Below, in pieces: positions 1 through 64,000 of a stretch of DNA of 64,000 bases. The notes below the pieces were generated by a model that saw nothing but the letters and a program-made list of their open reading frames with translations, was not told where the DNA came from and did not search any database. The stretch lies in the NCBI GenBank assembly GCA_017307065.1, contig JAFKGL010000012.1:62001-126000 (forward strand), written 5' to 3'. The position numbers were made by a program, and so were the translations under genes. This stretch comes from Candidatus Paracaedimonas acanthamoebae (GTDB lineage: Bacteria; Pseudomonadota; Alphaproteobacteria; Caedimonadales; Caedimonadaceae). Position 1 is the stretch's first letter. The number at the start of each line of letters is the position of its first letter.

Positions 1-804
1 ACGATAATAATCAAAACGAACTTCGGCGAAGTTATAAAATCCAACATTAACAGGTAAGTCTTTTCCCCAGTAATCAGGGCGTCGCTCGTAACTGATCATG
101 TGGCCAAGCTTCACGTGTTTGATTTTATAAGGGCCGCTTCCAGGAATTTCTTCATGTGTAACTTTCTCAAAATCGCGCCCTTCGAAAAAATATTTGGGCA
201 AAATAGGTAAAAGGCAAATAAGTAGAGGGGCTTCAGGATCAAATACGTTATCATCTTTATCAGGAAGGAAAGAAAATTTGATTGTATGGCTGTTGATTTT
301 CTCAACTTTACTAACTTTTTTAAAAAATAGACGATAATTGGCAAGACCTTTTTCTTTAAGTGTTTCAAAACTAAAGATGACGTCATCTGCAGTGATAGAT
401 TGAGCATTCGGCCATTTAGCTTTGGGGTTTAAATAAAAAATAATCGATGAACGATCAGAGGCCAGATCAACAGATTCGGCAATTAATCCATACAGTGAGA
501 AAGGCTCATCAGGAGACCTTTTCATCAAGGTGTCAAAGACTAGCCTTTCACTGAATATGCTGAGGCCTGCAGGTGGTGTACCTTTGATGACATAAGGGTT
601 AAGACTATCGAAAATACCAGTAACACCTAGACGAAGCTTACCACCCTTTGGGGCTTCAGGATTGACAGTCGAAAAGTGCTTAAAATTAATAGAATATTTA
701 AGAGTGCCATGCATTGCAATCCCGTGCTCTTTTCCCACGTTTTCTGAGCTGAAGAGAACATTCAGTAAGATGATACACACGGCACGATAATAAAAATGTG
801 TCAT
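1..804 (-). CDS. YejA-like extracellular peptide-binding protein of an ABC transporter (partial)
   Basis: Reading from the ATG at 804 towards position 1 gives 268 uninterrupted codons, cut by the window edge. The N-terminus is a hydrophobic export signal (about residues 5-20). It is followed by the YejA-type opening HGIAMHGTLKY, then NPEAPKGGKLRLG, SLNPYVIKG and, near the edge, GSGPYKI and YWGKDLPVN. These are hallmarks of family 5 solute-binding proteins that deliver oligopeptides (YejA also handles microcin C-like peptides) to an inner-membrane permease. Mature protein would sit in the periplasm. The missing half is expected to complete a protein of about 600 residues; any yejBEF permease genes would lie outside the window. 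It lies 48 bases downstream of hemC in the same direction and may share its transcript. The family is clear; the exact ligand is unknown. Confidence 0.85.
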   Translation of the reverse strand, partial: MTHFYYRAVCIILLNVLFSSENVGKEHGIAMHGTLKYSINFKHFSTVNPEAPKGGKLRLGVTGIFDSLNPYVIKGTPPAGLSIFSERLVFDTLMKRSPDEPFSLYGLIAESVDLASDRSSIIFYLNPKAKWPNAQSITADDVIFSFETLKEKGLANYRLFFKKVSKVEKINSHTIKFSFLPDKDDNVFDPEAPLLICLLPILPKYFFEGRDFEKVTHEEIPGSGPYKIKHVKLGHMISYERRPDYWGKDLPVNVGFYNFAEVRFDYYR

Positions 805-852
805 TTGTTATTCTTTCATCACTTTTCTTATATTTAACATTTTTAAAGTATT

Positions 853-1752
853 TTACAGATATATCTCAAGCCATTTACGTAAAGTATTACCTAAAATTAG
901 AACATCTTCTAAGATTTTGGATATAGGAGATATAATTTTTTTGCGCTGAAATTGTTTTCCTTCAGGATCGGATACAAAACCTGTAAAGCTTATTTCTTCT
1001 TCATTAATGTAGTGAGCAAGACCACCGATAGGGGCACGACAAGAGCCGTCGAGGGCACGTAAAAAAGTTCTTTCTATTTCAATGCAAAGTCCAGTTTTCT
1101 TATCGTGAATACGCGAAAGGATTTCGAGTATTTGTGTATCGTCTCGACGACATTGGACGCCTAAGGCACCTTGGGCGAGAGCTGGGGTAAATGCCTCAAT
1201 GTTGAGAGGGATAATATTCTCCAGTTGGTTAAGTCTTGAGAGACCTGCGTAGGCTAAGATAGTTGCATCTGCAACACCTTCTTGAATTTTTTGTATTCTG
1301 GTTCCAACATTTCCTCGTAAAGGAACGATTTTAAGATCTGGTCTTAGATTCAGAACGAGCGCTTGACGCCTTAAAGAAGAGGTGCCAACTGTTGCGCCGG
1401 CAGGTAAATTTTCCAAGGTGAAGTTTTCTTTTGAAATCAACACATCGCAAGGATTTTCTCTGGGAAGAATACACGAAATAATCAGTTTTTCTGGAGGATG
1501 GGTTTCAACGTCTTTCATGGAATGGACTGCAATATCAATTTCTTTGCGAAGGAGAGCTTCCTCAATTTCTTTCGTAAAAAGCCCTTTGCCGCCATATTCT
1601 GAGAGAGGGGCATTCGTTAACAAGTCGCCACTCGTTTGATAGGCTTTAATTTCAATATCATCATAGCCTTGTTTGTGAAGAGCACTTCTAACAATATCTG
1701 CTTGTCTTAGGGCTAAAGGGCTTTTCCGAGTGCCAAGAATAATAGAACGCAT
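853..1752 (-). CDS. hemC: Porphobilinogen deaminase (hydroxymethylbilane synthase)
   Basis: Polymerises four porphobilinogen units into hydroxymethylbilane, the linear tetrapyrrole of heme synthesis, in the cytosol. The protein has 299 residues from MRSIILGTRKSPLALRQ, normal for HemC. The frame stays open for 45 codons upstream, but that extension is not HemC-like, so I start at the ATG at 1752. Visible signatures are HSMKD (Asp81, the catalytic aspartate region), the arginines of TSSLRRQ and RGNVGTR that bind the growing chain, and LDGSCRAPIGG, whose Cys238 carries the dipyrromethane cofactor. It is transcribed divergently from tsaD, an arrangement common in alphaproteobacteria. No hemD follows; the next gene is the YejA-like protein. 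Confidence 0.96.
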   Translation of the reverse strand: MRSIILGTRKSPLALRQADIVRSALHKQGYDDIEIKAYQTSGDLLTNAPLSEYGGKGLFTKEIEEALLRKEIDIAVHSMKDVETHPPEKLIISCILPRENPCDVLISKENFTLENLPAGATVGTSSLRRQALVLNLRPDLKIVPLRGNVGTRIQKIQEGVADATILAYAGLSRLNQLENIIPLNIEAFTPALAQGALGVQCRRDDTQILEILSRIHDKKTGLCIEIERTFLRALDGSCRAPIGGLAHYINEEEISFTGFVSDPEGKQFQRKKIISPISKILEDVLILGNTLRKWLEIYL

Positions 1753-1785
1753 TTTAGGGCTTGCCTTTTTCTTCAAATTCACGCC

Positions 1786-1813
1786 ATTAAAGCATAGATT
1801 TAAGATGAAACAA
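1786..1813 (-). promoter_or_regulatory. Possible hemC promoter
   Basis: On the minus strand TTGTTT (1813-1808) and TTTAAT (1791-1786) are separated by 16 bases, 34 bases before the hemC start. The -10 box matches the sigma-70 consensus at five of six positions but the -35 box at only three, so this is a weak prediction. The 110-base space between hemC and tsaD must hold promoters for both directions. Confidence 0.3.
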
Positions 1814-1862
1814 GTTGCTTTTAAAGTGTAAAGTATAAATAAAATAGGGTGTGGTTTTTCTA

Positions 1863-2909
1863 ATGATAGTTCTTGGAATTGAAACAAGTTGTGATGAGAC
1901 TTCTGCGGCTATTGTGAGTTCAGAGAGAGAGATCCTCTCAAATGTTTTAATTTCTCAAATGGATGAACATAATATTTATGGTGGCGTTGTTCCTGAAGTT
2001 GGCGCAAGAGCTCACCTTGAGGTTTTAGAAACAATAATCTCTCAAGCTTTGCAACAAGCCAATCTTACTTTAGATTCTTTAGATGGAGTCGCTGTGACGG
2101 CTGGCCCTGGATTGATCGGTGGAGTTTTTGTAGGAATTACGATGGCTAAAGCAATAGCAGCGGCAAAAAAGTTGCCTTTTTTGGCTGTGAATCATCTTGC
2201 AGGGCATGCTTTGACCGTTAGACTTTCTGAGCCTTTGGATTTTCCTTACCTTTTACTTCTCGTCTCAGGAGGGCATAGCCAATTAGTCATCGTAAAGAGC
2301 GCATTGGAGTATCTTTTATTAGGGACAACTTTAGATGATGCAGTCGGAGAAGCTTTTGATAAAGTTGCAAAAATTTTAAAGTTATCTTATCCAGGAGGAC
2401 CATCAATTGAACGTTTGGCGAGCCTTGGAAATTCCAAAAGATTTAAATTGCCGCGTCCTCTTTTGCAGCATAAAGATATTTCTTTAAAATGTTCATTCTC
2501 GTTTTCTGGCTTAAAGACAGCAGTACGACAAGAAGTAGCGCAATTGGCATCTTTTCAAGAGGATGATCAAAGAGATATGGCTGCTTCATTTCAAACAGCA
2601 GTTCTTGATATCCTTGTAAATCGTTCGCATAATGCTCTAGAATTTTGTTTAGATCAAAAGATTCCTTTAAATGCTTTCGTTGTGGGAGGAGGGGTTGGTG
2701 CAAACCAAGCATTGCGAAAAGCCTTACAAGAAACAAGCGAAGCTTTAGGAATAAAATTTATTGCGCCACCTCCAAATTTATGTACAGATAATGCTGCCAT
2801 GATTGCTTGGGCTGGTATTGAAAAATTGCAATTAAATGCTGTTGATTCATTAGATTTCGCGCCAAGGCCTCGCTGGCCACTTGAATCTATAAAGGGAGAA
2901 AATCAATGA
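1863..2909 (+). CDS. tsaD: tRNA N6-adenosine threonylcarbamoyltransferase
   Basis: Catalytic subunit that transfers the threonylcarbamoyl group to A37 of ANN-decoding tRNAs (t6A), working with TsaB and TsaE in the cytosol. The 348-residue protein has the ASKHA-fold signatures: ETSCDETS (8-15), the metal-binding HLAGH (His111 and His115), VSGGHSQL and GEAFDKVAK. A GTG at 1851 in the same frame would add four residues, but MIVLGIETS is the family's usual beginning, so ATG 1863 is preferred. The stop overlaps the gpsA start by four bases (ATGA), so translation of the two is coupled. TsaB and TsaE genes are not in the window. Confidence 0.96.
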   Translation: MIVLGIETSCDETSAAIVSSEREILSNVLISQMDEHNIYGGVVPEVGARAHLEVLETIISQALQQANLTLDSLDGVAVTAGPGLIGGVFVGITMAKAIAAAKKLPFLAVNHLAGHALTVRLSEPLDFPYLLLLVSGGHSQLVIVKSALEYLLLGTTLDDAVGEAFDKVAKILKLSYPGGPSIERLASLGNSKRFKLPRPLLQHKDISLKCSFSFSGLKTAVRQEVAQLASFQEDDQRDMAASFQTAVLDILVNRSHNALEFCLDQKIPLNAFVVGGGVGANQALRKALQETSEALGIKFIAPPPNLCTDNAAMIAWAGIEKLQLNAVDSLDFAPRPRWPLESIKGENQ

Positions 2910-3904
2910 CCACTGTTAGTGTACTGGGTGGCGGTGCTTGGGGTACTGCTCTTGCGCTGGTATCACATCGAGCTGATAATAAAACGTTACTGTGGACACG
3001 TGATCTAAAAAATGCAGAGGATTTAAACAAATATAAAGAAAATCAAAAGGCACTCCCCGGTATTGTACTTCCTGATGATTTAATAATGACTTCTTCGCTT
3101 AAAGAAGCATTAAATGCAGATATTATTTTATTGGCTGTTCCCGCTCAAACTATAAGAGGCCTTATTGAACAGATTAAGCCTTATATTTCTAAAAATGCTT
3201 ATCTAGTTGTCTGTTCTAAAGGTATTGAAATTGGCACTGGATTGTTAATGAATGAATTAATCTATGAGCTTTTGCCTGAGACCTCTGTTTCTGTCCTTTC
3301 TGGTCCTACTTTTGCTCGGGATGTTGCCTCAGGTCAACCAACAGCGGCAACATTGTCTACAAAAGAGATAGAAACAAGTCGATGGTTGGCAAGTACTTTG
3401 AGTAGTTTGAATTTCAGAGTTTATCCTTCAAATGATATCATTGGCGTTGAAGTCTCTGGAGCATTGAAGAATGTTATCGCGATTGCTGTTGGAATTGCAA
3501 CAGCGCGAGGCTATGGAGATAGTGCACGTGCTTCTCTTATTACGCGAGGATTGGCAGAAATTACACGTTTAGGGATGGCAAAAGGGGCACATCCTGAAAC
3601 TTTTTTGGGTCCTTCTGGCGTTGGAGATATTGTATTAACTTGTACGTCAACACAATCTCGAAATATGTCTCTAGGTATTACAATTGGCCATAAAAACATT
3701 GTTAAAGAAGAGATGTTAAAAGGGTATTTATTGACGGAAGGGGTTTTCACAGCTAAAGCAGCTGTTGAATTAGCCTCTGTATTAGATGTAGATCTTCCAA
3801 TTTGTAAAGGCATTAACAATATTTTGCATCATCAAAGTCCAATAGATTCTGAAATTGCAACGCTTCTGTCTCGCCCTCTTAAAACTGAAACACATTCATA
3901 TTAG
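2906..3904 (+). CDS. gpsA: NAD(P)-dependent glycerol-3-phosphate dehydrogenase
   Basis: Reduces dihydroxyacetone phosphate to sn-glycerol 3-phosphate, the backbone of phospholipids. The 332-residue protein has the Rossmann motif GGGAWG (8-13), SKGIEIGTG, LSGPTFARDVA, the catalytic lysine region GALKNVIAIAVG, and the C-terminal GPSGVGDIVLTC and GYLLTEG. Length is normal for GpsA. It overlaps tsaD by four bases and is followed nine bases later by the EVE protein, so tsaD, gpsA and the EVE gene probably form one operon, a grouping widespread in alphaproteobacteria. Confidence 0.97.
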   Translation: MTTVSVLGGGAWGTALALVSHRADNKTLLWTRDLKNAEDLNKYKENQKALPGIVLPDDLIMTSSLKEALNADIILLAVPAQTIRGLIEQIKPYISKNAYLVVCSKGIEIGTGLLMNELIYELLPETSVSVLSGPTFARDVASGQPTAATLSTKEIETSRWLASTLSSLNFRVYPSNDIIGVEVSGALKNVIAIAVGIATARGYGDSARASLITRGLAEITRLGMAKGAHPETFLGPSGVGDIVLTCTSTQSRNMSLGITIGHKNIVKEEMLKGYLLTEGVFTAKAAVELASVLDVDLPICKGINNILHHQSPIDSEIATLLSRPLKTETHSY

Positions 3905-3912
3905 GATAGAAA

Positions 3913-4323
3913 ATGGCAAAATGGTTATTAAAAACTGAACCTGGATCTTGGTCTTGGGAGCAACAGGTTCGACACAATGTAACTGCTTGGGATGGCGTTA
4001 GAAACTATCAAGCAGCTAATAATATGAAACGAATGCAACTGAATGATCTATGTTTTTTCTATCATTCAGTAAAAGAAAAAAGAATAGTTGGGATTGTAAG
4101 AGTCATAAAGACCTCTTATCCAGATCCTATAGATACAACAGGTCATTTTGTATGTGTAGATGTGCAATTAGAAAAAGAATTAAAAAAGCCAGTATCCTTA
4201 TCTGATATCAAAAAAATGAGCCAATTTTCTCATCTTCCTCTTATTCGACAATCGCGTCTTTCTGTCATGGAGATTGATGATTCTTCTTGGGATCTCCTAT
4301 GTCAAATGGGGGGACTTTCTTAA
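3913..4323 (+). CDS. EVE domain protein
   Basis: A 136-residue protein that is a single EVE domain (thymocyte nuclear protein 1 type, PUA-like fold). It begins WLLKTEPGSWSW and contains WDGVRNYQAANNM, FFYHS and IVGIVRV, which form the pocket that in relatives reads modified bases such as methylcytosine in nucleic acid. In alphaproteobacteria the family often sits in core gene clusters next to gpsA, as here, pointing to a housekeeping role in RNA or DNA modification biology rather than defence. The precise target is not known. The stop is immediately followed by the next gene's start. Confidence 0.88.
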   Translation: MAKWLLKTEPGSWSWEQQVRHNVTAWDGVRNYQAANNMKRMQLNDLCFFYHSVKEKRIVGIVRVIKTSYPDPIDTTGHFVCVDVQLEKELKKPVSLSDIKKMSQFSHLPLIRQSRLSVMEIDDSSWDLLCQMGGLS

Positions 4324-5604
4324 ATGATGAGAAAGGTAGCTTTTTGGCAAAGGTTATTAAATCTTTTAGTTTTAGCAATCTTGCCTTTTAGTATCCTTTC
4401 ACCTCGGAGTATCGTACCTCTTTTTTTTATTCTCTTTTTAAGTATGAGTGGATATTGGGTAGCTCAACAAAAACGCATTAATTTCAAAAATATTTTTAAT
4501 TCCATTCGATCAAATCAAAGTTTTATTGTTCTCGGATGTTTTCTTTTATGGTCTTTATTAAGCGTTTTTTGGTCGATAGATCCTAAACAAACATTGTGTC
4601 TATGGATAAAGCTTCTATTTCTATTATCAGGCGGAATAGGAATATTTTTAATGGCACAAAAGCTAGAAAAAATTTCTAAAACCCATCTTTTGTTGAGCCT
4701 TATGCTTGGATTCATCATTACAAATATTTTGTTAATGATAGAAATTAAAACAGAAGGAAAATGGCTCTATCTTATCAAAGGAAAAGATTATAATTTAACC
4801 TATTATAACAAAGTTCTTTCCTTTGAAGTTATGCTTATCTGGCCAATTTTGGCTTATCTGAATCGTTTTTTAAAATCTTATCCTGATGATCAAGAAGTGA
4901 AATATTTAGCCCGGATATTTCAGTTGGTTTTAATATTCCAAACAGCTTTTGTTATGTTTTATTTAGAGTCTACAAGTGTAAAAATAGCTTTTGTCATTGG
5001 TGTTTTCATAGGTTTAAGTTCTTTTTTTAAAGAAAAAGTAGTGAAGTGGTTCTTGTTAAGCGTATGTGCGGTAGTTTTTATATTTGCCCCTTTATTTTAT
5101 AAACACGTCTTAATATCTCGTACTATTACAAGTATAACTCATAAAGTTATTGAAAAACCAAGTTTTTATCATCGACTATACATTTGGAATTTTGTTTCAG
5201 ATAAAATTCTTTTAAAACCTTGGACTGGATGGGGGTTAGATGCATCACGTCATAAATATTTTTCGGAAAAAAAGATAGATCGGAAAGATATAAAAAAACA
5301 GATACCTTTTGTGAATATCGCTACTCTGGAATTATTACCTCTACATCCCCATAATTTACCTTTACAATTATGGGTAGAATTAGGCTTTCCAGGAGCACTT
5401 TTAATCATTTGCTTAGTAAGTTTAATTATCTCTGCGATTCCTCGTGTTTTTAATGAAAAAATTAATAGATCTGCCGCTTATGCAGCATTTTCAAGTTCTT
5501 TGGTCATAAATATGGGAAGCTATGGAATGTGGCAAAGTTGGTGGATTGTAGGACTCTGGAGCACCATGGTTTTTATAAGATTTTTAGAAAATCAAGATGA
5601 CTAA
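4324..5604 (+). CDS. O-antigen ligase/polymerase family membrane protein
   Basis: A 426-residue integral membrane protein with many hydrophobic segments and the Wzy_C/WaaL signature HPHNLPLQLWVELGFPGALL near residue 340, including the conserved His of the periplasmic loop. Members either polymerise O-units or attach finished O-antigen from undecaprenyl diphosphate to lipid A-core at the periplasmic face of the inner membrane; sequence alone does not decide between ligase and polymerase. The start is either ATG 4324 or ATG 4327. The 3' end overlaps the epimerase gene by eight bases, so these surface glycan genes are co-translated. Confidence 0.83.
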   Translation: MMRKVAFWQRLLNLLVLAILPFSILSPRSIVPLFFILFLSMSGYWVAQQKRINFKNIFNSIRSNQSFIVLGCFLLWSLLSVFWSIDPKQTLCLWIKLLFLLSGGIGIFLMAQKLEKISKTHLLLSLMLGFIITNILLMIEIKTEGKWLYLIKGKDYNLTYYNKVLSFEVMLIWPILAYLNRFLKSYPDDQEVKYLARIFQLVLIFQTAFVMFYLESTSVKIAFVIGVFIGLSSFFKEKVVKWFLLSVCAVVFIFAPLFYKHVLISRTITSITHKVIEKPSFYHRLYIWNFVSDKILLKPWTGWGLDASRHKYFSEKKIDRKDIKKQIPFVNIATLELLPLHPHNLPLQLWVELGFPGALLIICLVSLIISAIPRVFNEKINRSAAYAAFSSSLVINMGSYGMWQSWWIVGLWSTMVFIRFLENQDD

Positions 5605-6559
5605 AGTTTTGATCACAGGAGCTTCAGGTTTTGTAGGGCAGGCTTTATGTTCCTTTTTGATGGAAAAAGGAGTTGAGATCAAAGCAGCTTCGCGCATAAA
5701 AAAAGATTTATATCCATATGAATTTTCGATTGTTGAGGATATCACTAAAGAAGCAGAATGGGGAAAAGCTCTTGATGATGTAGAGATAGTTATTCACCTA
5801 GCTGCCCAGGCACACGGGGTCAGACAAGGGAATTATTTAATCGCCCAACAAGAAGCTTCTAATCTTTTTAATGTTAATGTTGCAGGAACAAAGGCACTGA
5901 TTCAAGCCTCATATGATAAAGGGGTAAGACATTTTATTTATGTAAGTTCTATAAAAGTAAATGGAGAGATAACATCTCTGGTTCCTTTTGTGGAAAAAGA
6001 TATTCCCTGTCCTAAAGACGAGTATGGAGAGTCGAAGTTACAGGCAGAAGAATTGATAAAAGCTTATTGCCAAGATAAAAGAATGAGTTACACAATTTTG
6101 CGTCCACCTCTAGTGTATGGCCCAAGAGTAAAAGGTAATTTTTGGGATTTACTGAATATAAGTTTCTCAAAAATTCCATTGCCGTTTGCTGGTGTTAACA
6201 ATAAACGCAGTTTGATTTATCTTGAAAATTTATTAGATATTATCTATTTATCTTTAATCCATCCAAAGGCAAAAAATGAGACCTTTTTACTATGTGATGG
6301 TCAAGATTTATCAATTCAAGAACTGATTGCTCAAGTACGTAAAACTATGAATTTATCTCCTTATCTATGGTATTGTCCTTTTTCCATTCTAGAATTTATT
6401 TGTAAAATTTTTAAAAGAGAAAAAGCATTTTTACGATTATCATCCTCTTTACAGGTAAATGATCAAAAACTAAGATCATATCTTAATTGGCAGCCACGAT
6501 TCTCAGTGGAGCAAGGTATAGAAAAAACAGTTCAGTGGTTTCTTTCTGAGAAAAAATAG
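5597..6559 (+). CDS. NAD-dependent nucleotide-sugar epimerase/dehydratase
   Basis: Extended short-chain dehydrogenase of 320 residues. The Rossmann motif GASGFVG lies at 8-14, the active-site pair is Tyr143 and Lys147 in YGESK, and RPPLVYGP follows about 25 residues later. It resembles the UDP-hexose 4-epimerase-like enzymes of O-antigen loci (WbpV/GalE relatives), which supply a nucleotide sugar in the cytosol. The substrate cannot be read from the sequence. Its overlap with the ligase gene and the following membrane dehydratase place it in surface polysaccharide synthesis. No initiating sugar-phosphate transferase lies beside it. Confidence 0.85.
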   Translation: MTKVLITGASGFVGQALCSFLMEKGVEIKAASRIKKDLYPYEFSIVEDITKEAEWGKALDDVEIVIHLAAQAHGVRQGNYLIAQQEASNLFNVNVAGTKALIQASYDKGVRHFIYVSSIKVNGEITSLVPFVEKDIPCPKDEYGESKLQAEELIKAYCQDKRMSYTILRPPLVYGPRVKGNFWDLLNISFSKIPLPFAGVNNKRSLIYLENLLDIIYLSLIHPKAKNETFLLCDGQDLSIQELIAQVRKTMNLSPYLWYCPFSILEFICKIFKREKAFLRLSSSLQVNDQKLRSYLNWQPRFSVEQGIEKTVQWFLSEKK

Positions 6560-6577
6560 TTATTTGTAGGATTATCC

Positions 6578-8548
6578 ATGAGATCAAGTTTAACAATAGT
6601 TCAGCTCTTAAAGAGAGTATTTAATATTTTCAACTTAGTTGAGCGAAACTATGTTGTGATTTCATATGATTTCCTAATGTCTCTCATCACTGTTCCTTTA
6701 GCATTATGGATTTTAGTTGGGGGAGATATTGTAAATTATCCTGTAAGTTTCATTATCAAACATATGCTTGTTTTTAGTTTGTTCTCGATCAGCATATTTT
6801 TATGGATGAAAACATATCGTGCAATGTGGCGTTATGTTTCTGTGTATGAAATTATGACTATTGTCGCTTCTGTTACTTGTACGGTTTTGCTTTATATTCC
6901 TATCATGATGATGATGGCACAAACAATTCTCATGCCGCACTCTGTTATGATTCTTATATGGGGTCTTAACATTAGTTTTTTAAGTGCAGGTCGTTTTATA
7001 TATCGTATCTTACAAGACTATATTTCGCTTCAAGATGGAAAATTATCAACAGCTGATGATAAGTTGGCAAGATTACTTCTTGTTGGGATTTCAGATCAAA
7101 CAGGCCATTTTATTCAAGAAATTAATCGATATGCGAGAAGGACTTATAAAATAGTTGGAATTATTGATAATGACCGCCATCACTTAGGAGGCCAAATTCA
7201 TGGTGTCGAAGTTATTGGAATTGTTGATAATTTAAAGAAAATTGTTACTCGCCTTAATGCAATAGGAGAGCAGCCACATCACTTAGTTATTACAGATCCT
7301 GATTTTAAAGGTGAACCTCTAAGAAGAATTATGGAACTGAGTAAAAGTTTAAAGGTAGATGTTGCTCGGGCTCCAAAATTGGCCGATTTTAAAAAATCAT
7401 CTTCACGGAATATTGAGATAGAACCGATTTCTATCGAGGATCTTTTACAGCGTCCAGAAGTTGTTCTGGATCATCAAAGTATGCATGATTTTGTACATGG
7501 TAAGAGAATAATGGTAACAGGAGCAGGAGGAACCATTGGAAATGAGCTTATTAGACAAATTGCAGACTTTGGTCCGGCACATCTCACTTTAGTTGATCAT
7601 TCAGAGTATTCATTATATTCGCTTGATCTCACTTTATCAGAGAAATACGCCTCTTTATCGTGGTCAATTTGTTTAGGAGATGTTTCAGATGATAGGCGTA
7701 TCTCAGATCTGTTTAAGATAGAAAAACCTGAAATAGTTTTTCATGCAGCAGCATTGAAGCATGTTCCTATTGCGGAGATGAATGCAAATGAGACAATTTT
7801 AACGAATGTGATTGGTACCCGAAATATTGCCGAAGCTTGTCGTACCTTTAAGATTAAGGCTATGGTATTTATTTCGACAGATAAGGCAGTGAACCCGACT
7901 GGTGTGATGGGAGCTACAAAGCGTCTTGCTGAAAGTTATTGTCAAGCTTTAGATGCTCTTAATGAAGGTACAAAATTTATTACCACTCGATTTGGCAATG
8001 TCTTAGGGTCTACAGGCTCTGTTGTACCTTTATTCCAACGTCAAATTAGCTATGGTGGACCTATCACTTTGACCGATCCAGATATTCGTCGTTATTTTAT
8101 GTTAGTTCGTGAAGCCGTCGAATTAGTTTTGCAAGCTGCAGCTCTTGGATATAATAGCACAACATCAAATGGACAAATATTTATTCTTGAAATGGGGGGG
8201 GCTGTTAAGATTAAGGACCTCGCTTACCAGATGATTTTATTAGCTGGATTAACACCTGAAAAAGATATCAAAATTAACTATACTGGTTTAAGGCCAGGTG
8301 AAAAATTATATGAAGAACTTTTCTATGAAACTGAAAAATTAATGCCCACTTCTTGTCCTGGATTGATGCTAGCTTCTCCTCAAGTAGTTTCATATTCAGT
8401 TCTTCAAAATAAAATAAATGAGCTTGAGGAAAAAGCACGTGCTCGAGAAACTCAAAAGAGTTTAGATCTTTTAAAAAACTTAGTTCCCGAATATAAAAAA
8501 GCTACTCATAAAGAAGATAAGAAAAAAAATATACACGATAATTCTTAA
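6578..8548 (+). CDS. Membrane-anchored nucleotide-sugar 4,6-dehydratase (CapD/WbpM/PglF type)
   Basis: A 656-residue protein with about four N-terminal transmembrane segments (roughly 28-145), a CoA-binding-like Rossmann region (about 160-290) and a C-terminal dehydratase domain with TGAGGTIG near 312, STDKAVNPTGVMGATKR near 433-449 and RPGEKLYEEL. Family members convert UDP-GlcNAc to 4-keto-6-deoxy sugars, the entry to bacillosamine or QuiNAc/FucNAc. The Lys of MGATK replaces the usual active-site Tyr of short-chain dehydrogenases, as is normal for this large membrane form. It follows the epimerase by 18 bases. An eight-G run (8194-8201) lies in the coding sequence in the GGAVKIKDL region. 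The highly charged tail is less conserved. Confidence 0.9.
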   Translation: MRSSLTIVQLLKRVFNIFNLVERNYVVISYDFLMSLITVPLALWILVGGDIVNYPVSFIIKHMLVFSLFSISIFLWMKTYRAMWRYVSVYEIMTIVASVTCTVLLYIPIMMMMAQTILMPHSVMILIWGLNISFLSAGRFIYRILQDYISLQDGKLSTADDKLARLLLVGISDQTGHFIQEINRYARRTYKIVGIIDNDRHHLGGQIHGVEVIGIVDNLKKIVTRLNAIGEQPHHLVITDPDFKGEPLRRIMELSKSLKVDVARAPKLADFKKSSSRNIEIEPISIEDLLQRPEVVLDHQSMHDFVHGKRIMVTGAGGTIGNELIRQIADFGPAHLTLVDHSEYSLYSLDLTLSEKYASLSWSICLGDVSDDRRISDLFKIEKPEIVFHAAALKHVPIAEMNANETILTNVIGTRNIAEACRTFKIKAMVFISTDKAVNPTGVMGATKRLAESYCQALDALNEGTKFITTRFGNVLGSTGSVVPLFQRQISYGGPITLTDPDIRRYFMLVREAVELVLQAAALGYNSTTSNGQIFILEMGGAVKIKDLAYQMILLAGLTPEKDIKINYTGLRPGEKLYEELFYETEKLMPTSCPGLMLASPQVVSYSVLQNKINELEEKARARETQKSLDLLKNLVPEYKKATHKEDKKKNIHDNS

Positions 8549-8581
8549 TTTTTATCAAAAGTATTAAAGTCTAAATTATTA

Positions 8582-8611
8582 TTGATCAATCACCCAAATA
8601 TCATGTATGTA
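8582..8611 (+). promoter_or_regulatory. rplY: Possible rplY promoter
   Basis: TTGATC (8582-8587) and TATGTA (8606-8611) are spaced by 18 bases in the 99-base gap before rplY, which has an AGGAG ribosome site at 8637-8641. The spacing is acceptable for sigma-70 and no terminator-like hairpin separates it from the gene. Confidence 0.4.
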
Positions 8612-8647
8612 GAAGGTTGTTAAACCAAAGCTGAACAGGAGTTTAAA

Positions 8648-9244
8648 ATGACTGCGGTTGGAAATTTTCGAGTCGAAACACGTGATAATTCAGGTCGTGG
8701 AGCTTCAAGAGCCCTACGTAACCAAAATAAAATCCCTGGCATTCTCTATGGAGGTGACAAGGAAAATGTACTTTTAACGGTGGATCCAAGGGATGTTTTG
8801 AAAGGTTTGCATCAAGCAGGCTTTTATTCCACAATTTTTGAGTTAGATCTTAATAGTAAAACTGAAAAAGCTTTAGTGCGAGATGTCCAGTTTCACCCTG
8901 TAACCGATAATCCAATACATATTGATTTTTGGAGAGTAACCAAGGACTCTAAGATTCATCTTAGCATTCCTGTTGTTTTCATTAATGAGAATAAATGTCC
9001 TGGAATTAAGCATGGAGGAAACTTAAACGTGGTTCTTCATACGCTTGATGTAACTTGTTTGGCGGATAATATTCCTGAACAAATTACTGTTGATCTTGAA
9101 GGTTTAGAAATTGGTGCCAGCGTGCATACTGCTTCGATTGATCTTCCTAAAGGTGTTACAGTTACGCATCTTGAGCGTGATAGCACATTAGCAACAATTG
9201 TACCTCCAACAGTTCAAACTGAAGGCGCAGCAGGAAGTTCATAA
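8648..9244 (+). CDS. rplY: 50S ribosomal protein L25 (general stress protein Ctc form)
   Basis: The 198-residue long form of L25: an N-terminal 5S rRNA-binding beta-barrel with the opening RGASRALRNQNKIPGILYGG, then HPVTDNPIHIDFWRV, followed by the C-terminal Ctc/TL5 beta domain (PVVFINENKCPGIKHGG to the end). It binds 5S rRNA at the central protuberance of the large subunit. It is followed closely by pth and ychF, a widespread grouping of translation-associated genes. The AGGAG ribosome site six bases upstream supports the start. Confidence 0.95.
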   Translation: MTAVGNFRVETRDNSGRGASRALRNQNKIPGILYGGDKENVLLTVDPRDVLKGLHQAGFYSTIFELDLNSKTEKALVRDVQFHPVTDNPIHIDFWRVTKDSKIHLSIPVVFINENKCPGIKHGGNLNVVLHTLDVTCLADNIPEQITVDLEGLEIGASVHTASIDLPKGVTVTHLERDSTLATIVPPTVQTEGAAGSS

Positions 9245-9265
9245 TCTTCATTAAGGAAGAATAAG

Positions 9266-9826
9266 ATGCTTTTGGTGGGTTTAGGGAACCCTGGTCCTGA
9301 ATATGCGTTAAATCGCCATAATATAGGATTTCGGGTGATTGATTCTATAGCCCACCATTCTTCTTTTAGTAGCTTTAAACGTCATGGGGCGGGCGTATTT
9401 TCAGAGAAATTAATCCAAGGAGAAAAGGTTTCTCTTTTAAAGCCAACCACTTATATGAATAGGTCTGGAATTGCTGTTTCAGAATTTGCCTCATTTTTCA
9501 AAATTCCTTTAGCAAATATCGTTGTTATTCATGACGAATTAGATCTAGAATTTGGTCGCCTAAAAGTGAAGCAAGGTGGGGGCCATGGAGGGCATAATGG
9601 CTTAAAAAGCCTTGATGCTCATATAGGAAAAGACTATTGGCGATTGCGAATAGGCATAGGGCATCCTGGTTGTCGAGAAGATGTTACCTCCCATGTTCTT
9701 GGGAATTTTTCGAAAAGTGAAGAAAATTCACTTGAAGGTATCCTGGAAGCTATTTTGAATAATTTATCTTTCTTGCTTAAAAAAGACATGGCAACATTTA
9801 TGAATAAAATATCCTTAGAATTGTAA
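9266..9826 (+). CDS. pth: Peptidyl-tRNA hydrolase
   Basis: Cleaves peptidyl-tRNA released from stalled ribosomes and recycles the tRNA. The 186-residue protein shows LLVGLGNPGPEYALNRHNIG with the catalytic His18, KPTTYMNRSG, HDELDLEFGRLKVKQGGGHGGHNGLKS and RLRIGIGHP, all diagnostic of the bacterial Pth family. Length is normal. An AAGGAAG ribosome site lies just upstream. It sits between rplY and ychF in one transcription unit with gaps of about 20 bases. Confidence 0.97.
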   Translation: MLLVGLGNPGPEYALNRHNIGFRVIDSIAHHSSFSSFKRHGAGVFSEKLIQGEKVSLLKPTTYMNRSGIAVSEFASFFKIPLANIVVIHDELDLEFGRLKVKQGGGHGGHNGLKSLDAHIGKDYWRLRIGIGHPGCREDVTSHVLGNFSKSEENSLEGILEAILNNLSFLLKKDMATFMNKISLEL

Positions 9827-9843
9827 TAAAATAGGAAAAAAAG

Positions 9844-10944
9844 ATGGGATTTAATTGTGGTATCGTTGGGCTTCCTAATGTAGGGAAATCTACTCTTTTT
9901 AATGCATTAACCGTGACGGCAGCTGCAGAAGCTGCAAATTATCCATTTTGTACGATTGAGCCAAATGTGGGGCGTGTAGGAGTTCCAGATGCTAGGCTTG
10001 ATAAACTGGCTCAAATTGCGAAATCTGCGAAATTGATTCCAACTCAACTAGAAATTGTTGATATTGCGGGGCTTGTCAGAGGAGCTAGCAGAGGAGAAGG
10101 CTTAGGGAATCAATTTTTAGGTCATATTCGTGAAGTAGATGCAATTATTCATGTCCTGCGCTGCTTTGAAGATACGGATATTACGCATGTGGAAGGTTCT
10201 GTTGATCCCATCAGAGATGCAGAAATTATCAATACTGAACTCATGCTTGCCGATCTAGATAATATAGAGCGTCGATTAACAACTTTACAAAAGAAAGCTA
10301 AAGTAGGAGATAAAGCTTCTCAAAGTCAGTTAGCTTTACTTGAAAAAATTAAACCTATTTTAGAAGCAGGAAATCCTGCACGTTATGTTCAGCTTGAGGA
10401 AGCTGAGAAGATTGTTTTTAAACAACTTCAACTTCTGACAGGAAAACCCGTTTTGTATGTTGCAAACGTGAGGGAAGATGAAGCGGCCTCGGGCAATAAA
10501 TTTACGGCTCAAGTCGAGGAAATGGCTCGAAATGAAAAAGCTCATGCCGTTATAATTTCTGCTGCCATTGAAGCTGAAATTATTACTTTAACTCAAGAAG
10601 AAGAAAGGCAAAGTTTTCTAGAAAGTTTGGGACTCGAAGAGACAGGATTAGCTCGCGTGATACGACAAGGATATGCTCTTTTAAATCTCTTAACCTTTTT
10701 CACTGTTGGGCCTAAAGAAGCGCGGGCCTGGACTGTACGACAAGGCGCAAAAGCGCCTGAAGGTGCAGGCGTCATTCATAGCGATTTTGAAAGAGGTTTT
10801 ATATGTGCAGAGACAATCTCTTATGAAGACTATGTAGTATTCGAAGGAGAACAAGGAGCTAAAAGTTCAGGTAAAATGCGTCAAGAAGGACGAGATTATC
10901 TTATTCAAGATGGTGATGTTTTCCATTTTCGATTCAATGTCTAA
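9844..10944 (+). CDS. ychF: Ribosome-binding ATPase YchF (Obg family)
   Basis: A P-loop NTPase of the Obg group that prefers ATP and associates with ribosomes. The 366-residue protein shows the G1 loop GLPNVGKS (9-16), the NYPFCTIEPN switch region, DIAGLV, the YchF-type hydrophobic substitutions in the switch, and a C-terminal TGS domain ending in FHFRFNV. It closes the rplY-pth-ychF unit; only eight bases separate its stop from the converging NDUFA9-like gene, leaving no room for a separate terminator. Confidence 0.97.
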   Translation: MGFNCGIVGLPNVGKSTLFNALTVTAAAEAANYPFCTIEPNVGRVGVPDARLDKLAQIAKSAKLIPTQLEIVDIAGLVRGASRGEGLGNQFLGHIREVDAIIHVLRCFEDTDITHVEGSVDPIRDAEIINTELMLADLDNIERRLTTLQKKAKVGDKASQSQLALLEKIKPILEAGNPARYVQLEEAEKIVFKQLQLLTGKPVLYVANVREDEAASGNKFTAQVEEMARNEKAHAVIISAAIEAEIITLTQEEERQSFLESLGLEETGLARVIRQGYALLNLLTFFTVGPKEARAWTVRQGAKAPEGAGVIHSDFERGFICAETISYEDYVVFEGEQGAKSSGKMRQEGRDYLIQDGDVFHFRFNV

Positions 10945-10952
10945 GTAAATTT

Positions 10953-11870
10953 TTATTTATAGTGAGATAGATACCGAGGTAAGATCGATTCAAGAGCATG
11001 AGGGACGAGACCAAGATCTTGGAAGGTAAGGTTTCTTTTTGTGAGAATATTATCTTTTTCTAAGAATTTTACTTGATCTCGTGTTAAAGGCGGTGTTGGC
11101 AAGAACTCACCAAAAAATCCAATAATTCTAGCTATAAAGTAAGGAAGAGGAAGTAAGAGTCGCTTAAGTTGAATAATTTTAAGCATGATTTCAAAAAGTT
11201 CTTTAAAAGAATATATCTTAGGGCCTCCCAACTCATATATTTGTTCTTCAGATTCTCGATATTTAGTCGCGACGATGACGGCTTCTATGACATCTCCAAC
11301 ATACGTGGGTTGAAGATGTGTTTTTCCACCTCCTATTAAGGGTAGGATAGGAGAAAAACGACTTATTTCTGAAAAACGGTTGAAAAAACGATCATGAGGT
11401 CCAAATACTAAACTAGGGCGAAAGATGGTAGCTTGAGGGTACGCTTTAAGGACAGCTTGTTCTCCTTGAATTTTACTTATAGCATATGCTGATTTTGACC
11501 TAGAATCAGCTCCTAAGGCAGACATATGTAGAAATCTTTTGGCGCCTGCTTTAGCGGTACTTTCAGCAATGGTTTCAGCGAGTTCAACGTGAACTCTTTT
11601 GAAAGTAGAGTTCTTTTTTTCATAGAAAATACCTATGAGATTGATCACAATTTCTGAATTTTCACAACAAGCCTCTATGTCTTGTTTAATATAAGGATTG
11701 ATTTTGCAAAGAGTGATTTGGCCAACATGTCCCATTGTTTTTAGAAATAAAGCATTATTAGGACTGCGAACAGGGACACGAATTATTGCACCTTCTCGAG
11801 CAAATTTTTGAACAAGACTACGACCAATAAAACCTGTTCCCCCGAAAATGGTAATATATTTTCCTTGCAT
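10953..11870 (-). CDS. NDUFA9-like NAD(P)-binding protein (atypical SDR, complex I-associated)
   Basis: A 305-residue atypical short-chain dehydrogenase. The nucleotide motif is FGGTGFIG (9-16), followed by RVPVRSPNNALFLKTMGHVGQI, VINLIGIFYE, HMSALGAD and YAISKIQGE. The closest well-known relatives are the mitochondrial complex I subunit NDUFA9 and its alphaproteobacterial homologues, which bind NADPH at the junction of the two arms and are not catalytic in the usual sense. The gene lies 53 bases downstream of an NDUFAF5-like gene on the same strand, which strengthens a complex I role. Function in this organism is inferred. Confidence 0.82.
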   Translation of the reverse strand: MQGKYITIFGGTGFIGRSLVQKFAREGAIIRVPVRSPNNALFLKTMGHVGQITLCKINPYIKQDIEACCENSEIVINLIGIFYEKKNSTFKRVHVELAETIAESTAKAGAKRFLHMSALGADSRSKSAYAISKIQGEQAVLKAYPQATIFRPSLVFGPHDRFFNRFSEISRFSPILPLIGGGKTHLQPTYVGDVIEAVIVATKYRESEEQIYELGGPKIYSFKELFEIMLKIIQLKRLLLPLPYFIARIIGFFGEFLPTPPLTRDQVKFLEKDNILTKRNLTFQDLGLVPHALESILPRYLSHYK

Positions 11871-11923
11871 AAATCCCTCTTATTTTTAACACCATATCAT
11901 AATGAATTTAAGGCAACAACTTT

Positions 11924-12808
11924 CTATGATTTGAAGATTTTGGTTAAAGAAATTTGTCCTGATCCTTTAAGGCAATTCTTGGGATGAGAAGAGTCCGGAT
12001 TCCAACCGCAAAGATGAATTAATTCAAGGGTTGCTTTAAGTCGTTGATATTCATCCATATAACGCTGTTGATAGAATTGTTCTGCTAATTTAAATAAATT
12101 TTTCGGGGGTGTTTTTAGAGAGCGTTCAGCCATATAATTACTTTCTCCCAATTGTTTAACTTCTTTGAATAAATGTGAGAGAGAGGAATAGCTTAGCTTT
12201 AATAAATTCCGATCAATCACAGGGAGAGAAAAACCTGAAAGCTGCATGAGCTCAGATGCAGTTCTTATGTTAATCATAGGGATTATGCGAGGGCTTGCAC
12301 CTCCTGTAAGCTCAATTTCAGCTTGTAAGAGGACCTCTCGGGCTTCTTGAAGGGTTTCACCTCCAATAAAGCTAGAGAGAAACAATCCATCAGGTGTGAG
12401 TATACGTCTATATTCTGCGAGGGCTTTTGGAATATTATTAAGATGATGGAAAGAAGCGCAGGATATGACGAGATCAAATGTTTGTGATGGAAATGGAAGA
12501 TATTCTTCAGAACAAACAGTAAAGGGGAAATAAGTTAACAGAGGCGAAGAAGAAGGAATAAAACTTGCCGTCATTATGGACGTTCTATTAGGATACTGAT
12601 GCTTTAAAAATTGTAAAAAATTGTCAGAAAATTCACCATAGATAAAGATGTTTTTAAAATCTCTTTTTGTAAATTGAAGCCGAGTGATAAGCTCTTTTTC
12701 AATCAATTCTATATAAAAGTTATCTTTTTGACGCATTTTTACAGCATTGAGTTTTAGCTGTTTGAGACGCTTCAAATCAAAAACAAGATTTAAATGAGGT
12801 TTCGTCAT
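11924..12808 (-). CDS. NDUFAF5-like SAM-fold protein (complex I assembly)
   Basis: A 294-residue protein matching the alphaproteobacterial NDUFAF5/BioC-like group. Supporting segments are EEYLPFPSQTFDLVISCASFHHL, ILTPDGLFLSSFIGGETLQE, GGASPRIIPM, LGESNYMAERS, and the terminal GWNPDSSHPKNCLKGSGQ. Mitochondrial NDUFAF5 hydroxylates an arginine of the NDUFS7 (NuoB) subunit during complex I assembly. The place of SAM motif I (normally DLGxGxG) reads IFIYGEFSDN at about residues 54-63, with most glycines and the acidic residue missing, so cofactor binding may be altered. It is probably transcribed with the NDUFA9-like gene downstream. Confidence 0.78.
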   Translation of the reverse strand: MTKPHLNLVFDLKRLKQLKLNAVKMRQKDNFYIELIEKELITRLQFTKRDFKNIFIYGEFSDNFLQFLKHQYPNRTSIMTASFIPSSSPLLTYFPFTVCSEEYLPFPSQTFDLVISCASFHHLNNIPKALAEYRRILTPDGLFLSSFIGGETLQEAREVLLQAEIELTGGASPRIIPMINIRTASELMQLSGFSLPVIDRNLLKLSYSSLSHLFKEVKQLGESNYMAERSLKTPPKNLFKLAEQFYQQRYMDEYQRLKATLELIHLCGWNPDSSHPKNCLKGSGQISLTKIFKS

Positions 12809-12844
12809 ATTCTATTTATTTCTAATATAAGACATTAGAATTAT

Positions 12845-12860
12845 CTTTCGAATGCGAAAG
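12845..12860. repeat. Short palindrome upstream of the NDUFAF5-like gene
   Basis: CTTTCG-AATG-CGAAAG is a perfect six-base inverted repeat about 37 bases before the start codon of the minus-strand NDUFAF5-like gene. It could be an operator half-site pair, but nothing else supports this. Confidence 0.25.
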
Positions 12861-12920
12861 GTAATAGCACAACTTTTCTACTAAAATAGAGTTAAGCTTT
12901 GTCGAGAACAGATATTTTTT

Positions 12921-12955
12921 TATAGGTGAATTCGTTCTAAGGAAATTCACCTATA
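12921..12955. terminator. Stem-loop after the RND pump gene (possible terminator)
   Basis: A perfect 12-bp stem (TATAGGTGAATT at 12921-12932 with AATTCACCTATA at 12944-12955) with an 11-base loop sits five bases beyond the stop of the minus-strand efflux gene. The minus-strand transcript carries A residues, not a U run, after the stem, so it is not a standard intrinsic terminator. It may act in 3'-end protection or with Rho. Confidence 0.45.
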
Positions 12956-12959
12956 AAAT

Positions 12960-15900
12960 TTATTGTCTATTTTTTTCGTTAAACTCTGACAAATCTGAAG
13001 CTACTTTCTTACGGCTTAAGAACGTATAAATTGCTGGGACTACAAATAATGTAAAGAGGGTTCCCAAAGTCATTCCTCCGACGATAACAAGTCCGATGGG
13101 ACGGCGACTTTCGGCACCGGCACCACTGGCGAAAGCAAGCGGAACAGCCCCCAAAACCATGGCAAAAGTTGTCATAAGAATAGGACGTAAACGGAGTCGG
13201 GAAGCTTCAACAACGGCGTCAATACGACTTAAACCATCTGCTTTGAGTTTATTAGCAAAATCGACGATAAGAATACCGTGCTTAGTAATAAGCCCTATAA
13301 GCGTAATCAATCCGATTTGGCTATAAAGATTAATTGTTTGGCCGAAAAGTTTTAAGAGGAAAATTCCTCCAGCGAGAGATAAAGGCACGCTAAACAATAT
13401 GATAAGAGGATCAATATAACTTTCATATTGGGCTGAAAGAACTAAAAAGATAAAAATAAGCGCCAAACCAAAAATCAAAAGAATATTTGAGCTTTCTTCA
13501 AGATATCGACGGCTTTCACCTGCAAAATCTATACGTGTGCCCTCGGGAAGAACTTTATATCCTTGTTCTTTTATAAGTTGCAACGTATTTCCAAGGCTAA
13601 AACCATCTCGCAATTTAGCACTGAAAGTAACAGATCTTAATCCTGAGAAGTGGGAAATAGCTGTTGGAGCTAATCGTTTAGAAATTTCCACGATTTCTGA
13701 TAAAGGAACCATTGTTTCTTTTCGATCTTTTGAACCACGTAAGAAAACCATAGAAAGGTCATCAGCACTCCGACGATAATCTTCTTCAAGCCATACTTTA
13801 ACGTTATAAAGCTTATTTTCTCGTTTAAATTTGCTTGGTGAACGACCACTGATAAGGGTATCAAGACTTTCTCCAACTGTTGAAACATCAATACCCAAAG
13901 AAGCTGCTTTATCGCGATCGACCGTAACGACAAGTTCTTGTCCTTCTGCTCCGTAGTCTGCGTAGATATCTTGAAGAGCTCCTAACCCATGGAGGGTTTT
14001 CATGAAACCATCTGCCATCTCTACCAGCTCTTTATATGTTTTGGTTGTTTCGATCACAACTTCCACCGGTGTATCTGTTAAGCCTCCAACAAGAGATTTA
14101 CCGCCGACACTAGGAGACACACTCAAACCCGTGATATCATACATAGGATCACGCAAGCCTTCGACAATTTCTTGGCTACGGCGTTTCCGTTTTTCCCAAG
14201 GCAAGAGGACACCTAAAATAGTTGACTCTCCTGGAACATTGACAAGGGTCAATCTTTTTTCCATTTCAGGAATGCCTTTCATAATATTATCCACTTGAAG
14301 CATATACTTATTTGTGAAATCGATATTGGCACCATAAGGAGGAATCGCGCGGGCATTTACAATTCCCTGATCTTCTCTGGGAATAAGTTCAGACGGCATT
14401 TCTTTAAAGAGATAATATCCAAGACTTGCAATAACAAACCCTGTGGCCAAAATAGTCCATCGTTTTGTAAGAGCTCGTTTCAAAGCTGATTCATAAAGAG
14501 TATCAATATAAACAAGGACTTTTTCACTTTTGGTTTCAAATACATTCCAGTACTTATTAAATGCATTTGTTTCATTATTCACTTTTACGACATTATGAGA
14601 TTTCAATAAACGACTGCACATCATAGGTGAAAGTGTTAGAGCCACGAAACCCGAAATTAAAACTGAGCCTGCCAATGTTAGCGCGAATTCAGTAAAAAGC
14701 CGGCCAGTTTGCCCAGTGGATAGAGCGATTGGTGCATAAACAGCAGCAAGCGTAATAGTCATTGCAACAACGGCAAAGCTAATTTCTCTTGCTCCTTTAA
14801 ATGCTGCTGTTACAGGATGCATTCCTTCTTCGATATGTCGGTAAATATTCTCCAACACGATAATAGCATCATCGACAACTAAACCGATCGCCAGAACAAG
14901 GGCAAGAAGTGTAAGTGTGTTAATCGTAAAACCGAGCCAATACATTAATGCAAAGGCTCCAATCAGAGAAACAGGGATTGTTACAATAGGGATAATTATA
15001 GCTCTAAAAGAACGTAAAAATGCTAAAATCACAAGAATCACAAGGATAGTAGCTTCAAATAGAGTATGGTAAACTTCTTGAATCGAGCGCTCAATATAGA
15101 CTGTCTTATCATTTGCAACTTCCATCTGCATGCCGCGCGGAAGGCCTTCTCTCAAGCGAGGAAGTTGTTTTTTTACAGCAAGAGCAATATCAAGTGGATT
15201 TGCAATCGATTGCTTGATCAAACCAATAGCAACAGCATTTTTATCATTGAATCTTACACGACTGCGCGTATCAATTGCGTCTAATTTTGCTTCTCCAATG
15301 TCTTCTAAGCGAACGAGATAACCATCTCGTTCAAAAATAATGAGATTATTAAAGTCTTTTTCAGTTGAAAGGGCTGCTTTTGTCGTGACTGTAATTTCTC
15401 GATCTTTTGTGATAATGCGGCCTGCAGGTTTTTCAATATTCTGTTTTTTAAGAGATTGAGCAACATCTTCAGCTGTGATTTGATATGAAGCCATTTTAAC
15501 AGGATCAAGGTAGATATGCATTTCATATTCGCCACCGCCAAAGATTTCGACGCTTGATACACCATTAATTACTTCAAGTTGGCTTTCTAGGAAACGTCGT
15601 GCATAGTCCGCAATATCTTTCGTGTCATGGCGATCACTGTAAACAGCAAGATACATGAAAGGGAACGCATCTGCGTCAGCTTTTTTGATCCGAGGATCAC
15701 TCACATCATTTGGCAGTTTATTACGAATACGGCTAATACGGTCACGAACATCATTTGCTGCTGCTTCAATAGAACGATTTAATTCGAAAACAAGAGTAAT
15801 TCGGCTTTCTTCAACTTCGCTACTTGACGTCATCAAGTAAAGACCTTCAATGCCTGAGAGGGCGTCTTCTAAAGGTTTAGTCACTTGAGCTTCTATAATT

Positions 15901-16070
15901 TCTGGGCTGGCGCCTTCAAATTGGGTAATAATACTGATCTTAGGTTCATCAACGTTAGGATATTGACGCACTTGAAGGCGTGTCCAAGTTACAATTCCTA
16001 ACAAAATGATAACCAGGCTCATGACAGTTGAGAGAACAGGGCGGCGGATACAAATATCTGTTAAGTTCAT
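12960..16070 (-). CDS. RND efflux transporter (AcrB/MexB, HAE1-type)
   Basis: A 1036-residue inner-membrane pump, full length for the family. It starts MNLTDICIRRPVLSTVMSLV (first transmembrane helix), has the large periplasmic porter loops and the proton-relay motif GLVVDDAIIVLEN near residue 405, and a second helix block beginning ALIFIFLVLSAQYESY. Such trimers export drugs, detergents or lipids using the proton gradient together with an adaptor and an outer-membrane TolC-type channel. The adaptor gene lies 36 bases upstream on the same strand; no tolC-like gene is present. The substrate cannot be inferred. Confidence 0.95.
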   Translation of the reverse strand: MNLTDICIRRPVLSTVMSLVIILLGIVTWTRLQVRQYPNVDEPKISIITQFEGASPEIIEAQVTKPLEDALSGIEGLYLMTSSSEVEESRITLVFELNRSIEAAANDVRDRISRIRNKLPNDVSDPRIKKADADAFPFMYLAVYSDRHDTKDIADYARRFLESQLEVINGVSSVEIFGGGEYEMHIYLDPVKMASYQITAEDVAQSLKKQNIEKPAGRIITKDREITVTTKAALSTEKDFNNLIIFERDGYLVRLEDIGEAKLDAIDTRSRVRFNDKNAVAIGLIKQSIANPLDIALAVKKQLPRLREGLPRGMQMEVANDKTVYIERSIQEVYHTLFEATILVILVILAFLRSFRAIIIPIVTIPVSLIGAFALMYWLGFTINTLTLLALVLAIGLVVDDAIIVLENIYRHIEEGMHPVTAAFKGAREISFAVVAMTITLAAVYAPIALSTGQTGRLFTEFALTLAGSVLISGFVALTLSPMMCSRLLKSHNVVKVNNETNAFNKYWNVFETKSEKVLVYIDTLYESALKRALTKRWTILATGFVIASLGYYLFKEMPSELIPREDQGIVNARAIPPYGANIDFTNKYMLQVDNIMKGIPEMEKRLTLVNVPGESTILGVLLPWEKRKRRSQEIVEGLRDPMYDITGLSVSPSVGGKSLVGGLTDTPVEVVIETTKTYKELVEMADGFMKTLHGLGALQDIYADYGAEGQELVVTVDRDKAASLGIDVSTVGESLDTLISGRSPSKFKRENKLYNVKVWLEEDYRRSADDLSMVFLRGSKDRKETMVPLSEIVEISKRLAPTAISHFSGLRSVTFSAKLRDGFSLGNTLQLIKEQGYKVLPEGTRIDFAGESRRYLEESSNILLIFGLALIFIFLVLSAQYESYIDPLIILFSVPLSLAGGIFLLKLFGQTINLYSQIGLITLIGLITKHGILIVDFANKLKADGLSRIDAVVEASRLRLRPILMTTFAMVLGAVPLAFASGAGAESRRPIGLVIVGGMTLGTLFTLFVVPAIYTFLSRKKVASDLSEFNEKNRQ

Positions 16071-16106
16071 ACCGAATTAACTTTCTTTAAGCGTCGAAAA
16101 TAAGGT

Positions 16107-17291
16107 TTATTTCTTATTTTGAGGCTCTTTAGGGTTATTGTTAGTATTTTTTGATTCTTTAGAATCATCTTCTTTCTTTAAATCCGTTTCCATTCCTTCA
16201 TAAACCACCGGAATACCATCACGGATTTTATTGAGTCCGACGGTTACAACGACATCGCCTTCTTGTAATCCCCTTACAATTTCAATGTTATCACCTTCTT
16301 GGATGCCGGTTGTAACAGGGAAACGATAAGCAACACCATTGAATACTTTATAAACGTATTCCTCATCTCCACTACTTTCTACGGCGCTTAAAGGAACAAC
16401 AAGAGCATTATCTTTAGAACCAACGACAAGATCAACTCTCGCAAAGAGACCTGGTTTTAAGGTTCTTTTTTGATTGCTAAGATGTGCACGGACAGCAATG
16501 CTATGAGCATGAGGATCGACTTTTGCGTCGATGGCTTCAACTGTTCCGGAGAAAGGTTCATCTTCAAAACCATCAATTATAATTGCTAAAGTTTGTCCAA
16601 CACTAATATATCGTAAGTATTCAGCTGGAACTCTAAAGTCTAATTTCATAGGGTCAACGTCAACAATTGTAAAAAGTTCAGTTTGCTCATTAACCGGAGC
16701 TCCGATACTAATATTATTAAGGCTTATAATACCTTCAAAAGGAGCTTGTATTTGAGAGTCTTCTACTCTTTTTGTCGCGATCTCGACTCTAGATTCTGCA
16801 GCTTTCAGATTAGCTAAAGCTTCATCATAAGATTTTGCGGGACCAAATTTCTTTTCAAGAAGTTTTGATGCTCTTTCATGGGCTGCTTTTGCAAGAATAA
16901 GCTTAGCTTCTTCTTCTTTAAGATTTGATTTAAACTGACGGTCATCAATCTGCATAATAACCTGATTTGCGACAACTTCGGAACCTCCCTGGACTTTAAT
17001 TTCAGAGACAAGTCCACTTACTTGAGGTTTTACTGTCACAATCTGATTGGCCGCCAAAGTGCCGACAGTTGTGATATGTTTTGTTAGGGAAGCTTTTCTT
17101 ACATATTCAATCTCAACAGTGACCCCTTTCATTTGTCGTCTGCTTTTTTGATCTGAGAGAACGAATTGTTTGATAATAAGTGAAAAAACTCCAAGGATAA
17201 TAAGACCCAAAAGTGTCGCTAGTACCCGATGTTCTTTTAATAGGGTAAGAATTTGCTGTTTCCTAAAAAAATTCATTTGATGTTCTTTCAT
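16107..17291 (-). CDS. RND efflux periplasmic adaptor (membrane fusion protein)
   Basis: Adaptor of the AcrA/MexA type that bridges the RND pump to an outer-membrane channel. An N-terminal membrane anchor (about 20-45) precedes the barrel-sandwich segment (VSGLVSEIKVQGGSEVVANQ), a coiled-coil hairpin (about 115-165, rich in Glu, Ala and Lys), and the RFPVTTGIQEGDNIEIVRGLQEGD-type membrane-proximal domain. The tail is charged and low-complexity (Lys/Asn/Glu). Start candidates are ATG 17291 (chosen, about 394 residues) and ATG 17276, which is preceded by a GAAAG ribosome-site candidate; a TTG at 17303 is less likely. It forms an operon with the pump gene. Confidence 0.92.
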   Translation of the reverse strand: MKEHQMNFFRKQQILTLLKEHRVLATLLGLIILGVFSLIIKQFVLSDQKSRRQMKGVTVEIEYVRKASLTKHITTVGTLAANQIVTVKPQVSGLVSEIKVQGGSEVVANQVIMQIDDRQFKSNLKEEEAKLILAKAAHERASKLLEKKFGPAKSYDEALANLKAAESRVEIATKRVEDSQIQAPFEGIISLNNISIGAPVNEQTELFTIVDVDPMKLDFRVPAEYLRYISVGQTLAIIIDGFEDEPFSGTVEAIDAKVDPHAHSIAVRAHLSNQKRTLKPGLFARVDLVVGSKDNALVVPLSAVESSGDEEYVYKVFNGVAYRFPVTTGIQEGDNIEIVRGLQEGDVVVTVGLNKIRDGIPVVYEGMETDLKKEDDSKESKNTNNNPKEPQNKK

Positions 17292-17445
17292 CTGTATTGC
17301 CAAAAAAGCTACTTTACCTCATTTGAGAGTTTAGTGTAACAAGTTTGTTTAATTAAATAATTTCATACTATTCTAAAGTTTTTATTAACAGACCATAAAA
17401 TTTTTGCAACTATTAAGAATTGCAACAGAGAGATGTAAATTTATC

Positions 17446-18597
17446 ATGCCAGATTTAAAAAACAAAACAATTTTACAAGTTTTACCAGCCTTAAATCAAG
17501 GAGGGGTCGAAAGAGGGACCCTTGATATTGCTGAAGGTATTTTAAAAGAAAACGGAAAAGCTTTAGTAATTTCTGCAGGCGGGAAGCTAGAATCATACTT
17601 AAAAAAAATTGGGGCGGAACATATAAAACTTCCTCTCAATTCGAAAAATCCCTTCACCATATTGTTAAATATTCACCGGCTCCAAAAAGTTATGAGAGAG
17701 AGAAATGTAACACTTGTACATGCACGATCAAGAGGGCCTGCGTGGAGTGCTTACTATGCGACTAAATTTTTAAAAATTCCTTTCGTGACAACTTTTCATG
17801 GGGTTTATAATTTTCGTAGTAGAGTGAAGAATTATTATAACTCTGTGATGGCTCGAGGCGAACGTGTAATTGCTGTTTCCCAATTTATTCGGGACCATAT
17901 TGAAAAAAATTATAGAGCTTATGTTGATTCAAAGAATATCAAAGTTATTTATCGAGGCGTTGATCTCCATCATTTTGCTCTTCACAATGTGAATGAGAAA
18001 AATTGTGAAGAACTCAAAAAAGTATGGGGAATAGACTCAAAAACCCCTCTTATCTTAATGGTAGGGCGTTTAGCTCGTTGGAAAGGACAAGCCATTTTAC
18101 TTGAAGCTCTCAAAGAAATGGATGACTTTAAAGGCGTGTGCGTTATTTTGGGAAGTTCTCAAGGTCATGAGAATTATTTAAAAGAGTTGCAAGCCTCTGT
18201 GAATAACACACCGATAGCCCATAGAGTAAAATTTATCGAACACTATAGTGATGTGCCTGCCGCTTATAGCATAGCAAGTGTGGTTGTTCATGCGTCAACA
18301 GCTCCTGAAGCGTTTGGGCGAGTTATAGCAGAAGCACAAGCTATGGGAAAATTTGTCATTGCAAGCAGTTTAGGGGCGCCTAAGGAAATTATTGAAGACG
18401 GTAAAACTGGCGTCTTGGTTTCTCCAGGTAATACTTCTGAACTTGCAAGAGAGTTAAGGGCTGCTATAAAATTTTCACAAGCGAAGCAAAAACAGATTTC
18501 TAAAGATGCACAAAAAAGAGTTCAGGAGTTGTTTTCTAAGCAAGTTATGATTGATGAGACCTTAAAAGTATATGCGGAACTTCTTCAAAAAAAATAA
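17446..18597 (+). CDS. Family 4 glycosyltransferase
   Basis: A 383-residue GT-B fold transferase. The N-terminal part has LPALNQGGVERGTLDIA, typical of GT4 enzymes acting on lipopolysaccharide or capsule, and HARSRGPAWSAY. The C-terminal nucleotide-sugar domain has LMVGRLARWKGQ, the EAFGRVIAEAQAMG active-site stretch with its E-x7-E pair, and GAPKEIIEDGKTG. It probably adds a sugar to the cell-surface glycan in the cytosol. I start at ATG 17446, preceded by GAGAG; the frame is open 14 codons further up to a TTG. It is divergent from the efflux adaptor and about 50 bases before clpB. Donor and acceptor are unknown. Confidence 0.87.
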   Translation: MPDLKNKTILQVLPALNQGGVERGTLDIAEGILKENGKALVISAGGKLESYLKKIGAEHIKLPLNSKNPFTILLNIHRLQKVMRERNVTLVHARSRGPAWSAYYATKFLKIPFVTTFHGVYNFRSRVKNYYNSVMARGERVIAVSQFIRDHIEKNYRAYVDSKNIKVIYRGVDLHHFALHNVNEKNCEELKKVWGIDSKTPLILMVGRLARWKGQAILLEALKEMDDFKGVCVILGSSQGHENYLKELQASVNNTPIAHRVKFIEHYSDVPAAYSIASVVVHASTAPEAFGRVIAEAQAMGKFVIASSLGAPKEIIEDGKTGVLVSPGNTSELARELRAAIKFSQAKQKQISKDAQKRVQELFSKQVMIDETLKVYAELLQKK

Positions 18598-18645
18598 AAA
18601 TTAGATATACTTTAGAGAAAGATTAACTAGAAGGGATGATGGAAA

Positions 18646-21228
18646 ATGGATTTATCTAAATACACTGAAAAAGCAAGAGAAATCCTCCAAAATTCTCAAA
18701 TGTTGGCTTTACGTGAGGGGCATCAGCGTTTTTTGCCTGAACATATTTTTGCGACTTTACTTGCTGACTTAAATAGTCCAATTCCACGATTATTAGAAAT
18801 AATGTCAATTCCCTTAGCTCAATTACGAAATGATGTTGAGAAGTTACTGAAAAAGCAACCTAAGGTTGCAGGGCAGGGGGCTGGACAAATTTATTTAGCT
18901 CCAGAGACAGCGAAAGTATTTGAATATGCTGAAAAAAAATCCAAAGAAATGGGAGATGAATTTGTAACGATTGAGCGGTTATTTGAAGCCTTATATGCGG
19001 CAAGTAATGATGACACCCTTGAGATTTTAAAAAAATCTGGGATCACTCTTTCTAAACTAGAGAATGCTATAGTGACTCTACGTCAGGGACGGAAAGCAGA
19101 TAGTGCTTCAGTTGAAGAATCTTATGAAGCTCTTAAAAAATATGCTCGAGAGATGACACAGCTTGCGCGAGAAGGGAAATTGGATCCTGTTATTGGAAGA
19201 GATGAAGAAATTCGACGGACAATACAGGTTCTTTCAAGACGGACAAAAAATAATCCTGTTCTAATAGGAGAGCCTGGAGTAGGTAAAACAGCGATTATTG
19301 AAGGCTTAGCGCATAGGATTGTTAAAGGAGATGTTCCAGAAAGCTTAAAAGACAAGCAACTGATGGCATTAGACTTAGGAGCTCTGATTGCGGGAGCAAA
19401 ATTTCGAGGCGAATTTGAAGAAAGGCTTAAAGCTGTCCTTCAAGAAATTTCTAATGCCGCTGGTGAAATTATTCTCTTTATTGATGAGTTGCATACCCTT
19501 GTTGGGGCTGGAAAAGCAGAAGGGGCCATGGATGCTTCGAATATGTTGAAGCCTGCTCTCGCCCGAGGAGAATTACATTGTGTTGGCGCAACGACTCTGG
19601 ATGAATATCGTAAGTATATTGAAAAGGATGCGGCTCTCGCACGTCGCTTTCAACCAGTCTTTGTTCCTGAGCCTACAGTCCAAGATACCATATCAATCCT
19701 TCGGGGATTAAAAGAGAAATATGAATTACATCATGGCATACGTATCACGGATAGTGCCATTGTTGCTGCCGCAACCTTTTCCAATCGATATATTAGTGAT
19801 CGATTTTTACCGGATAAAGCGATTGATTTGGTTGATGAAGCTGCAAGCCGTCTTCGCATGGAAGTTGACTCTAAACCCGAAGAACTTGATGAACTTGATC
19901 GACGCATTATCCAACTTAAAATCGAGAGAGAAGCGCTTAAAAAAGAATCAGATGACGAATCTAAGAGACGGCTTGGAAGCCTAGAAACAGAGTTAAGAGA
20001 GTTAGAAGCAGAATCGCATAAGTTCACCGAAATTTGGCAGAGAGAGAAGAATAAGTTAAGCCAAGCTCAAAAACTTCAGGAACGTTTAGATCAATCGCGT
20101 TCTGAACTTGAAATTGCTCAACGCGAAGGAAACCTTGCTCGTGCGGGGGAGCTTGCTTATGGAGTCATTCCTGAATTAGAAAGAGATTTAGTCGCGGCTC
20201 AGTCAGCAAATGATTCCACTCTACTTCGTGAAGAAGTCACAGAAAATGATATTGCTGCAGTGGTTTCACGCTGGACAGGCATCCCTGTGGATAAAATGTT
20301 GGAAGGTGAGCGTGAGAAACTTCTTCAGATGGAAACTTTCTTACATCAACGAGTCGTCGGGCAACATGAACCTATTCTGGCGGTAAGTAATGCTGTGAGA
20401 CGTGCTCGAGCAGGACTGCAAGATAAAAACCGTCCAATTGGTTCTTTTTTATTTTTAGGGCCAACAGGCGTTGGAAAAACAGAGCTCACAAAGGCATTAG
20501 CTGAATTTTTATTTGATGACGAATCGGCGATGGTGCGCATAGATATGTCAGAATTCATGGAAAAGCATTCTGTTGCTCGTTTGATTGGGGCTCCTCCTGG
20601 TTATGTTGGTTATGAAGAAGGAGGGAGCCTAACGGAGGCAGTTCGGCGGCGACCTTATCAAGTTATTTTATTTGATGAAGTTGAAAAAGCTCATCCGGAT
20701 ATTTTTAATGTTTTATTGCAAGTTTTAGACGACGGTCGTTTAACCGATGGGCAAGGGCGCACAGTCGATTTTTCAAATACTGTCATTATTATGACGTCAA
20801 ATCTAGGGAGTGAAATTCTAACTCAACTTGAGCCAGGAGAACCTGTAGAAAAAGTACGTGAGAATGTGATGGACGTCGTACGACATGCTTTTAGACCTGA
20901 ATTTCTTAATCGCATTGATGAGATCCTACTTTTTAGTCGTTTAGCACTCGAGGATATGAAAGGGGTGGTTGATATTCAATTACGACATCTCGAAAAGCTT
21001 CTTGAAGAACACAGAATCACCTTTCATATTGATGATACAGCGAAGCAATGGCTTGCTAGAAAAGGATATGATCCTATTTATGGCGCACGTCCTTTAAAGC
21101 GAGTGATTCAGAAATACCTCCAAAATGAAATGGCTTCCATGATTCTGGAGGGTAAAATAACGGATTCTGTTAAAGTTAAAGAACAAGATGGTTTGCTTAT
21201 TATTACGCCAGATTCTGAGAAAGTATAA
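18646..21228 (+). CDS. clpB: ATP-dependent disaggregase ClpB
   Basis: Hexameric AAA+ unfoldase that, with DnaK, extracts proteins from aggregates after heat stress. The 860-residue protein has the N domain (1-150), NBD1 with GEPGVGKTA near 208 and Walker [11 protein letters not shown], a long coiled-coil middle domain (about 410-525, very rich in Glu, Lys and Leu), NBD2 with GPTGVGKTE near 605 and [10 protein letters not shown], and the C-terminal [15 protein letters not shown]. The presence of the middle domain identifies ClpB rather than ClpA or ClpC. A GAAGGG ribosome site precedes the start. No convincing heat-shock promoter was seen in the short upstream gap. Confidence 0.98.
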
Positions 21229-21229
21229 T

Positions 21230-21258
21230 TTTTAATAAAATTCCTAATTTTATTAAAA
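21230..21258. terminator. Bidirectional terminator between clpB and fzlA
   Basis: A perfect 13-bp stem (21230-21242 with 21246-21258) and a CCT loop lie in the 42 bases between two converging genes. The arms are T-rich and A-rich, so the RNA from either strand ends its stem in a U-rich tract, fitting intrinsic termination in both directions. Confidence 0.7.
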
Positions 21259-21270
21259 TCTCCTTAGAGT

Positions 21271-21939
21271 TTAAAAATCTAAATCGGCGTAATGAGAGGC
21301 AACACTAACGCCTGGCATTTTGTCTGTGAGGAGTGGACGAAAACTTGGACGGCACTTAAGTCGGCTATACCATTCTTTAGCATCAGGGAATTTATCCCAT
21401 GGAACATGGCCAAGGAAGTCAACACAAGAAAGATGGGCTGCTGCTGCGAGGTCTGCAAGCGACAAGCCATCTCCTGCAAGCCAATTGCGGCGATCAACAA
21501 GCCATGAAATATAATCTAAATGAAATTCAATGGCAGCTTTACCAGCGCGTAACGCATTTGAATCGGGGCCCATTTGTTCGAAAAAGCGTTTTAATGTTTT
21601 TTCATAAACAATTGTCCGCGTAACTTCTTGATTGAATTTATCATCGAACCAAGCAATCAGACGGCGAGTTTCTGCCCTTTGAAATAGCTCTCTTCCTAGT
21701 AAGGATGGTTCCGGATAAGCTTCGTCAAGATATTCACATATAGAATTACTATCACATAATATCTTTTGATTAAGGTCAATAAGGACAGGAACTTTTCCTG
21801 CAGGATTAACTTCTAAAAATTCTTCTCGTTTTTTCCAAATGAGTTCTGGTTCTAAATTTACATCAAGTTTTTTTTCAGCAAGGGTCAAGCGAACTTTTCG
21901 AGAAAAAGGACACAAAGGCACATGAAAAAGTGTACGCAT
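21271..21939 (-). CDS. fzlA: FzlA-type FtsZ-binding protein (glutathione S-transferase fold)
   Basis: A 222-residue GST-fold protein. Beyond the generic N-terminal PFSRKVRLTLAEKKLDVNLE and VNPAGKVPVL, the C-terminal half closely follows the alphaproteobacterial FzlA pattern: RRNWLAGDGLSLADLAAAAHLSCVDFLGHVPWD, KEWYSRLKCRPSFRPLLTDKMPG and the exact ending HYADLDF. In Caulobacter FzlA binds and curves FtsZ filaments and is needed for constriction; it is not a working glutathione transferase. I start at ATG 21939; an upstream in-frame start would add five residues. It is divergent from uppP, a peptidoglycan lipid recycling gene. Annotation as a plain GST would miss its likely division role. Confidence 0.83.
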   Translation of the reverse strand: MRTLFHVPLCPFSRKVRLTLAEKKLDVNLEPELIWKKREEFLEVNPAGKVPVLIDLNQKILCDSNSICEYLDEAYPEPSLLGRELFQRAETRRLIAWFDDKFNQEVTRTIVYEKTLKRFFEQMGPDSNALRAGKAAIEFHLDYISWLVDRRNWLAGDGLSLADLAAAAHLSCVDFLGHVPWDKFPDAKEWYSRLKCRPSFRPLLTDKMPGVSVASHYADLDF

Positions 21940-22007
21940 TAAAGTTGACTTCAAAGTTAAATTTTACTAACGGTAACCATATCCCGCAATCTAACACAGT
22001 GAGTCCG

Positions 22008-22799
22008 ATGTCTCTATATCAAATTGTTATTCTTGCTCTTATTCAGGGAGCAACAGAGTTTCTTCCGATAAGTTCAACAGGACATCTTATTCTTGTTCCT
22101 TATATCTTTCAGTGGCTTCCTCAAGGCCTTGAACTTGATGTTGCAATGCATGTAGGAACACTTTTTGCTGTTGTCTTATATTTCTGGAAGGATATTTTAG
22201 CTCTCTTGCGTGGTTTTTTTCTCATATTAAAAGGAAAAAAGTCATTTGAAGGTAAAATGGCCCTCAATATTATACTCGCGACAATCCCCGCTATTATAGG
22301 CGGGCTTATTTTAAGCACAGTTGGGATGGATCTTTTAAGAACAGTGACGATTGTTGGGTGGATGAGTATTATTTATGGAATATTGTTATTTATTATTGAT
22401 CGCAAGGTCTCATCGACACATTCTTTAGATAACATGTCATGGAAAAAAGCCTTCTTCATTGGATGCGCTCAAGCTCTTGCTCTTATTCCAGGGACAAGCC
22501 GTTCAGGAGCGTGTATGACGATGGCTCGATTATTAGGGTTCTCTCGCGTTGATTCGGCACGATTTGCGTTTTTATTGTCAATTCCGGCGATTTTAGGAGC
22601 TGCAACTTTGACAGGCTATAAATTACAAAAAGCTGGTGAGAGTTTACTGACGCAGGAAATTATTTTGGGGTCAATAATTGCAGCCATTTCAGGCCTTTTT
22701 GCCATACGCTTTATGATGGTGTGGTTGCAAAAAGCATCTTTTACACCCTTCGTAATTTATCGACTTATTTTGGGCGTTTTTCTATTAATGATGGCATAA
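22008..22799 (+). CDS. uppP: Undecaprenyl-diphosphatase
   Basis: Integral membrane phosphatase that recycles undecaprenyl diphosphate to the monophosphate carrier for peptidoglycan and O-antigen units; its loss sensitises cells to bacitracin. The 263-residue protein shows GATEFLPISSTGHL (14-27), with the catalytic Glu and Ser region, and PGTSRSG near 161 with the catalytic Arg. About seven to eight hydrophobic segments are visible. The frame is open upstream to 21930, but MSLYQIVILALIQG is the normal family start. Confidence 0.96.
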   Translation: MSLYQIVILALIQGATEFLPISSTGHLILVPYIFQWLPQGLELDVAMHVGTLFAVVLYFWKDILALLRGFFLILKGKKSFEGKMALNIILATIPAIIGGLILSTVGMDLLRTVTIVGWMSIIYGILLFIIDRKVSSTHSLDNMSWKKAFFIGCAQALALIPGTSRSGACMTMARLLGFSRVDSARFAFLLSIPAILGAATLTGYKLQKAGESLLTQEIILGSIIAAISGLFAIRFMMVWLQKASFTPFVIYRLILGVFLLMMA

Positions 22800-22825
22800 A
22801 AGTGAGACAAAATCTTGCTGATATT

Positions 22826-23023
22826 CTATAAAAAGGCAAGAAATAAGATACTTCCTAAAATCAAGCTCCACCACATAACTTTTTTAATACGTGCACCCTG
22901 GGGTGATTTATTATCATTTGTTGGCAGAGAGAGGAGAGAAGATCCGTCTCGTAGAATAAATCCTTTTGAACTATGTTGTTCCATAACGTCTTGACCTGCA
23001 ATACTATTATTTTGATTCACCAT
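22826..23023 (-). CDS. Small tail-anchored membrane protein, unknown function
   Basis: A 65-residue open frame that starts four bases after the gltA stop, with an AAAGA-type ribosome site in the gltA 3' end. The first 45 residues are polar (Asn, Gln, Ser rich; SSKGFILRDGSSLLSLP) and the last 17 form one hydrophobic helix (MWWSLILGSILFLAFL) preceded by Lys-Lys, so the protein should be anchored by its C-terminus with the polar part in the cytosol. I do not recognise a family. The tight spacing after gltA and the clear membrane helix argue that it is real. Confidence 0.6.
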   Translation of the reverse strand: MVNQNNSIAGQDVMEQHSSKGFILRDGSSLLSLPTNDNKSPQGARIKKVMWWSLILGSILFLAFL

Positions 23024-23027
23024 ATTC

Positions 23028-24362
23028 TTATCTTTCTTTTAACGGAATAAAAGGCCTTTGCATAGGGCCTATATATCTTTGTCTTGGTCGACCTATTTTT
23101 TGAACGGGGTCACCAATCATTTCTCGCCACTGAGAAACCCAACCAACTGTACGTGCAACCGCAAAAAGCACCGTAAACATTGATAAAGGGATACCAACAG
23201 CTTGTAGAATAATTCCTGAATAAAAATCCACATTAGGAAAGAGTTTTTTCTCAATAAAATAGTCGTCCTGGAGAGCAATTTTTTCTAATTCCATGGCAAG
23301 ATCAAAAAGAGGATCTTTTTTAACACCTAAAGCGTCTAAAACTTGATGACAGCTTTCTTTTAAAACAATGGCACGGGGATCAAAATTCTTATAAACGCGA
23401 TGCCCAAATCCCATGAGGCGGAATGAATCATTTTTATCTTTTGCACGTTTTAGAAATTCCGGAATCTGATCTTTTGTTCCAATTTCTTTAAGCATATTTA
23501 AAACAGCTTCGTTTGCGCCCCCATGAGCGGGGCCCCAAAGAGAAGCAATTCCAGATGCAATACAGGCAAAAGGATTTGCAGCAGAAGACCCTGCAAGACG
23601 CACAGTTGATGTTGAAGCATTTTGTTCGTGATCGGCATGAAGAATAAAAATCTTATTAATAGCTTGAGCAACGGTTTTATTAACTTGATAGTCATAAGAT
23701 GGTAAAGAAAACATCATATGGATGAAATTTTCAGCGTATTTAAGATTATTTCGAGGGTAAACAAAAGGTTGCCCTACTGAGTATTTATAAGCCATGGCGG
23801 CAATTGATGGCATCTTGGCAATAAGTCGATAAGACGCCAGTTCACGCTGTTCAGGATCTTTAAGATCAAGGCTATCATGATAAAATGAAGAAAGAGCTCC
23901 AACAACGCCGACCATAATTGCCATAGGATGAGCATCTCTTCTAAATCCTTGATAGAAGTTAATGAGTTGCTCATGAAGCATTGTGTGCGTGATGATATTT
24001 TGTTCAAAATCTATTTTTTGTGTTTGGTTCGGAACTTCGCCATAGAGAAGTAAATGAGCAACCTCTAAGAAGTCACAGTGGGTTGCTAAATCTTGAATGG
24101 TATATCCTCGATGAAGAAGAAGACCTTTCTCACCGTCGACAAAAGTAATACTAGATTCACAACTGGCCGTAGAGGTAAAACCTGGATCATAAGTTAAGTA
24201 ACCAGTTTGTGCATAAAGATCACGAATATCAAGCACATCCGGTCCTAAGGTGCCGCTTAAAATAGGAATTTCAATTGATTGTTCAATGCCATTTTTAGAA
24301 AATGTAAGCTTTGCAACTTGCATTTGTGGAGAGAGGGAGCTTGTTTTATTTTGAGATGACAT
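23028..24362 (-). CDS. gltA: Citrate synthase (type II)
   Basis: Condenses acetyl-CoA and oxaloacetate to start the TCA cycle. The 444-residue protein has an N-terminal beta domain, [14 protein letters not shown], the catalytic region [10 protein letters not shown] near 243 and [12 protein letters not shown] near 320, and ends with the family's [10 protein letters not shown] stretch. The start is ATG 24362, preceded by a strong AGGAGG ribosome site; the frame is open further up only because it overlaps the gltX end region. It lies 29 bases after gltX on the same strand, an order conserved in alphaproteobacteria, and takes the product of the pdh genes found later in the window. Confidence 0.97.
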
Positions 24363-24391
24363 TTTTATTTTTTGTCCTCCTATAACCCAGA

Positions 24392-25795
24392 TTACGATCC
24401 TAACACATCTTGAAGGCGACCTAAACACTCTTCCTGCCCTAAAACTTCCATAACTTCAAAAATGCTAGGAGAAATTGAGCGCCCTGTAATTGCGGCCCGC
24501 AAAGGTTGGGCGATTTGTCCTAACTTTATGCCGCGATTTTCAGAAAAAATACGGCATATTTCTTGAATGGAATCATGAGACCAATCTATAGCAGTCATTA
24601 ATTTTGGTAAGAAATCTTGTAATAAATCTTTCGCCTCTTTCTCTAATAAGTGACGCGCTTTATCATCTAAAAAGATAGGGCGCTTATGGACATAGAAAAG
24701 GGCGCTATCAGCCAATTCTGTTATGGTTTGAGCTCGTTGTTTAAGTCCTGGCATAGCTGTCTCTAAAGTTGATTTTTCAACTTCATTTAAGTGTTTTCCG
24801 AGTTTTTCTTCAATAAAAGGAGAAATTAAATCACTAAGACGTCGGTCATTACTTTGGTTGAGATAATGAGCATTTACGCTTTTTAATTTTGCAATATCAA
24901 AACGAGCAGGAGATCTGCCAACATTTTGGATATCAAACCATCTTATAGCTTGCTCTTGTGAAATGATCTCTTCATTGCCATACCCCCAGCCTAAACGGAG
25001 TAAATAATTACACATCGCTTCAGGAAGAAAACCCATTTCTTGATAAGCTTCGACTCCAAGAGCTCCATGGCGTTTTGAGAGCTTTGCGCCATCATGACCG
25101 TGGATCATGGGAATATGAGCAAAAGTGGGCGTATTCCACCCCATTGCTTTATAGATTTGAATTTGTCTAAAGGTGTTTGTAAGGTGATCATCTCCTCGAA
25201 TCACATGCGTAATTTTCATGTCATGATCATCAACAACCACAGCTAGCATATAGGTCGGTGTTCCATCGGCTCGCAATAAAACCATATCATCGAGTTGCTC
25301 ATTTTGGACGCGAACTTGTCCTTGAACGACATCTAAAATGCCAGTTTCACCTTCATAAGGGACTCTTAAGCGAATGACAGGTTTAACACCAAGAGGGGCC
25401 TCCCGAATGTCACGATCTCTCCATCGACCATCATAGCGGGGTTGTCGTTTTTCTTGGCGCGCTTTTTCTCTCATATTTTCTAGCTCTTCAGGCGTACAGA
25501 AACAATAGTAGGCTTTGCCTTCAGCAACTAATTGATGCGCAACTTCGGCGTGACGTTGGGCCCTTGAGAATTGGAATATAATATCGTCATCCCACTTTAG
25601 GCCAAGCCATTTCATACTTTCGATAATGGCTTTAATGGCTTCATCTGTTGAGCGTTCACGATCCGTATCTTCGATACGGAGTAAGAATTTTCCATTTAAA
25701 TGTTTGGCATAAAGCCAATTAAATAAAGCGGTCCTTGCACCGCCAATATGGAGATAACCGGTGGGAGAAGGAGCAAAACGAGTGACAACAGTCAT
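24392..25795 (-). CDS. gltX: Glutamyl-tRNA synthetase
   Basis: Class I aminoacyl-tRNA synthetase charging tRNA-Glu, and probably tRNA-Gln for later amidation, as most alphaproteobacteria lack GlnRS. The 467-residue protein has the HIGH-type motif as [15 protein letters not shown] (16-30), [33 protein letters not shown] and the KMSKS-type motif KLSKRHGA near 240, followed by the helical anticodon-binding domain. Alphaproteobacteria often have two GltX paralogues; which one this is cannot be told here. It is divergent from comEC with a 62-base gap. Confidence 0.97.
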
Positions 25796-25857
25796 ATGAT
25801 TCCTTTAAGATCATTAAGAGTCTATACAATATAATTTTATTATAACATATTTTTAAA

Positions 25858-27984
25858 ATGGCTGCATCTTTTCTAGCAACAAAATCGCCTCAATTTTTAA
25901 GAGCAAAGCTTATAGCAGAACGTACCCAATGGGTTGTGTGGAGTCCTGTGGGGATCGGAACTGGAATATTGAGCTATTTCGGAATGCAGACGGAACCCTC
26001 AGGATGGATAGGGTTAATAGGGCTATTATGTTCATTCATTAGCTTGATTTCATTACGTATTTTTAAATCAGAACATTTCGGAGCGTATTGTCTTGTTTTA
26101 ATGAGTTTTACACTATGTTTAGGGTTTTCAGCAGCTCAATTAAGAACCTATTCTGTAGGAACTTATCTTTTTCATTATCCTTCTCGTGTGCAGACCATTG
26201 AAGGAGAGATAAAAAAGATTGAGCAGATGCCAAAATCTCTGCGATTGACGCTTCAAAATGTTACGTTAGCGCCGATAAAACTAAAGCATCCTCTTGGGCG
26301 TGTGCGCATAAATTTCAAAGGAAAAAATCTTCAAGAAAGAAGAGATTTTATCCCAGGCCAAAAAGTGAAATTCAAAGGTGTTTTATTGCCTCCTAATGCT
26401 CCTGTTGCGCCAGGGGCTTATGATTTTCGTAAGAAAGCATTTTTTGAGAAAATATCCGCTGTTGGATATGGAATCACTTTCCCTGAAATAAATAAGGATT
26501 ATGGTCCACAAGGGATTAAAGAGAAGCTTATAACAGAGTTGACAAGAATGAGACACTCCTTAACGAAATATCTTAAAATAACAATAGGGGGAGATTCAGG
26601 TGCGATTGCGGCTGCTTTGATTACAGGAGATCGTTCAGGGATCTCAGAAGAATTGCGTGAAGATTTTGCAAATTCAGGATTGGCTCATATTCTAGCCATT
26701 TCTGGGCTTCATTTATCAATTGTTGCGGGACTTGTCTTTTTAGTCTTTCGTAAAGGATTATCCTTTATTCCATGGCTTACTCTTCGATATCCTATAAAAA
26801 AATGGGCTGCGGCTTTTGCAATTATTCTGACTTTTTTTTACCTTGTCATCTGCGATTTCGCAATTCCTGCGCAGCGTTCTTTTATGATGACAGCAATTAT
26901 TTTAGTGGCAGTGATAACCGACCGAACGGCAATAACTTTACGGAATGTAGCTCTTGCGGCAATCGTCATTCTTCTTGTTTTGCCTGAGTCCATTATCTCG
27001 CCAAGTTTTCAAATGTCATTTTCGGCAGTTATTGCCCTTGTGAGCGGTTATGAAATTCTAAAAAAGCCCTTAGAGCATTGGCGTACCACTTATCGACAAT
27101 GGTGGCAAACGTTGCTCTTTTATTTATTTGGAATCACCTTTTCAACAATTCTCGCGACAATAGCGACAACGCCTTATATCGTTTATACTTTTAATCGTTT
27201 TACACTTCATGCCTTGCCTGCAAACATCATCTGTATTCCCTTACTTTCATTTATCATTATGCCATCTCTTGTCCTTTATTTGGTTATAAGTTCCTTTTCT
27301 TCAGCAAGTTATCTTGCTCTTTTTTTACAGAAGATTATTGGGTTTATGACTGAGATCGCGCATACAATTTCATCATGGCCGGGATCGACGCTTTTAGTCC
27401 CCTCGATCCCGTCGCATATTTTGCTGATATTTACATTAAGTTTTTTATGGATTTGTTTATGGAAAACGTCGTGGAGATGGTGGGGAGGGGGTGGGATGAT
27501 CATTGCTTTTATTTTAACAAGTTTCTCCCCTAAACCGGATATTTTTATGGCAGGCGATAAAAACCTTATCTGTCTATTGGATGTAGAAGGAAAAGGTTGG
27601 GTTAATTCATTACAGGCAGGAAGATTTGCGCGAGAAAATTGGCTCAAAATGGTTGCCCTTCAAGATGTTCAGAAATTTTCAGAAGATCTTGAAGAGCAAC
27701 CTGTAGGAATTCACATCACAAGAAAAAGCTATCTTATTTCTAAAAATGGAAAAACCGTTATGATCTTGAAAGATTCACAAGAGAAAGATTTTCAAGATAT
27801 AAAAAGCGATCTCGAGATACGGCCTTCTGTTAAAGAAGTTACAGATTCTTCAACTCTTATCACAGGATATGAGTTAAAAATGAAAGGGGGACATCTCATT
27901 TGGATGACGAAGAGTGGCGTGAAAGTTCGTACTGTAAGCGATGATGTTGGAACTCGCCCCTGGAGCCTTAAAATTAAAGAATAG
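25858..27984 (+). CDS. comEC: ComEC/Rec2-family DNA uptake channel protein
   Basis: A 708-residue inner-membrane protein. It has two N-terminal hydrophobic segments, a DUF4131 OB-like periplasmic region (about 90-200), and the Competence domain with HILAISGLHLSIVAG near 277 and about nine helices to residue 550. The C-terminal region (GDKNLICLL to the end) is a short soluble domain without an HxHxDH metallo-beta-lactamase motif, as in other alphaproteobacterial members. ComEC passes single-stranded DNA into the cytosol during transformation, though in alphaproteobacteria competence is often unproven. The gene is divergent from gltX-gltA, a conserved layout, and ends two bases from rbfA. Confidence 0.92.
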   Translation: MAASFLATKSPQFLRAKLIAERTQWVVWSPVGIGTGILSYFGMQTEPSGWIGLIGLLCSFISLISLRIFKSEHFGAYCLVLMSFTLCLGFSAAQLRTYSVGTYLFHYPSRVQTIEGEIKKIEQMPKSLRLTLQNVTLAPIKLKHPLGRVRINFKGKNLQERRDFIPGQKVKFKGVLLPPNAPVAPGAYDFRKKAFFEKISAVGYGITFPEINKDYGPQGIKEKLITELTRMRHSLTKYLKITIGGDSGAIAAALITGDRSGISEELREDFANSGLAHILAISGLHLSIVAGLVFLVFRKGLSFIPWLTLRYPIKKWAAAFAIILTFFYLVICDFAIPAQRSFMMTAIILVAVITDRTAITLRNVALAAIVILLVLPESIISPSFQMSFSAVIALVSGYEILKKPLEHWRTTYRQWWQTLLFYLFGITFSTILATIATTPYIVYTFNRFTLHALPANIICIPLLSFIIMPSLVLYLVISSFSSASYLALFLQKIIGFMTEIAHTISSWPGSTLLVPSIPSHILLIFTLSFLWICLWKTSWRWWGGGGMIIAFILTSFSPKPDIFMAGDKNLICLLDVEGKGWVNSLQAGRFARENWLKMVALQDVQKFSEDLEEQPVGIHITRKSYLISKNGKTVMILKDSQEKDFQDIKSDLEIRPSVKEVTDSSTLITGYELKMKGGHLIWMTKSGVKVRTVSDDVGTRPWSLKIKE

Positions 27985-27986
27985 AC

Positions 27987-28385
27987 TTATTTCTTCTTCA
28001 AATCTTGGGCAACATGTTCTGAATGAAGAAGGGTTGCGATTTTCGCCGCTTCTTCAAAAGAAGTATCTGCCCTGAATTGAAGCTGAGGGGTGTATTTTAT
28101 TGTAAGGGTCCGCCCTAAAGCGTTTCGTAGAGGACGACTTTCTTCATTTAAAACCTTTACAATAGCTTCCATATTCTTGCCACCTAAGGTGGTTATAAAC
28201 ACTTTGGCATGCTTAAGGTCGGGACTAATGCGAACTTCTGTTACAATAACGCTTGCGCCCTCTAGAAGAGGGTGAGAATAATCACCGCGGCTTAAAATTT
28301 TTGAGAGGATATGGCGAATTTCTTCGCCAACCCGAAGTTGTCGTTGCGTGGGGCCTTGAGCAGAAGATTTACGTAAGTTTGTCAT
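27987..28385 (-). CDS. rbfA: Ribosome-binding factor A
   Basis: Cold-adaptation and 30S maturation factor that binds near helix 1 of 16S rRNA. The 132-residue KH-like protein has RQLRVGEEIRHILSKIL, ISPDLKHAKVFIT and RTLTIKYTPQLQFRADTSFEEA. ATG 28385 is preferred over a TTG just before it. It closes the rimP-nusA-infB-rbfA unit. The truB, rpsO and pnp genes that often follow are absent; the operon ends against converging comEC. Confidence 0.95.
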   Translation of the reverse strand: MTNLRKSSAQGPTQRQLRVGEEIRHILSKILSRGDYSHPLLEGASVIVTEVRISPDLKHAKVFITTLGGKNMEAIVKVLNEESRPLRNALGRTLTIKYTPQLQFRADTSFEEAAKIATLLHSEHVAQDLKKK

Positions 28386-28402
28386 CAAGTAAGACTTTAA
28401 TT

Positions 28403-30901
28403 TTAAGCAAGTACTCTTGCAATTGATTCAACTTCGAAACATTCGATGACATCGCCTTCGCGAATATCTTGATAGTTTTCAAAAGCCATACCACATTCAA
28501 AGCCTTGTTTAACTTCTTTAACTTCGTCTTTCAAGCGCTTCAATGTCTTGAGGCTACCTTCATGGATAACCACGTTATCCCGAAGCAATCTGACTTTAGC
28601 GCCTCGTTTAACGGTTCCTTCAGTGATATAACAACCTGCAATCTTTCCGGCTTTAGTAATATTGAAGACTTGGCGTATTTCAGCATTCCCCAAGAAGTTC
28701 TCTTTAAGCGTTGGTGAAAGTAGTCCTCCAAGAATCGCTTTCACATCATCAATCACATCATATATGATGGAATAATAACGTAGTTCGACACCATCTCTAT
28801 GAGCAAGTTCGCGTGCTTGTTGGTTAGCCCGAACATTGAATCCGATGACAAATCCTCCAGAGGCTCTGGCTAAAGTCACATCACTTTCACTGATTCCTCC
28901 GACGCCAGAATATAAGACGCGGACTGAAACTTCACTCGTTGCAAGTTTATGGATACTTCCTAAAATAGCTTCAAGTGAGCCTTGAACATCCGATTTAATG
29001 ACAACAGCAAGTTCTTTCATCGATCCTTGTGCTGCTGCATTTTGAATCAGTTGATCCATCGTTGTTTTTCTTAAAGCGGCTGCTTGGTGAGCTTTTAAGG
29101 CTTGAGAGCGTGTATCAACAATTTCACGTGCTTTCGCTTCGCTCTCAACAACAATAAATAAGTCTCCTGCGCCAGGAGCACCATTAAAGCCTATCACTTC
29201 GACAGGTTGAGAAGGTGAGGCTTGCTTTAGATTATTTCCACGATCGTCTACAAGAGCACGAACACGGCCCCATTCAGTTCCTGCCACAAAGATGTCACTA
29301 ACTTTAAGCGTGCCGCGTTGAATAAGAACAGTTGCAACGGCACCTCGTCCTTTTTCAAGTTTTGCTTCAATGACCGCTCCTAAGGCATCGCGATGAGGAT
29401 TCGCTTTTAAATTTAGAACCTCAGCTTGGAGAAGAATGGCCTCTTCCAGTTTATCAATATTAAGGCCTGTTTTTGCAGAGACTTCAATCGCAATAATATC
29501 GCCTCCCATTTCTTCAAGAACAATTTCATGTTGAAGAAGGGCTGTTCTGACGCGATTTGCATCGGCATCAGGTTTATCAATCTTGTTGATAGCGACAATA
29601 ATGGGAACATTAGCAGCACGTGCGTGGTGAATGGCTTCAACAGTTTGCGCCATGATACCATCATCGGCGGCGACAACTAAAATAACAATATCTGTTACAT
29701 TTGCTCCGCGAGCACGCATTTCAGTGAATGCAGCATGACCAGGAGTATCAATAAAGGTGATTTTCTTACCTGAAGGCATTGTTACTTGGTACGCCCCAAT
29801 ATGTTGAGTAATACCGCCAGCTTCATGAGCTGCAACATCGGTCTTGCGGATAGCATCTAACAGAGAAGTTTTTCCATGGTCAACATGCCCCATGACAGTA
29901 ACAACAGGAGCCCTTATAACCATTGTTGAAGGGTCTTCTTCTTGTGCCATAAGAATATTGCCAATATCTTCCGTTGTCGTTCTCTTACATATATGACCAA
30001 ATTCTGTGACGACGATTTCAGCTGTATCTGCATCAATCATTTGGTTAACGGTTGCAAGTACGCCCATACTGATAAGCTTTTTAACAACTTCAGCCGCGCG
30101 AATAGCCATACGATTCGCAAGTTCTTGGACAGAAATGGCTTCAGGAATATTGACTTCACGAACAATAAACTTTGTTTCAATAATTTCTTTGGGTTTCTTA
30201 AACTTTGGTCGACGTGAGCTACCATGGCGTCCTCGCCCAATTTCTTCATCTGCTTGGAGTGCTTCTTCAAAGCTAAGTCCGTGGAGTCTTTGCTTAAAAT
30301 CGTGTCGCTTCGCTTCAGTATTTTCTGCTTTTTTTACAGCGGGTTTTGCCACACTTTTTTTAACATTCCGATGTTCGCCTTCTTCGTCTCCTTCATCAAT
30401 TTCATAAGATTTTTTGGGGCGTACAGAGGCATTTACGTTTTGCTCAGAGGTTTCTACAGGAAGGGAAGGAGGTGTCGTGGAAGGGATTTCTTCGGAAGTT
30501 TCTTCCACTTTCTGAGGTTGTCGTCTTTCTTCTTCTTGCTTTTGTTGATTTTCAATTTCAACTAGACGAAGAGCTTCCATTTCTTCTCTTAATAGGCGTT
30601 CTTTGGAAAGCTTGGCTTCCAAATCTGGAGCTGATTTTAAAGCATTTTGGACAGCCTTAAGACGGGTTTCAAATTCTGAATTCGCTTTTTCGCCTGATTT
30701 AAGACTGTTTTCATAATGCTCTCCTTCAGAACCTCCAGCCTTTTCAACTGTACGTTTCTTACGGACTTCCACAGCAACAGATTTTGAACGGCCATGAGAA
30801 AAACTTTGACGTATTTGGCCGCTTTCAGGAGTTTTTTTCAAAGAAAGCTTACCCCCTAGGGTTAATGTTTTCTTTTCATTCGAATCTTTTTGTTCCGTCA
30901 T
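28403..30901 (-). CDS. infB: Translation initiation factor IF-2
   Basis: GTPase that places initiator tRNA on the 30S subunit and drives subunit joining. The 832-residue protein has the alphaproteobacterial N-terminal IF2-associated segment ([11 protein letters not shown]), a long charged low-complexity linker (about 60-240), an IF2_N region, and the G domain with [15 protein letters not shown] near 335, DTPGHAAF and NKIDKPDA. Domains II to IV follow, ending [19 protein letters not shown] 30901 is chosen over a TTG ten codons upstream. It lies 49 bases after nusA; the ylxR gene that commonly sits between them is missing. Confidence 0.97.
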
Positions 30902-30950
30902 TACTTTTATCTTTCCTTTAAACGATTCCAAATAGCCTTAAAATTTATCT

Positions 30951-32483
30951 TTATTGACTTTTTTGGGAGTTTGTATCCGTTTTTTCAAACCAATGTTCTC
31001 GCGCTGTCATAATAAGCTTATTCGCCTCGTCTAAATCGATGTCTGAGCAAAGTTCGACGAGTTCGTCTCCAGCAAGATCAGCAAGAGCATCAAGCGTTGT
31101 AATGCCTTTTTCAGCAAGCTCGACCACAATCTTAGGAGATAAACCTTCGAGATTTTGAAGTGTTTTTTCAACACCTAATTCTTGTGAACGTTGCTTAAAT
31201 ACTTTTTCTTGTTTTGTTAAGAAATTCTTTGCACGATTTTGAAGTTCTTGAGCTAAGTCTTCATCTAAACCTTCAATGCCTGAGAGTTCTCCTAAAGAAA
31301 TGTAAGCAATTTCTTCAACATTATCAAAACCTTCTGTTATAAGAAGGTGAGCCAAAACATCATCCACATCAAGTGCTTCGACGAATAGCTTTAAGCGATT
31401 CTTAATTTCTTGAGAGCGGCGTTCAGATTCAACGGTTTCAGAAATAACATCAATACCAAGTCCAGTTAACTGGCTGGCGAGACGCACATTTTGGCCTCGG
31501 CGCCCAATGGCGAGACTGAGTTGATCATCTGGAACAACAACTTCCACACGATTGCTGGCTTCATCAAGCACAACCTTGCTTGCTTCTGCGGGGATCAGAG
31601 AATTAACAACAAAAACGACAGGATTTGAAGACCATGGAATAATATCAATTTTTTCCCCTTGGAGTTCATTGATCACTGTTGTGACGCGACTGCCGCGTAA
31701 TCCAACGCAAGCTCCAACGGGATCAAGGCTTTTGTCCGCACTATAGACGGCAAGCTTAGCGCGAGAACCAGGATCGCGTGCAACAGCTTTTACTTCAATA
31801 ACGCCTTCATAGATCTCAGGAACTTCTTGAGTGAAGAGTTTTGTCATAAAACCAGGATGGGACCGTGAGAGGAAAACTTGAGGGCCGCGTGGTTCTTGGC
31901 GAACATCCATAATATAGGCCCGAATTCGATCTCCAGGGCGGAAATTTTCCCGTGGGATTAATTGGTCTCTTGCTAAGAGGGCTTCACTTTGTCCTAATTC
32001 AACAATCACATTGCCAAATTCAACACGCTTGACTTGACCATTAATAATTTCACCTGCACGATTTTTATATTCTTCGTATTGGCGTTGTCTTTCAGCATCA
32101 CGAACACGTTGAAAAATGACCTGTTTTGCAGTTTGAGCAGCAACACGACCAAAATCAATTGGTGGAAGATATGTCTTTATAAAGGATCCTAGTTCCAGGG
32201 TAGGGTCTAGTTTTTTTGCTTCTTTAAGGGAGATTTGAGTGACTTCATTCTCAATGTCTTCGACGACTTCGCGGCAAGCAAAAACAGTAATTTCACCACT
32301 TTTTCGATCAATTTCAGCCCGAATATCTCTTTCATGACCATATTTTGCGCGTGCTGCTTTTTGAATTGCCATTTCCATGGCTTCAAGGACTTCATCTTTT
32401 TGAATACCTTTTTCACGAGCAACAGCTTCTGCAACGCTTAAAAGTTCTGTTCGAATTATGCCGGTTGAAGTTATTGATGTCAT
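30951..32483 (-). CDS. nusA: Transcription termination/antitermination protein NusA
   Basis: RNA polymerase-binding factor that modulates pausing, intrinsic termination and antitermination. The 510-residue protein has the NusA N-terminal domain, an S1 domain (INGQVKRVEFGNVIVELGQSEALL), two KH domains (VGACVGLRGSRVTTVINELQGEKIDII and LAIGRRGQNVRLASQLTG), and C-terminal helix-hairpin-helix repeats (GLSPKIVVELAEKGITTLDALADL) typical of alphaproteobacteria. The operon leader upstream of rimP contains an attenuator-like hairpin on which NusA itself could act. Confidence 0.97.
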   Translation of the reverse strand: MTSITSTGIIRTELLSVAEAVAREKGIQKDEVLEAMEMAIQKAARAKYGHERDIRAEIDRKSGEITVFACREVVEDIENEVTQISLKEAKKLDPTLELGSFIKTYLPPIDFGRVAAQTAKQVIFQRVRDAERQRQYEEYKNRAGEIINGQVKRVEFGNVIVELGQSEALLARDQLIPRENFRPGDRIRAYIMDVRQEPRGPQVFLSRSHPGFMTKLFTQEVPEIYEGVIEVKAVARDPGSRAKLAVYSADKSLDPVGACVGLRGSRVTTVINELQGEKIDIIPWSSNPVVFVVNSLIPAEASKVVLDEASNRVEVVVPDDQLSLAIGRRGQNVRLASQLTGLGIDVISETVESERRSQEIKNRLKLFVEALDVDDVLAHLLITEGFDNVEEIAYISLGELSGIEGLDEDLAQELQNRAKNFLTKQEKVFKQRSQELGVEKTLQNLEGLSPKIVVELAEKGITTLDALADLAGDELVELCSDIDLDEANKLIMTAREHWFEKTDTNSQKSQ

Positions 32484-32526
32484 CGTTATCGCCTTATTTT
32501 CCTAAACTTATTTCTATCGTTAAAAA

Positions 32527-32988
32527 TTAAAATTGAGGGACCAATTTTGCTTTAAGAATATTGCTATAAGCAATTTCAACAATTGCTTCACTATCTTCTG
32601 ATTTCAAGAAAACCATTTCTGCTTTGATTTCAGTTAAAGTTCCCTTGAAACGTTTACGCCCCTCATGAGGTACCACGGTTTCAAGTTTGATCTCTGAGCC
32701 TTGGAAGCGGATATAATCTTGTAAACTGACAAGAGGGCGATCAAGGCCAGGAGAGGTGACTTCAAGTTGGTAAGCGCTTGCAATTGGATCTTCAACATCC
32801 AAAAGAGCAGAAGTCTGCCGACTTGCTTTCACACAATCATCAATGGACAAAGCGCTTAAATCGCTTTTTTCAATCATCACTTGAAGTGTTGGACGAACTT
32901 GTCCTGAAAATTTCACTCGAACAATGTGATATCCTAAACTATTTAGGGTTGGTTCAATAATGTCTTTAATCTTATTTGTCAGTTCCAT
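32527..32988 (-). CDS. rimP: Ribosome maturation factor RimP
   Basis: 30S assembly factor acting early on the S12 region. The 153-residue protein shows the family segments LGYHIVRVKFSG, RPTLQVMIEKSD, DCVKASRQTSALLDVEDPI and YQLEVTSPGLDRPL. ATG 32988 is preferred; an in-frame TTG at 33003 would place the start codon inside the U-tract of the leader hairpin. It is the first gene of rimP-nusA-infB-rbfA and directly follows a promoter and terminator-like hairpin. Confidence 0.95.
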   Translation of the reverse strand: MELTNKIKDIIEPTLNSLGYHIVRVKFSGQVRPTLQVMIEKSDLSALSIDDCVKASRQTSALLDVEDPIASAYQLEVTSPGLDRPLVSLQDYIRFQGSEIKLETVVPHEGRKRFKGTLTEIKAEMVFLKSEDSEAIVEIAYSNILKAKLVPQF

Positions 32989-33002
32989 GTAGTCTTTATC
33001 CA

Positions 33003-33034
33003 AATAAAAAGGTGGGTTTTTTTGGACCCACCTT
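33003..33034 (-). terminator. Terminator-like hairpin in the rimP-nusA leader (candidate attenuator)
   Basis: On the minus strand AAGGTGGGT (33034-33026), an eight-base loop and ACCCACCTT (33017-33009) form a 9-bp stem followed by TTTTTATTTG. It lies 28-47 bases beyond the -10 box at 33067-33062 and just ahead of the rimP start. No gene upstream on this strand needs a terminator here, so regulation of the operon itself is the natural reading. Confidence 0.65.
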
Positions 33035-33061
33035 CATTATTTAATGTCGATATTTAAACGA

Positions 33062-33090
33062 AATATAGAGAATTTTTTAGGAAATGACAA
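33062..33090 (-). promoter_or_regulatory. rimP-nusA-infB-rbfA promoter
   Basis: TTGTCA (33090-33085), a 17-base spacer and TATATT (33067-33062) make a near-consensus sigma-70 promoter on the minus strand. The expected transcript starts at about 33055, leaving a 67-base leader before rimP. Confidence 0.65.
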
Positions 33091-33236
33091 TAGTTTTTTC
33101 AAGATGCATATTTTGGCATTCTTTATCGTTATTCATTTTTATTTTGAAGATGCTTCCTCAATTTTTTCTATGATTCTTGATTGCGATATGGGAAGAAATT
33201 TTATTGATATTTAGGGGCATCACCTGGTTACCTGAG

Positions 33237-33259
33237 ATCCTTAGCGCAAGGCTGAGGAT
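33237..33259. repeat. Palindromic element, dispersed-repeat type
   Basis: ATCCTTAGC-GCAAG-GCTGAGGAT forms a stem of nine pairs (one G-U) in a GC-richer patch that reads ACCTGAGATCC...GAGGATGACAAGC. This resembles the short palindromic repeats scattered between genes in many alphaproteobacterial genomes. Only one copy is present in the window, so calling it a repeat rests on resemblance. Confidence 0.4.
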
Positions 33260-33582
33260 GACAAGCAAGAAGTTTTTCTCTTTTTTCACTAGGCAAAAAA
33301 AGAGGTATTCACCCAAAAAGGGCGTCAAAAAAATTATTATCTTTATTAGATGGCTGCAGAAATTAAGCGAAAGGATCATGAAGATTGATCAAGTCTTCAT
33401 GAGATAAAAAATTATTCCTGCCCATCTAATTATCAGAGTACCACAATTCGTTTCAAATATCAAGTTATTATTAAAGTTAAAAGTGTTTTTATTCAAAAAC
33501 TTATGCTTGTAATTTGAAGAATTTAAGCCTCGAAAATAAAGTAAACTAATTTTACAAAGGATTGACAATAAGAGCAAACTAA

Positions 33583-33726
33583 GCATCGCTCATAGCGCAA
33601 TCCTATGGAATCAATGTTGAGAGAATAAAAGAGCTGAAGAAAGATCTTATGAACCTCAAAAATTATTTTTCCTCTAATACGGATGAAAACTCAGAAACTA
33701 TCGTGAATTTTCAAAAGGAATCTTAA
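33583..33726 (+). pseudogene. Possible relic of a small or helix-turn-helix-containing gene
   Basis: A 47-codon open stretch with protein-like composition begins right after a stop and has no ATG, GTG or TTG before residue 23. Its translation starts ASLIAQSYGINVERIKELKK, which looks like a helix-turn-helix segment of the kind seen in transposases and regulators, then runs through an Asn/Ser/Glu-rich tail to TAA at 33724. Translation could start only at ATG 33649, giving 25 residues. I treat it as a decayed fragment of unknown origin; chance is not excluded. Confidence 0.25.
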
Positions 33727-33825
33727 TCATCCTTCAATACTTTGGTGTGTAATTAAGGTATCATGTCTCTTTTCTCTAAATAAATGGCTTCTACATAATA
33801 ACTTGATAGATGTTTCATTTTTTTC

Positions 33826-33854
33826 TTGTGCTAAAGCGGTATCTATGTTACGAT
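33826..33854 (+). promoter_or_regulatory. Possible promoter of the lipoprotein gene
   Basis: TTGTGC (33826-33831) and TACGAT (33849-33854) are spaced by exactly 17 bases, about 125 bases before the lipoprotein start. The boxes match consensus only partly (3/6 and 4/6). The resulting leader would contain a loose AACCTG/CAGGTT stem. Confidence 0.4.
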
Positions 33855-33980
33855 ATAAAGAATAGGAATTTGGTCGGTTCATTTATTTTTTAAGTAGAAA
33901 AAAATGAGAAAACCTGGCAAAAAGCTTATGTCTTATTATGAGGCAGGGCCTGGCAGGTTCCATAAACATATGAGGTTATT

Positions 33981-34643
33981 ATGATTGATTTAAGTAAAAA
34001 TTCATCTATGTTCCGTTCTACGGCTTATTTGATGGTGGTGTGCTCGACAGCTGCAATGCTTTCTGGATGCGCCCGCGAAATTTCATCGAATGTTTACTCT
34101 GAGAGGCACGTCGGAGAGGCCTCTAGAACTTTCCGAGGAATCGTTGTCAGTGTCCGTGAAGTTGAGGTAACAAATGCCGAAAAACTTCAAGAAAATGGAA
34201 CAGGTATAGCCACAGGCGCTCTTGCTGGAGGGGTTGTAGGTCATCAGTTTGGAGCCGGTGGTGGAAATGTAGCGGCAACAGCTGCAGGCGCTATCTTAGG
34301 TGCTGTTGCGGGTGCTTATGCAGAAAAATCTCTCAGCTCTCAAAATGCTTTTGAATATATCGTTGAGCTTAGTAATGGCGAAATGAGGACAGTCGTGCAA
34401 GGGAAGGATACCCAGTATGCTCCAGGCCAACGAATTCTTTTAATCGTAGGTCAATCAGGGCGTTCACGTATTATTCCTGATAATACACCAGCTCCACAAT
34501 ATGCACCGGTTGCTCATTATCCTCAGCCCGCGCCGCATTACAATGCGGCCCCTCAACATCGTAATGTGGCTCCGCAGTCTCCTCAAGGCGGATATTCTAA
34601 CGAGCCCGTAAGACCTAATCCAAATCTAATTCACGGATATTAG
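33981..34643 (+). CDS. Glycine-zipper outer-membrane lipoprotein (17-kDa antigen/SlyB-like)
   Basis: A 220-residue lipoprotein. The signal peptide ends in the lipobox LSGC with Cys30 as the lipidated residue. After a beta-rich part (TFRGIVVSVREVEVT) comes a glycine zipper (GTGIATGALAGGVVGHQFGA and GAILGAVAGAYAEK, about 74-113) as in the Rickettsia 17-kDa surface antigen, Pcp and SlyB. The last 60 residues are rich in Pro, Ala, Gln, His and Tyr and probably disordered. ATG 33981 has a GAGG ribosome site; a second ATG at 34008 would give a more standard signal length. The gene appears to be transcribed alone. Likely a structural envelope protein; exact role unknown. Confidence 0.85.
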   Translation: MIDLSKNSSMFRSTAYLMVVCSTAAMLSGCAREISSNVYSERHVGEASRTFRGIVVSVREVEVTNAEKLQENGTGIATGALAGGVVGHQFGAGGGNVAATAAGAILGAVAGAYAEKSLSSQNAFEYIVELSNGEMRTVVQGKDTQYAPGQRILLIVGQSGRSRIIPDNTPAPQYAPVAHYPQPAPHYNAAPQHRNVAPQSPQGGYSNEPVRPNPNLIHGY

Positions 34644-34657
34644 GACAAATTTAATTT

Positions 34658-34692
34658 TTCCTCCTGATTTTCTCAAGGAAGGTCAGGAGGAA
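34658..34692 (+). terminator. Stem-loop after the lipoprotein gene
   Basis: TTCCTCCTGA (34658-34667) pairs with TCAGGAGGAA (34683-34692) over 10 bp with a 15-base loop, 15 bases after the stop. There is no U run behind it, so termination is uncertain. A second weaker stem, AACCTCT with AGAGGTT, follows before typA. Confidence 0.45.
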
Positions 34693-34758
34693 AGATAAAA
34701 CCTCTTTAAAATGAGTTTATAGAGGTTATGCTTAGCTTTTAACAATTTTAGGTAAACA

Positions 34759-36585
34759 ATGATTCCACTTCGTAACCTTGCTATTATCGCCCACGTTGAC
34801 CATGGGAAAACCACACTTGTTGACAGTTTGTTTCGTCAAAGTGGTATTTTTCGAGAGAACCAAAACGTAGCAGAACGGGCGATGGACTCAAATGATCTTG
34901 AGCGTGAGCGAGGGATTACAATTCTTGCAAAATGTACGTCGATTGTTTGGAATGATGTTCGCTTAAATATTGTGGATACCCCTGGTCACGCTGATTTTGG
35001 GGGTGAGGTGGAACGAATCCTCAGCATGGTCGATGGCGTTGTTCTTTTAGTCGATGCAGCCGAGGGCCCCATGCCACAGACAAAATTCGTGGTGATGAAA
35101 GCCTTAAAGCTTGGTTTACGTCCGATTGTTGTCGTCAATAAAGCTGATCGACCAGATGCCCGCGCTGATGAAGTTCTAAACGAAATATTTGACTTGTTTG
35201 TGACGTTAGATGCAAATGAGAAACAGCTTGATTTTCCGGTCATCTATGCGTCAGGACGTGATGGATGGGCAGCTCGTCATCTAACAGATCCTCGTGGTGA
35301 TTTAACCCCCTTATTCGAAACAATTATTGACTTTATCCCTGCACCAAATGTTGATCATGAGGCGCCTTTTTCTATGTTGGTGACGACTCTAGAAGTAGAT
35401 CCGTATTTGGGGCGTATTCTCACAGGACGTGTTCAGACAGGTGTTGCACGTCTTAATATGCCAGTTAAGGCGTTGAGGAACATTTCAGGAGAATCTATCG
35501 AAAATGGGCGTCTTTCAAAAATCCTTGCTTTCAGAGGATTGAAAAGAGAGCCTGTTGAAGAAGCTTTTGCAGGTGATATTATTGCTGTTGCCGGTCTTGA
35601 GCAAACAACAGTAGCGGATACCATTTGTGTTCCTGAAGTGATGAATCCTATTCCTGCATTGCCAATTGATCCTCCAACTTTAATGATGACATTTTCTATC
35701 AACGATTCTCCTCTCGCGGGACGTGAAGGGAAAAAAGTAACTTCACGTATGATTCGTGAACGTCTCTTAAGTGAAGCTGAGAGCAACGTCGCGATTCAGA
35801 TAAAAGAAAGTGAAGATAAAGACTCTTTTGAAGTTGCAGGGCGAGGAGAGTTACAGTTAGGGATTCTTATTGAAACCATGCGCCGTGAAGGGTTTGAACT
35901 TTCAATTAGCCGACCTCGAGTCGTATACAAAGCAGATGAAACGACGGGCCAACGTCTTGAGCCGATTGAAGAAGTCCAAATTGATGTGGATGAAGAATTT
36001 TCAGGTGTTGTCGTTGAAAAGATGGGCTTCAGAAAAGCAGAGATGAAGGATATGCGTCCTTCAGGCGGAGGAAAGACAAGAATTACTTTCCACGCGCCGT
36101 CACGCGGCCTTATTGGGTATCAAAGTGAATTTATGACCGACACGCGTGGGACGGGTATTTTGAGTCGTCTTTTCCATTCGTATGCTCCTTATAAAGGGGC
36201 AATTGTTCAACACCGTAATGGCGTGCTTATTTCAGTTGGAGCTGGAAAAGCTGTGGCTTATGCGATCTTTAACCTTGAAGACCGCGGGATTTTCTTCATT
36301 AACCCTGGCGACGAAGTTTATGAAGGTATGGTCATTGGTGAGTATAATCGTCAACAGGATTTAGAAGTTAATCCGCTTAAAGCAAAGCAGCTCAGTAACG
36401 TTCGTGCAGCAGGTAAGGATGAGGCCATCCGGTTAACGCCGCCAAAAATTCTAACACTTGAACAAGCGCTTTCTTATATTGAGGATGATGAATTGGTTGA
36501 AGTAACGCCGAAATCAATCCGTTTGCGGAAGCGTTATTTAGATCCAAATGAGCGCAAAAGATTTAGTCGTAGTAAAGAAGAGTAG
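34759..36585 (+). CDS. typA: Ribosome-associated GTPase TypA/BipA
   Basis: Translational GTPase related to EF-G that binds 70S ribosomes under stress or cold and helps 50S assembly. The 608-residue protein has [14 protein letters not shown] (11-24), the switch [30 protein letters not shown], then domain II, EF-G-like domains III and V ([21 protein letters not shown]) and the TypA-specific C-terminal domain ([29 protein letters not shown]). Length is normal. It is followed by a clear intrinsic terminator and so is probably monocistronic. Confidence 0.97.
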
Positions 36586-36642
36586 GGACTTTAATCTGAC
36601 TTCCTGCGGCTTTTATTTGTTAGCTCAGTTTGACGATAATAA

Positions 36643-36685
36643 AGAAGTGTATGTAGTTAAAACTTGTACACTTCTGTTTTTTAAC
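36643..36685 (+). terminator. Intrinsic terminator of typA
   Basis: AGAAGTGTA (36643-36651) pairs with TACACTTCT (36667-36675), loop 15 bases, and is followed by GTTTTTTAAC. Stem and U-tract fit a Rho-independent terminator on the plus strand, 58 bases after typA and before uvrA. Confidence 0.75.
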
Positions 36686-36704
36686 TAGCTTGAATGTGGG
36701 AAGA

Positions 36705-39527
36705 ATGACTCTTAATACTCTTAGTATTCGCGGCGCTCGTGAACATAATTTAAAGAATGTGGATGTTGATATCCCGCGCAACAAGCTTGTGGTGATCACA
36801 GGCTTAAGTGGGTCAGGCAAATCCTCTCTTGCTTTTGATACAATTTATGCTGAAGGCCAAAGGCGTTACGTCGAAAGTCTCTCAGCTTATGCCCGTCAAT
36901 TCTTAGAATTGATGCAAAAACCAGATGTTGATTCAATTGAAGGCTTGTCGCCGGCGATTTCAATTGAGCAAAAGACAACGTCGAAAAATCCTCGTTCTAC
37001 AGTTGGTACAGTGACGGAAGTCTATGATTATCTGCGTCTTCTTTTCGCACGCATAGGAATTCCTTACTCGCCTGCAACAGGTCTGCCTATTGAAAGCCAA
37101 ACAGTCTCACAGATGGTGGATCGGCTTATGGGGTGCCCCGAGGGAAGTCGTTGGCTTTTGTTGGCTCCCATCGTTCGAGGGCGAAAAGGGGAGTATAAAA
37201 AAGAAATTGCAGAGATGCAAAAACGAGGATTCCAAAGAATTAAAGTCGATGGAAAACTTTATGCGATTGAAGACGCTCCAGTCCTGGATAAAAAACTAAA
37301 GCACGATATTGAGATTGTTGTTGATCGTGTGGTTATTAAAGATGAAATTGCGACACGCCTTGCAGATAGTATTGAAACGGGCTTAAAGCTCGCGGAAGGG
37401 ATTCTTTTTGCTGAAAATGCCGACACGGAAGAGCGGCTGACATTTTCAGAAAAATTTGCTTGCCCCGCATCAGGTTTTACGATTGAAGCTATTGAACCGC
37501 GTCTTTTTTCTTTTAATAGTCCATTTGGGGCTTGCCCGGATTGTGATGGGTTGGGAGCTCGGATTCAGTTTGATCCTCAGTTAGTTATTCCAGATCCCTT
37601 GAAAACACTTGAACAAGGAGCGATTGTTCCGTGGGCAAATTCTTTTTTTATGTATTACCTTCAAACGTTGGAATCTGTTGTAAAAGCATTTAACGAAGAT
37701 ATTCATACATCTTTTCAACAATTAAAAGAAGAAACGCGCGACGCCATCTTATATGGGACAAAAGGAAAAGAAATTACCATTTCAATGATGGATGGAACGA
37801 GATCTTTTCAGCAAAAGAAACCCTTTGAAGGTGTTATTCCTCACTTAGAGCGACGATATCGTGAAAGTGAAAGTAACTCGCGTCGTGAAGAGCTTGAGCG
37901 TTATCAAATGAGCAGTCCTTGTGAAGTTTGTCATAGTTATCGTCTTAAGCCAGAAGCTCTTTCGGTAAAAATAAACGAAAAACATATTGGCCAAGTGACC
38001 GAGCTTTCGGTGGCTGAAGCGGTGAGGTGGTTTGAGGGGTTGGCACCGAAGCTTACCCAAAAACAGCAAGAAATAGCCTCTCGAATTTTAAAAGAAATCA
38101 ATGAGAGATTGGGATTTTTAAATAACGTTGGATTAGGTTATCTGACCTTATCACGTTCCTCGGGAACGCTATCAGGTGGAGAAAGTCAACGAATTCGGTT
38201 AGCGTCCCAAATTGGCTCTGGTTTAACGGGGGTTCTTTATGTTCTCGACGAGCCTTCGATTGGACTCCATCAGCGTGATAATGATCGTTTGCTAGAAACC
38301 TTAAGACGTCTTCGCGATTTGGAAAATACAGTCATCGTTGTTGAGCATGATGAAGATACTATTCGAGCCGCGGATTATCTTATTGATATGGGGCCTGGGG
38401 CGGGAATCCATGGGGGTGAAATTGTGTCTCAAGGAACGCCTGAGACAGTGATGACAGATCCTCAAAGCCTCACAGGAGCTTATCTTACAGGTAAAAGAAC
38501 TATCGAAGTTCCAACAAAACGGCGTCAAGGGAATGGACAAGTTTTAAAAGTTAAAGGAGCGAAAGCCAATAATCTTAAAAACCTTACAGTGGATTTTCCT
38601 TTAGGGACTCTTACGTGTGTGACAGGTGTTTCAGGAGGTGGAAAATCATCTCTTGTGATTGAAACGCTTTACAAAGCAATTGCTCGTCAATTGCATGGGG
38701 CTCGAGATCTTCCTGGCGAGCATACAGCTATTGAAGGGCTTGAGGCGATCGATAAAATTATTGATATAGATCAATCCCCTATTGGACGAACACCACGATC
38801 AAACCCAGCAACGTATATTGGGGCTTTTACGTCTATTCGAGAGTGGTTTGCAGCTTTACCGGAAGCCAAGGCTAGAGGATATCAGCCTGGACGTTTTTCT
38901 TTTAACGTCAAAGGCGGTCGCTGTGAGGCTTGTGAAGGAGACGGAGTCTTAAAAATTGAAATGCACTTTCTGCCTGATGTGTATGTTGAGTGCGATCACT
39001 GTAAAGGGAAGCGTTATAATCGAGAGACCTTAGAAGTAAAATACCGTGACAAAACGATTGCTGATATTCTTGATATGAGCGTTGAAGAAGGTCTTGAATT
39101 CTTTCAAGCAACACCGTCTGTGCGGGATAAACTTGCAACTCTTCAAAAGGTAGGATTGGGATATATCCATATTGGGCAGCGTGCCACAACACTTTCAGGA
39201 GGAGAGGCGCAAAGGATAAAATTATCAAAAGAATTGTCTAAACGGGCGACAGGTCGTACGCTTTATATCTTGGATGAGCCTACGACGGGCCTTCATTTCG
39301 AAGATGTGAATAAGTTGTTAGAGGTTCTTCATTCTCTTGTGGATCAAGGAAATACAATTATTGTAATCGAACATAATCTTGAAGTGATTAAAACCGCAGA
39401 TTGGGTAATTGATTTGGGACCAGAAGGGGGACATGAAGGCGGAAAGGTTGTTGGAAAAGGGACGCCTGAAGCGCTTGCAAAAATTCCAGAAAGTTATACA
39501 GGGAAATATCTTAAAAAATATCTTTAA
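36705..39527 (+). CDS. uvrA: UvrABC excinuclease subunit A
   Basis: Damage-recognition ATPase of nucleotide excision repair, working as a dimer with UvrB. The 940-residue protein has two ABC ATPase halves: [12 protein letters not shown] near 34 with a signature [14 protein letters not shown], and [12 protein letters not shown] near 643 with [15 protein letters not shown]. Zinc-binding cysteine clusters are visible ([18 protein letters not shown], and CEACEGDG with [14 protein letters not shown]). ATG 36705 with GGAAG just upstream is preferred over a TTG 15 bases before. It converges on the xerC relic and fsa. Confidence 0.98.
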
Positions 39528-39530
39528 CTT

Positions 39531-39830
39531 ATGTTTTTTTGGGAGCTTAGATGTTTTGATTTTTAAATGGGTAATGCCTGATAAGATAATTCATAAATGA
39601 ACGGAACGTATAGAAGACAAAGACCTTGCGATTGGAATAGTTAAAATCTTTTTTACGGCTCAATGCGTCAGATAAGCCCCTAAATCTCTGCTATAATTTG
39701 AAACAGTGTGAAGAGAAACATCCTTTTCAACGGTGAGCCAGTTGAGCCACTCTTGTAAATAAGGTTGTAGGCTAATACTGATAATTTGGCTCGGGATAAA
39801 GGCAAAGGAGCGTGTTTCTCTTTCCACCAT
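39531..39830 (-). pseudogene. xerC: Truncated, decayed xerC (N-terminal core-binding domain only)
   Basis: Reading leftward from ATG 39830, six bases after the fsa stop, gives 56 codons to a TGA at 39660. The segment LQEWLNWLTVEKDVSLHTVS followed by NYSRDLGAYL matches the start of the XerC/XerD core-binding (SAM-like) domain. In the same frame past the stop, IARSLSSIRS and, after a second TGA at 39591, SGITHLKIKTSKLPKK continue the family pattern up to the uvrA stop. A section of about 15 residues after the first stop looks deleted, and the whole catalytic domain (Arg-His-Arg-Tyr) is absent. In related bacteria an intact xerC sits beside fsa and priA, exactly this position. Confidence 0.75.
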
Positions 39831-39836
39831 TTATCT

Positions 39837-40493
39837 CTAAAGGATCGTTTGTCCTGTTGCTTTCCAGTCTTTTAAAAAGGCTTCCAGACCTTGATCTGTT
39901 AACGGGTGATTGTAAAGTTGGCGAAACGTTTTACCTGGGAGTGTAACAACATCTGCGCCAATCTTAGCAACTTCAAGAACATGGTAAGGATGACGAACAG
40001 AGGCGGCAAGAATGGCCGTTTCGATCTCAGGATAATTATCATAGATAAGCCGGATATCTCGAATTAATTGCAATCCATCCATGCTGATATCATCAAGACG
40101 ACCTAAAAAGGGGGAGATGAAGGTGGCGCCTGCCCGCGCTGCCAGAAGAGCTTGCGTTGCAGAGAAACATAAAGTAACATTCACCATGATTCCTTGAGAT
40201 GATAAAGCCTTACAGGCCTTTAAGCCGTCAAAAGTAAGAGGGACTTTGATAGTGATTTGTTCGCTAATTTGCGTAAGAACAGAAGCTTCTTGCATCATTT
40301 CAGGGTAAGTCGTGGCGGTGACTTCGGCGCTGACAGGTCCTTCAACGATGGAGCAAATTTCGGCAATAACCTTTTTAATTTCCTGCCCTGATTTAGCAAT
40401 TAAACTAGGATTTGTTGTGACACCAGAAATAAGACCAGAATCAGCGAGTTCGCGAATTTCCAGAATGTCAGCACTATCGAGGAAAAAATTCAT
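39837..40493 (-). CDS. fsa: Fructose-6-phosphate aldolase/short transaldolase
   Basis: A 218-residue class I aldolase of the small transaldolase family (FSA/TalC), forming a TIM barrel. [29 protein letters not shown], the Schiff-base lysine in [22 protein letters not shown] and [24 protein letters not shown] are all visible. Many members of this size act as true transaldolases in the pentose phosphate pathway, so the exact reaction is open. It is divergent from priA with 78 bases between, and followed by the xerC relic on the same transcript. Confidence 0.93.
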
Positions 40494-40571
40494 AAAAGGT
40501 TCCTTTCGTTCTTTTGGCGAAAGTATAACGATAATAAAGGATAAGGGATAGAGAAATATCTTAAAAAATTA

Positions 40572-42548
40572 ATGATGCAAAAAGTAGGTGTTCTTCTTCC
40601 AGTTCCTTTAAGTCAGGTTTATGATTATATCGTTCCTGAAGATATGTCTCTTATTGTTGGGGATATGGTATTGGTCCCCTTTGGGGCAAGGCGCCTTTAT
40701 GGCGTTGTCTGGAGACTTTCTGAATTTTCAGAAACGTCAAAACCCCTAAAAGAAATCTGTGAGAAGTTTGACCTGCCGACCATTCCTTTAGCGAACTTGG
40801 AATTTATTGAATGGGTTGCAAATTATACATTAACACCTCTTGGGACCATGCTCAAATTAATGCTGAGTGCGCCTCAAGTTTTCAAAATCTTAAAACGGCA
40901 ATCAAAGAAAATTGATAAAATTTTGAGCCCGCATCCTGATTTTTCTTCAGTTCATTTTTCACCGGCTCAAGAGCTAACATATCAAGACCTTAAAACACGG
41001 CTTGATCAAGGATATTCAGTTTCTGTTTTAGATGGAGTCACGGGTTCAGGAAAAACAGAGATCTATCTTGAATTAATTGCTGAGGTTTTGAGAAGACAGC
41101 AACAGGCTCTCGTCTTATTGCCTGAAATTTCTCTATCTCCTCAAATGATTGAAAGATTCGAAAAAAGATTTGGGACATCCCCTTCACTTTGGCATTCGTT
41201 GTTAACCCCAGCTCAGCGTCGAGAGACGTGGAAACAGATTATCAAAGGAGAGGCAAAGGTAATTATTGGAGCCCGCTCAGCGTTATTTCTTCCTTATTCA
41301 AACTTAGGTTTAATTGTTGTGGATGAGGAACATGAGCAAACGTATAAGCAAGATGAGGGGGCTATTTATCAAGGGCGAGATATGGCTGTCGTGCGAGCAT
41401 CGCTGGATCATATTCCTGTTGTTTTAGCTTCTGCGACTCCATCTTTAGAGACGCACTATAATTGCCACCAAGGGCGTTATCATAAGGTTACGTTGGAAAG
41501 TCGATTTGGTGAGGCTTCTCTTCCTGAAATTAAAATTGTTGATTTGAAAGAATCAAAATCAAAAGAATGGATTTCAGCGCCGTTATTTGATGAAATCAAT
41601 AAGATCACGTCTTCTGGAGAGCAGGCCCTTTTATTTTTGAATAGACGAGGATATGCGCCTCTCACGTTATGCAGTGCTTGTGGAACAAAAGTTGAATGTC
41701 CTTTTTGTACGGCATGGTTAGTTGATCATAGGGTACAAGGGAGGCTTGTTTGTCATTATTGTGGGCATGCAGTTGCCCAGTTAAAAGAATGTACAAGCTG
41801 TCATGCGAAAGATAGTTTTGTAGCTTGTGGGCCAGGTGTGGAGCGTCTAGCTGAAGAAGTTGCAGGACGATTTCCTCATCTTAATTACTGTATTATTTCC
41901 AGTGATATTATTTCAAACGTACAAGAATTAGACCTTGTCTTGTCAAGGATAAAAAATAATGAAGTCTCAATAATTATTGGCACTCAAATGATTGCTAAAG
42001 GTCATCATTTTCCTCATTTAACGCTTGTTGGCGTCATTGATGCAGATTTGGGGCTGCAAGGAGGGGATCTTCGAGGGAGCGAAAGGACCTATCAATTGCT
42101 TCAACAGGTAGGTGGGAGAGCTGGACGAGAGCATAAATCTGGAAAAGTCTGGCTTCAGACTTACTATCCTGACCATCCTGTTATGCAAGCCCTTGTTACT
42201 GGAGATCGAGAACAGTTCATCAGACAAGAACTTTTTATGAGAGAAAGCAATTTAATGCCGCCTTTCAGTCGTCTTGCTGCCTTAATTCTTACAGGAATGG
42301 ATGAGGATCAAGTAAAGCAAGAAGCGCTTCGACTTCTGAGTGTTGTGCCTAAAGAGATGCATGTGGAGATTTTAGGGCCAGCACCAGCCCCCATTTATAT
42401 GATTCGTGGACGTTATCGGTGGCGCATTCTTGTGAAGAGTCCCCGTAATTATAATTTACAGAAATTTCTGAAATTATGGCTTTATTCTGTCAAGTTACCA
42501 TCTTCTATTCGTCTAAAAATTGATATCGATCCGTATAATTTTTTATAA
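40572..42548 (+). CDS. priA: Primosomal replication restart helicase PriA
   Basis: 3'-to-5' superfamily 2 helicase that reloads the replisome at collapsed forks. The 658-residue protein is somewhat shorter than the E. coli form (about 730). It has an N-terminal 3'-DNA-binding domain, GVTGSGKTEIYLEL near 155, the DEEH box in VVDEEHEQTYKQDE, and a zinc module with eight cysteines (CSACGTKVECPFC and CHYCGH with CTSCHAK) at about 367-418. GTQMIAKGHHFPHLTLVGV and QVGGRAGR follow. The start is one of two adjacent ATGs. A hairpin terminator lies 26 bases after the stop. Confidence 0.97.
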   Translation: MMQKVGVLLPVPLSQVYDYIVPEDMSLIVGDMVLVPFGARRLYGVVWRLSEFSETSKPLKEICEKFDLPTIPLANLEFIEWVANYTLTPLGTMLKLMLSAPQVFKILKRQSKKIDKILSPHPDFSSVHFSPAQELTYQDLKTRLDQGYSVSVLDGVTGSGKTEIYLELIAEVLRRQQQALVLLPEISLSPQMIERFEKRFGTSPSLWHSLLTPAQRRETWKQIIKGEAKVIIGARSALFLPYSNLGLIVVDEEHEQTYKQDEGAIYQGRDMAVVRASLDHIPVVLASATPSLETHYNCHQGRYHKVTLESRFGEASLPEIKIVDLKESKSKEWISAPLFDEINKITSSGEQALLFLNRRGYAPLTLCSACGTKVECPFCTAWLVDHRVQGRLVCHYCGHAVAQLKECTSCHAKDSFVACGPGVERLAEEVAGRFPHLNYCIISSDIISNVQELDLVLSRIKNNEVSIIIGTQMIAKGHHFPHLTLVGVIDADLGLQGGDLRGSERTYQLLQQVGGRAGREHKSGKVWLQTYYPDHPVMQALVTGDREQFIRQELFMRESNLMPPFSRLAALILTGMDEDQVKQEALRLLSVVPKEMHVEILGPAPAPIYMIRGRYRWRILVKSPRNYNLQKFLKLWLYSVKLPSSIRLKIDIDPYNFL

Positions 42549-42566
42549 ATTATTAATCTGCAAAGT

Positions 42567-42597
42567 TAAAACAAAAACGGCGCTTAAAGCGCCGTTT
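42567..42597. terminator. Terminator between priA and the DUF378 gene
   Basis: AAACGGCGCT (42575-42584), a three-base loop and AGCGCCGTTT (42588-42597) form a perfect 10-bp GC-rich stem. Read on the minus strand it is followed by a T-rich run (TTTTTGTTTT), a good intrinsic terminator for the DUF378 gene; on the plus strand it can also stop priA, though with a short U run. Confidence 0.8.
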
Positions 42598-42614
42598 ATC
42601 ATGAATGAGGTTGG

Positions 42615-42815
42615 TTATATGGATTTTTTAAAGGTTGTTAGTAAATAAAGTCCTGACAAAGCAATTAAGCTATAGATAAGCTTAACAAGGATAGGGAAGC
42701 TTCCAAAAAAACTTTCTACAATATTGAAATGAAAAAATCCGACAAGCCCCCAATTTATAGCTCCAATAATAACAAGTATTGTTGATATTGATGGTATTAA
42801 TACTTTTGTATTCAT
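42615..42815 (-). CDS. DUF378 small membrane protein
   Basis: A 66-residue protein with two hydrophobic helices (about 7-29 and 42-61). The family pattern is clear: INWGLVGFFHFNIVESFFG, then IYSLIALSGLYLL (YuzA/DUF378). The function of the family is unknown. It has its own terminator and a GGAGAAGC-like ribosome site upstream, and stands alone between priA and ffh, transcribed away from ffh. Confidence 0.8.
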   Translation of the reverse strand: MNTKVLIPSISTILVIIGAINWGLVGFFHFNIVESFFGSFPILVKLIYSLIALSGLYLLTTFKKSI

Positions 42816-42950
42816 GGCGCTTCTCCTTCTGTATTAAGAGTTTACCCGCACTTTAATTATATCATTTTTATTTGTTTTATGGATAGAAATAAATAAAATG
42901 ATTAAATTATTTTATTTATGGTGAAAGAATAATTTTTTAGAAAAGATGGT

Positions 42951-42972
42951 TTTGATATACGTTTGATATACG
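42951..42972. repeat. Tandem 11-bp direct repeat upstream of the ffh promoter
   Basis: TTTGATATACG occurs twice back to back (42951-42961, 42962-42972), ending seven bases before the -35 box at 42980. One-turn spacing of two identical sites is typical of an activator binding region. Confidence 0.55.
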
Positions 42973-42979
42973 GATATGC

Positions 42980-43008
42980 TTGACTTTTGTTAAAAGGATC
43001 TCTAGAAG
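42980..43008 (+). promoter_or_regulatory. Possible ffh promoter
   Basis: TTGACT (42980-42985), a 17-base spacer and TAGAAG (43003-43008). The -35 box is strong and the -10 box weak, which would fit a promoter helped by a protein bound to the upstream tandem repeat. Confidence 0.45.
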
Positions 43009-43023
43009 AAAACATGATGTAAA

Positions 43024-43052
43024 CGTCAGTTAGCGATATTCGCCCACTGACG
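43024..43052 (+). promoter_or_regulatory. Structured hairpin in the ffh leader
   Basis: CGTCAGT (43024-43030) pairs with ACTGACG (43046-43052); inside, after a 2x2 internal loop, GCGA (43033-43036) pairs with TCGC (43040-43043) around a three-base loop. It sits 20 bases before the ffh start codon. No U-tract follows, so it is more likely a translation or stability element than a terminator. Confidence 0.5.
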
Positions 43053-43072
43053 CATTATTTGTTGGGTAAAGA

Positions 43073-44422
43073 ATGTTTGATAATTTAAGCCAAAAACTTG
43101 GCGACATCTTTGATAAATTAAAAAAGAGAGGGGCTCTTAGTGAGGCTGATGTTGAAGCAGCTTTAAGAGAAATTCGTGTAGCCCTGCTTGAGGCAGATGT
43201 AGCTTTGCCTGTTGTTAAAGATTTCGTTAATCAGGTGAAAGAACGTGCTGTAGGGCAGGAAGTTATTAAAAGTATTACCCCCGGACAAATGGTTGTAAAG
43301 ATTGTCCATGATCAGCTTGTTAGCGTTTTGGGAAGCGAAAATGTCGCTCTCAATCTTGCGACAAATCCGCCGGCCGTTATGATGGTTGTTGGCTTACAAG
43401 GATCCGGAAAAACAACCTCAACAGCCAAAATCGCCCGTTTTTTAAAAGTAAAAAAGAATAAAAAAATTCTTATGGCTTCTGTTGATATTTATCGTCCAGC
43501 AGCCCGAGAACAGTTAGAAATTTTAGGACGTCAAGTCGAGGTTGATACTTTAGAAATTATTGAGAAGGAAAAACCTTTAGAGATTGTTAAGCGTGCCTAT
43601 AATAAAGCAAAGCTTGAGGGATATGATATTCTTTTACTCGACACGGCAGGACGTTTGCATGTCGATGAAGAGCTTATGGAAGAGTTAACAGCTTTAAAAA
43701 AAGCAGTTAATCCTATTGAGACTCTCTTAGTTGCTGATGCAATGACAGGACAAGATGCTGTTAATATTGCTCGAAATTTCCAAGAAAAGGTAGGGTTGAC
43801 CGGTATTGTTCTGACAAGAATTGATGGAGATGGGCGTGGAGGTGCGGCTCTTTCAATTAAAGCAATTACGGGATGTCCAATTAAGTTATTAGGAATCGGC
43901 GAACATCTTGATCAAATAGAAGAATTTCATCCTGAGCGTATAGCAGGACGTATCCTTGATATGGGAGATGTCTTAAGTCTCGTTGAAAAAGCTGTCGAAA
44001 CAATTGATCGAGAAGAAGCAGAGAAGCTTGCTCATAAAGCAAGTAAGGGTGAATTCGATCTCGATGATCTTGCGTCTCAATTGCGTCAAGTCTCAAAAAT
44101 GGGTGGCATGGGGGGAGTGCTTTCAATGTTACCAGGTATGGGGAAGATGAAAGAGCGCATTCAAGATGCAGGGCTTAGTGATCAGCTTGTTAAAAGACAA
44201 TTGGCAATAATAAGTTCTATGACGATAAAAGAGCGTCGTAATTATAAATTGTTAAATGGGTCTAGACGCAAGCGCATTGCTGGAGGATCTGGGACGGCAG
44301 TTGCTGATGTGAATCGTCTTTTAAAACAATTTCAAGATATGCGAGACATGATGAAAAGAATGTCGAAAGTCGGGGAAAAGGGCCTTAAAAGGCAAGGTTT
44401 AAGAGGATTGTTAGGTAAATAA
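43073..44422 (+). CDS. ffh: Signal recognition particle protein Ffh
   Basis: SRP54 GTPase that, with 4.5S RNA, captures signal sequences on nascent inner-membrane proteins and docks with FtsY. The 449-residue protein has the helical N domain, the G domain with VGLQGSGKTTSTAK near 106, DTAGRLHVDEELM and TRIDGDGRGGAALS, and a methionine-rich M domain (MGGMGGVLSMLPGMGKMKER, then KRIAGGSGTAVADVNRLLKQF) that binds RNA and signal peptides. It heads the ffh-rpsP-rimM-trmD-rplS cluster and has the region's most elaborate upstream sequence. Confidence 0.97.
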   Translation: MFDNLSQKLGDIFDKLKKRGALSEADVEAALREIRVALLEADVALPVVKDFVNQVKERAVGQEVIKSITPGQMVVKIVHDQLVSVLGSENVALNLATNPPAVMMVVGLQGSGKTTSTAKIARFLKVKKNKKILMASVDIYRPAAREQLEILGRQVEVDTLEIIEKEKPLEIVKRAYNKAKLEGYDILLLDTAGRLHVDEELMEELTALKKAVNPIETLLVADAMTGQDAVNIARNFQEKVGLTGIVLTRIDGDGRGGAALSIKAITGCPIKLLGIGEHLDQIEEFHPERIAGRILDMGDVLSLVEKAVETIDREEAEKLAHKASKGEFDLDDLASQLRQVSKMGGMGGVLSMLPGMGKMKERIQDAGLSDQLVKRQLAIISSMTIKERRNYKLLNGSRRKRIAGGSGTAVADVNRLLKQFQDMRDMMKRMSKVGEKGLKRQGLRGLLGK

Positions 44423-44466
44423 AGAAGATTAATAGTTAATATCAATAGACATTAAGGAGTAAAAAG

Positions 44467-44916
44467 ATGTCATTAAAAATTCGTTTAGCACGCGGTGGTT
44501 CAAAAAAGCGTCCTTTCTATCGAGTTGTTGTTGCAGATTCAAGAAGTCCACGTGATGGTCGTTTTATTGAGAAGGTGGGAACTTATAACCCAATTCTTGC
44601 TTCAGATCATCCACAACGTCTTGTATTGAATCAAGAGAGAGTTAAGCACTGGTTAGGTGTCGGTGCAGAACCAACAGATCGTTTGGTTCGCTTTTTTGGC
44701 CAGTTGGGGCTTGTAAAGGTATCAAAATTTAATAATCCACAAAAAGCTGCTCCGAAGAAGAAAGCACAGGAACGTATGCAAGAAGTTGCTGAAGCTGCAC
44801 AGAAAGCGGCAGAAGCACAAAAAGCTGCTGAAGCAGCTGCAATTGCTGCAAAAAATGTTTCTGAAGCGCCAGCTGAACCTGCTGCAGAAACTTCAACAGA
44901 AGAAGCTAACGCTTAA
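44467..44916 (+). CDS. rpsP: 30S ribosomal protein S16 with an alanine-rich tail
   Basis: The first 85 residues are normal S16 ([57 protein letters not shown]). The remaining 60 or so are an Ala/Lys/Glu-rich low-complexity extension ([20 protein letters not shown]) that should form a long helix or stay disordered. Tails of this kind occur in other alphaproteobacterial S16 proteins, though with varying length. AAGGAG is seven bases upstream of the start. It lies in the usual place between ffh and rimM. Confidence 0.96.
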
Positions 44917-44931
44917 AGTTATTAAAGAAGT

Positions 44932-44953
44932 CTCCTGGTTTAAAAGCCAGGAG
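44932..44953 (+). terminator. Hairpin between rpsP and rimM
   Basis: CTCCTGG (44932-44938) pairs with CCAGGAG (44947-44953). It is followed by CGTTTCTGGG, with no true U-tract, and stands 20 bases before rimM. It could partly terminate transcription so that ribosomal protein S16 is made in excess of RimM and TrmD, or mark an RNA processing site. Confidence 0.4.
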
Positions 44954-44972
44954 CGTTTCTGGGATTTAAATC

Positions 44973-45512
44973 GTGAATCAATCTTCATCGCCTATTTTAA
45001 TGGGAGTCGTTCACTCGGCTCATGGGATTAAGGGGCAAGTTAAAATAAAAGTGTTTGCGGCCTCGCCAACTTCTTTTTTGGAGTATGCGCATTTTATCGA
45101 TAAAGAAGGTGAAAAAACATTTGTCCTTAAAGATGCTTATTTATTCAAAGAAGATATAATTGTTGCGACATTAAAAGGGATTCATGATCGAAACCAGGCG
45201 GAAAGATTAAAAGGAACCGAGTTTTATATTCCAAGAGAATTATTACCCTCAGTTGAAGAAGAAGAATATTATTATCAAGATCTAATTGGTTTAGAGGTTC
45301 ACTCGCAAGCAGGTGATTCGCTGGGAATCGTTGCCTCAGTTTACAATTTTGGAAGCGGGGATTTGATTGAAATAAATCTTTCTCATTCTCGAGAAGTGGT
45401 TGTGTTACCGTTTACAAAAGAAGCTATACCTACAATTTCTATTTCAGAGAAATATCTTGTTATAAATGAAGAATTTTTAAAGCAATTTCAAACACGCAGA
45501 AAAGGCGAGTAA
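44973..45512 (+). CDS. rimM: Ribosome maturation factor RimM
   Basis: Assembles the 30S head domain, binding S19. The 179-residue protein has the N-terminal RimM barrel (MGVVHSAHGIKGQVKIKVFA) and a C-terminal PRC-barrel (YYYQDLIGLEVHSQAGDSLGIVASVYNFGSGDLIEI). It starts with GTG at 44973, preceded by TGGGAT; a later ATG at 45000 would cut into the first strand. It is followed six bases later by trmD. Confidence 0.94.
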   Translation: MNQSSSPILMGVVHSAHGIKGQVKIKVFAASPTSFLEYAHFIDKEGEKTFVLKDAYLFKEDIIVATLKGIHDRNQAERLKGTEFYIPRELLPSVEEEEYYYQDLIGLEVHSQAGDSLGIVASVYNFGSGDLIEINLSHSREVVVLPFTKEAIPTISISEKYLVINEEFLKQFQTRRKGE

Positions 45513-45518
45513 AATTTA

Positions 45519-46235
45519 ATGACTTGCTTACTTTCTGCTAAGATTTTCACAATATTTCCTGAAATGTTTCCTGGCCCTTTAGCGGAATCCGTTGTAGGCA
45601 GAGCATTACAGAATAATCTCTGGTCTTTAGAGGCCATAAATCTTCGAGATTATACGGTTGATAAACATCGGTCTGTCGATGATGCTGCTTTTGGGGGAGG
45701 CCCTGGAATGGTGCTTCGTCCCGATATTATAGATGCGGCTTTAAAAGATCATTATAAGTCTCGACCAAATACCTTGATTTATCTTTCGCCTCGTGGCATA
45801 CCATTGACACAAGAATATGTAAAAAAGCTTGCCAATCAATCTCACTTGGGATTATTGTGTGGACGCTTTGAAGGAATTGATCAGCGCGTCTTAGATGCGT
45901 GGCATATTGAAGAGGTAAGCTTAGGAGATTTTATTCTCTCAGGTGGTGAGATTGCTGCAATGGCTCTTTTAGATGCAATTGTGAGGCTTTTACCTGGAGT
46001 TCTTGGTGAAAAGGACTCTCTTAATGAAGAGAGTTTTACTGAGAACTTATTGGAGTACCCTCAATATACAAGACCTCGAAATTGGAATGATCATCTGGTG
46101 CCAGAAATATTATTAAGTGGGCACCATGAAAAAATTAAAGCTTGGCGGAAGGCTGAGTCGGAAAAGTTAACACGTGAGCGGCGTGTCGATTTATGGCAGC
46201 GCTATAAGGCGACTCAGCAAGAGAGAAAGGATTAA
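45519..46235 (+). CDS. trmD: tRNA (guanine-37-N1) methyltransferase
   Basis: SPOUT-family enzyme making m1G37, which prevents +1 frameshifting. The 238-residue protein shows IFPEMFPGPLAESVVGRAL, FGGGPGMVLRPDI, LSPRGIPLTQ, the trefoil-knot SAM pocket LCGRFEGIDQRVLD and SLGDFILSGGEIAAM, and YPQYTRP near the C-terminus. Length is typical. It is placed between rimM and rplS, three bases from the latter. Confidence 0.97.
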   Translation: MTCLLSAKIFTIFPEMFPGPLAESVVGRALQNNLWSLEAINLRDYTVDKHRSVDDAAFGGGPGMVLRPDIIDAALKDHYKSRPNTLIYLSPRGIPLTQEYVKKLANQSHLGLLCGRFEGIDQRVLDAWHIEEVSLGDFILSGGEIAAMALLDAIVRLLPGVLGEKDSLNEESFTENLLEYPQYTRPRNWNDHLVPEILLSGHHEKIKAWRKAESEKLTRERRVDLWQRYKATQQERKD

Positions 46236-46238
46236 AGA

Positions 46239-46646
46239 ATGAACACTTTACAAAAATTTGAGCAAGAACAACTTGATTTATTAGTCGCAAATAATCCTGT
46301 CCCCGAGTTTTCTGCAGGCGATACCTTAAAGATTCTCGTAAAAGTAGTCGAAGGTGAACGCGAAAGAACACAGGCTTACGAAGGTGTCTGTATTGCACGT
46401 AAGAGTGCGGGTATTAACTCCTCATTTACAGTGCGTAAGCTCTCTTTTGGTGAAGGTGTGGAACGTGTTTTCCCTCTTTATTCTCCAAATATTAAGATTG
46501 AAGTTGTTCGTCGTGGTCAAGTTCGTCGTGCAAAATTATATTATCTTCGTGGCCGTACAGGTAAAAGTGCTCGTATTAAAGAAAAGAGTTATTTTCCTGC
46601 TGCTAAGAAAAATTCTCAAGATAAAGAAACTAATTCAGCTAAGTAA
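46239..46646 (+). CDS. rplS: 50S ribosomal protein L19
   Basis: Located at the 30S-50S interface. The 135-residue protein shows [59 protein letters not shown] and [28 protein letters not shown], all canonical. The tail after residue 118 is a short Lys/Ser-rich extension. It ends the ffh cluster and is followed by a strong terminator hairpin. Confidence 0.97.
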
Positions 46647-46665
46647 ATTGGTTAAAGAGAGCTTA

Positions 46666-46698
46666 AGTAAAAGCTAAAGCAATGCTTTAGCTTTTACT
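46666..46698 (+). terminator. Terminator of the ffh-rplS cluster
   Basis: A perfect 15-bp stem (AGTAAAAGCTAAAGC, 46666-46680, with its complement at 46684-46698) and a three-base loop, 20 bases after rplS. The right arm ends in CTTTTACT followed by ATTAAATC, giving a moderately U-rich exit. It isolates the cluster from pdhA. Confidence 0.7.
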
Positions 46699-46727
46699 AT
46701 TAAATCTAAAGAAACATGATGTGAAAT

Positions 46728-46733
46728 AGGGAG
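46728..46733 (+). promoter_or_regulatory. Ribosome binding site fixing the TTG start of pdhA
   Basis: AGGGAG lies eight bases before TTG 46742, and no ATG is available nearby in the frame, so this site decides the start. Confidence 0.7.
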
Positions 46734-46741
46734 CTTCAAAC

Positions 46742-47758
46742 TTGGTAACAACAGTTTCCCAAAAAAATAATCCAGTAACGCTTAACAGACTTCCTGTGAC
46801 GCAAGCGGAACTTTTAAAATATTATCGCGATATGCTTTTAATTCGGCGTTTTGAGGAACGCTCTGGTCAGTTGTATGGGATGGGCCTTATTGCTGGTTTT
46901 TGCCATCTATACATCGGTCAAGAAGCTGTCGTTGTTGGTATACAAGCTGTCCTTCAACCGCAAGACACTGTAATTACAGCTTATCGTGATCATGGCCACA
47001 TGTTGGCATGTGATATGGATCCTAAGGGTGTTATGGCTGAGTTAACGGGACGCATAGGCGGTTATTCAAAAGGCAAAGGCGGCTCTATGCATATGTTTTC
47101 TAGAGAGAAAAATTTCTTTGGAGGACATGGAATTGTAGGAGCTCAAATACCTTTGGGAACAGGGCTCGCTTTTGCTCACAAATATCGCGGTGATGGTGGT
47201 ATATGTACTATTTATATGGGCGATGGAGCTGTTAACCAAGGGCAAGTGTATGAAGCCTTTAATATGGCGGCTCTTTGGAAGCTTCCAGCTCTTTATATTA
47301 TTGAAAATAATGGTTATAGCATGGGGACATCCATTGCACGTCACGCAGCTGGCCAGCATTTATATGAGCGTGGAATTGCTTATGGTATTCCGGGCGAAGA
47401 AGTTGATGGAATGGATGTGCTTGCGGTTAAGGCTGCTGCTGAACAAGCTGTAAAGTATGTGCGTGAAACCAATAGCCCAATGATTCTTGAAATAAAAACG
47501 TATCGTTATCGGGGGCATTCTATGTCAGATCCTGCTAAATACAGGACAAAAGAAGAAGTTGATAACATGCGCCAAAATTTTGATCCTATTGAACGAGCAA
47601 GAGCAACGTTAATTTCTGAATTTGGTGTCGCAGAAGAAGCTTTCTCACCTATTGAAAAAGAAATTAAAGAAATTATGCTTGAAGCTGTAGAATTCGCTCA
47701 AACAAGTCCTGAGCCAGAAGCCTCAGAACTTATGACTGATATCTTAATTAATTCATAA
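46742..47758 (+). CDS. pdhA: Pyruvate dehydrogenase E1 component, alpha subunit
   Basis: Thiamine-diphosphate subunit that decarboxylates pyruvate, working as an alpha2-beta2 E1 with PdhB. The 338-residue protein has LIRRFEERSGQLYGMG, YRDHGHMLA, the ThDP motif GDGAVNQGQVYEAFN ending in ENN, and the phosphorylation-loop-like YRYRGHSMSDPAKYR. The start is TTG 46742, which has an ideal AGGGAG site eight bases upstream; the first internal ATG would remove about 30 conserved residues. It is the first gene of pdhA-pdhB-pdhC. Confidence 0.96.
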   Translation: MVTTVSQKNNPVTLNRLPVTQAELLKYYRDMLLIRRFEERSGQLYGMGLIAGFCHLYIGQEAVVVGIQAVLQPQDTVITAYRDHGHMLACDMDPKGVMAELTGRIGGYSKGKGGSMHMFSREKNFFGGHGIVGAQIPLGTGLAFAHKYRGDGGICTIYMGDGAVNQGQVYEAFNMAALWKLPALYIIENNGYSMGTSIARHAAGQHLYERGIAYGIPGEEVDGMDVLAVKAAAEQAVKYVRETNSPMILEIKTYRYRGHSMSDPAKYRTKEEVDNMRQNFDPIERARATLISEFGVAEEAFSPIEKEIKEIMLEAVEFAQTSPEPEASELMTDILINS

Positions 47759-47770
47759 GAGAGAAGATAA

Positions 47771-48763
47771 ATGACCCTTGAGACTTCAACAATTACAGTC
47801 CGTGAAGCTCTTCGTGATGCCATGGCAGAAGAGATGCGGAAAGATCCTCTTGTCTTTATAATGGGAGAAGAGGTCGCTGAATATCAAGGAGCCTATAAAG
47901 TAAGCCAAGGATTGCTTGAAGAATTCGGTGCAAAGCGTGTGATCGACACGCCTATTACTGAGCATGGATTTGCGGGATTGGGAGTAGGGGCTGCTTTTGC
48001 GGGGCTTAAGCCAATCGTTGAGTTTATGACCTTCAATTTTGGGATGCAAGCAATCGATCAAATTATAAATAGTGCTGCAAAAACTCTTTATATGTCAGGG
48101 GGCCAGATGGGATGCCCTATTGTTTTCCGAGGGCCTAACGGGGCCGCAAAAAGAGTGGGAGCCCAACATTCTCAATGTTATGCAAGTTGGTACGCCCATT
48201 GCCCTGGATTAAAGGTAATTGCGCCTTATGATGCAAGAGATGCAAAAGGACTGTTAAAAGCGGCAATTCGTGATCCTAATCCTGTGATTTTTTTAGAAAA
48301 TGAAATGTTATATGGACAAGCTTTTCCAGCTCTTACTGAAGAAGATGAAGTTATTCCGATTGGAAAAGCCCGCGTTGTACGTTCTGGTAAAGATGTAACA
48401 ATCACTACTTTTTCTTTAATGGTTGGTGTTGCGCTACAAGCCGCGGAACAATTAGCAACTCAAGGTATTGATGTTGAAGTTATTGATCTTCGTACAATTC
48501 GTCCTCTTGATGAGCAAACAATATTAGATTCAGTGATGAAAACAAATCGTTTAGTCACTCTCGAAGAAGGATGGGGATTTGCGGGGATTGGTTCTGAGAT
48601 TTCTTCTCTTGTGATGGAGAAAGCTTTTGATTATCTGGATGCGCCTGTAAAAAGAGTTGTTGGTGCGGATGTTCCTATGCCTTACGCAGAAAGTTTAGTA
48701 AAGCTTACAATCCCACAAGTCGAATGGGTGATTGATGCTATTAAACAAGTGTGTTATCGATAA
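47771..48763 (+). CDS. pdhB: Pyruvate dehydrogenase E1 component, beta subunit
   Basis: Transketolase-like beta subunit completing the E1 active site. The 330-residue protein starts with [40 protein letters not shown] and includes [32 protein letters not shown] and [12 protein letters not shown]. It lacks the N-terminal lipoyl domain that PdhB carries in many alphaproteobacteria, being the short form also found in mitochondria and Rickettsiales. It lies 12 bases after pdhA. Confidence 0.97.
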
Positions 48764-48794
48764 AAATCTTTGCAAGTAAGGGGACTTCACTTCT

Positions 48795-50051
48795 ATGCCA
48801 ATTAAAATTTTAATGCCTGCACTTTCACCGACTATGGCAGAAGGTAATTTAGTTCGTTGGCTTAAGTCCGAAGGAGATCAATTAAAATCTGGCGATGTTC
48901 TCGCTGAAATTGAAACTGACAAAGCAACAATGGAAGTTGAAGCTGTTGATGAAGGCACGTTAGCTAAAATCATGGTGCCGGCAGGAACAGAAAATGTAAA
49001 AGTCAACGAAGTTATTGCCATTTTATTGGAAGAAGGCGAAGATAGTTCTTCTCTTGAGTCTGCTCTTGATACAAAATCTTCTCCAAATCAAGAGATTCCT
49101 GTACAAAAAAAATTAGAAGAAATTAAAGAAGTCATTGAAGTAAAAACTCTTCCTGCTGAAAATTCTCAAGAACGCGTTTTTGCATCTCCTTTAGCGCGTC
49201 GTGTTGCTTCAAATAATCAAATTGATCTTGCAAATTTACAAGGCTCAGGGCCGCGCGGAAGAATTATAAAAGCAGATGTTGAAACTGCTATGACTCAAAC
49301 GCCTCAATTATCTTCAGTAGGAGCGGTGGCAACTTTATATAAAGCGGCAGATGAACTTTATCCTGCTTATGAAGAAGTTAAAGTTTCTAATATGCGTAAA
49401 GTTATTGCGCAGAGACTGACAGAATCTAAACAGAATGTTCCTCATTTCTACCTGACAGTTGAGTGTGAAATTGATGGCTTGTTGAACTTCCGTAAGCAAA
49501 TTAATAAATCGCTTCCTGAATCGGATAGAATTTCTGTAAACGATCTGATTATTAAAGCCATTAGCGTTGCCTTAAAAAAAGTGCCTGATGCCAATGCATC
49601 ATGGATTGAGAGCGGTCATGTACGTCGTTATCAACATGCTGATGTTTCTGTCGCGGTTGCTGTTGAAGGAGGTCTTGTAACCCCTATCGTTCGAGGCGCG
49701 GAATTAAAATCAATTCTTGAGATTTCTCGAGAAATGAAAGAATTAATTAGTAAAGCACGTTCAGGAAAACTTAAACCTCAAGAATTTCAAGGGGGGACAT
49801 TTAGTCTCTCAAATTTGGGGATGTATGGTATTAAAAGTTTCTCAGCCGTGATTAATCCTCCTCAAGGTTGTATTTTAGCCGTCGGTGCAGGAGAAGAGTT
49901 ACCTGTTGTTCGGGATGGTAAGATCGAGATTGCAACTGTCATGGCTTGTACCCTTTCAGTTGATCATCGGGTTGTAGATGGTGCTGTTGGCGCTGAATTT
50001 TTGAAAGTATTTAAGAATTTAATTACAAATCCTGTTTTGATGCTTATTTAA
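48795..50051 (+). CDS. pdhC: Dihydrolipoamide acetyltransferase (pyruvate dehydrogenase E2)
   Basis: Core of the complex; moves the acetyl group from E1 to CoA. The 418-residue protein has one lipoyl domain with the lipoylated Lys43 in [11 protein letters not shown], an Ala/Glu/Lys linker, a peripheral-subunit-binding domain ([33 protein letters not shown]) and a catalytic domain ending with [10 protein letters not shown] near 388, including the active His and Asp. No lpd (E3) gene follows; E3 must be encoded elsewhere. The miaA start codon abuts its stop. Confidence 0.97.
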
Positions 50052-50951
50052 GTGAATCTGAAGAACATAACTCATTTATCTAAAACAATTATTGTAATTA
50101 CAGGTCCCACGGCCTCAGGAAAATCTTCGTTTGCAACTGAATTTGCAGAAAAACATAATGGCGTTATTATAAACTCTGATAGTGTGCAAGTTTATAAAGA
50201 TCTTGAAATTTTAAGCTCACGTCCTTCTTCAGAAGAGCTCTTAAAAGTACCTCATAAGCTTTATGGTTTTCTGGATGCCCATGCTTCTTGTTCAGCTGGA
50301 TTTTGGCGTTCTCTGGTATTAAAAGAGATTCAGGAATGTTATCAAGCAGGAAAACTTCCTATTATTGTAGGAGGTACGGGGCTTTATTTAAAGATTTTAA
50401 TTGAAGGGCTTTCTCCTATCCCGCAAGTTGATAAAAATATTAGAGAGTTAGCACAAGAAAGAGCCAAAAATGAAGGCATTCAAGCTCTTTATGAGGAGTT
50501 AGTAGAGCTTGATCCTGTTATTGTTACACGTTTAAAATCTACAGACTCCCAACGAATTGTAAGGGCTTGGGAAGTCGTAAAAGCAACAGGAATTCCTCTT
50601 TCTGAATGGCAACGGAAATCTTGGATTTCTTCAAATCAACAAGAGAAAATTTTTACAAATATACTCTTATTACCACCACGTGAAGAAGTAAATTTACGTG
50701 CAGATGCGCGCTTGGATCAAATGCTCGAAAAAGATGTTTTAAAAGAAGTAGAAGGTATTCTTAAGCAAGATATAAATCCTACATCGACCATTTATAAGGC
50801 AATTGGTGTGCGAGATTTTGCAGCTTATTTGCAAGGTAAACTTAGTTTAGAAGAGGCACTTACCAAAGCAAAAATATCAACTCGTCAATATATTAAAAGG
50901 CAATATACTTGGTTCAGAACTCAATTTAGAGCCGATATCACTTTACAATAA
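50052..50951 (+). CDS. miaA: tRNA dimethylallyltransferase
   Basis: Adds dimethylallyl to A37 of UNN-reading tRNAs. The 299-residue protein has the P-loop GPTASGKSSFATEFA, the INSDSVQVYKDLEI substrate segment, IIVGGTGLYLK, and near the C-terminus YKAIGVRDFAAYLQG and TRQYIKRQYTWFR. It starts with GTG directly after the pdhC stop; no clear ribosome site is visible, so translation is probably coupled to pdhC. Confidence 0.95.
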   Translation: MNLKNITHLSKTIIVITGPTASGKSSFATEFAEKHNGVIINSDSVQVYKDLEILSSRPSSEELLKVPHKLYGFLDAHASCSAGFWRSLVLKEIQECYQAGKLPIIVGGTGLYLKILIEGLSPIPQVDKNIRELAQERAKNEGIQALYEELVELDPVIVTRLKSTDSQRIVRAWEVVKATGIPLSEWQRKSWISSNQQEKIFTNILLLPPREEVNLRADARLDQMLEKDVLKEVEGILKQDINPTSTIYKAIGVRDFAAYLQGKLSLEEALTKAKISTRQYIKRQYTWFRTQFRADITLQ

Positions 50952-51133
50952 GAATTTACATTTTCAAAATAAGCTCTGGTTTCTTATGCCTTCATCCTAC
51001 AATTTTCTTTTCTAGAAGAATAAATAATGCTAAAAGGACCAAAGATTTTGTAAAGAAGATGAGGAATATTTTTACTTTGCAAAGACAATTCTTAAAATAA
51101 TTTCTTAATCCTGTTTAAATGAAGAGGAATTAA

Positions 51134-52177
<1,044 letters not shown>

Positions 52178-52179
52178 TT

Positions 52180-52186
52180 GAGGGAG
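52180..52186 (+). promoter_or_regulatory. Ribosome binding site favouring the second TTG as mreC start
   Basis: GAGGGAG lies six bases ahead of TTG 52193, whereas the first possible TTG (52178) overlaps the site itself and has none of its own. Confidence 0.6.
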
Positions 52187-52192
52187 CTCTCT

Positions 52193-53071
52193 TTGCTTTC
52201 GACATTTTCCAATGTATCTCGTCGATCTCAAGCAAAAGTACGACTTTTTTTTGGTAAAGTCAGATTAATTGTCTTTTTGCTCGCGGCTCTTGTTATTTTT
52301 TCTTTTAGCCTTAATAGTGAGAATTTTTCAAAAATCCGAGAGATGATCTTTGAGCATACAAGTGTCATAACGAAGTTCATTATATCACCTATCCATAGTA
52401 TAGTAGAAACTAAAAACTGGATTAATTCGTACTTAAGAGTTCATGATAAAAATGAGAAGTTAGAAGTCGAGCTTAAGCAAATGGAAGAGTGGGCTTTGAA
52501 AGCTCATGCTTTAGCTTTAGAAAACCAGCAACTTCGTCAATTATTAAAGATATCTCCTGATCCTCATATAAATTATATTACGGCACCAGTATTAGGGATA
52601 GTCCAAGCACCTTATACAAAAACTATTGTTTTGGGGGCTGGTTCTAGGAAAGGGATTAAATTGCGTCAACCTGTGGTTATAGGGCAGCATATAGTTGGGC
52701 GTATTGTCGAAGTATCAGAGAAAAATTCTAGGGTTTTGTTAATGCATGATGTGAATTCTCATGTTCCTGTTATTTTAGAAAAATCAAAAGTACAAGGTAT
52801 TGCTTCAGGTAATGGTGATTCTCACCTAATAATTAAATTTTTTGAAATGGAAGCAAAAGCAGAGATTGGTGAATTAATTTTTACGTCAGGAGTAGGGGGC
52901 ATTTATCCAAAAGGATATGTTATAGGTCAGGTTGCTTATCAAAAAGGAGAGGTCGTAGGGGTAAAGAGTTTAATTCACTTAAATGAATTAGAATATGTTC
53001 ATGTTTTTGTTGATATGGAACCACCGCTAGAAAATATCAGACCTTCTCGTGATGTTAAAGGGACTTTATGA
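52193..53071 (+). CDS. mreC: Rod shape-determining protein MreC
   Basis: Bitopic protein that links the MreB filaments to PBP2 in the periplasm. With the TTG start at 52193 it has 292 residues: a short basic cytosolic tail, one helix (about 22-40, LIVFLLAALVIFSFSL), a coiled coil (about 80-115) and two beta domains (TAPVLGIVQAPYTKTIVLGAGSRKGI and GVGGIYPKGYVIGQV). It overlaps mreD by four bases. Confidence 0.93.
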   Translation: MLSTFSNVSRRSQAKVRLFFGKVRLIVFLLAALVIFSFSLNSENFSKIREMIFEHTSVITKFIISPIHSIVETKNWINSYLRVHDKNEKLEVELKQMEEWALKAHALALENQQLRQLLKISPDPHINYITAPVLGIVQAPYTKTIVLGAGSRKGIKLRQPVVIGQHIVGRIVEVSEKNSRVLLMHDVNSHVPVILEKSKVQGIASGNGDSHLIIKFFEMEAKAEIGELIFTSGVGGIYPKGYVIGQVAYQKGEVVGVKSLIHLNELEYVHVFVDMEPPLENIRPSRDVKGTL

Positions 53072-53562
53072 AGCCTTTAGTAGCTTTTCTTTTTATGGCA
53101 CAACCTTCAATTTATTTACTTATCTCAAGTATCATTTCTTTATTGATTCCGAGTAGCATACTTCATGTAAGTCCAGATTTTTCTTTTCCTTTTATTTTCT
53201 TTTGGACTATTTTTAAGCCTGAATTTTTGCCGCTTTCTTGCCTCTTGGTTGTGGGGATTGTAAGTGATAGCATTCAGGGATTACCACTTGGCTTTCATAG
53301 TATTCTTTTTTTAGGCTCTTCACTAATACTTTTGTCTCAGAGGAATTTCTTATATTACCAACCATTTCCACTTATTTGGGCAGTTTTTAGCTTATCTTTA
53401 ATTTTTTATAAAATTCTGGAGAAATTAATTTTAAGAAGTTTTATGGAGTTTCCATTCTCGCTAGCTAATTTAGTATTAAGTATATTATTTACAATTCTTT
53501 TATATCCATTATGTGCAAAACTCTCATCTTTAAATTTGAAAAAGGTAATTGATTTATCATGA
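53068..53562 (+). CDS. mreD: Rod shape-determining membrane protein MreD
   Basis: A 164-residue protein with about five hydrophobic helices, fitting MreD in size, topology and position between mreC and mrdA (four-base overlaps on both sides). Conserved hints are FFWTIFKPEFLPLSCLLVVGIVSDSIQGLPLGFHSI, with the family's D-x-x-x-G-x-P-L-G pattern. The sequence is otherwise divergent, as usual for MreD. Confidence 0.85.
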   Translation: MKPLVAFLFMAQPSIYLLISSIISLLIPSSILHVSPDFSFPFIFFWTIFKPEFLPLSCLLVVGIVSDSIQGLPLGFHSILFLGSSLILLSQRNFLYYQPFPLIWAVFSLSLIFYKILEKLILRSFMEFPFSLANLVLSILFTILLYPLCAKLSSLNLKKVIDLS

Positions 53563-55379
53563 GGCGATTTTTTAGCTCTTCAGATCCCAAATTGTTATTT
53601 ACAAGAAGAGCTTTTTTAATTGCAGGAGCGCAGGCAGCCGGAGGAGCTTTAATTCTGGGTCGCTTAGGGTATTTAGGAATTTTTCGCTCTCCTCATTATC
53701 GTACTCTTGCTGATGGAAATCGTATAAAGTTACATATTTTATTGCCGAGAAGAGGGATCATTTATGACCGTCATGGAGAAGAATTAGCGGGGAATATTTC
53801 TAGCTACCGATTAACAATGACGCCTGCTCAGATAGATAATTTGCCAGAAAGTCTTTTTCGTATTTCTGAGTTGTTAAATATTGATCCTAAAGATTCTAAA
53901 AATATTCTTAAGGATATCAATAAGCACCCCAAATTCACGCCTTATGCTCTAAAACAACAACTAAGCTGGGAAGATGTATGCAAAATTGAAGTGAATTTAC
54001 CTGAATTGCCTGGCGTTGAAATTGAGGCAGGCTATCAAAGATTCTACCTAGAGCCAGAACCATTTGCACATTTGATTGGTTACGTCCAGGCGCCTTCTGA
54101 TAAAGATCAAGATGTTGATCAACGGCTCTCTTCTCTTTCAGATTATCGTATTGGAAAAGTAGGGATTGAAAAAAGCTTCCAAAATGTATTGCAAGGTGTG
54201 GCAGGATATAAAGAAGTCGAAGTTAATGCAAAACGTCAAATTGTGAGAGAAAGAAAAAAACATGAAAGCCAAAATGGTCAACAATTAGAACTTTCAGTTT
54301 CGGCTCCCTTGCAAAAATTTATTTATGAAAGATTACAGCAAGTTGAAAGTGCTTCTGTTGTTGTGATGGATATTCTAACAGGAGAAGTCTTAAGCTTAGT
54401 TTCCTCACCAAGTTATGACACAAATTTATTTGTAAATGGTATTTCTCAAAAGAATTGGGATGCTCTGCAAAAAAATCCTTATCGTGCTTTGACCAATAAA
54501 GCTATTCATGGTCTTTATGAGCCTGGTTCTACATTCAAAATGGCTGTTCTGCTTGCAGGACTTGAATCAGGAAGAGTAGATCCTAATTTTCAAACTTTTT
54601 GTCACGGATATATAGAGGTAGCAAATCATCGTTTCCATTGTGTTTGTCGTGGGGGGCATGGAGTGGTAAATTTAAAAAGAGCATTACAGGTTTCCTGTGA
54701 TGTTTATTTTTATGAAATAGCCCAAAAAATTGGAGTTGAAATACTTGCACAGATGGTGAGAGCGCTAGGGTTTGGAGATAAGACAGGGATAGAGATGCCG
54801 GCTGAACGTTCAGGCTTAGTTCCTTCAAAACAGTGGAAACTTGAGAAACATAAGCAGCGTTGGCATATAGGCGATACCATATTGTTATCTATCGGGCAGG
54901 GCCCTGTATTAGCAACGCCTCTTCAATTAGCTCAAATGATGGCGCGACTCTTATCGGGGAAACGGGTTGTTCCGACAATAAAGAAAAGAACTTCAGCGGA
55001 GTTACCGCTATTTTCATCTTATTCTTTTAATCCTAAGTATCTTGCTATGATTAAAAATGGTATTGATGCTGTCGTTAATGAGGTTTCTGGGACAGCTTAT
55101 CATTCTAGAATCAATATTCCAGGATTAGAGATGGGGGGGAAGACAGGAACAGCTCAAGTGCGACGCATAACAAAATTGGAACGTGAAACACGCATCTTAA
55201 GGAATGAAGAAATAGCCTGGAAAGAAAGAGATCATGCTTTATTTGTTGGTTATGCTCCAATTCATCAGCCACGTTATGTGACGGCTGTTATTGTTGAACA
55301 TGGCGGATGGGGAAGTGTTGTTGCAGCACCTATTGGGCGTGATGCTCTCTTAAAAATTCAAGAGATTATGATTTCATAA
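53559..55379 (+). CDS. mrdA: Penicillin-binding protein 2 (elongation transpeptidase)
   Basis: Cross-links lateral peptidoglycan. The 606-residue protein has a membrane anchor (about 17-40), the class B dimerisation domain with RRGIIYDRHGEELAGN, and the transpeptidase with Ser324 in GSTFK, SCD in VSCDVYFYEIA (second motif) and KTGT at 528-531. A rodA gene normally follows but is absent; the nuo genes come next behind their own promoter. A seven-G run (55133-55139) precedes the KTGT codons. Confidence 0.96.
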   Translation: MRRFFSSSDPKLLFTRRAFLIAGAQAAGGALILGRLGYLGIFRSPHYRTLADGNRIKLHILLPRRGIIYDRHGEELAGNISSYRLTMTPAQIDNLPESLFRISELLNIDPKDSKNILKDINKHPKFTPYALKQQLSWEDVCKIEVNLPELPGVEIEAGYQRFYLEPEPFAHLIGYVQAPSDKDQDVDQRLSSLSDYRIGKVGIEKSFQNVLQGVAGYKEVEVNAKRQIVRERKKHESQNGQQLELSVSAPLQKFIYERLQQVESASVVVMDILTGEVLSLVSSPSYDTNLFVNGISQKNWDALQKNPYRALTNKAIHGLYEPGSTFKMAVLLAGLESGRVDPNFQTFCHGYIEVANHRFHCVCRGGHGVVNLKRALQVSCDVYFYEIAQKIGVEILAQMVRALGFGDKTGIEMPAERSGLVPSKQWKLEKHKQRWHIGDTILLSIGQGPVLATPLQLAQMMARLLSGKRVVPTIKKRTSAELPLFSSYSFNPKYLAMIKNGIDAVVNEVSGTAYHSRINIPGLEMGGKTGTAQVRRITKLERETRILRNEEIAWKERDHALFVGYAPIHQPRYVTAVIVEHGGWGSVVAAPIGRDALLKIQEIMIS

Positions 55380-55406
55380 ATACAATGATAAATAACTTTT
55401 AAACCA

Positions 55407-55435
55407 TTGGCTTAGTGTTAGACCCCTGATATGAT
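55407..55435 (+). promoter_or_regulatory. Promoter of nuoJKLMN-birA-coaX-rnj
   Basis: TTGGCT (55407-55412), a 17-base spacer and TATGAT (55430-55435), 26 bases before the nuoJ GTG. It is among the best sigma-70 matches in the window and separates the nuo genes from mrdA. Confidence 0.7.
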
Positions 55436-55461
55436 GAGGCGTTCAGAAAAGAGGATAGTTT

Positions 55462-56310
55462 GTGATTGTAGCCTTAACTTTTTATATTTTTTCATTTCTA
55501 TTGCTGGGGTCTGCAGCAATGGTTGTTTTTGCACGGAATACTGTCCATTCAGTTCTTTATCTGATTTTTTCATTTTTTAATGCGGCAGGTATTTTTATCT
55601 TACTTCAGGCTGAGTTCATTGCGATGATTTTAATCATTGTTTACGTTGGGGCAGTGGCTGTTTTGTTTCTATTCGTTGTTATGATGCTTGATATTGATCC
55701 TTTTCAAAAACCCCTATTTTTTCTTCGAAATTTTGTAAATTTTACCAAGAGCTTGGCCTCAGTCACAGGTTTTATCGTTTTATATGTGATGCTTTTTCTC
55801 ACGATAATTTTAGGGTTCAATTATTTCTTTGATGATTATAGTGATTTAACGAAAATAAAATGGGAGCATCTTTCGCTTTTAATTTTCACGGGCGTTTTGG
55901 TTGCTTTTCTTATCCCGCGTCGTGTTTATAGGTGGCTTGCAGGGGAACTTATTAATTTGCGCCAGAATGTTTCAGCATCTGTAGTGATTGGTATTCTTAT
56001 GCTGACTGAATTAATTCTAGTAGCCTTCACTTTTAAATCAATCGATTCAAGGAATGATTTTATAACTTCGCCCACTTTGCACGTTTCGAAAATAACAAAT
56101 ACTAAAGCGCTGGGAATGGTGCTTTATACGGATTATTTATATTTATTTCAGGTTGCGGGGCTTATTTTATTGGTTGCCATGATTGGTGCAATCGTCCTTA
56201 CATACCGTTATAAGCATGATATAAAAAGGCAAGATATAGCGACTCAGTTAAAGCGAACAGCTAAAAATACAATTGAACTTAAGAAAGTATCGCTTAAAAA
56301 AGGAATATAA
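55462..56310 (+). CDS. nuoJ: NADH-quinone oxidoreductase subunit J with an internal membrane insertion
   Basis: Membrane-arm subunit of complex I. Residues 1-79 are typical, with [22 protein letters not shown] and the TM3 region [27 protein letters not shown]. So are residues 172-282, with [43 protein letters not shown] and the KRQDIA tail. Between them lie about 90 extra residues containing two hydrophobic stretches (about 98-123 and 136-152) and a basic segment (PRRVYRW). Usual NuoJ proteins have about 170-210 residues; this one has 282. It starts with GTG after GAGGA. The reading frame is clean, so the insertion looks functional. Confidence 0.93.
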
Positions 56311-56311
56311 A

Positions 56312-56620
56312 ATGCAAATTGGGTTGCAACATTATTTAGTTTTATCAAGCGCCTTATTTTTTATAGGGATCTTCGGAATTTTATGGGGGCGTAAAAGCGT
56401 TTTAAATATTTTGATGTCTCTAGAATTAACTCTTCTTGCAACTAATATTAATCTCGTTGCATTTTCAATGTATTGGAAAGATCTTATAGGTCAAATTTTT
56501 ACATTATTTATTTTAACTGTTGCAGCTGCCGAAGCTGCCATAGGTCTGGCTATTCTCGTTGTCTTCAATCGTAATCGCGGAAGCATCGAGGTTGAAGATA
56601 TAAGTCATATGAGAGGCTAA
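56312..56620 (+). CDS. nuoK: NADH-quinone oxidoreductase subunit K
   Basis: A 102-residue, three-helix proton-channel subunit. [50 protein letters not shown] carries the conserved membrane glutamate in MSLELTLLA; a second lies in [16 protein letters not shown] 56312, with AAGGA upstream and one base after the nuoJ stop, gives the family's normal length; the frame runs open into nuoJ. Confidence 0.96.
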
Positions 56621-56624
56621 GAAA

Positions 56625-58523
56625 TTGGTAGAGTATCTTAGTATATTTTGTCCCCTTTTAGGTTTTATTTTTATAAGCTTTTTGGGTCATAAATTTAATA
56701 AACATGCAATTAATTTAATTAGTTGCATAATTATTGCTATAGCAACCGTATCATCTTTTATTTTCGCGTGGAATTTACATCATAATGGGCAGAACATAAC
56801 TCTTTCTCTATTACCTTGGTTTGACGTGGGAAATTTCCAAATTCATTGGAGTCTTTATTTTGATAATCTTTCAGTAACAATGGTGTTACTTGTAAATCTG
56901 ATCTCATTTCTTGTTCATGTTTATTCTATTGGCTATATGAATCAAGATCCATCCTCTTCTCGTTTTATGTCATATTTAAGTTTATTTACTTTTATGATGC
57001 TGATCTTGGTGACGGCAGATAACCTCGTGCAACTGTTTTTTGGTTGGGAAGGTGTAGGGCTTACTTCTTATCTTTTAATTGGTTTTTGGTATGAGAGAGA
57101 AAGTGCGAATGAGGCAGCTTTCAAAGCTTTCTTTGTGAATAGGATTGGTGATTTGGGATTTCTTCTAGGAATTGCGGGGACTTTTTTAGTCTTCAAGACT
57201 CTCGAATTTGATCAACTTTTCCAACTCATCCCGTTGAAAGAAGGGCATAGCTTCGACTTATTAGGATATAAGTTTTCTACCTTTGAAACTCTTGGAATTT
57301 TATTTTTTATAGGGGCTATGGGGAAATCAGCACAAATAGGACTTCATACATGGCTTCCAGATGCAATGGAAGGTCCTACTCCCGTATCAGCGTTGATTCA
57401 TGCTGCAACCATGGTCACAGCGGGCGTTTTTCTCTTAATTCGGCTTTCACCTTTATATGAATTAGCTCCTTATACAAGGGATTTTATTGCCTTAGTGGGG
57501 AGCATAACAGCCATATTTGCGGGGAGTATCGCGATTACGCAAAACGATATAAAGCGTGTTATTGCCTATTCAACCTGTAGTCAATTGGGCTATATGTTTA
57601 TGGCGATTGGTCTTTCAGCCTATAATGGGGCTCTCTTTCATTTAGTAACTCATGCCTTTTTTAAGGCATTGTTGTTTCTAGGTGCAGGGGCTGTAATCCA
57701 TGCACTCTCTGATGAACAAGATATGCGATATATGGGAGGGTTATGGCGTTCTATCCCCGTAACATATACCGTGATGATTATTGGTACCCTTGCTTTATGT
57801 GGCCTCCCGTTTTTTGCTGGATATTTCTCAAAAGACTATATTTTAGAAGTAGCTCTGCTAAATTCTAGTTGGGTTGGTCAAGTTTCTTATTTCTTAGGTA
57901 TCTGTGCTGCAGTTCTTACGGCTTTTTATTCTTGGCGTCTTCTATTTCTCACATTTCATGGAGAAAATAGAGCAAATGAGCTTGTGATGAGCCATATTCA
58001 TGAGCCTGACTATAGTATGTTAGCCCCTTTATTTGTACTTGTTTTTGGTTCTATTTTTGGCGGATATTTAGGAAAAGCATTTTTCTTAAATGAAAAGTTT
58101 TTGGGGAGTTTCATGCCTATGCATGAAGAGAATCATTTAAATTTCTTTTTTAAACATTTGCCTACCATCGCAGTTTTTATAGGTATAGGGCTAGCTATAT
58201 ATTTATATTTAATTCGCCCGCAAATGCCTGTTCTTATCGTTCAAAGATTTAAAAAAGTTTATCTTTTCCTTTATAATAAATGGTTTTTTGATGAATTTTA
58301 TAATCGTTTATTTTTAAATAATGCTCTGAAAGGTGCTCGTTTCTTATGGCTAAAAACAGATCAAAAAATTATTGATGGCTATGGGCCAGAGGGGATAGCT
58401 TCATTTGCGGAGTGGGTGGCAAAACGGGCAAGTCAATTGCAGACAGGTTATATATATCATTATGTTCTTGCTCTTGTCGGTGGCCTTTGTATTTTTATTC
58501 TTTTGCTTTTATTTAAGTCATAA
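56625..58523 (+). CDS. nuoL: NADH-quinone oxidoreductase subunit L
   Basis: Distal antiporter-like proton-pumping subunit with the long lateral helix. The 632-residue protein has about 16 helices. LFFGWEGVGLTSYLLIGFWY, LHTWLPDAMEGPTPVSALIHAATMVTAGVFLL and ITQNDIKRVIAYSTCSQLGYMF are all conserved, including the key Glu and Lys residues. It starts with TTG 56625, eight bases after GAGAGG in the nuoK end. Confidence 0.97.
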   Translation: MVEYLSIFCPLLGFIFISFLGHKFNKHAINLISCIIIAIATVSSFIFAWNLHHNGQNITLSLLPWFDVGNFQIHWSLYFDNLSVTMVLLVNLISFLVHVYSIGYMNQDPSSSRFMSYLSLFTFMMLILVTADNLVQLFFGWEGVGLTSYLLIGFWYERESANEAAFKAFFVNRIGDLGFLLGIAGTFLVFKTLEFDQLFQLIPLKEGHSFDLLGYKFSTFETLGILFFIGAMGKSAQIGLHTWLPDAMEGPTPVSALIHAATMVTAGVFLLIRLSPLYELAPYTRDFIALVGSITAIFAGSIAITQNDIKRVIAYSTCSQLGYMFMAIGLSAYNGALFHLVTHAFFKALLFLGAGAVIHALSDEQDMRYMGGLWRSIPVTYTVMIIGTLALCGLPFFAGYFSKDYILEVALLNSSWVGQVSYFLGICAAVLTAFYSWRLLFLTFHGENRANELVMSHIHEPDYSMLAPLFVLVFGSIFGGYLGKAFFLNEKFLGSFMPMHEENHLNFFFKHLPTIAVFIGIGLAIYLYLIRPQMPVLIVQRFKKVYLFLYNKWFFDEFYNRLFLNNALKGARFLWLKTDQKIIDGYGPEGIASFAEWVAKRASQLQTGYIYHYVLALVGGLCIFILLLLFKS

Positions 58524-58537
58524 AAAGAAAGTCGGAT

Positions 58538-60037
58538 ATGGAACAATTACCATTATTAACTTTAATGATATTTTTGCCTTTGTTAGGGGCTCTTGCCATA
58601 CTTTTAATTAAAAACGATCCCTTATCTGTTTCTCAAAATGCGCGTGGTGTTGCTCTTTTAACTTCTATCACTACATTTGTTTTATCATTAGTGGTCTTGT
58701 CTTATTTTAAATCAACGCTATCAGATTTTCAGTTAGTGGAAAGGTATCTATGGATTCCGAAACTTTCGCTAAATTATTGCGTGGGGATTGATGGTATTTC
58801 CCTTATTTTCATTTTATTAACAACGTTTTTAACACCCTTAGCTATTCTTGCAAGCTGGAATGTAATTACTGATAAAGTAAAAGAATATATGGTCACATTT
58901 CTCGTGCTTGAAACCTTAATTATGGGAAGTTTTTGTGCTCTTGATTTAGTCCTTTTCTATATTTTTTTTGAAGCTGTATTGATCCCAATGTATTTAATTA
59001 TAGGAATTTGGGGTGGGAAAAATCGCGTCCATGCGGCTTTTAAATTTTTCCTTTTTACGCTTTCGGGATCCGTTTTAATGCTAATTGCGATATTTGCAAT
59101 CTATGGCGAGATTGGGACAACGGATTTAATTGAGGCATATCGTTATACGTTCTCTGGAGAAAAACAGTATTGGTTATGGGCGGCGTTCTTCATAAGTTTT
59201 GCTGTTAAAATTCCGATGTGGCCTGTGCATACATGGCTTCCGAATGCACACGTAGAGGCGCCGACAGCAGGTTCAGTAATTTTAGCGGCTATTTTATTAA
59301 AAATGGGGGGGTATGGCTTTTTAAGGTTTTCTTTGCCGTTATTTCCTGAACCTTCACAGTTTTTTGCGCCGTATGTTTTTGGATTAAGTATAATTGCTAT
59401 CGTGTATGCTTCGCTTATTGCTCTTGTGCAAGAAGACATGAAAAAACTTGTTGCATATTCATCAATTGCGCATATGGGATTTGTAACATTTGGGATTTTT
59501 ACATTTACAGAGCAGGGTGTAAAAGGGGCTTTATTCCAAATGATAAGTCATGGGATTATTTCGGCTGCTTTATTCTTATCTGTGGGGATTTTATACAATC
59601 GTGTTCATTCTAGAGAAATTGTTAGATATTCAGGCGCAAGGTCTAGAATGCCGCAGTTTGCTGTTGTGTTTATGATAGGTCTCTTAGGATCAATAGGACT
59701 CCCGGGGACTTCTGGATTTGTGGGAGAGCTCCTAGTGCTTGTGGCGTCATTTGAGAAAAGTGGTTGGATGGCTTTTATGATGGGAGGAGGGATTGTGTTA
59801 AGCGCGGCTTATGCTCTTTGGCTTTATAAAAGAGTAATGCTTGGCAAAATTATAGATAAATCTCTAGAAAAGCTAAGTGATTTAATTCTTATTGAAAAAC
59901 TATATTTATTCCCAATTATCGCCTCTATCATCTTTTTAGGGATCTATCCTAAACCTATTTTTGTTCTGAGTGAAACCGCAATTGAAAAAATTATTGCCCC
60001 ATTTTACACAAAATTAAAACTAGAAGGGCAGCTTTAA
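58538..60037 (+). CDS. nuoM: NADH-quinone oxidoreductase subunit M
   Basis: Central antiporter-like proton-pumping subunit, 499 residues. LNYCVGIDGISLIFILLTTFLTPL, the conserved glutamate in FYIFFEAVLIPMYLIIGIWGG, KIPMWPVHTWLPNAHVEAPTAGSVILAAILLKMGGYG and DMKKLVAYSSIAHMGFV are diagnostic. Its stop and the nuoN start share one base (TAATG), so the two are translationally coupled. Confidence 0.97.
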   Translation: MEQLPLLTLMIFLPLLGALAILLIKNDPLSVSQNARGVALLTSITTFVLSLVVLSYFKSTLSDFQLVERYLWIPKLSLNYCVGIDGISLIFILLTTFLTPLAILASWNVITDKVKEYMVTFLVLETLIMGSFCALDLVLFYIFFEAVLIPMYLIIGIWGGKNRVHAAFKFFLFTLSGSVLMLIAIFAIYGEIGTTDLIEAYRYTFSGEKQYWLWAAFFISFAVKIPMWPVHTWLPNAHVEAPTAGSVILAAILLKMGGYGFLRFSLPLFPEPSQFFAPYVFGLSIIAIVYASLIALVQEDMKKLVAYSSIAHMGFVTFGIFTFTEQGVKGALFQMISHGIISAALFLSVGILYNRVHSREIVRYSGARSRMPQFAVVFMIGLLGSIGLPGTSGFVGELLVLVASFEKSGWMAFMMGGGIVLSAAYALWLYKRVMLGKIIDKSLEKLSDLILIEKLYLFPIIASIIFLGIYPKPIFVLSETAIEKIIAPFYTKLKLEGQL

Positions 60038-61497
60038 TGTATATTTCAACACTTGCTGAGTTTCTATCTATTCTGCCAGAATGTTTTTTAACAATTATGG
60101 TGTTGCTCATGATTCTAATAGGTGTTTTAAAAAAAGAATCATCCCTAAATATAACAACATATATTCTTATTTTTTCTCTTGCTGTTGCGGCATATCTAGT
60201 GTCTCTCTTTCCTTCACAACCCACGGTTTCATTTAATAATTTTTTTATTGCAAATGCCTATACTCAATTTTGCAAAATAATTGTTATCCTTGCTGTTGTG
60301 TTTGTTGTTTTTATGAGTTTTCGACACTTTCAAAATGATCAATTAGTACAATTTGAGATCCCTATTTTAATGCTATTTTCGACAATAGGAATGATGTTGA
60401 TGATCTCCTCCAACGACCTTATTTCTCTTTTTCTGGGGTTGGAGTTACAAAGTTTAGCACTTTATATCTTGATTGCTTTGCCGCGAGATCAGATCTTAAC
60501 AACAGAGGCAGGACTTAAGTATTTTATTCTAGGATCTCTTTCAACGGCTCTTTTCTTATTCGGGAGTAGTCTTTTATATGCTCTTACGGGAACAACTGAA
60601 TTTCAAAGTTTGATGACTGCTTTTACAGAAATTCCGATGACTGACCCTATGTTGATTGTTGGTATTACCATGATACTTTCAGGACTTGCATTCAAAATTT
60701 CGTTGGTTCCTTTTCATATGTGGACTCCTGATGTTTATGAAGGGAGTTCAACTTCAATCACATCATTTCTAGCGACAGCACCAAAAGTAGCAATATTTTC
60801 TGTAGTCGTGCGTTTATTCATTCAATTTACGGAAGATCATTATTTTTTGTGGGAAACAGCTTTTATCATATTTTCCATTTTATCTATGTTTTTGGGGGCT
60901 TTCACGGCACTTTTCCAAAAGAATTACAAAAGACTTCTCGCCTATTCAACAATTTCGCATATGGGATATATTTTAATAGGAGCATTAAGTAGAAATCAAG
61001 CTGGCGTAGAGAGTATACTTTCATACTTTGTTGTCTATGTATTTACAATTATAGGTGTTTTTGCATGTCTTTTGAATTTAAGACGGAATGGAAAAAGTAT
61101 AAACACCATAGAAGAATTTGCAAACTTATCTCATGAGTATCCTTTGATCGCTGCAGTGATGGCAATTTTAATGTTTTCATTAGCTGGTATTCCTCCTTTT
61201 GCGGGGTTCTTTGTAAAGATGAATGTTTTTATGGTCGCAATAAAATCCAATTATATCCTATTACCTTTAGCAGGTATGATTGCGAGCGTGGTTGCTGCTT
61301 TTTATTATCTAAGAATCATCAAAATTATGTATTTTAATGAAGCGGAGAAAACGTTATTGAGCCCAGGATTGGATAGATATATTTCTTTTGAAACAACGAT
61401 TGTTATGAATATGGCAGCATTGATTGTAATTTTCTATGGACTTTATCCTCAAGCGTTTCTCTTAATTCTTCAAAATGCAGCTAAGGCCCTTTTCTAG
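60037..61497 (+). CDS. nuoN: NADH-quinone oxidoreductase subunit N
   Basis: Third antiporter-like subunit of the complex I membrane arm, 486 residues. SNDLISLFLGLELQSLALYILIAL (with the conserved Glu), FKISLVPFHMWTPDVYEGSSTSITSFLATAPKVA, QKNYKRLLAYSTISHMGYILIG and FSLAGIPPFAGFFVKMNVF are visible. It closes the nuoJ-N set; nuoA to nuoI are not in the window. Confidence 0.97.
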   Translation: MYISTLAEFLSILPECFLTIMVLLMILIGVLKKESSLNITTYILIFSLAVAAYLVSLFPSQPTVSFNNFFIANAYTQFCKIIVILAVVFVVFMSFRHFQNDQLVQFEIPILMLFSTIGMMLMISSNDLISLFLGLELQSLALYILIALPRDQILTTEAGLKYFILGSLSTALFLFGSSLLYALTGTTEFQSLMTAFTEIPMTDPMLIVGITMILSGLAFKISLVPFHMWTPDVYEGSSTSITSFLATAPKVAIFSVVVRLFIQFTEDHYFLWETAFIIFSILSMFLGAFTALFQKNYKRLLAYSTISHMGYILIGALSRNQAGVESILSYFVVYVFTIIGVFACLLNLRRNGKSINTIEEFANLSHEYPLIAAVMAILMFSLAGIPPFAGFFVKMNVFMVAIKSNYILLPLAGMIASVVAAFYYLRIIKIMYFNEAEKTLLSPGLDRYISFETTIVMNMAALIVIFYGLYPQAFLLILQNAAKALF

Positions 61498-61499
61498 TT

Positions 61500-62246
61500 A
61501 TGTTAACAAAAACTTGGAAGATCTATACCTATCAAACTGTCGAAAATACAATGGATCAAGCGGCTCAGTTAATTGACCTTGAAGATCAGTTTGCCGTTCT
61601 TGCTTATGATCAAACGAAAGGTAGAGGAAAATATGATCGGAAATGGATCCCTCTAACAGGAAATCTTTATACGACACTTGCATTTAAACCATCTCAGCCT
61701 TTTCACACTTGGGGGCAGATTTCATTTGTAGCGGCTTTAGCCGTAAGAGAAGTTATTCAGCATTACCTTTCAAAAAATCAATACACTGAAGAAGTTAAAT
61801 ATAAATGGCCAAATGATCTTTTAGCTGGAGGGCAAAAGATATCGGGTATTTTATTAGAAATTATTGATTCTTCTTGGTTACTTGTAGGAGTTGGGATTAA
61901 TCTACAGGATTCTCCTAGAGGAGTACAGTATCTTGCAACTTCTCTAAGAGAAACAGGAGGAAAGGTTCCTTCTCCAGACGAAGTCCTTTCTTTATTAATA
62001 ACACATTTCACCACTAAAATGAACCACTTGGAAGATAAAGGATTTTCTGAGATAAGAGCGCTTTGGCTCAAAGATGCCGCTGGTTTTGGGGGAGAAATAG
62101 AAATCATCCTAAGAAAGAAAGGGATGACTGAAAAAATCAAAGGAAAATTTATTGATCTTGATCAAGAGGGTAGATTATTGGTAGAGCTTCCTAACAAAGA
62201 AGTTAAAAAAATATCTGCTGGTGATGTTTTTTTATTACAGGATTAA
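61500..62246 (+). CDS. birA: Biotin-[acetyl-CoA-carboxylase] ligase
   Basis: Attaches biotin to carboxylase carrier domains. The 248-residue protein begins directly with the catalytic domain (ENTMDQAA), has the adenylate loop GRGKYDRKW (41-49), NLYTTLAFKP, KWPNDLLAGGQKISGILLE and VGVGINLQ, and a C-terminal SH3-like domain. It lacks the N-terminal winged helix, so unlike E. coli BirA it cannot be a DNA-binding repressor. It lies two bases after nuoN, the usual place in alphaproteobacteria. Confidence 0.95.
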   Translation: MLTKTWKIYTYQTVENTMDQAAQLIDLEDQFAVLAYDQTKGRGKYDRKWIPLTGNLYTTLAFKPSQPFHTWGQISFVAALAVREVIQHYLSKNQYTEEVKYKWPNDLLAGGQKISGILLEIIDSSWLLVGVGINLQDSPRGVQYLATSLRETGGKVPSPDEVLSLLITHFTTKMNHLEDKGFSEIRALWLKDAAGFGGEIEIILRKKGMTEKIKGKFIDLDQEGRLLVELPNKEVKKISAGDVFLLQD

Positions 62247-62249
62247 AAA

Positions 62250-63032
62250 ATGCTTCTTGCAATTGATGCTGGAAATACAAATGTTTGTTTCGCACTTTTT
62301 AAGCAAAGAGAGTTAATATACACTTGGCGTGCAAGAACGAATTCTAGATATACTGTGGATGAATGGGCTGTATGGTTTGGGCAAATTCTCAAGCTTCATA
62401 ATTTATCTTTTCAAGATATTAAAGAAACAATTCTTTGTTCAGTAGTTCCTGATCTTGTGGAATCTTTACAAGAATTTTGCTCCCATTATCTTAAGAATAA
62501 GCCTCTTGTTATAGGAAGCTCATTCTTGAATCTAGGAATTCTCTCCAAGATTGATCAGCCTGGTGAAGAAGGGGCTGATATGATGGTAAATGCTGTTGCT
62601 GCTCATACTTTATATGGAGGGCCATTATTAGTCATTGATTTTGGAACAGCAACAACAATGAGCTTAATTGATGCAGAGGGAAATTTCTGTGGTACAGCAA
62701 TAGCGCCGGGCGTTAATTGTTCTCTTGAAGCTCTCTATAATGCCGCCGCAAAGCTCCCAATGATTTCAATCAGTCAGCCTAAACATATCATTGGGACTAA
62801 CACTGTTGATTCTATGATGGCAGGTGTGTTTTGGGGGTATGTATCTATGATAGAAGGGTTAGTCACTCGAGCCCAAAAAGAATGTATTGAACGGTTTAAC
62901 ATACAACAAATTAAAGTTATTGCCACAGGAGGGTTGGGTGGTTTGATTAAGCCAGCAACTGAGGTAATAGATATTTATGATCCAAATTTAACATTAAATG
63001 GACTTGCAATTATTCATGAGAAAAATAAATAA
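62250..63032 (+). CDS. coaX: Type III pantothenate kinase
   Basis: First step of CoA synthesis, an acetyl-CoA-insensitive ASKHA kinase. The 260-residue protein has IDAGNTNVCFALF (5-17), PGEEGADMMVNAVAAH with the catalytic Asp, VIDFGTATTMSLID and ATGGLGGLI. It follows birA by three bases and its end overlaps the rnj start by 17 bases. Confidence 0.96.
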   Translation: MLLAIDAGNTNVCFALFKQRELIYTWRARTNSRYTVDEWAVWFGQILKLHNLSFQDIKETILCSVVPDLVESLQEFCSHYLKNKPLVIGSSFLNLGILSKIDQPGEEGADMMVNAVAAHTLYGGPLLVIDFGTATTMSLIDAEGNFCGTAIAPGVNCSLEALYNAAAKLPMISISQPKHIIGTNTVDSMMAGVFWGYVSMIEGLVTRAQKECIERFNIQQIKVIATGGLGGLIKPATEVIDIYDPNLTLNGLAIIHEKNK

Positions 63033-64000
63033 AAAAATACAAGATAATCCGCGGTATAAGCCTGACGATCTATTATTTCTGCCTTTAGGTGGATGTAATG
63101 AGATTGGGATGAATCTGAACTTATATGGATTCCAAAAAAAATGGTTAATGGTTGATTGTGGTATTACTTTTGGAGATCAGCTCGGCATAGAAATTATCAT
63201 GCCTGATATTAATTTTATTACCAAACAGCTAAAAGATCTGATAGGGCTTGTCGTGACACATGCTCATGAAGATCATATAGGTGCTATTCCTTATTTATGG
63301 GAAAAATTATTATGCCCTATTTATGCAACTCCCTTTACTTCTCGTATTCTAAAAGCAAAATTGCAAGAAGTTGGGCTTTTAGAGAAAGTGCCGCTTTTTG
63401 AAATACCTTTGAATGGTGAAATAGATCTCAATCCTTTTAAAATTAATTTTATTAATTTAACTCATTCAATCCCTGAGCCTAATGCTTTAGCTATTAGAAC
63501 TGAAGTAGGTACAGTGATTCATACGGGAGATTGGAAGCTTGATCCAGAGCCTTTGATCGGTGAAACAACAGATATACAAATGTTGAAAGATTTTGGACGT
63601 GAAGGAGTGCTTGCACTTGTTTGTGATTCAACAAACGTTTTTGTTGAAGGTAAAACGGATTCTGAAGCCTCGGTTCGTAAGCATTTAATTGACCTCGTGA
63701 AGAGTCAAAAAGAAGGGCGTGTGGTAATTGCTTGTTTTGCGAGTAATGTTGCTCGTCTTACAAGCTGTGCAATTGCAGCTCAAGAAGCTGGCCGTGTTCC
63801 TGTCCTGGTGGGGCGTTCTATGATTCGGATGGAAAAGGCAGCTAGAGAGCTTGGTTACTTAAAAGGAATTCCTCCTTTTGTAGCAGAAGATGACATTCAG
63901 GATTTAGACCGTAAAAAGATATTATTAATTTCAACAGGTTCTCAAGGAGAGGCGCGATCTGCACTTGCGCGAATGTCTTCAAATGAACATCCACGGTTGA
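63016..64000 (+). CDS. rnj: Ribonuclease J (partial, 5' part)
   Basis: Metallo-beta-lactamase/beta-CASP nuclease with 5' exo- and endonuclease activity in RNA decay and rRNA maturation. The 328 codons in the window show LFLPLGGCNEIGMNLNLYG, the metal motif HAHEDH (82-87), THSIPEP, HTGDWKLD, CDSTNVF, ACFASNVARL of the beta-CASP domain and STGSQGE; the C-terminal part lies beyond the window. The start overlaps coaX by 17 bases. nuoN-birA-coaX-rnj is a conserved alphaproteobacterial order. Confidence 0.95.
   Translation, partial: MRKINKKIQDNPRYKPDDLLFLPLGGCNEIGMNLNLYGFQKKWLMVDCGITFGDQLGIEIIMPDINFITKQLKDLIGLVVTHAHEDHIGAIPYLWEKLLCPIYATPFTSRILKAKLQEVGLLEKVPLFEIPLNGEIDLNPFKINFINLTHSIPEPNALAIRTEVGTVIHTGDWKLDPEPLIGETTDIQMLKDFGREGVLALVCDSTNVFVEGKTDSEASVRKHLIDLVKSQKEGRVVIACFASNVARLTSCAIAAQEAGRVPVLVGRSMIRMEKAARELGYLKGIPPFVAEDDIQDLDRKKILLISTGSQGEARSALARMSSNEHPRL

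Follow-up and report, generated by a model that had tools for sequence, protein, structure and literature searches.

A probable xerC pseudogene at the native locus of a Caedibacter-like alphaproteobacterium with a reduced genome

Introduction

Fused chromosomes are normally separated by a pair of enzymes, XerC and XerD. Complete loss of dif and Xer has been documented in insect endosymbionts (PMC2731167). The genome described here, a 51-contig draft of 1.65 Mb assessed as 99.99% complete, resembles those of insect endosymbionts (Buchnera, Blochmannia, Wigglesworthia and others; PMC2731167) in being reduced and in losing dimer-resolution genes; those endosymbionts are without the whole dif/Xer system, whereas here only XerC appears to have been lost, recently, and XerD is intact. 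With the single-recombinase systems XerH, XerS and XerL it shares the presence of one chromosomal Xer gene, but the gene left here is a standard XerD and no cognate single-recombinase site was found in the draft. The closest counterparts of the locus are the xerC genes (TIGR02224) of Caedibacter sp. 38-128 (G001/L072) and Caedibacter sp. 37-49 (G002/L073), which occupy the same place next to fsa and encode full XerC proteins of about 320 aa with the catalytic domain, which the remnant lacks.

Results

Identity and position of the remnant

The analysed window was a 64,000-nt stretch of Candidatus Paracaedimonas acanthamoebae (contig JAFKGL010000012.1) with a GC content of 38.4%. Between uvrA and fsa, the minus strand encodes the beginning of a tyrosine recombinase, in whose frame two TGA codons occur. 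The features of the locus, in window coordinates, were as follows.

36,690–39,527 (+): uvrA, convergent neighbour, intact
39,528–39,827 (−): whole remnant, read as a xerC pseudogene from nucleotide alignment with the intact xerC of both Caedibacter genomes and a protein-level match; it runs from a GTG start codon, aligned with the start in 38-128, to the region of the ancestral stop, directly against the stop of the convergent uvrA
39,681–39,827 (−): most intact part, comprising 49 codons of the core-binding (SAM-like) domain at the N-terminus, with 39/49 residues as in XerC of 38-128
39,837–40,493 (−): fsa/transaldolase-like gene, upstream, intact, 94–95% identical in the congeners
40,572–42,548 (+): priA, divergent from fsa, intact

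The recombinase peptide EWLNWLTVEKDVSLHTVSNY, from which an earlier note on this DNA had recognised the gene, was found at its place, and a chance resemblance is ruled out by the Pfam and NCBIfam matches. With X at the stops, Pfam Phage_int_SAM_1 matched the remnant with an E value of 3.5e-6, above the curated cut-off, and a blind genome-wide search with the same model recovered the site. Among NCBIfam models, TIGR02224 (XerC) ranked first with 31.6 bits. Protein comparison with the sister-species XerC as query confirmed similarity to tyrosine recombinases in two pieces, one of 75% identity over residues 1–52 (E 4.1e-20) and one of 53% over residues 76–130, with the two TGAs inside the latter. 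Identity over residues 1–49 was 39/49 (80%) to XerC of 38-128, and 31 of 48 residues were identical to XerC of 37-49, against only 8–10 of 27 for XerD proteins; by this comparison and the NCBIfam ranking, the core-binding domain is of the XerC type. The same two results rule out a remnant of xerD, and a phage integrase remnant was likewise rejected on the XerC ranking and the identity to the sister XerC. No relatives of the remnant turned up in a search of plasmids, and an Rfam search of the window gave no match.

The place of the remnant was compared with the same locus in other genomes. An intact xerC of 321 aa lies between uvrA and fsa in 38-128 with almost no spacing, and in 37-49 fsa is followed by an intact xerC of about 320 aa. 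Moreover, xerC adjoins fsa in three further genomes (G004, G006 and G008) and in many other alphaproteobacteria, and the fsa–xerC distance is within 0.9 kb in 18 of the 24 genomes with XerC among the alphaproteobacterial genomes searched. The intact gene in both congeners and its closeness to fsa in these 18 genomes point to gene death at the native locus, as the earlier note had proposed, and since both congeners retain it, the gene died in this lineage after the split from both. As a separate observation, uvrA no longer adjoins xerC in 37-49 (L009, 2127–3654), where the locus was rearranged independently. We assign a probability of about 0.9 to the reading of the remnant as a dead xerC, still at its original locus, in a Caedibacter-like alphaproteobacterium with a reduced genome; this figure covers the pseudogene reading, and the consequence for dimer resolution considered below is less certain.

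Lesions and age of the inactivation

Alignment with the intact xerC of 38-128 and 37-49 showed that the start codon and 49 codons are kept, and that the lesions begin directly behind them.

39,678–39,683 (−): scar of a ~85-nt deletion, TTTAG joined to GGGCTTATC
39,660–39,662 (−): first in-frame TGA, within AYLTHR, Arg in relatives
39,591–39,593 (−): second TGA, in a stretch that also has small indels, among them a tandem duplication of CGTTC
39,528–39,545 (−): junction of a ~571-nt deletion, mid-gene CTCCCA joined to AAAAAACATAA of the gene end

The ~85-nt deletion accounts for some 28 codons of 38-128 and 37-49 that are absent from the remnant. Both TGA codons were located where they had been reported (within 39,654–39,668 and 39,585–39,599), whereas the protein pattern said to continue beyond them was not upheld: a 17-nt deletion, the 5-nt CGTTC duplication and other small indels leave the downstream part without one continuous frame. 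The terminal pattern described up to the uvrA stop also had to be reinterpreted, since ‘KLPKK’ there is a junction at which the middle of xerC is joined to its last codons by the ~571-nt deletion. This deletion, seen in the alignment with both congeners, took the whole catalytic domain, whose absence had been noted correctly, and set the gene end directly against the uvrA stop. Similar short runs at its two ends (CTCCCAAAAA and GCTCAAAAAA) suggest slippage of short repeats as its origin. In all, about two thirds of xerC are deleted and the remainder is interrupted; of what a functional XerC has, the R-K-H-R-H-Y catalytic domain is deleted and the open frame is broken. In a draft assembly, a normal gene that was misassembled or misread in sequencing might be suspected, but no fewer than five distinct lesions, differing in kind, lie within 300 bp, one of them of ~571 nt, and the flanking uvrA, fsa and priA are clean, which makes such an origin hardly credible.

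Over the 49 preserved codons, the remnant differs from xerC of 38-128 at 6 first, 5 second and 16 third positions. The excess at third positions implies that most of the divergence accrued under protein-level selection and that inactivation was late relative to the species split. As a measure of age, the bias in so short a fragment gives an indication and not a date; together with the intact orthologues in both congeners, it supports the description of the gene death as recent in the earlier note.

Recombinases and dimer-resolution genes in the genome

Six tyrosine recombinases with a PF00589 domain were found in the genome, one XerD and five others. XerD, encoded beside accA, is the sole intact Xer protein genome-wide; neither a second copy of XerC nor XerH was found in the 51-contig draft. 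It has 311 aa, keeps the MRVSEL, HVMRH, LLGH and IYTH motifs, and scored 305.7 bits with the NCBIfam XerD model, slightly below the strict cut-off of 329.6 and above that of the general Xer model. By its NCBIfam ranking and its place next to accA, the surviving enzyme is a standard XerD. Its dN/dS against 38-128 was 0.09 (dS was near or above 1, so that such ratios are rough), and its dN to the outgroup 37-49 (0.186) was about equal to that of the 38-128 protein (0.180), so no acceleration was seen. FtsK with its gamma domain and RecA are both intact; with RecA present, dimers should still form.

Four of the five non-Xer recombinases are integrases of about 385–410 aa of the mobile-element type. 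The fifth, intact and of 402 aa (C23:29646-30854, L226), is a plasmid-type integrase, 54–57% to its closest relatives, which are integrases on Legionella plasmids; its wider family occurs on plasmids and Tn4401-type elements. Its gene adjoins a large LuxR/TPR-like gene. We considered whether another tyrosine recombinase, such as this one, has replaced XerC. The 402-aa protein is intact and gives a weak partial match to the XerC model, but its 58.7 bits are far under the cut-off of 335 bits; these plasmid and Tn4401-type relatives, and the mobile-element type of the other four, also speak against such a replacement, which we consider very improbable.

Two other genomes of the class showed incomplete Xer sets. 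G014 (1.4 Mb, 99% complete) had no XerC- or XerD-level match and has FtsK-gamma and RecA, and G005 (89% complete) had an XerD-level match only; these are possible further Xer losses.

Search for dif

The search for dif, a 28-bp site, was run with a generic pattern over the order and then narrowed by comparison. One strongly conserved candidate dif per genome (TCGCATAATATATATTATGGAAA and variants) was obtained in six relatives, at the following positions.

Caedibacter sp. 38-128 (G001), C4:18531: candidate dif
Caedibacter sp. 37-49 (G002), C74:38641: candidate dif
G003, C43:655: candidate dif
G004, C1:216623: candidate dif
G007, C14:33210: candidate dif
G009, C149:7709: candidate dif

The pattern of the six is [A/G]TCG[C/T]ATAA(6 nt)TTATGGAAA, and its right arm agrees with the dif sites of Ehrlichia and Rickettsia listed in PMC2731167. 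In the 51-contig draft of the present genome, nothing matched it with one mismatch or fewer. In both congeners a contig ends within 1 kb of the candidate dif, so an assembly gap hiding dif here is a real possibility. The site stands ~4 kb past the gene of an RNA-binding protein in 38-128 and next to a transposase in 37-49; the regions of the present genome that match these surroundings (on C23 and C14) are rearranged, with no dif there, and the genus has no conserved gene order around dif. GC skew is positive almost throughout the window, placing the terminus probably outside it.

Five weaker matches were examined as possible dif of this genome. Those at C33:11112, C29:10219 and C15:18180 all lie inside genes. 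The site at C12:126767 is intergenic with three mismatches, and in both congeners the homology on its RNase J side stops before the site. The site at C30:10064 has two mismatches and is more like the dif-like sites by a homologous NB-ARC/TPR gene in 37-49 than like the chromosomal dif.

This last site (C30, L065, 10064–10086) stands beside a LuxR/NB-ARC/TPR gene. Two direct dif-like copies occur in 37-49 (C62, L067, at 3454 and 10934), 7.5 kb apart, with a LuxR/NB-ARC/TPR gene and a transposase between them, and the flanks of the C30 site correspond on the gene side to one copy and on the outer side to the other, like a recombination product. The segment is possibly mobilised by Xer recombination.

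These searches bear on whether a homotetramer of XerD, without XerC, still resolves dimers at an altered dif, much as the single recombinases of the XerH, XerS and XerL systems do. Such systems are known in other bacteria (PMC2731167, PMC9765430), and here XerD is intact and not accelerated, its activator FtsK-gamma is intact, and RecA still makes dimers possible. Against this, no dif with two-fold XerD arms was seen in the draft, the sole perfect match to ATAAN6TTATGGAAA (C15:18180) sits in a permease gene without the left arm, the number of matches was near that of the reversed-pattern control, and the loss of xerC seems too young for re-engineering of the system. We therefore judge resolution by XerD alone to be unlikely. 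That the lineage is in transit from XerCD to XerD only, with XerD under selection and dif changed, is likewise a doubtful prospect.

Discussion

The likeliest account of these results is that XerCD dimer resolution was recently inactivated in a host-associated lineage and XerD orphaned; the host association is presumed from its Caedibacter relatives. The ancestor shared with the two congeners had an intact gene, which deletions, indels and stops then inactivated in this lineage; the catalytic domain was probably lost through slippage of short repeats. Recombination at dif by the XerCD heterodimer could presumably not proceed normally once XerC was gone, and the lineage may have little or no capacity to resolve chromosome dimers, and tolerate that. 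XerD would then be an orphan that has not yet decayed for want of time, or one kept for a residual role. Against this account, XerD shows no sign of the relaxed selection eventually expected for an orphan, a second xerC or dif could fall in the gaps of the 51-contig draft, and the surroundings of dif vary in gene order within the genus.

A recent death of xerC looks like the kind of loss already known from other symbionts. Its value would lie in the half-way stage in the loss of dimer resolution that it presents, with XerC dead and XerD, FtsK-gamma and RecA present. As two congeners retain the whole set, the order of loss and the work of XerD without XerC may be tested by comparison; beyond that, the remnant is a pseudogene such as genome reduction commonly leaves.
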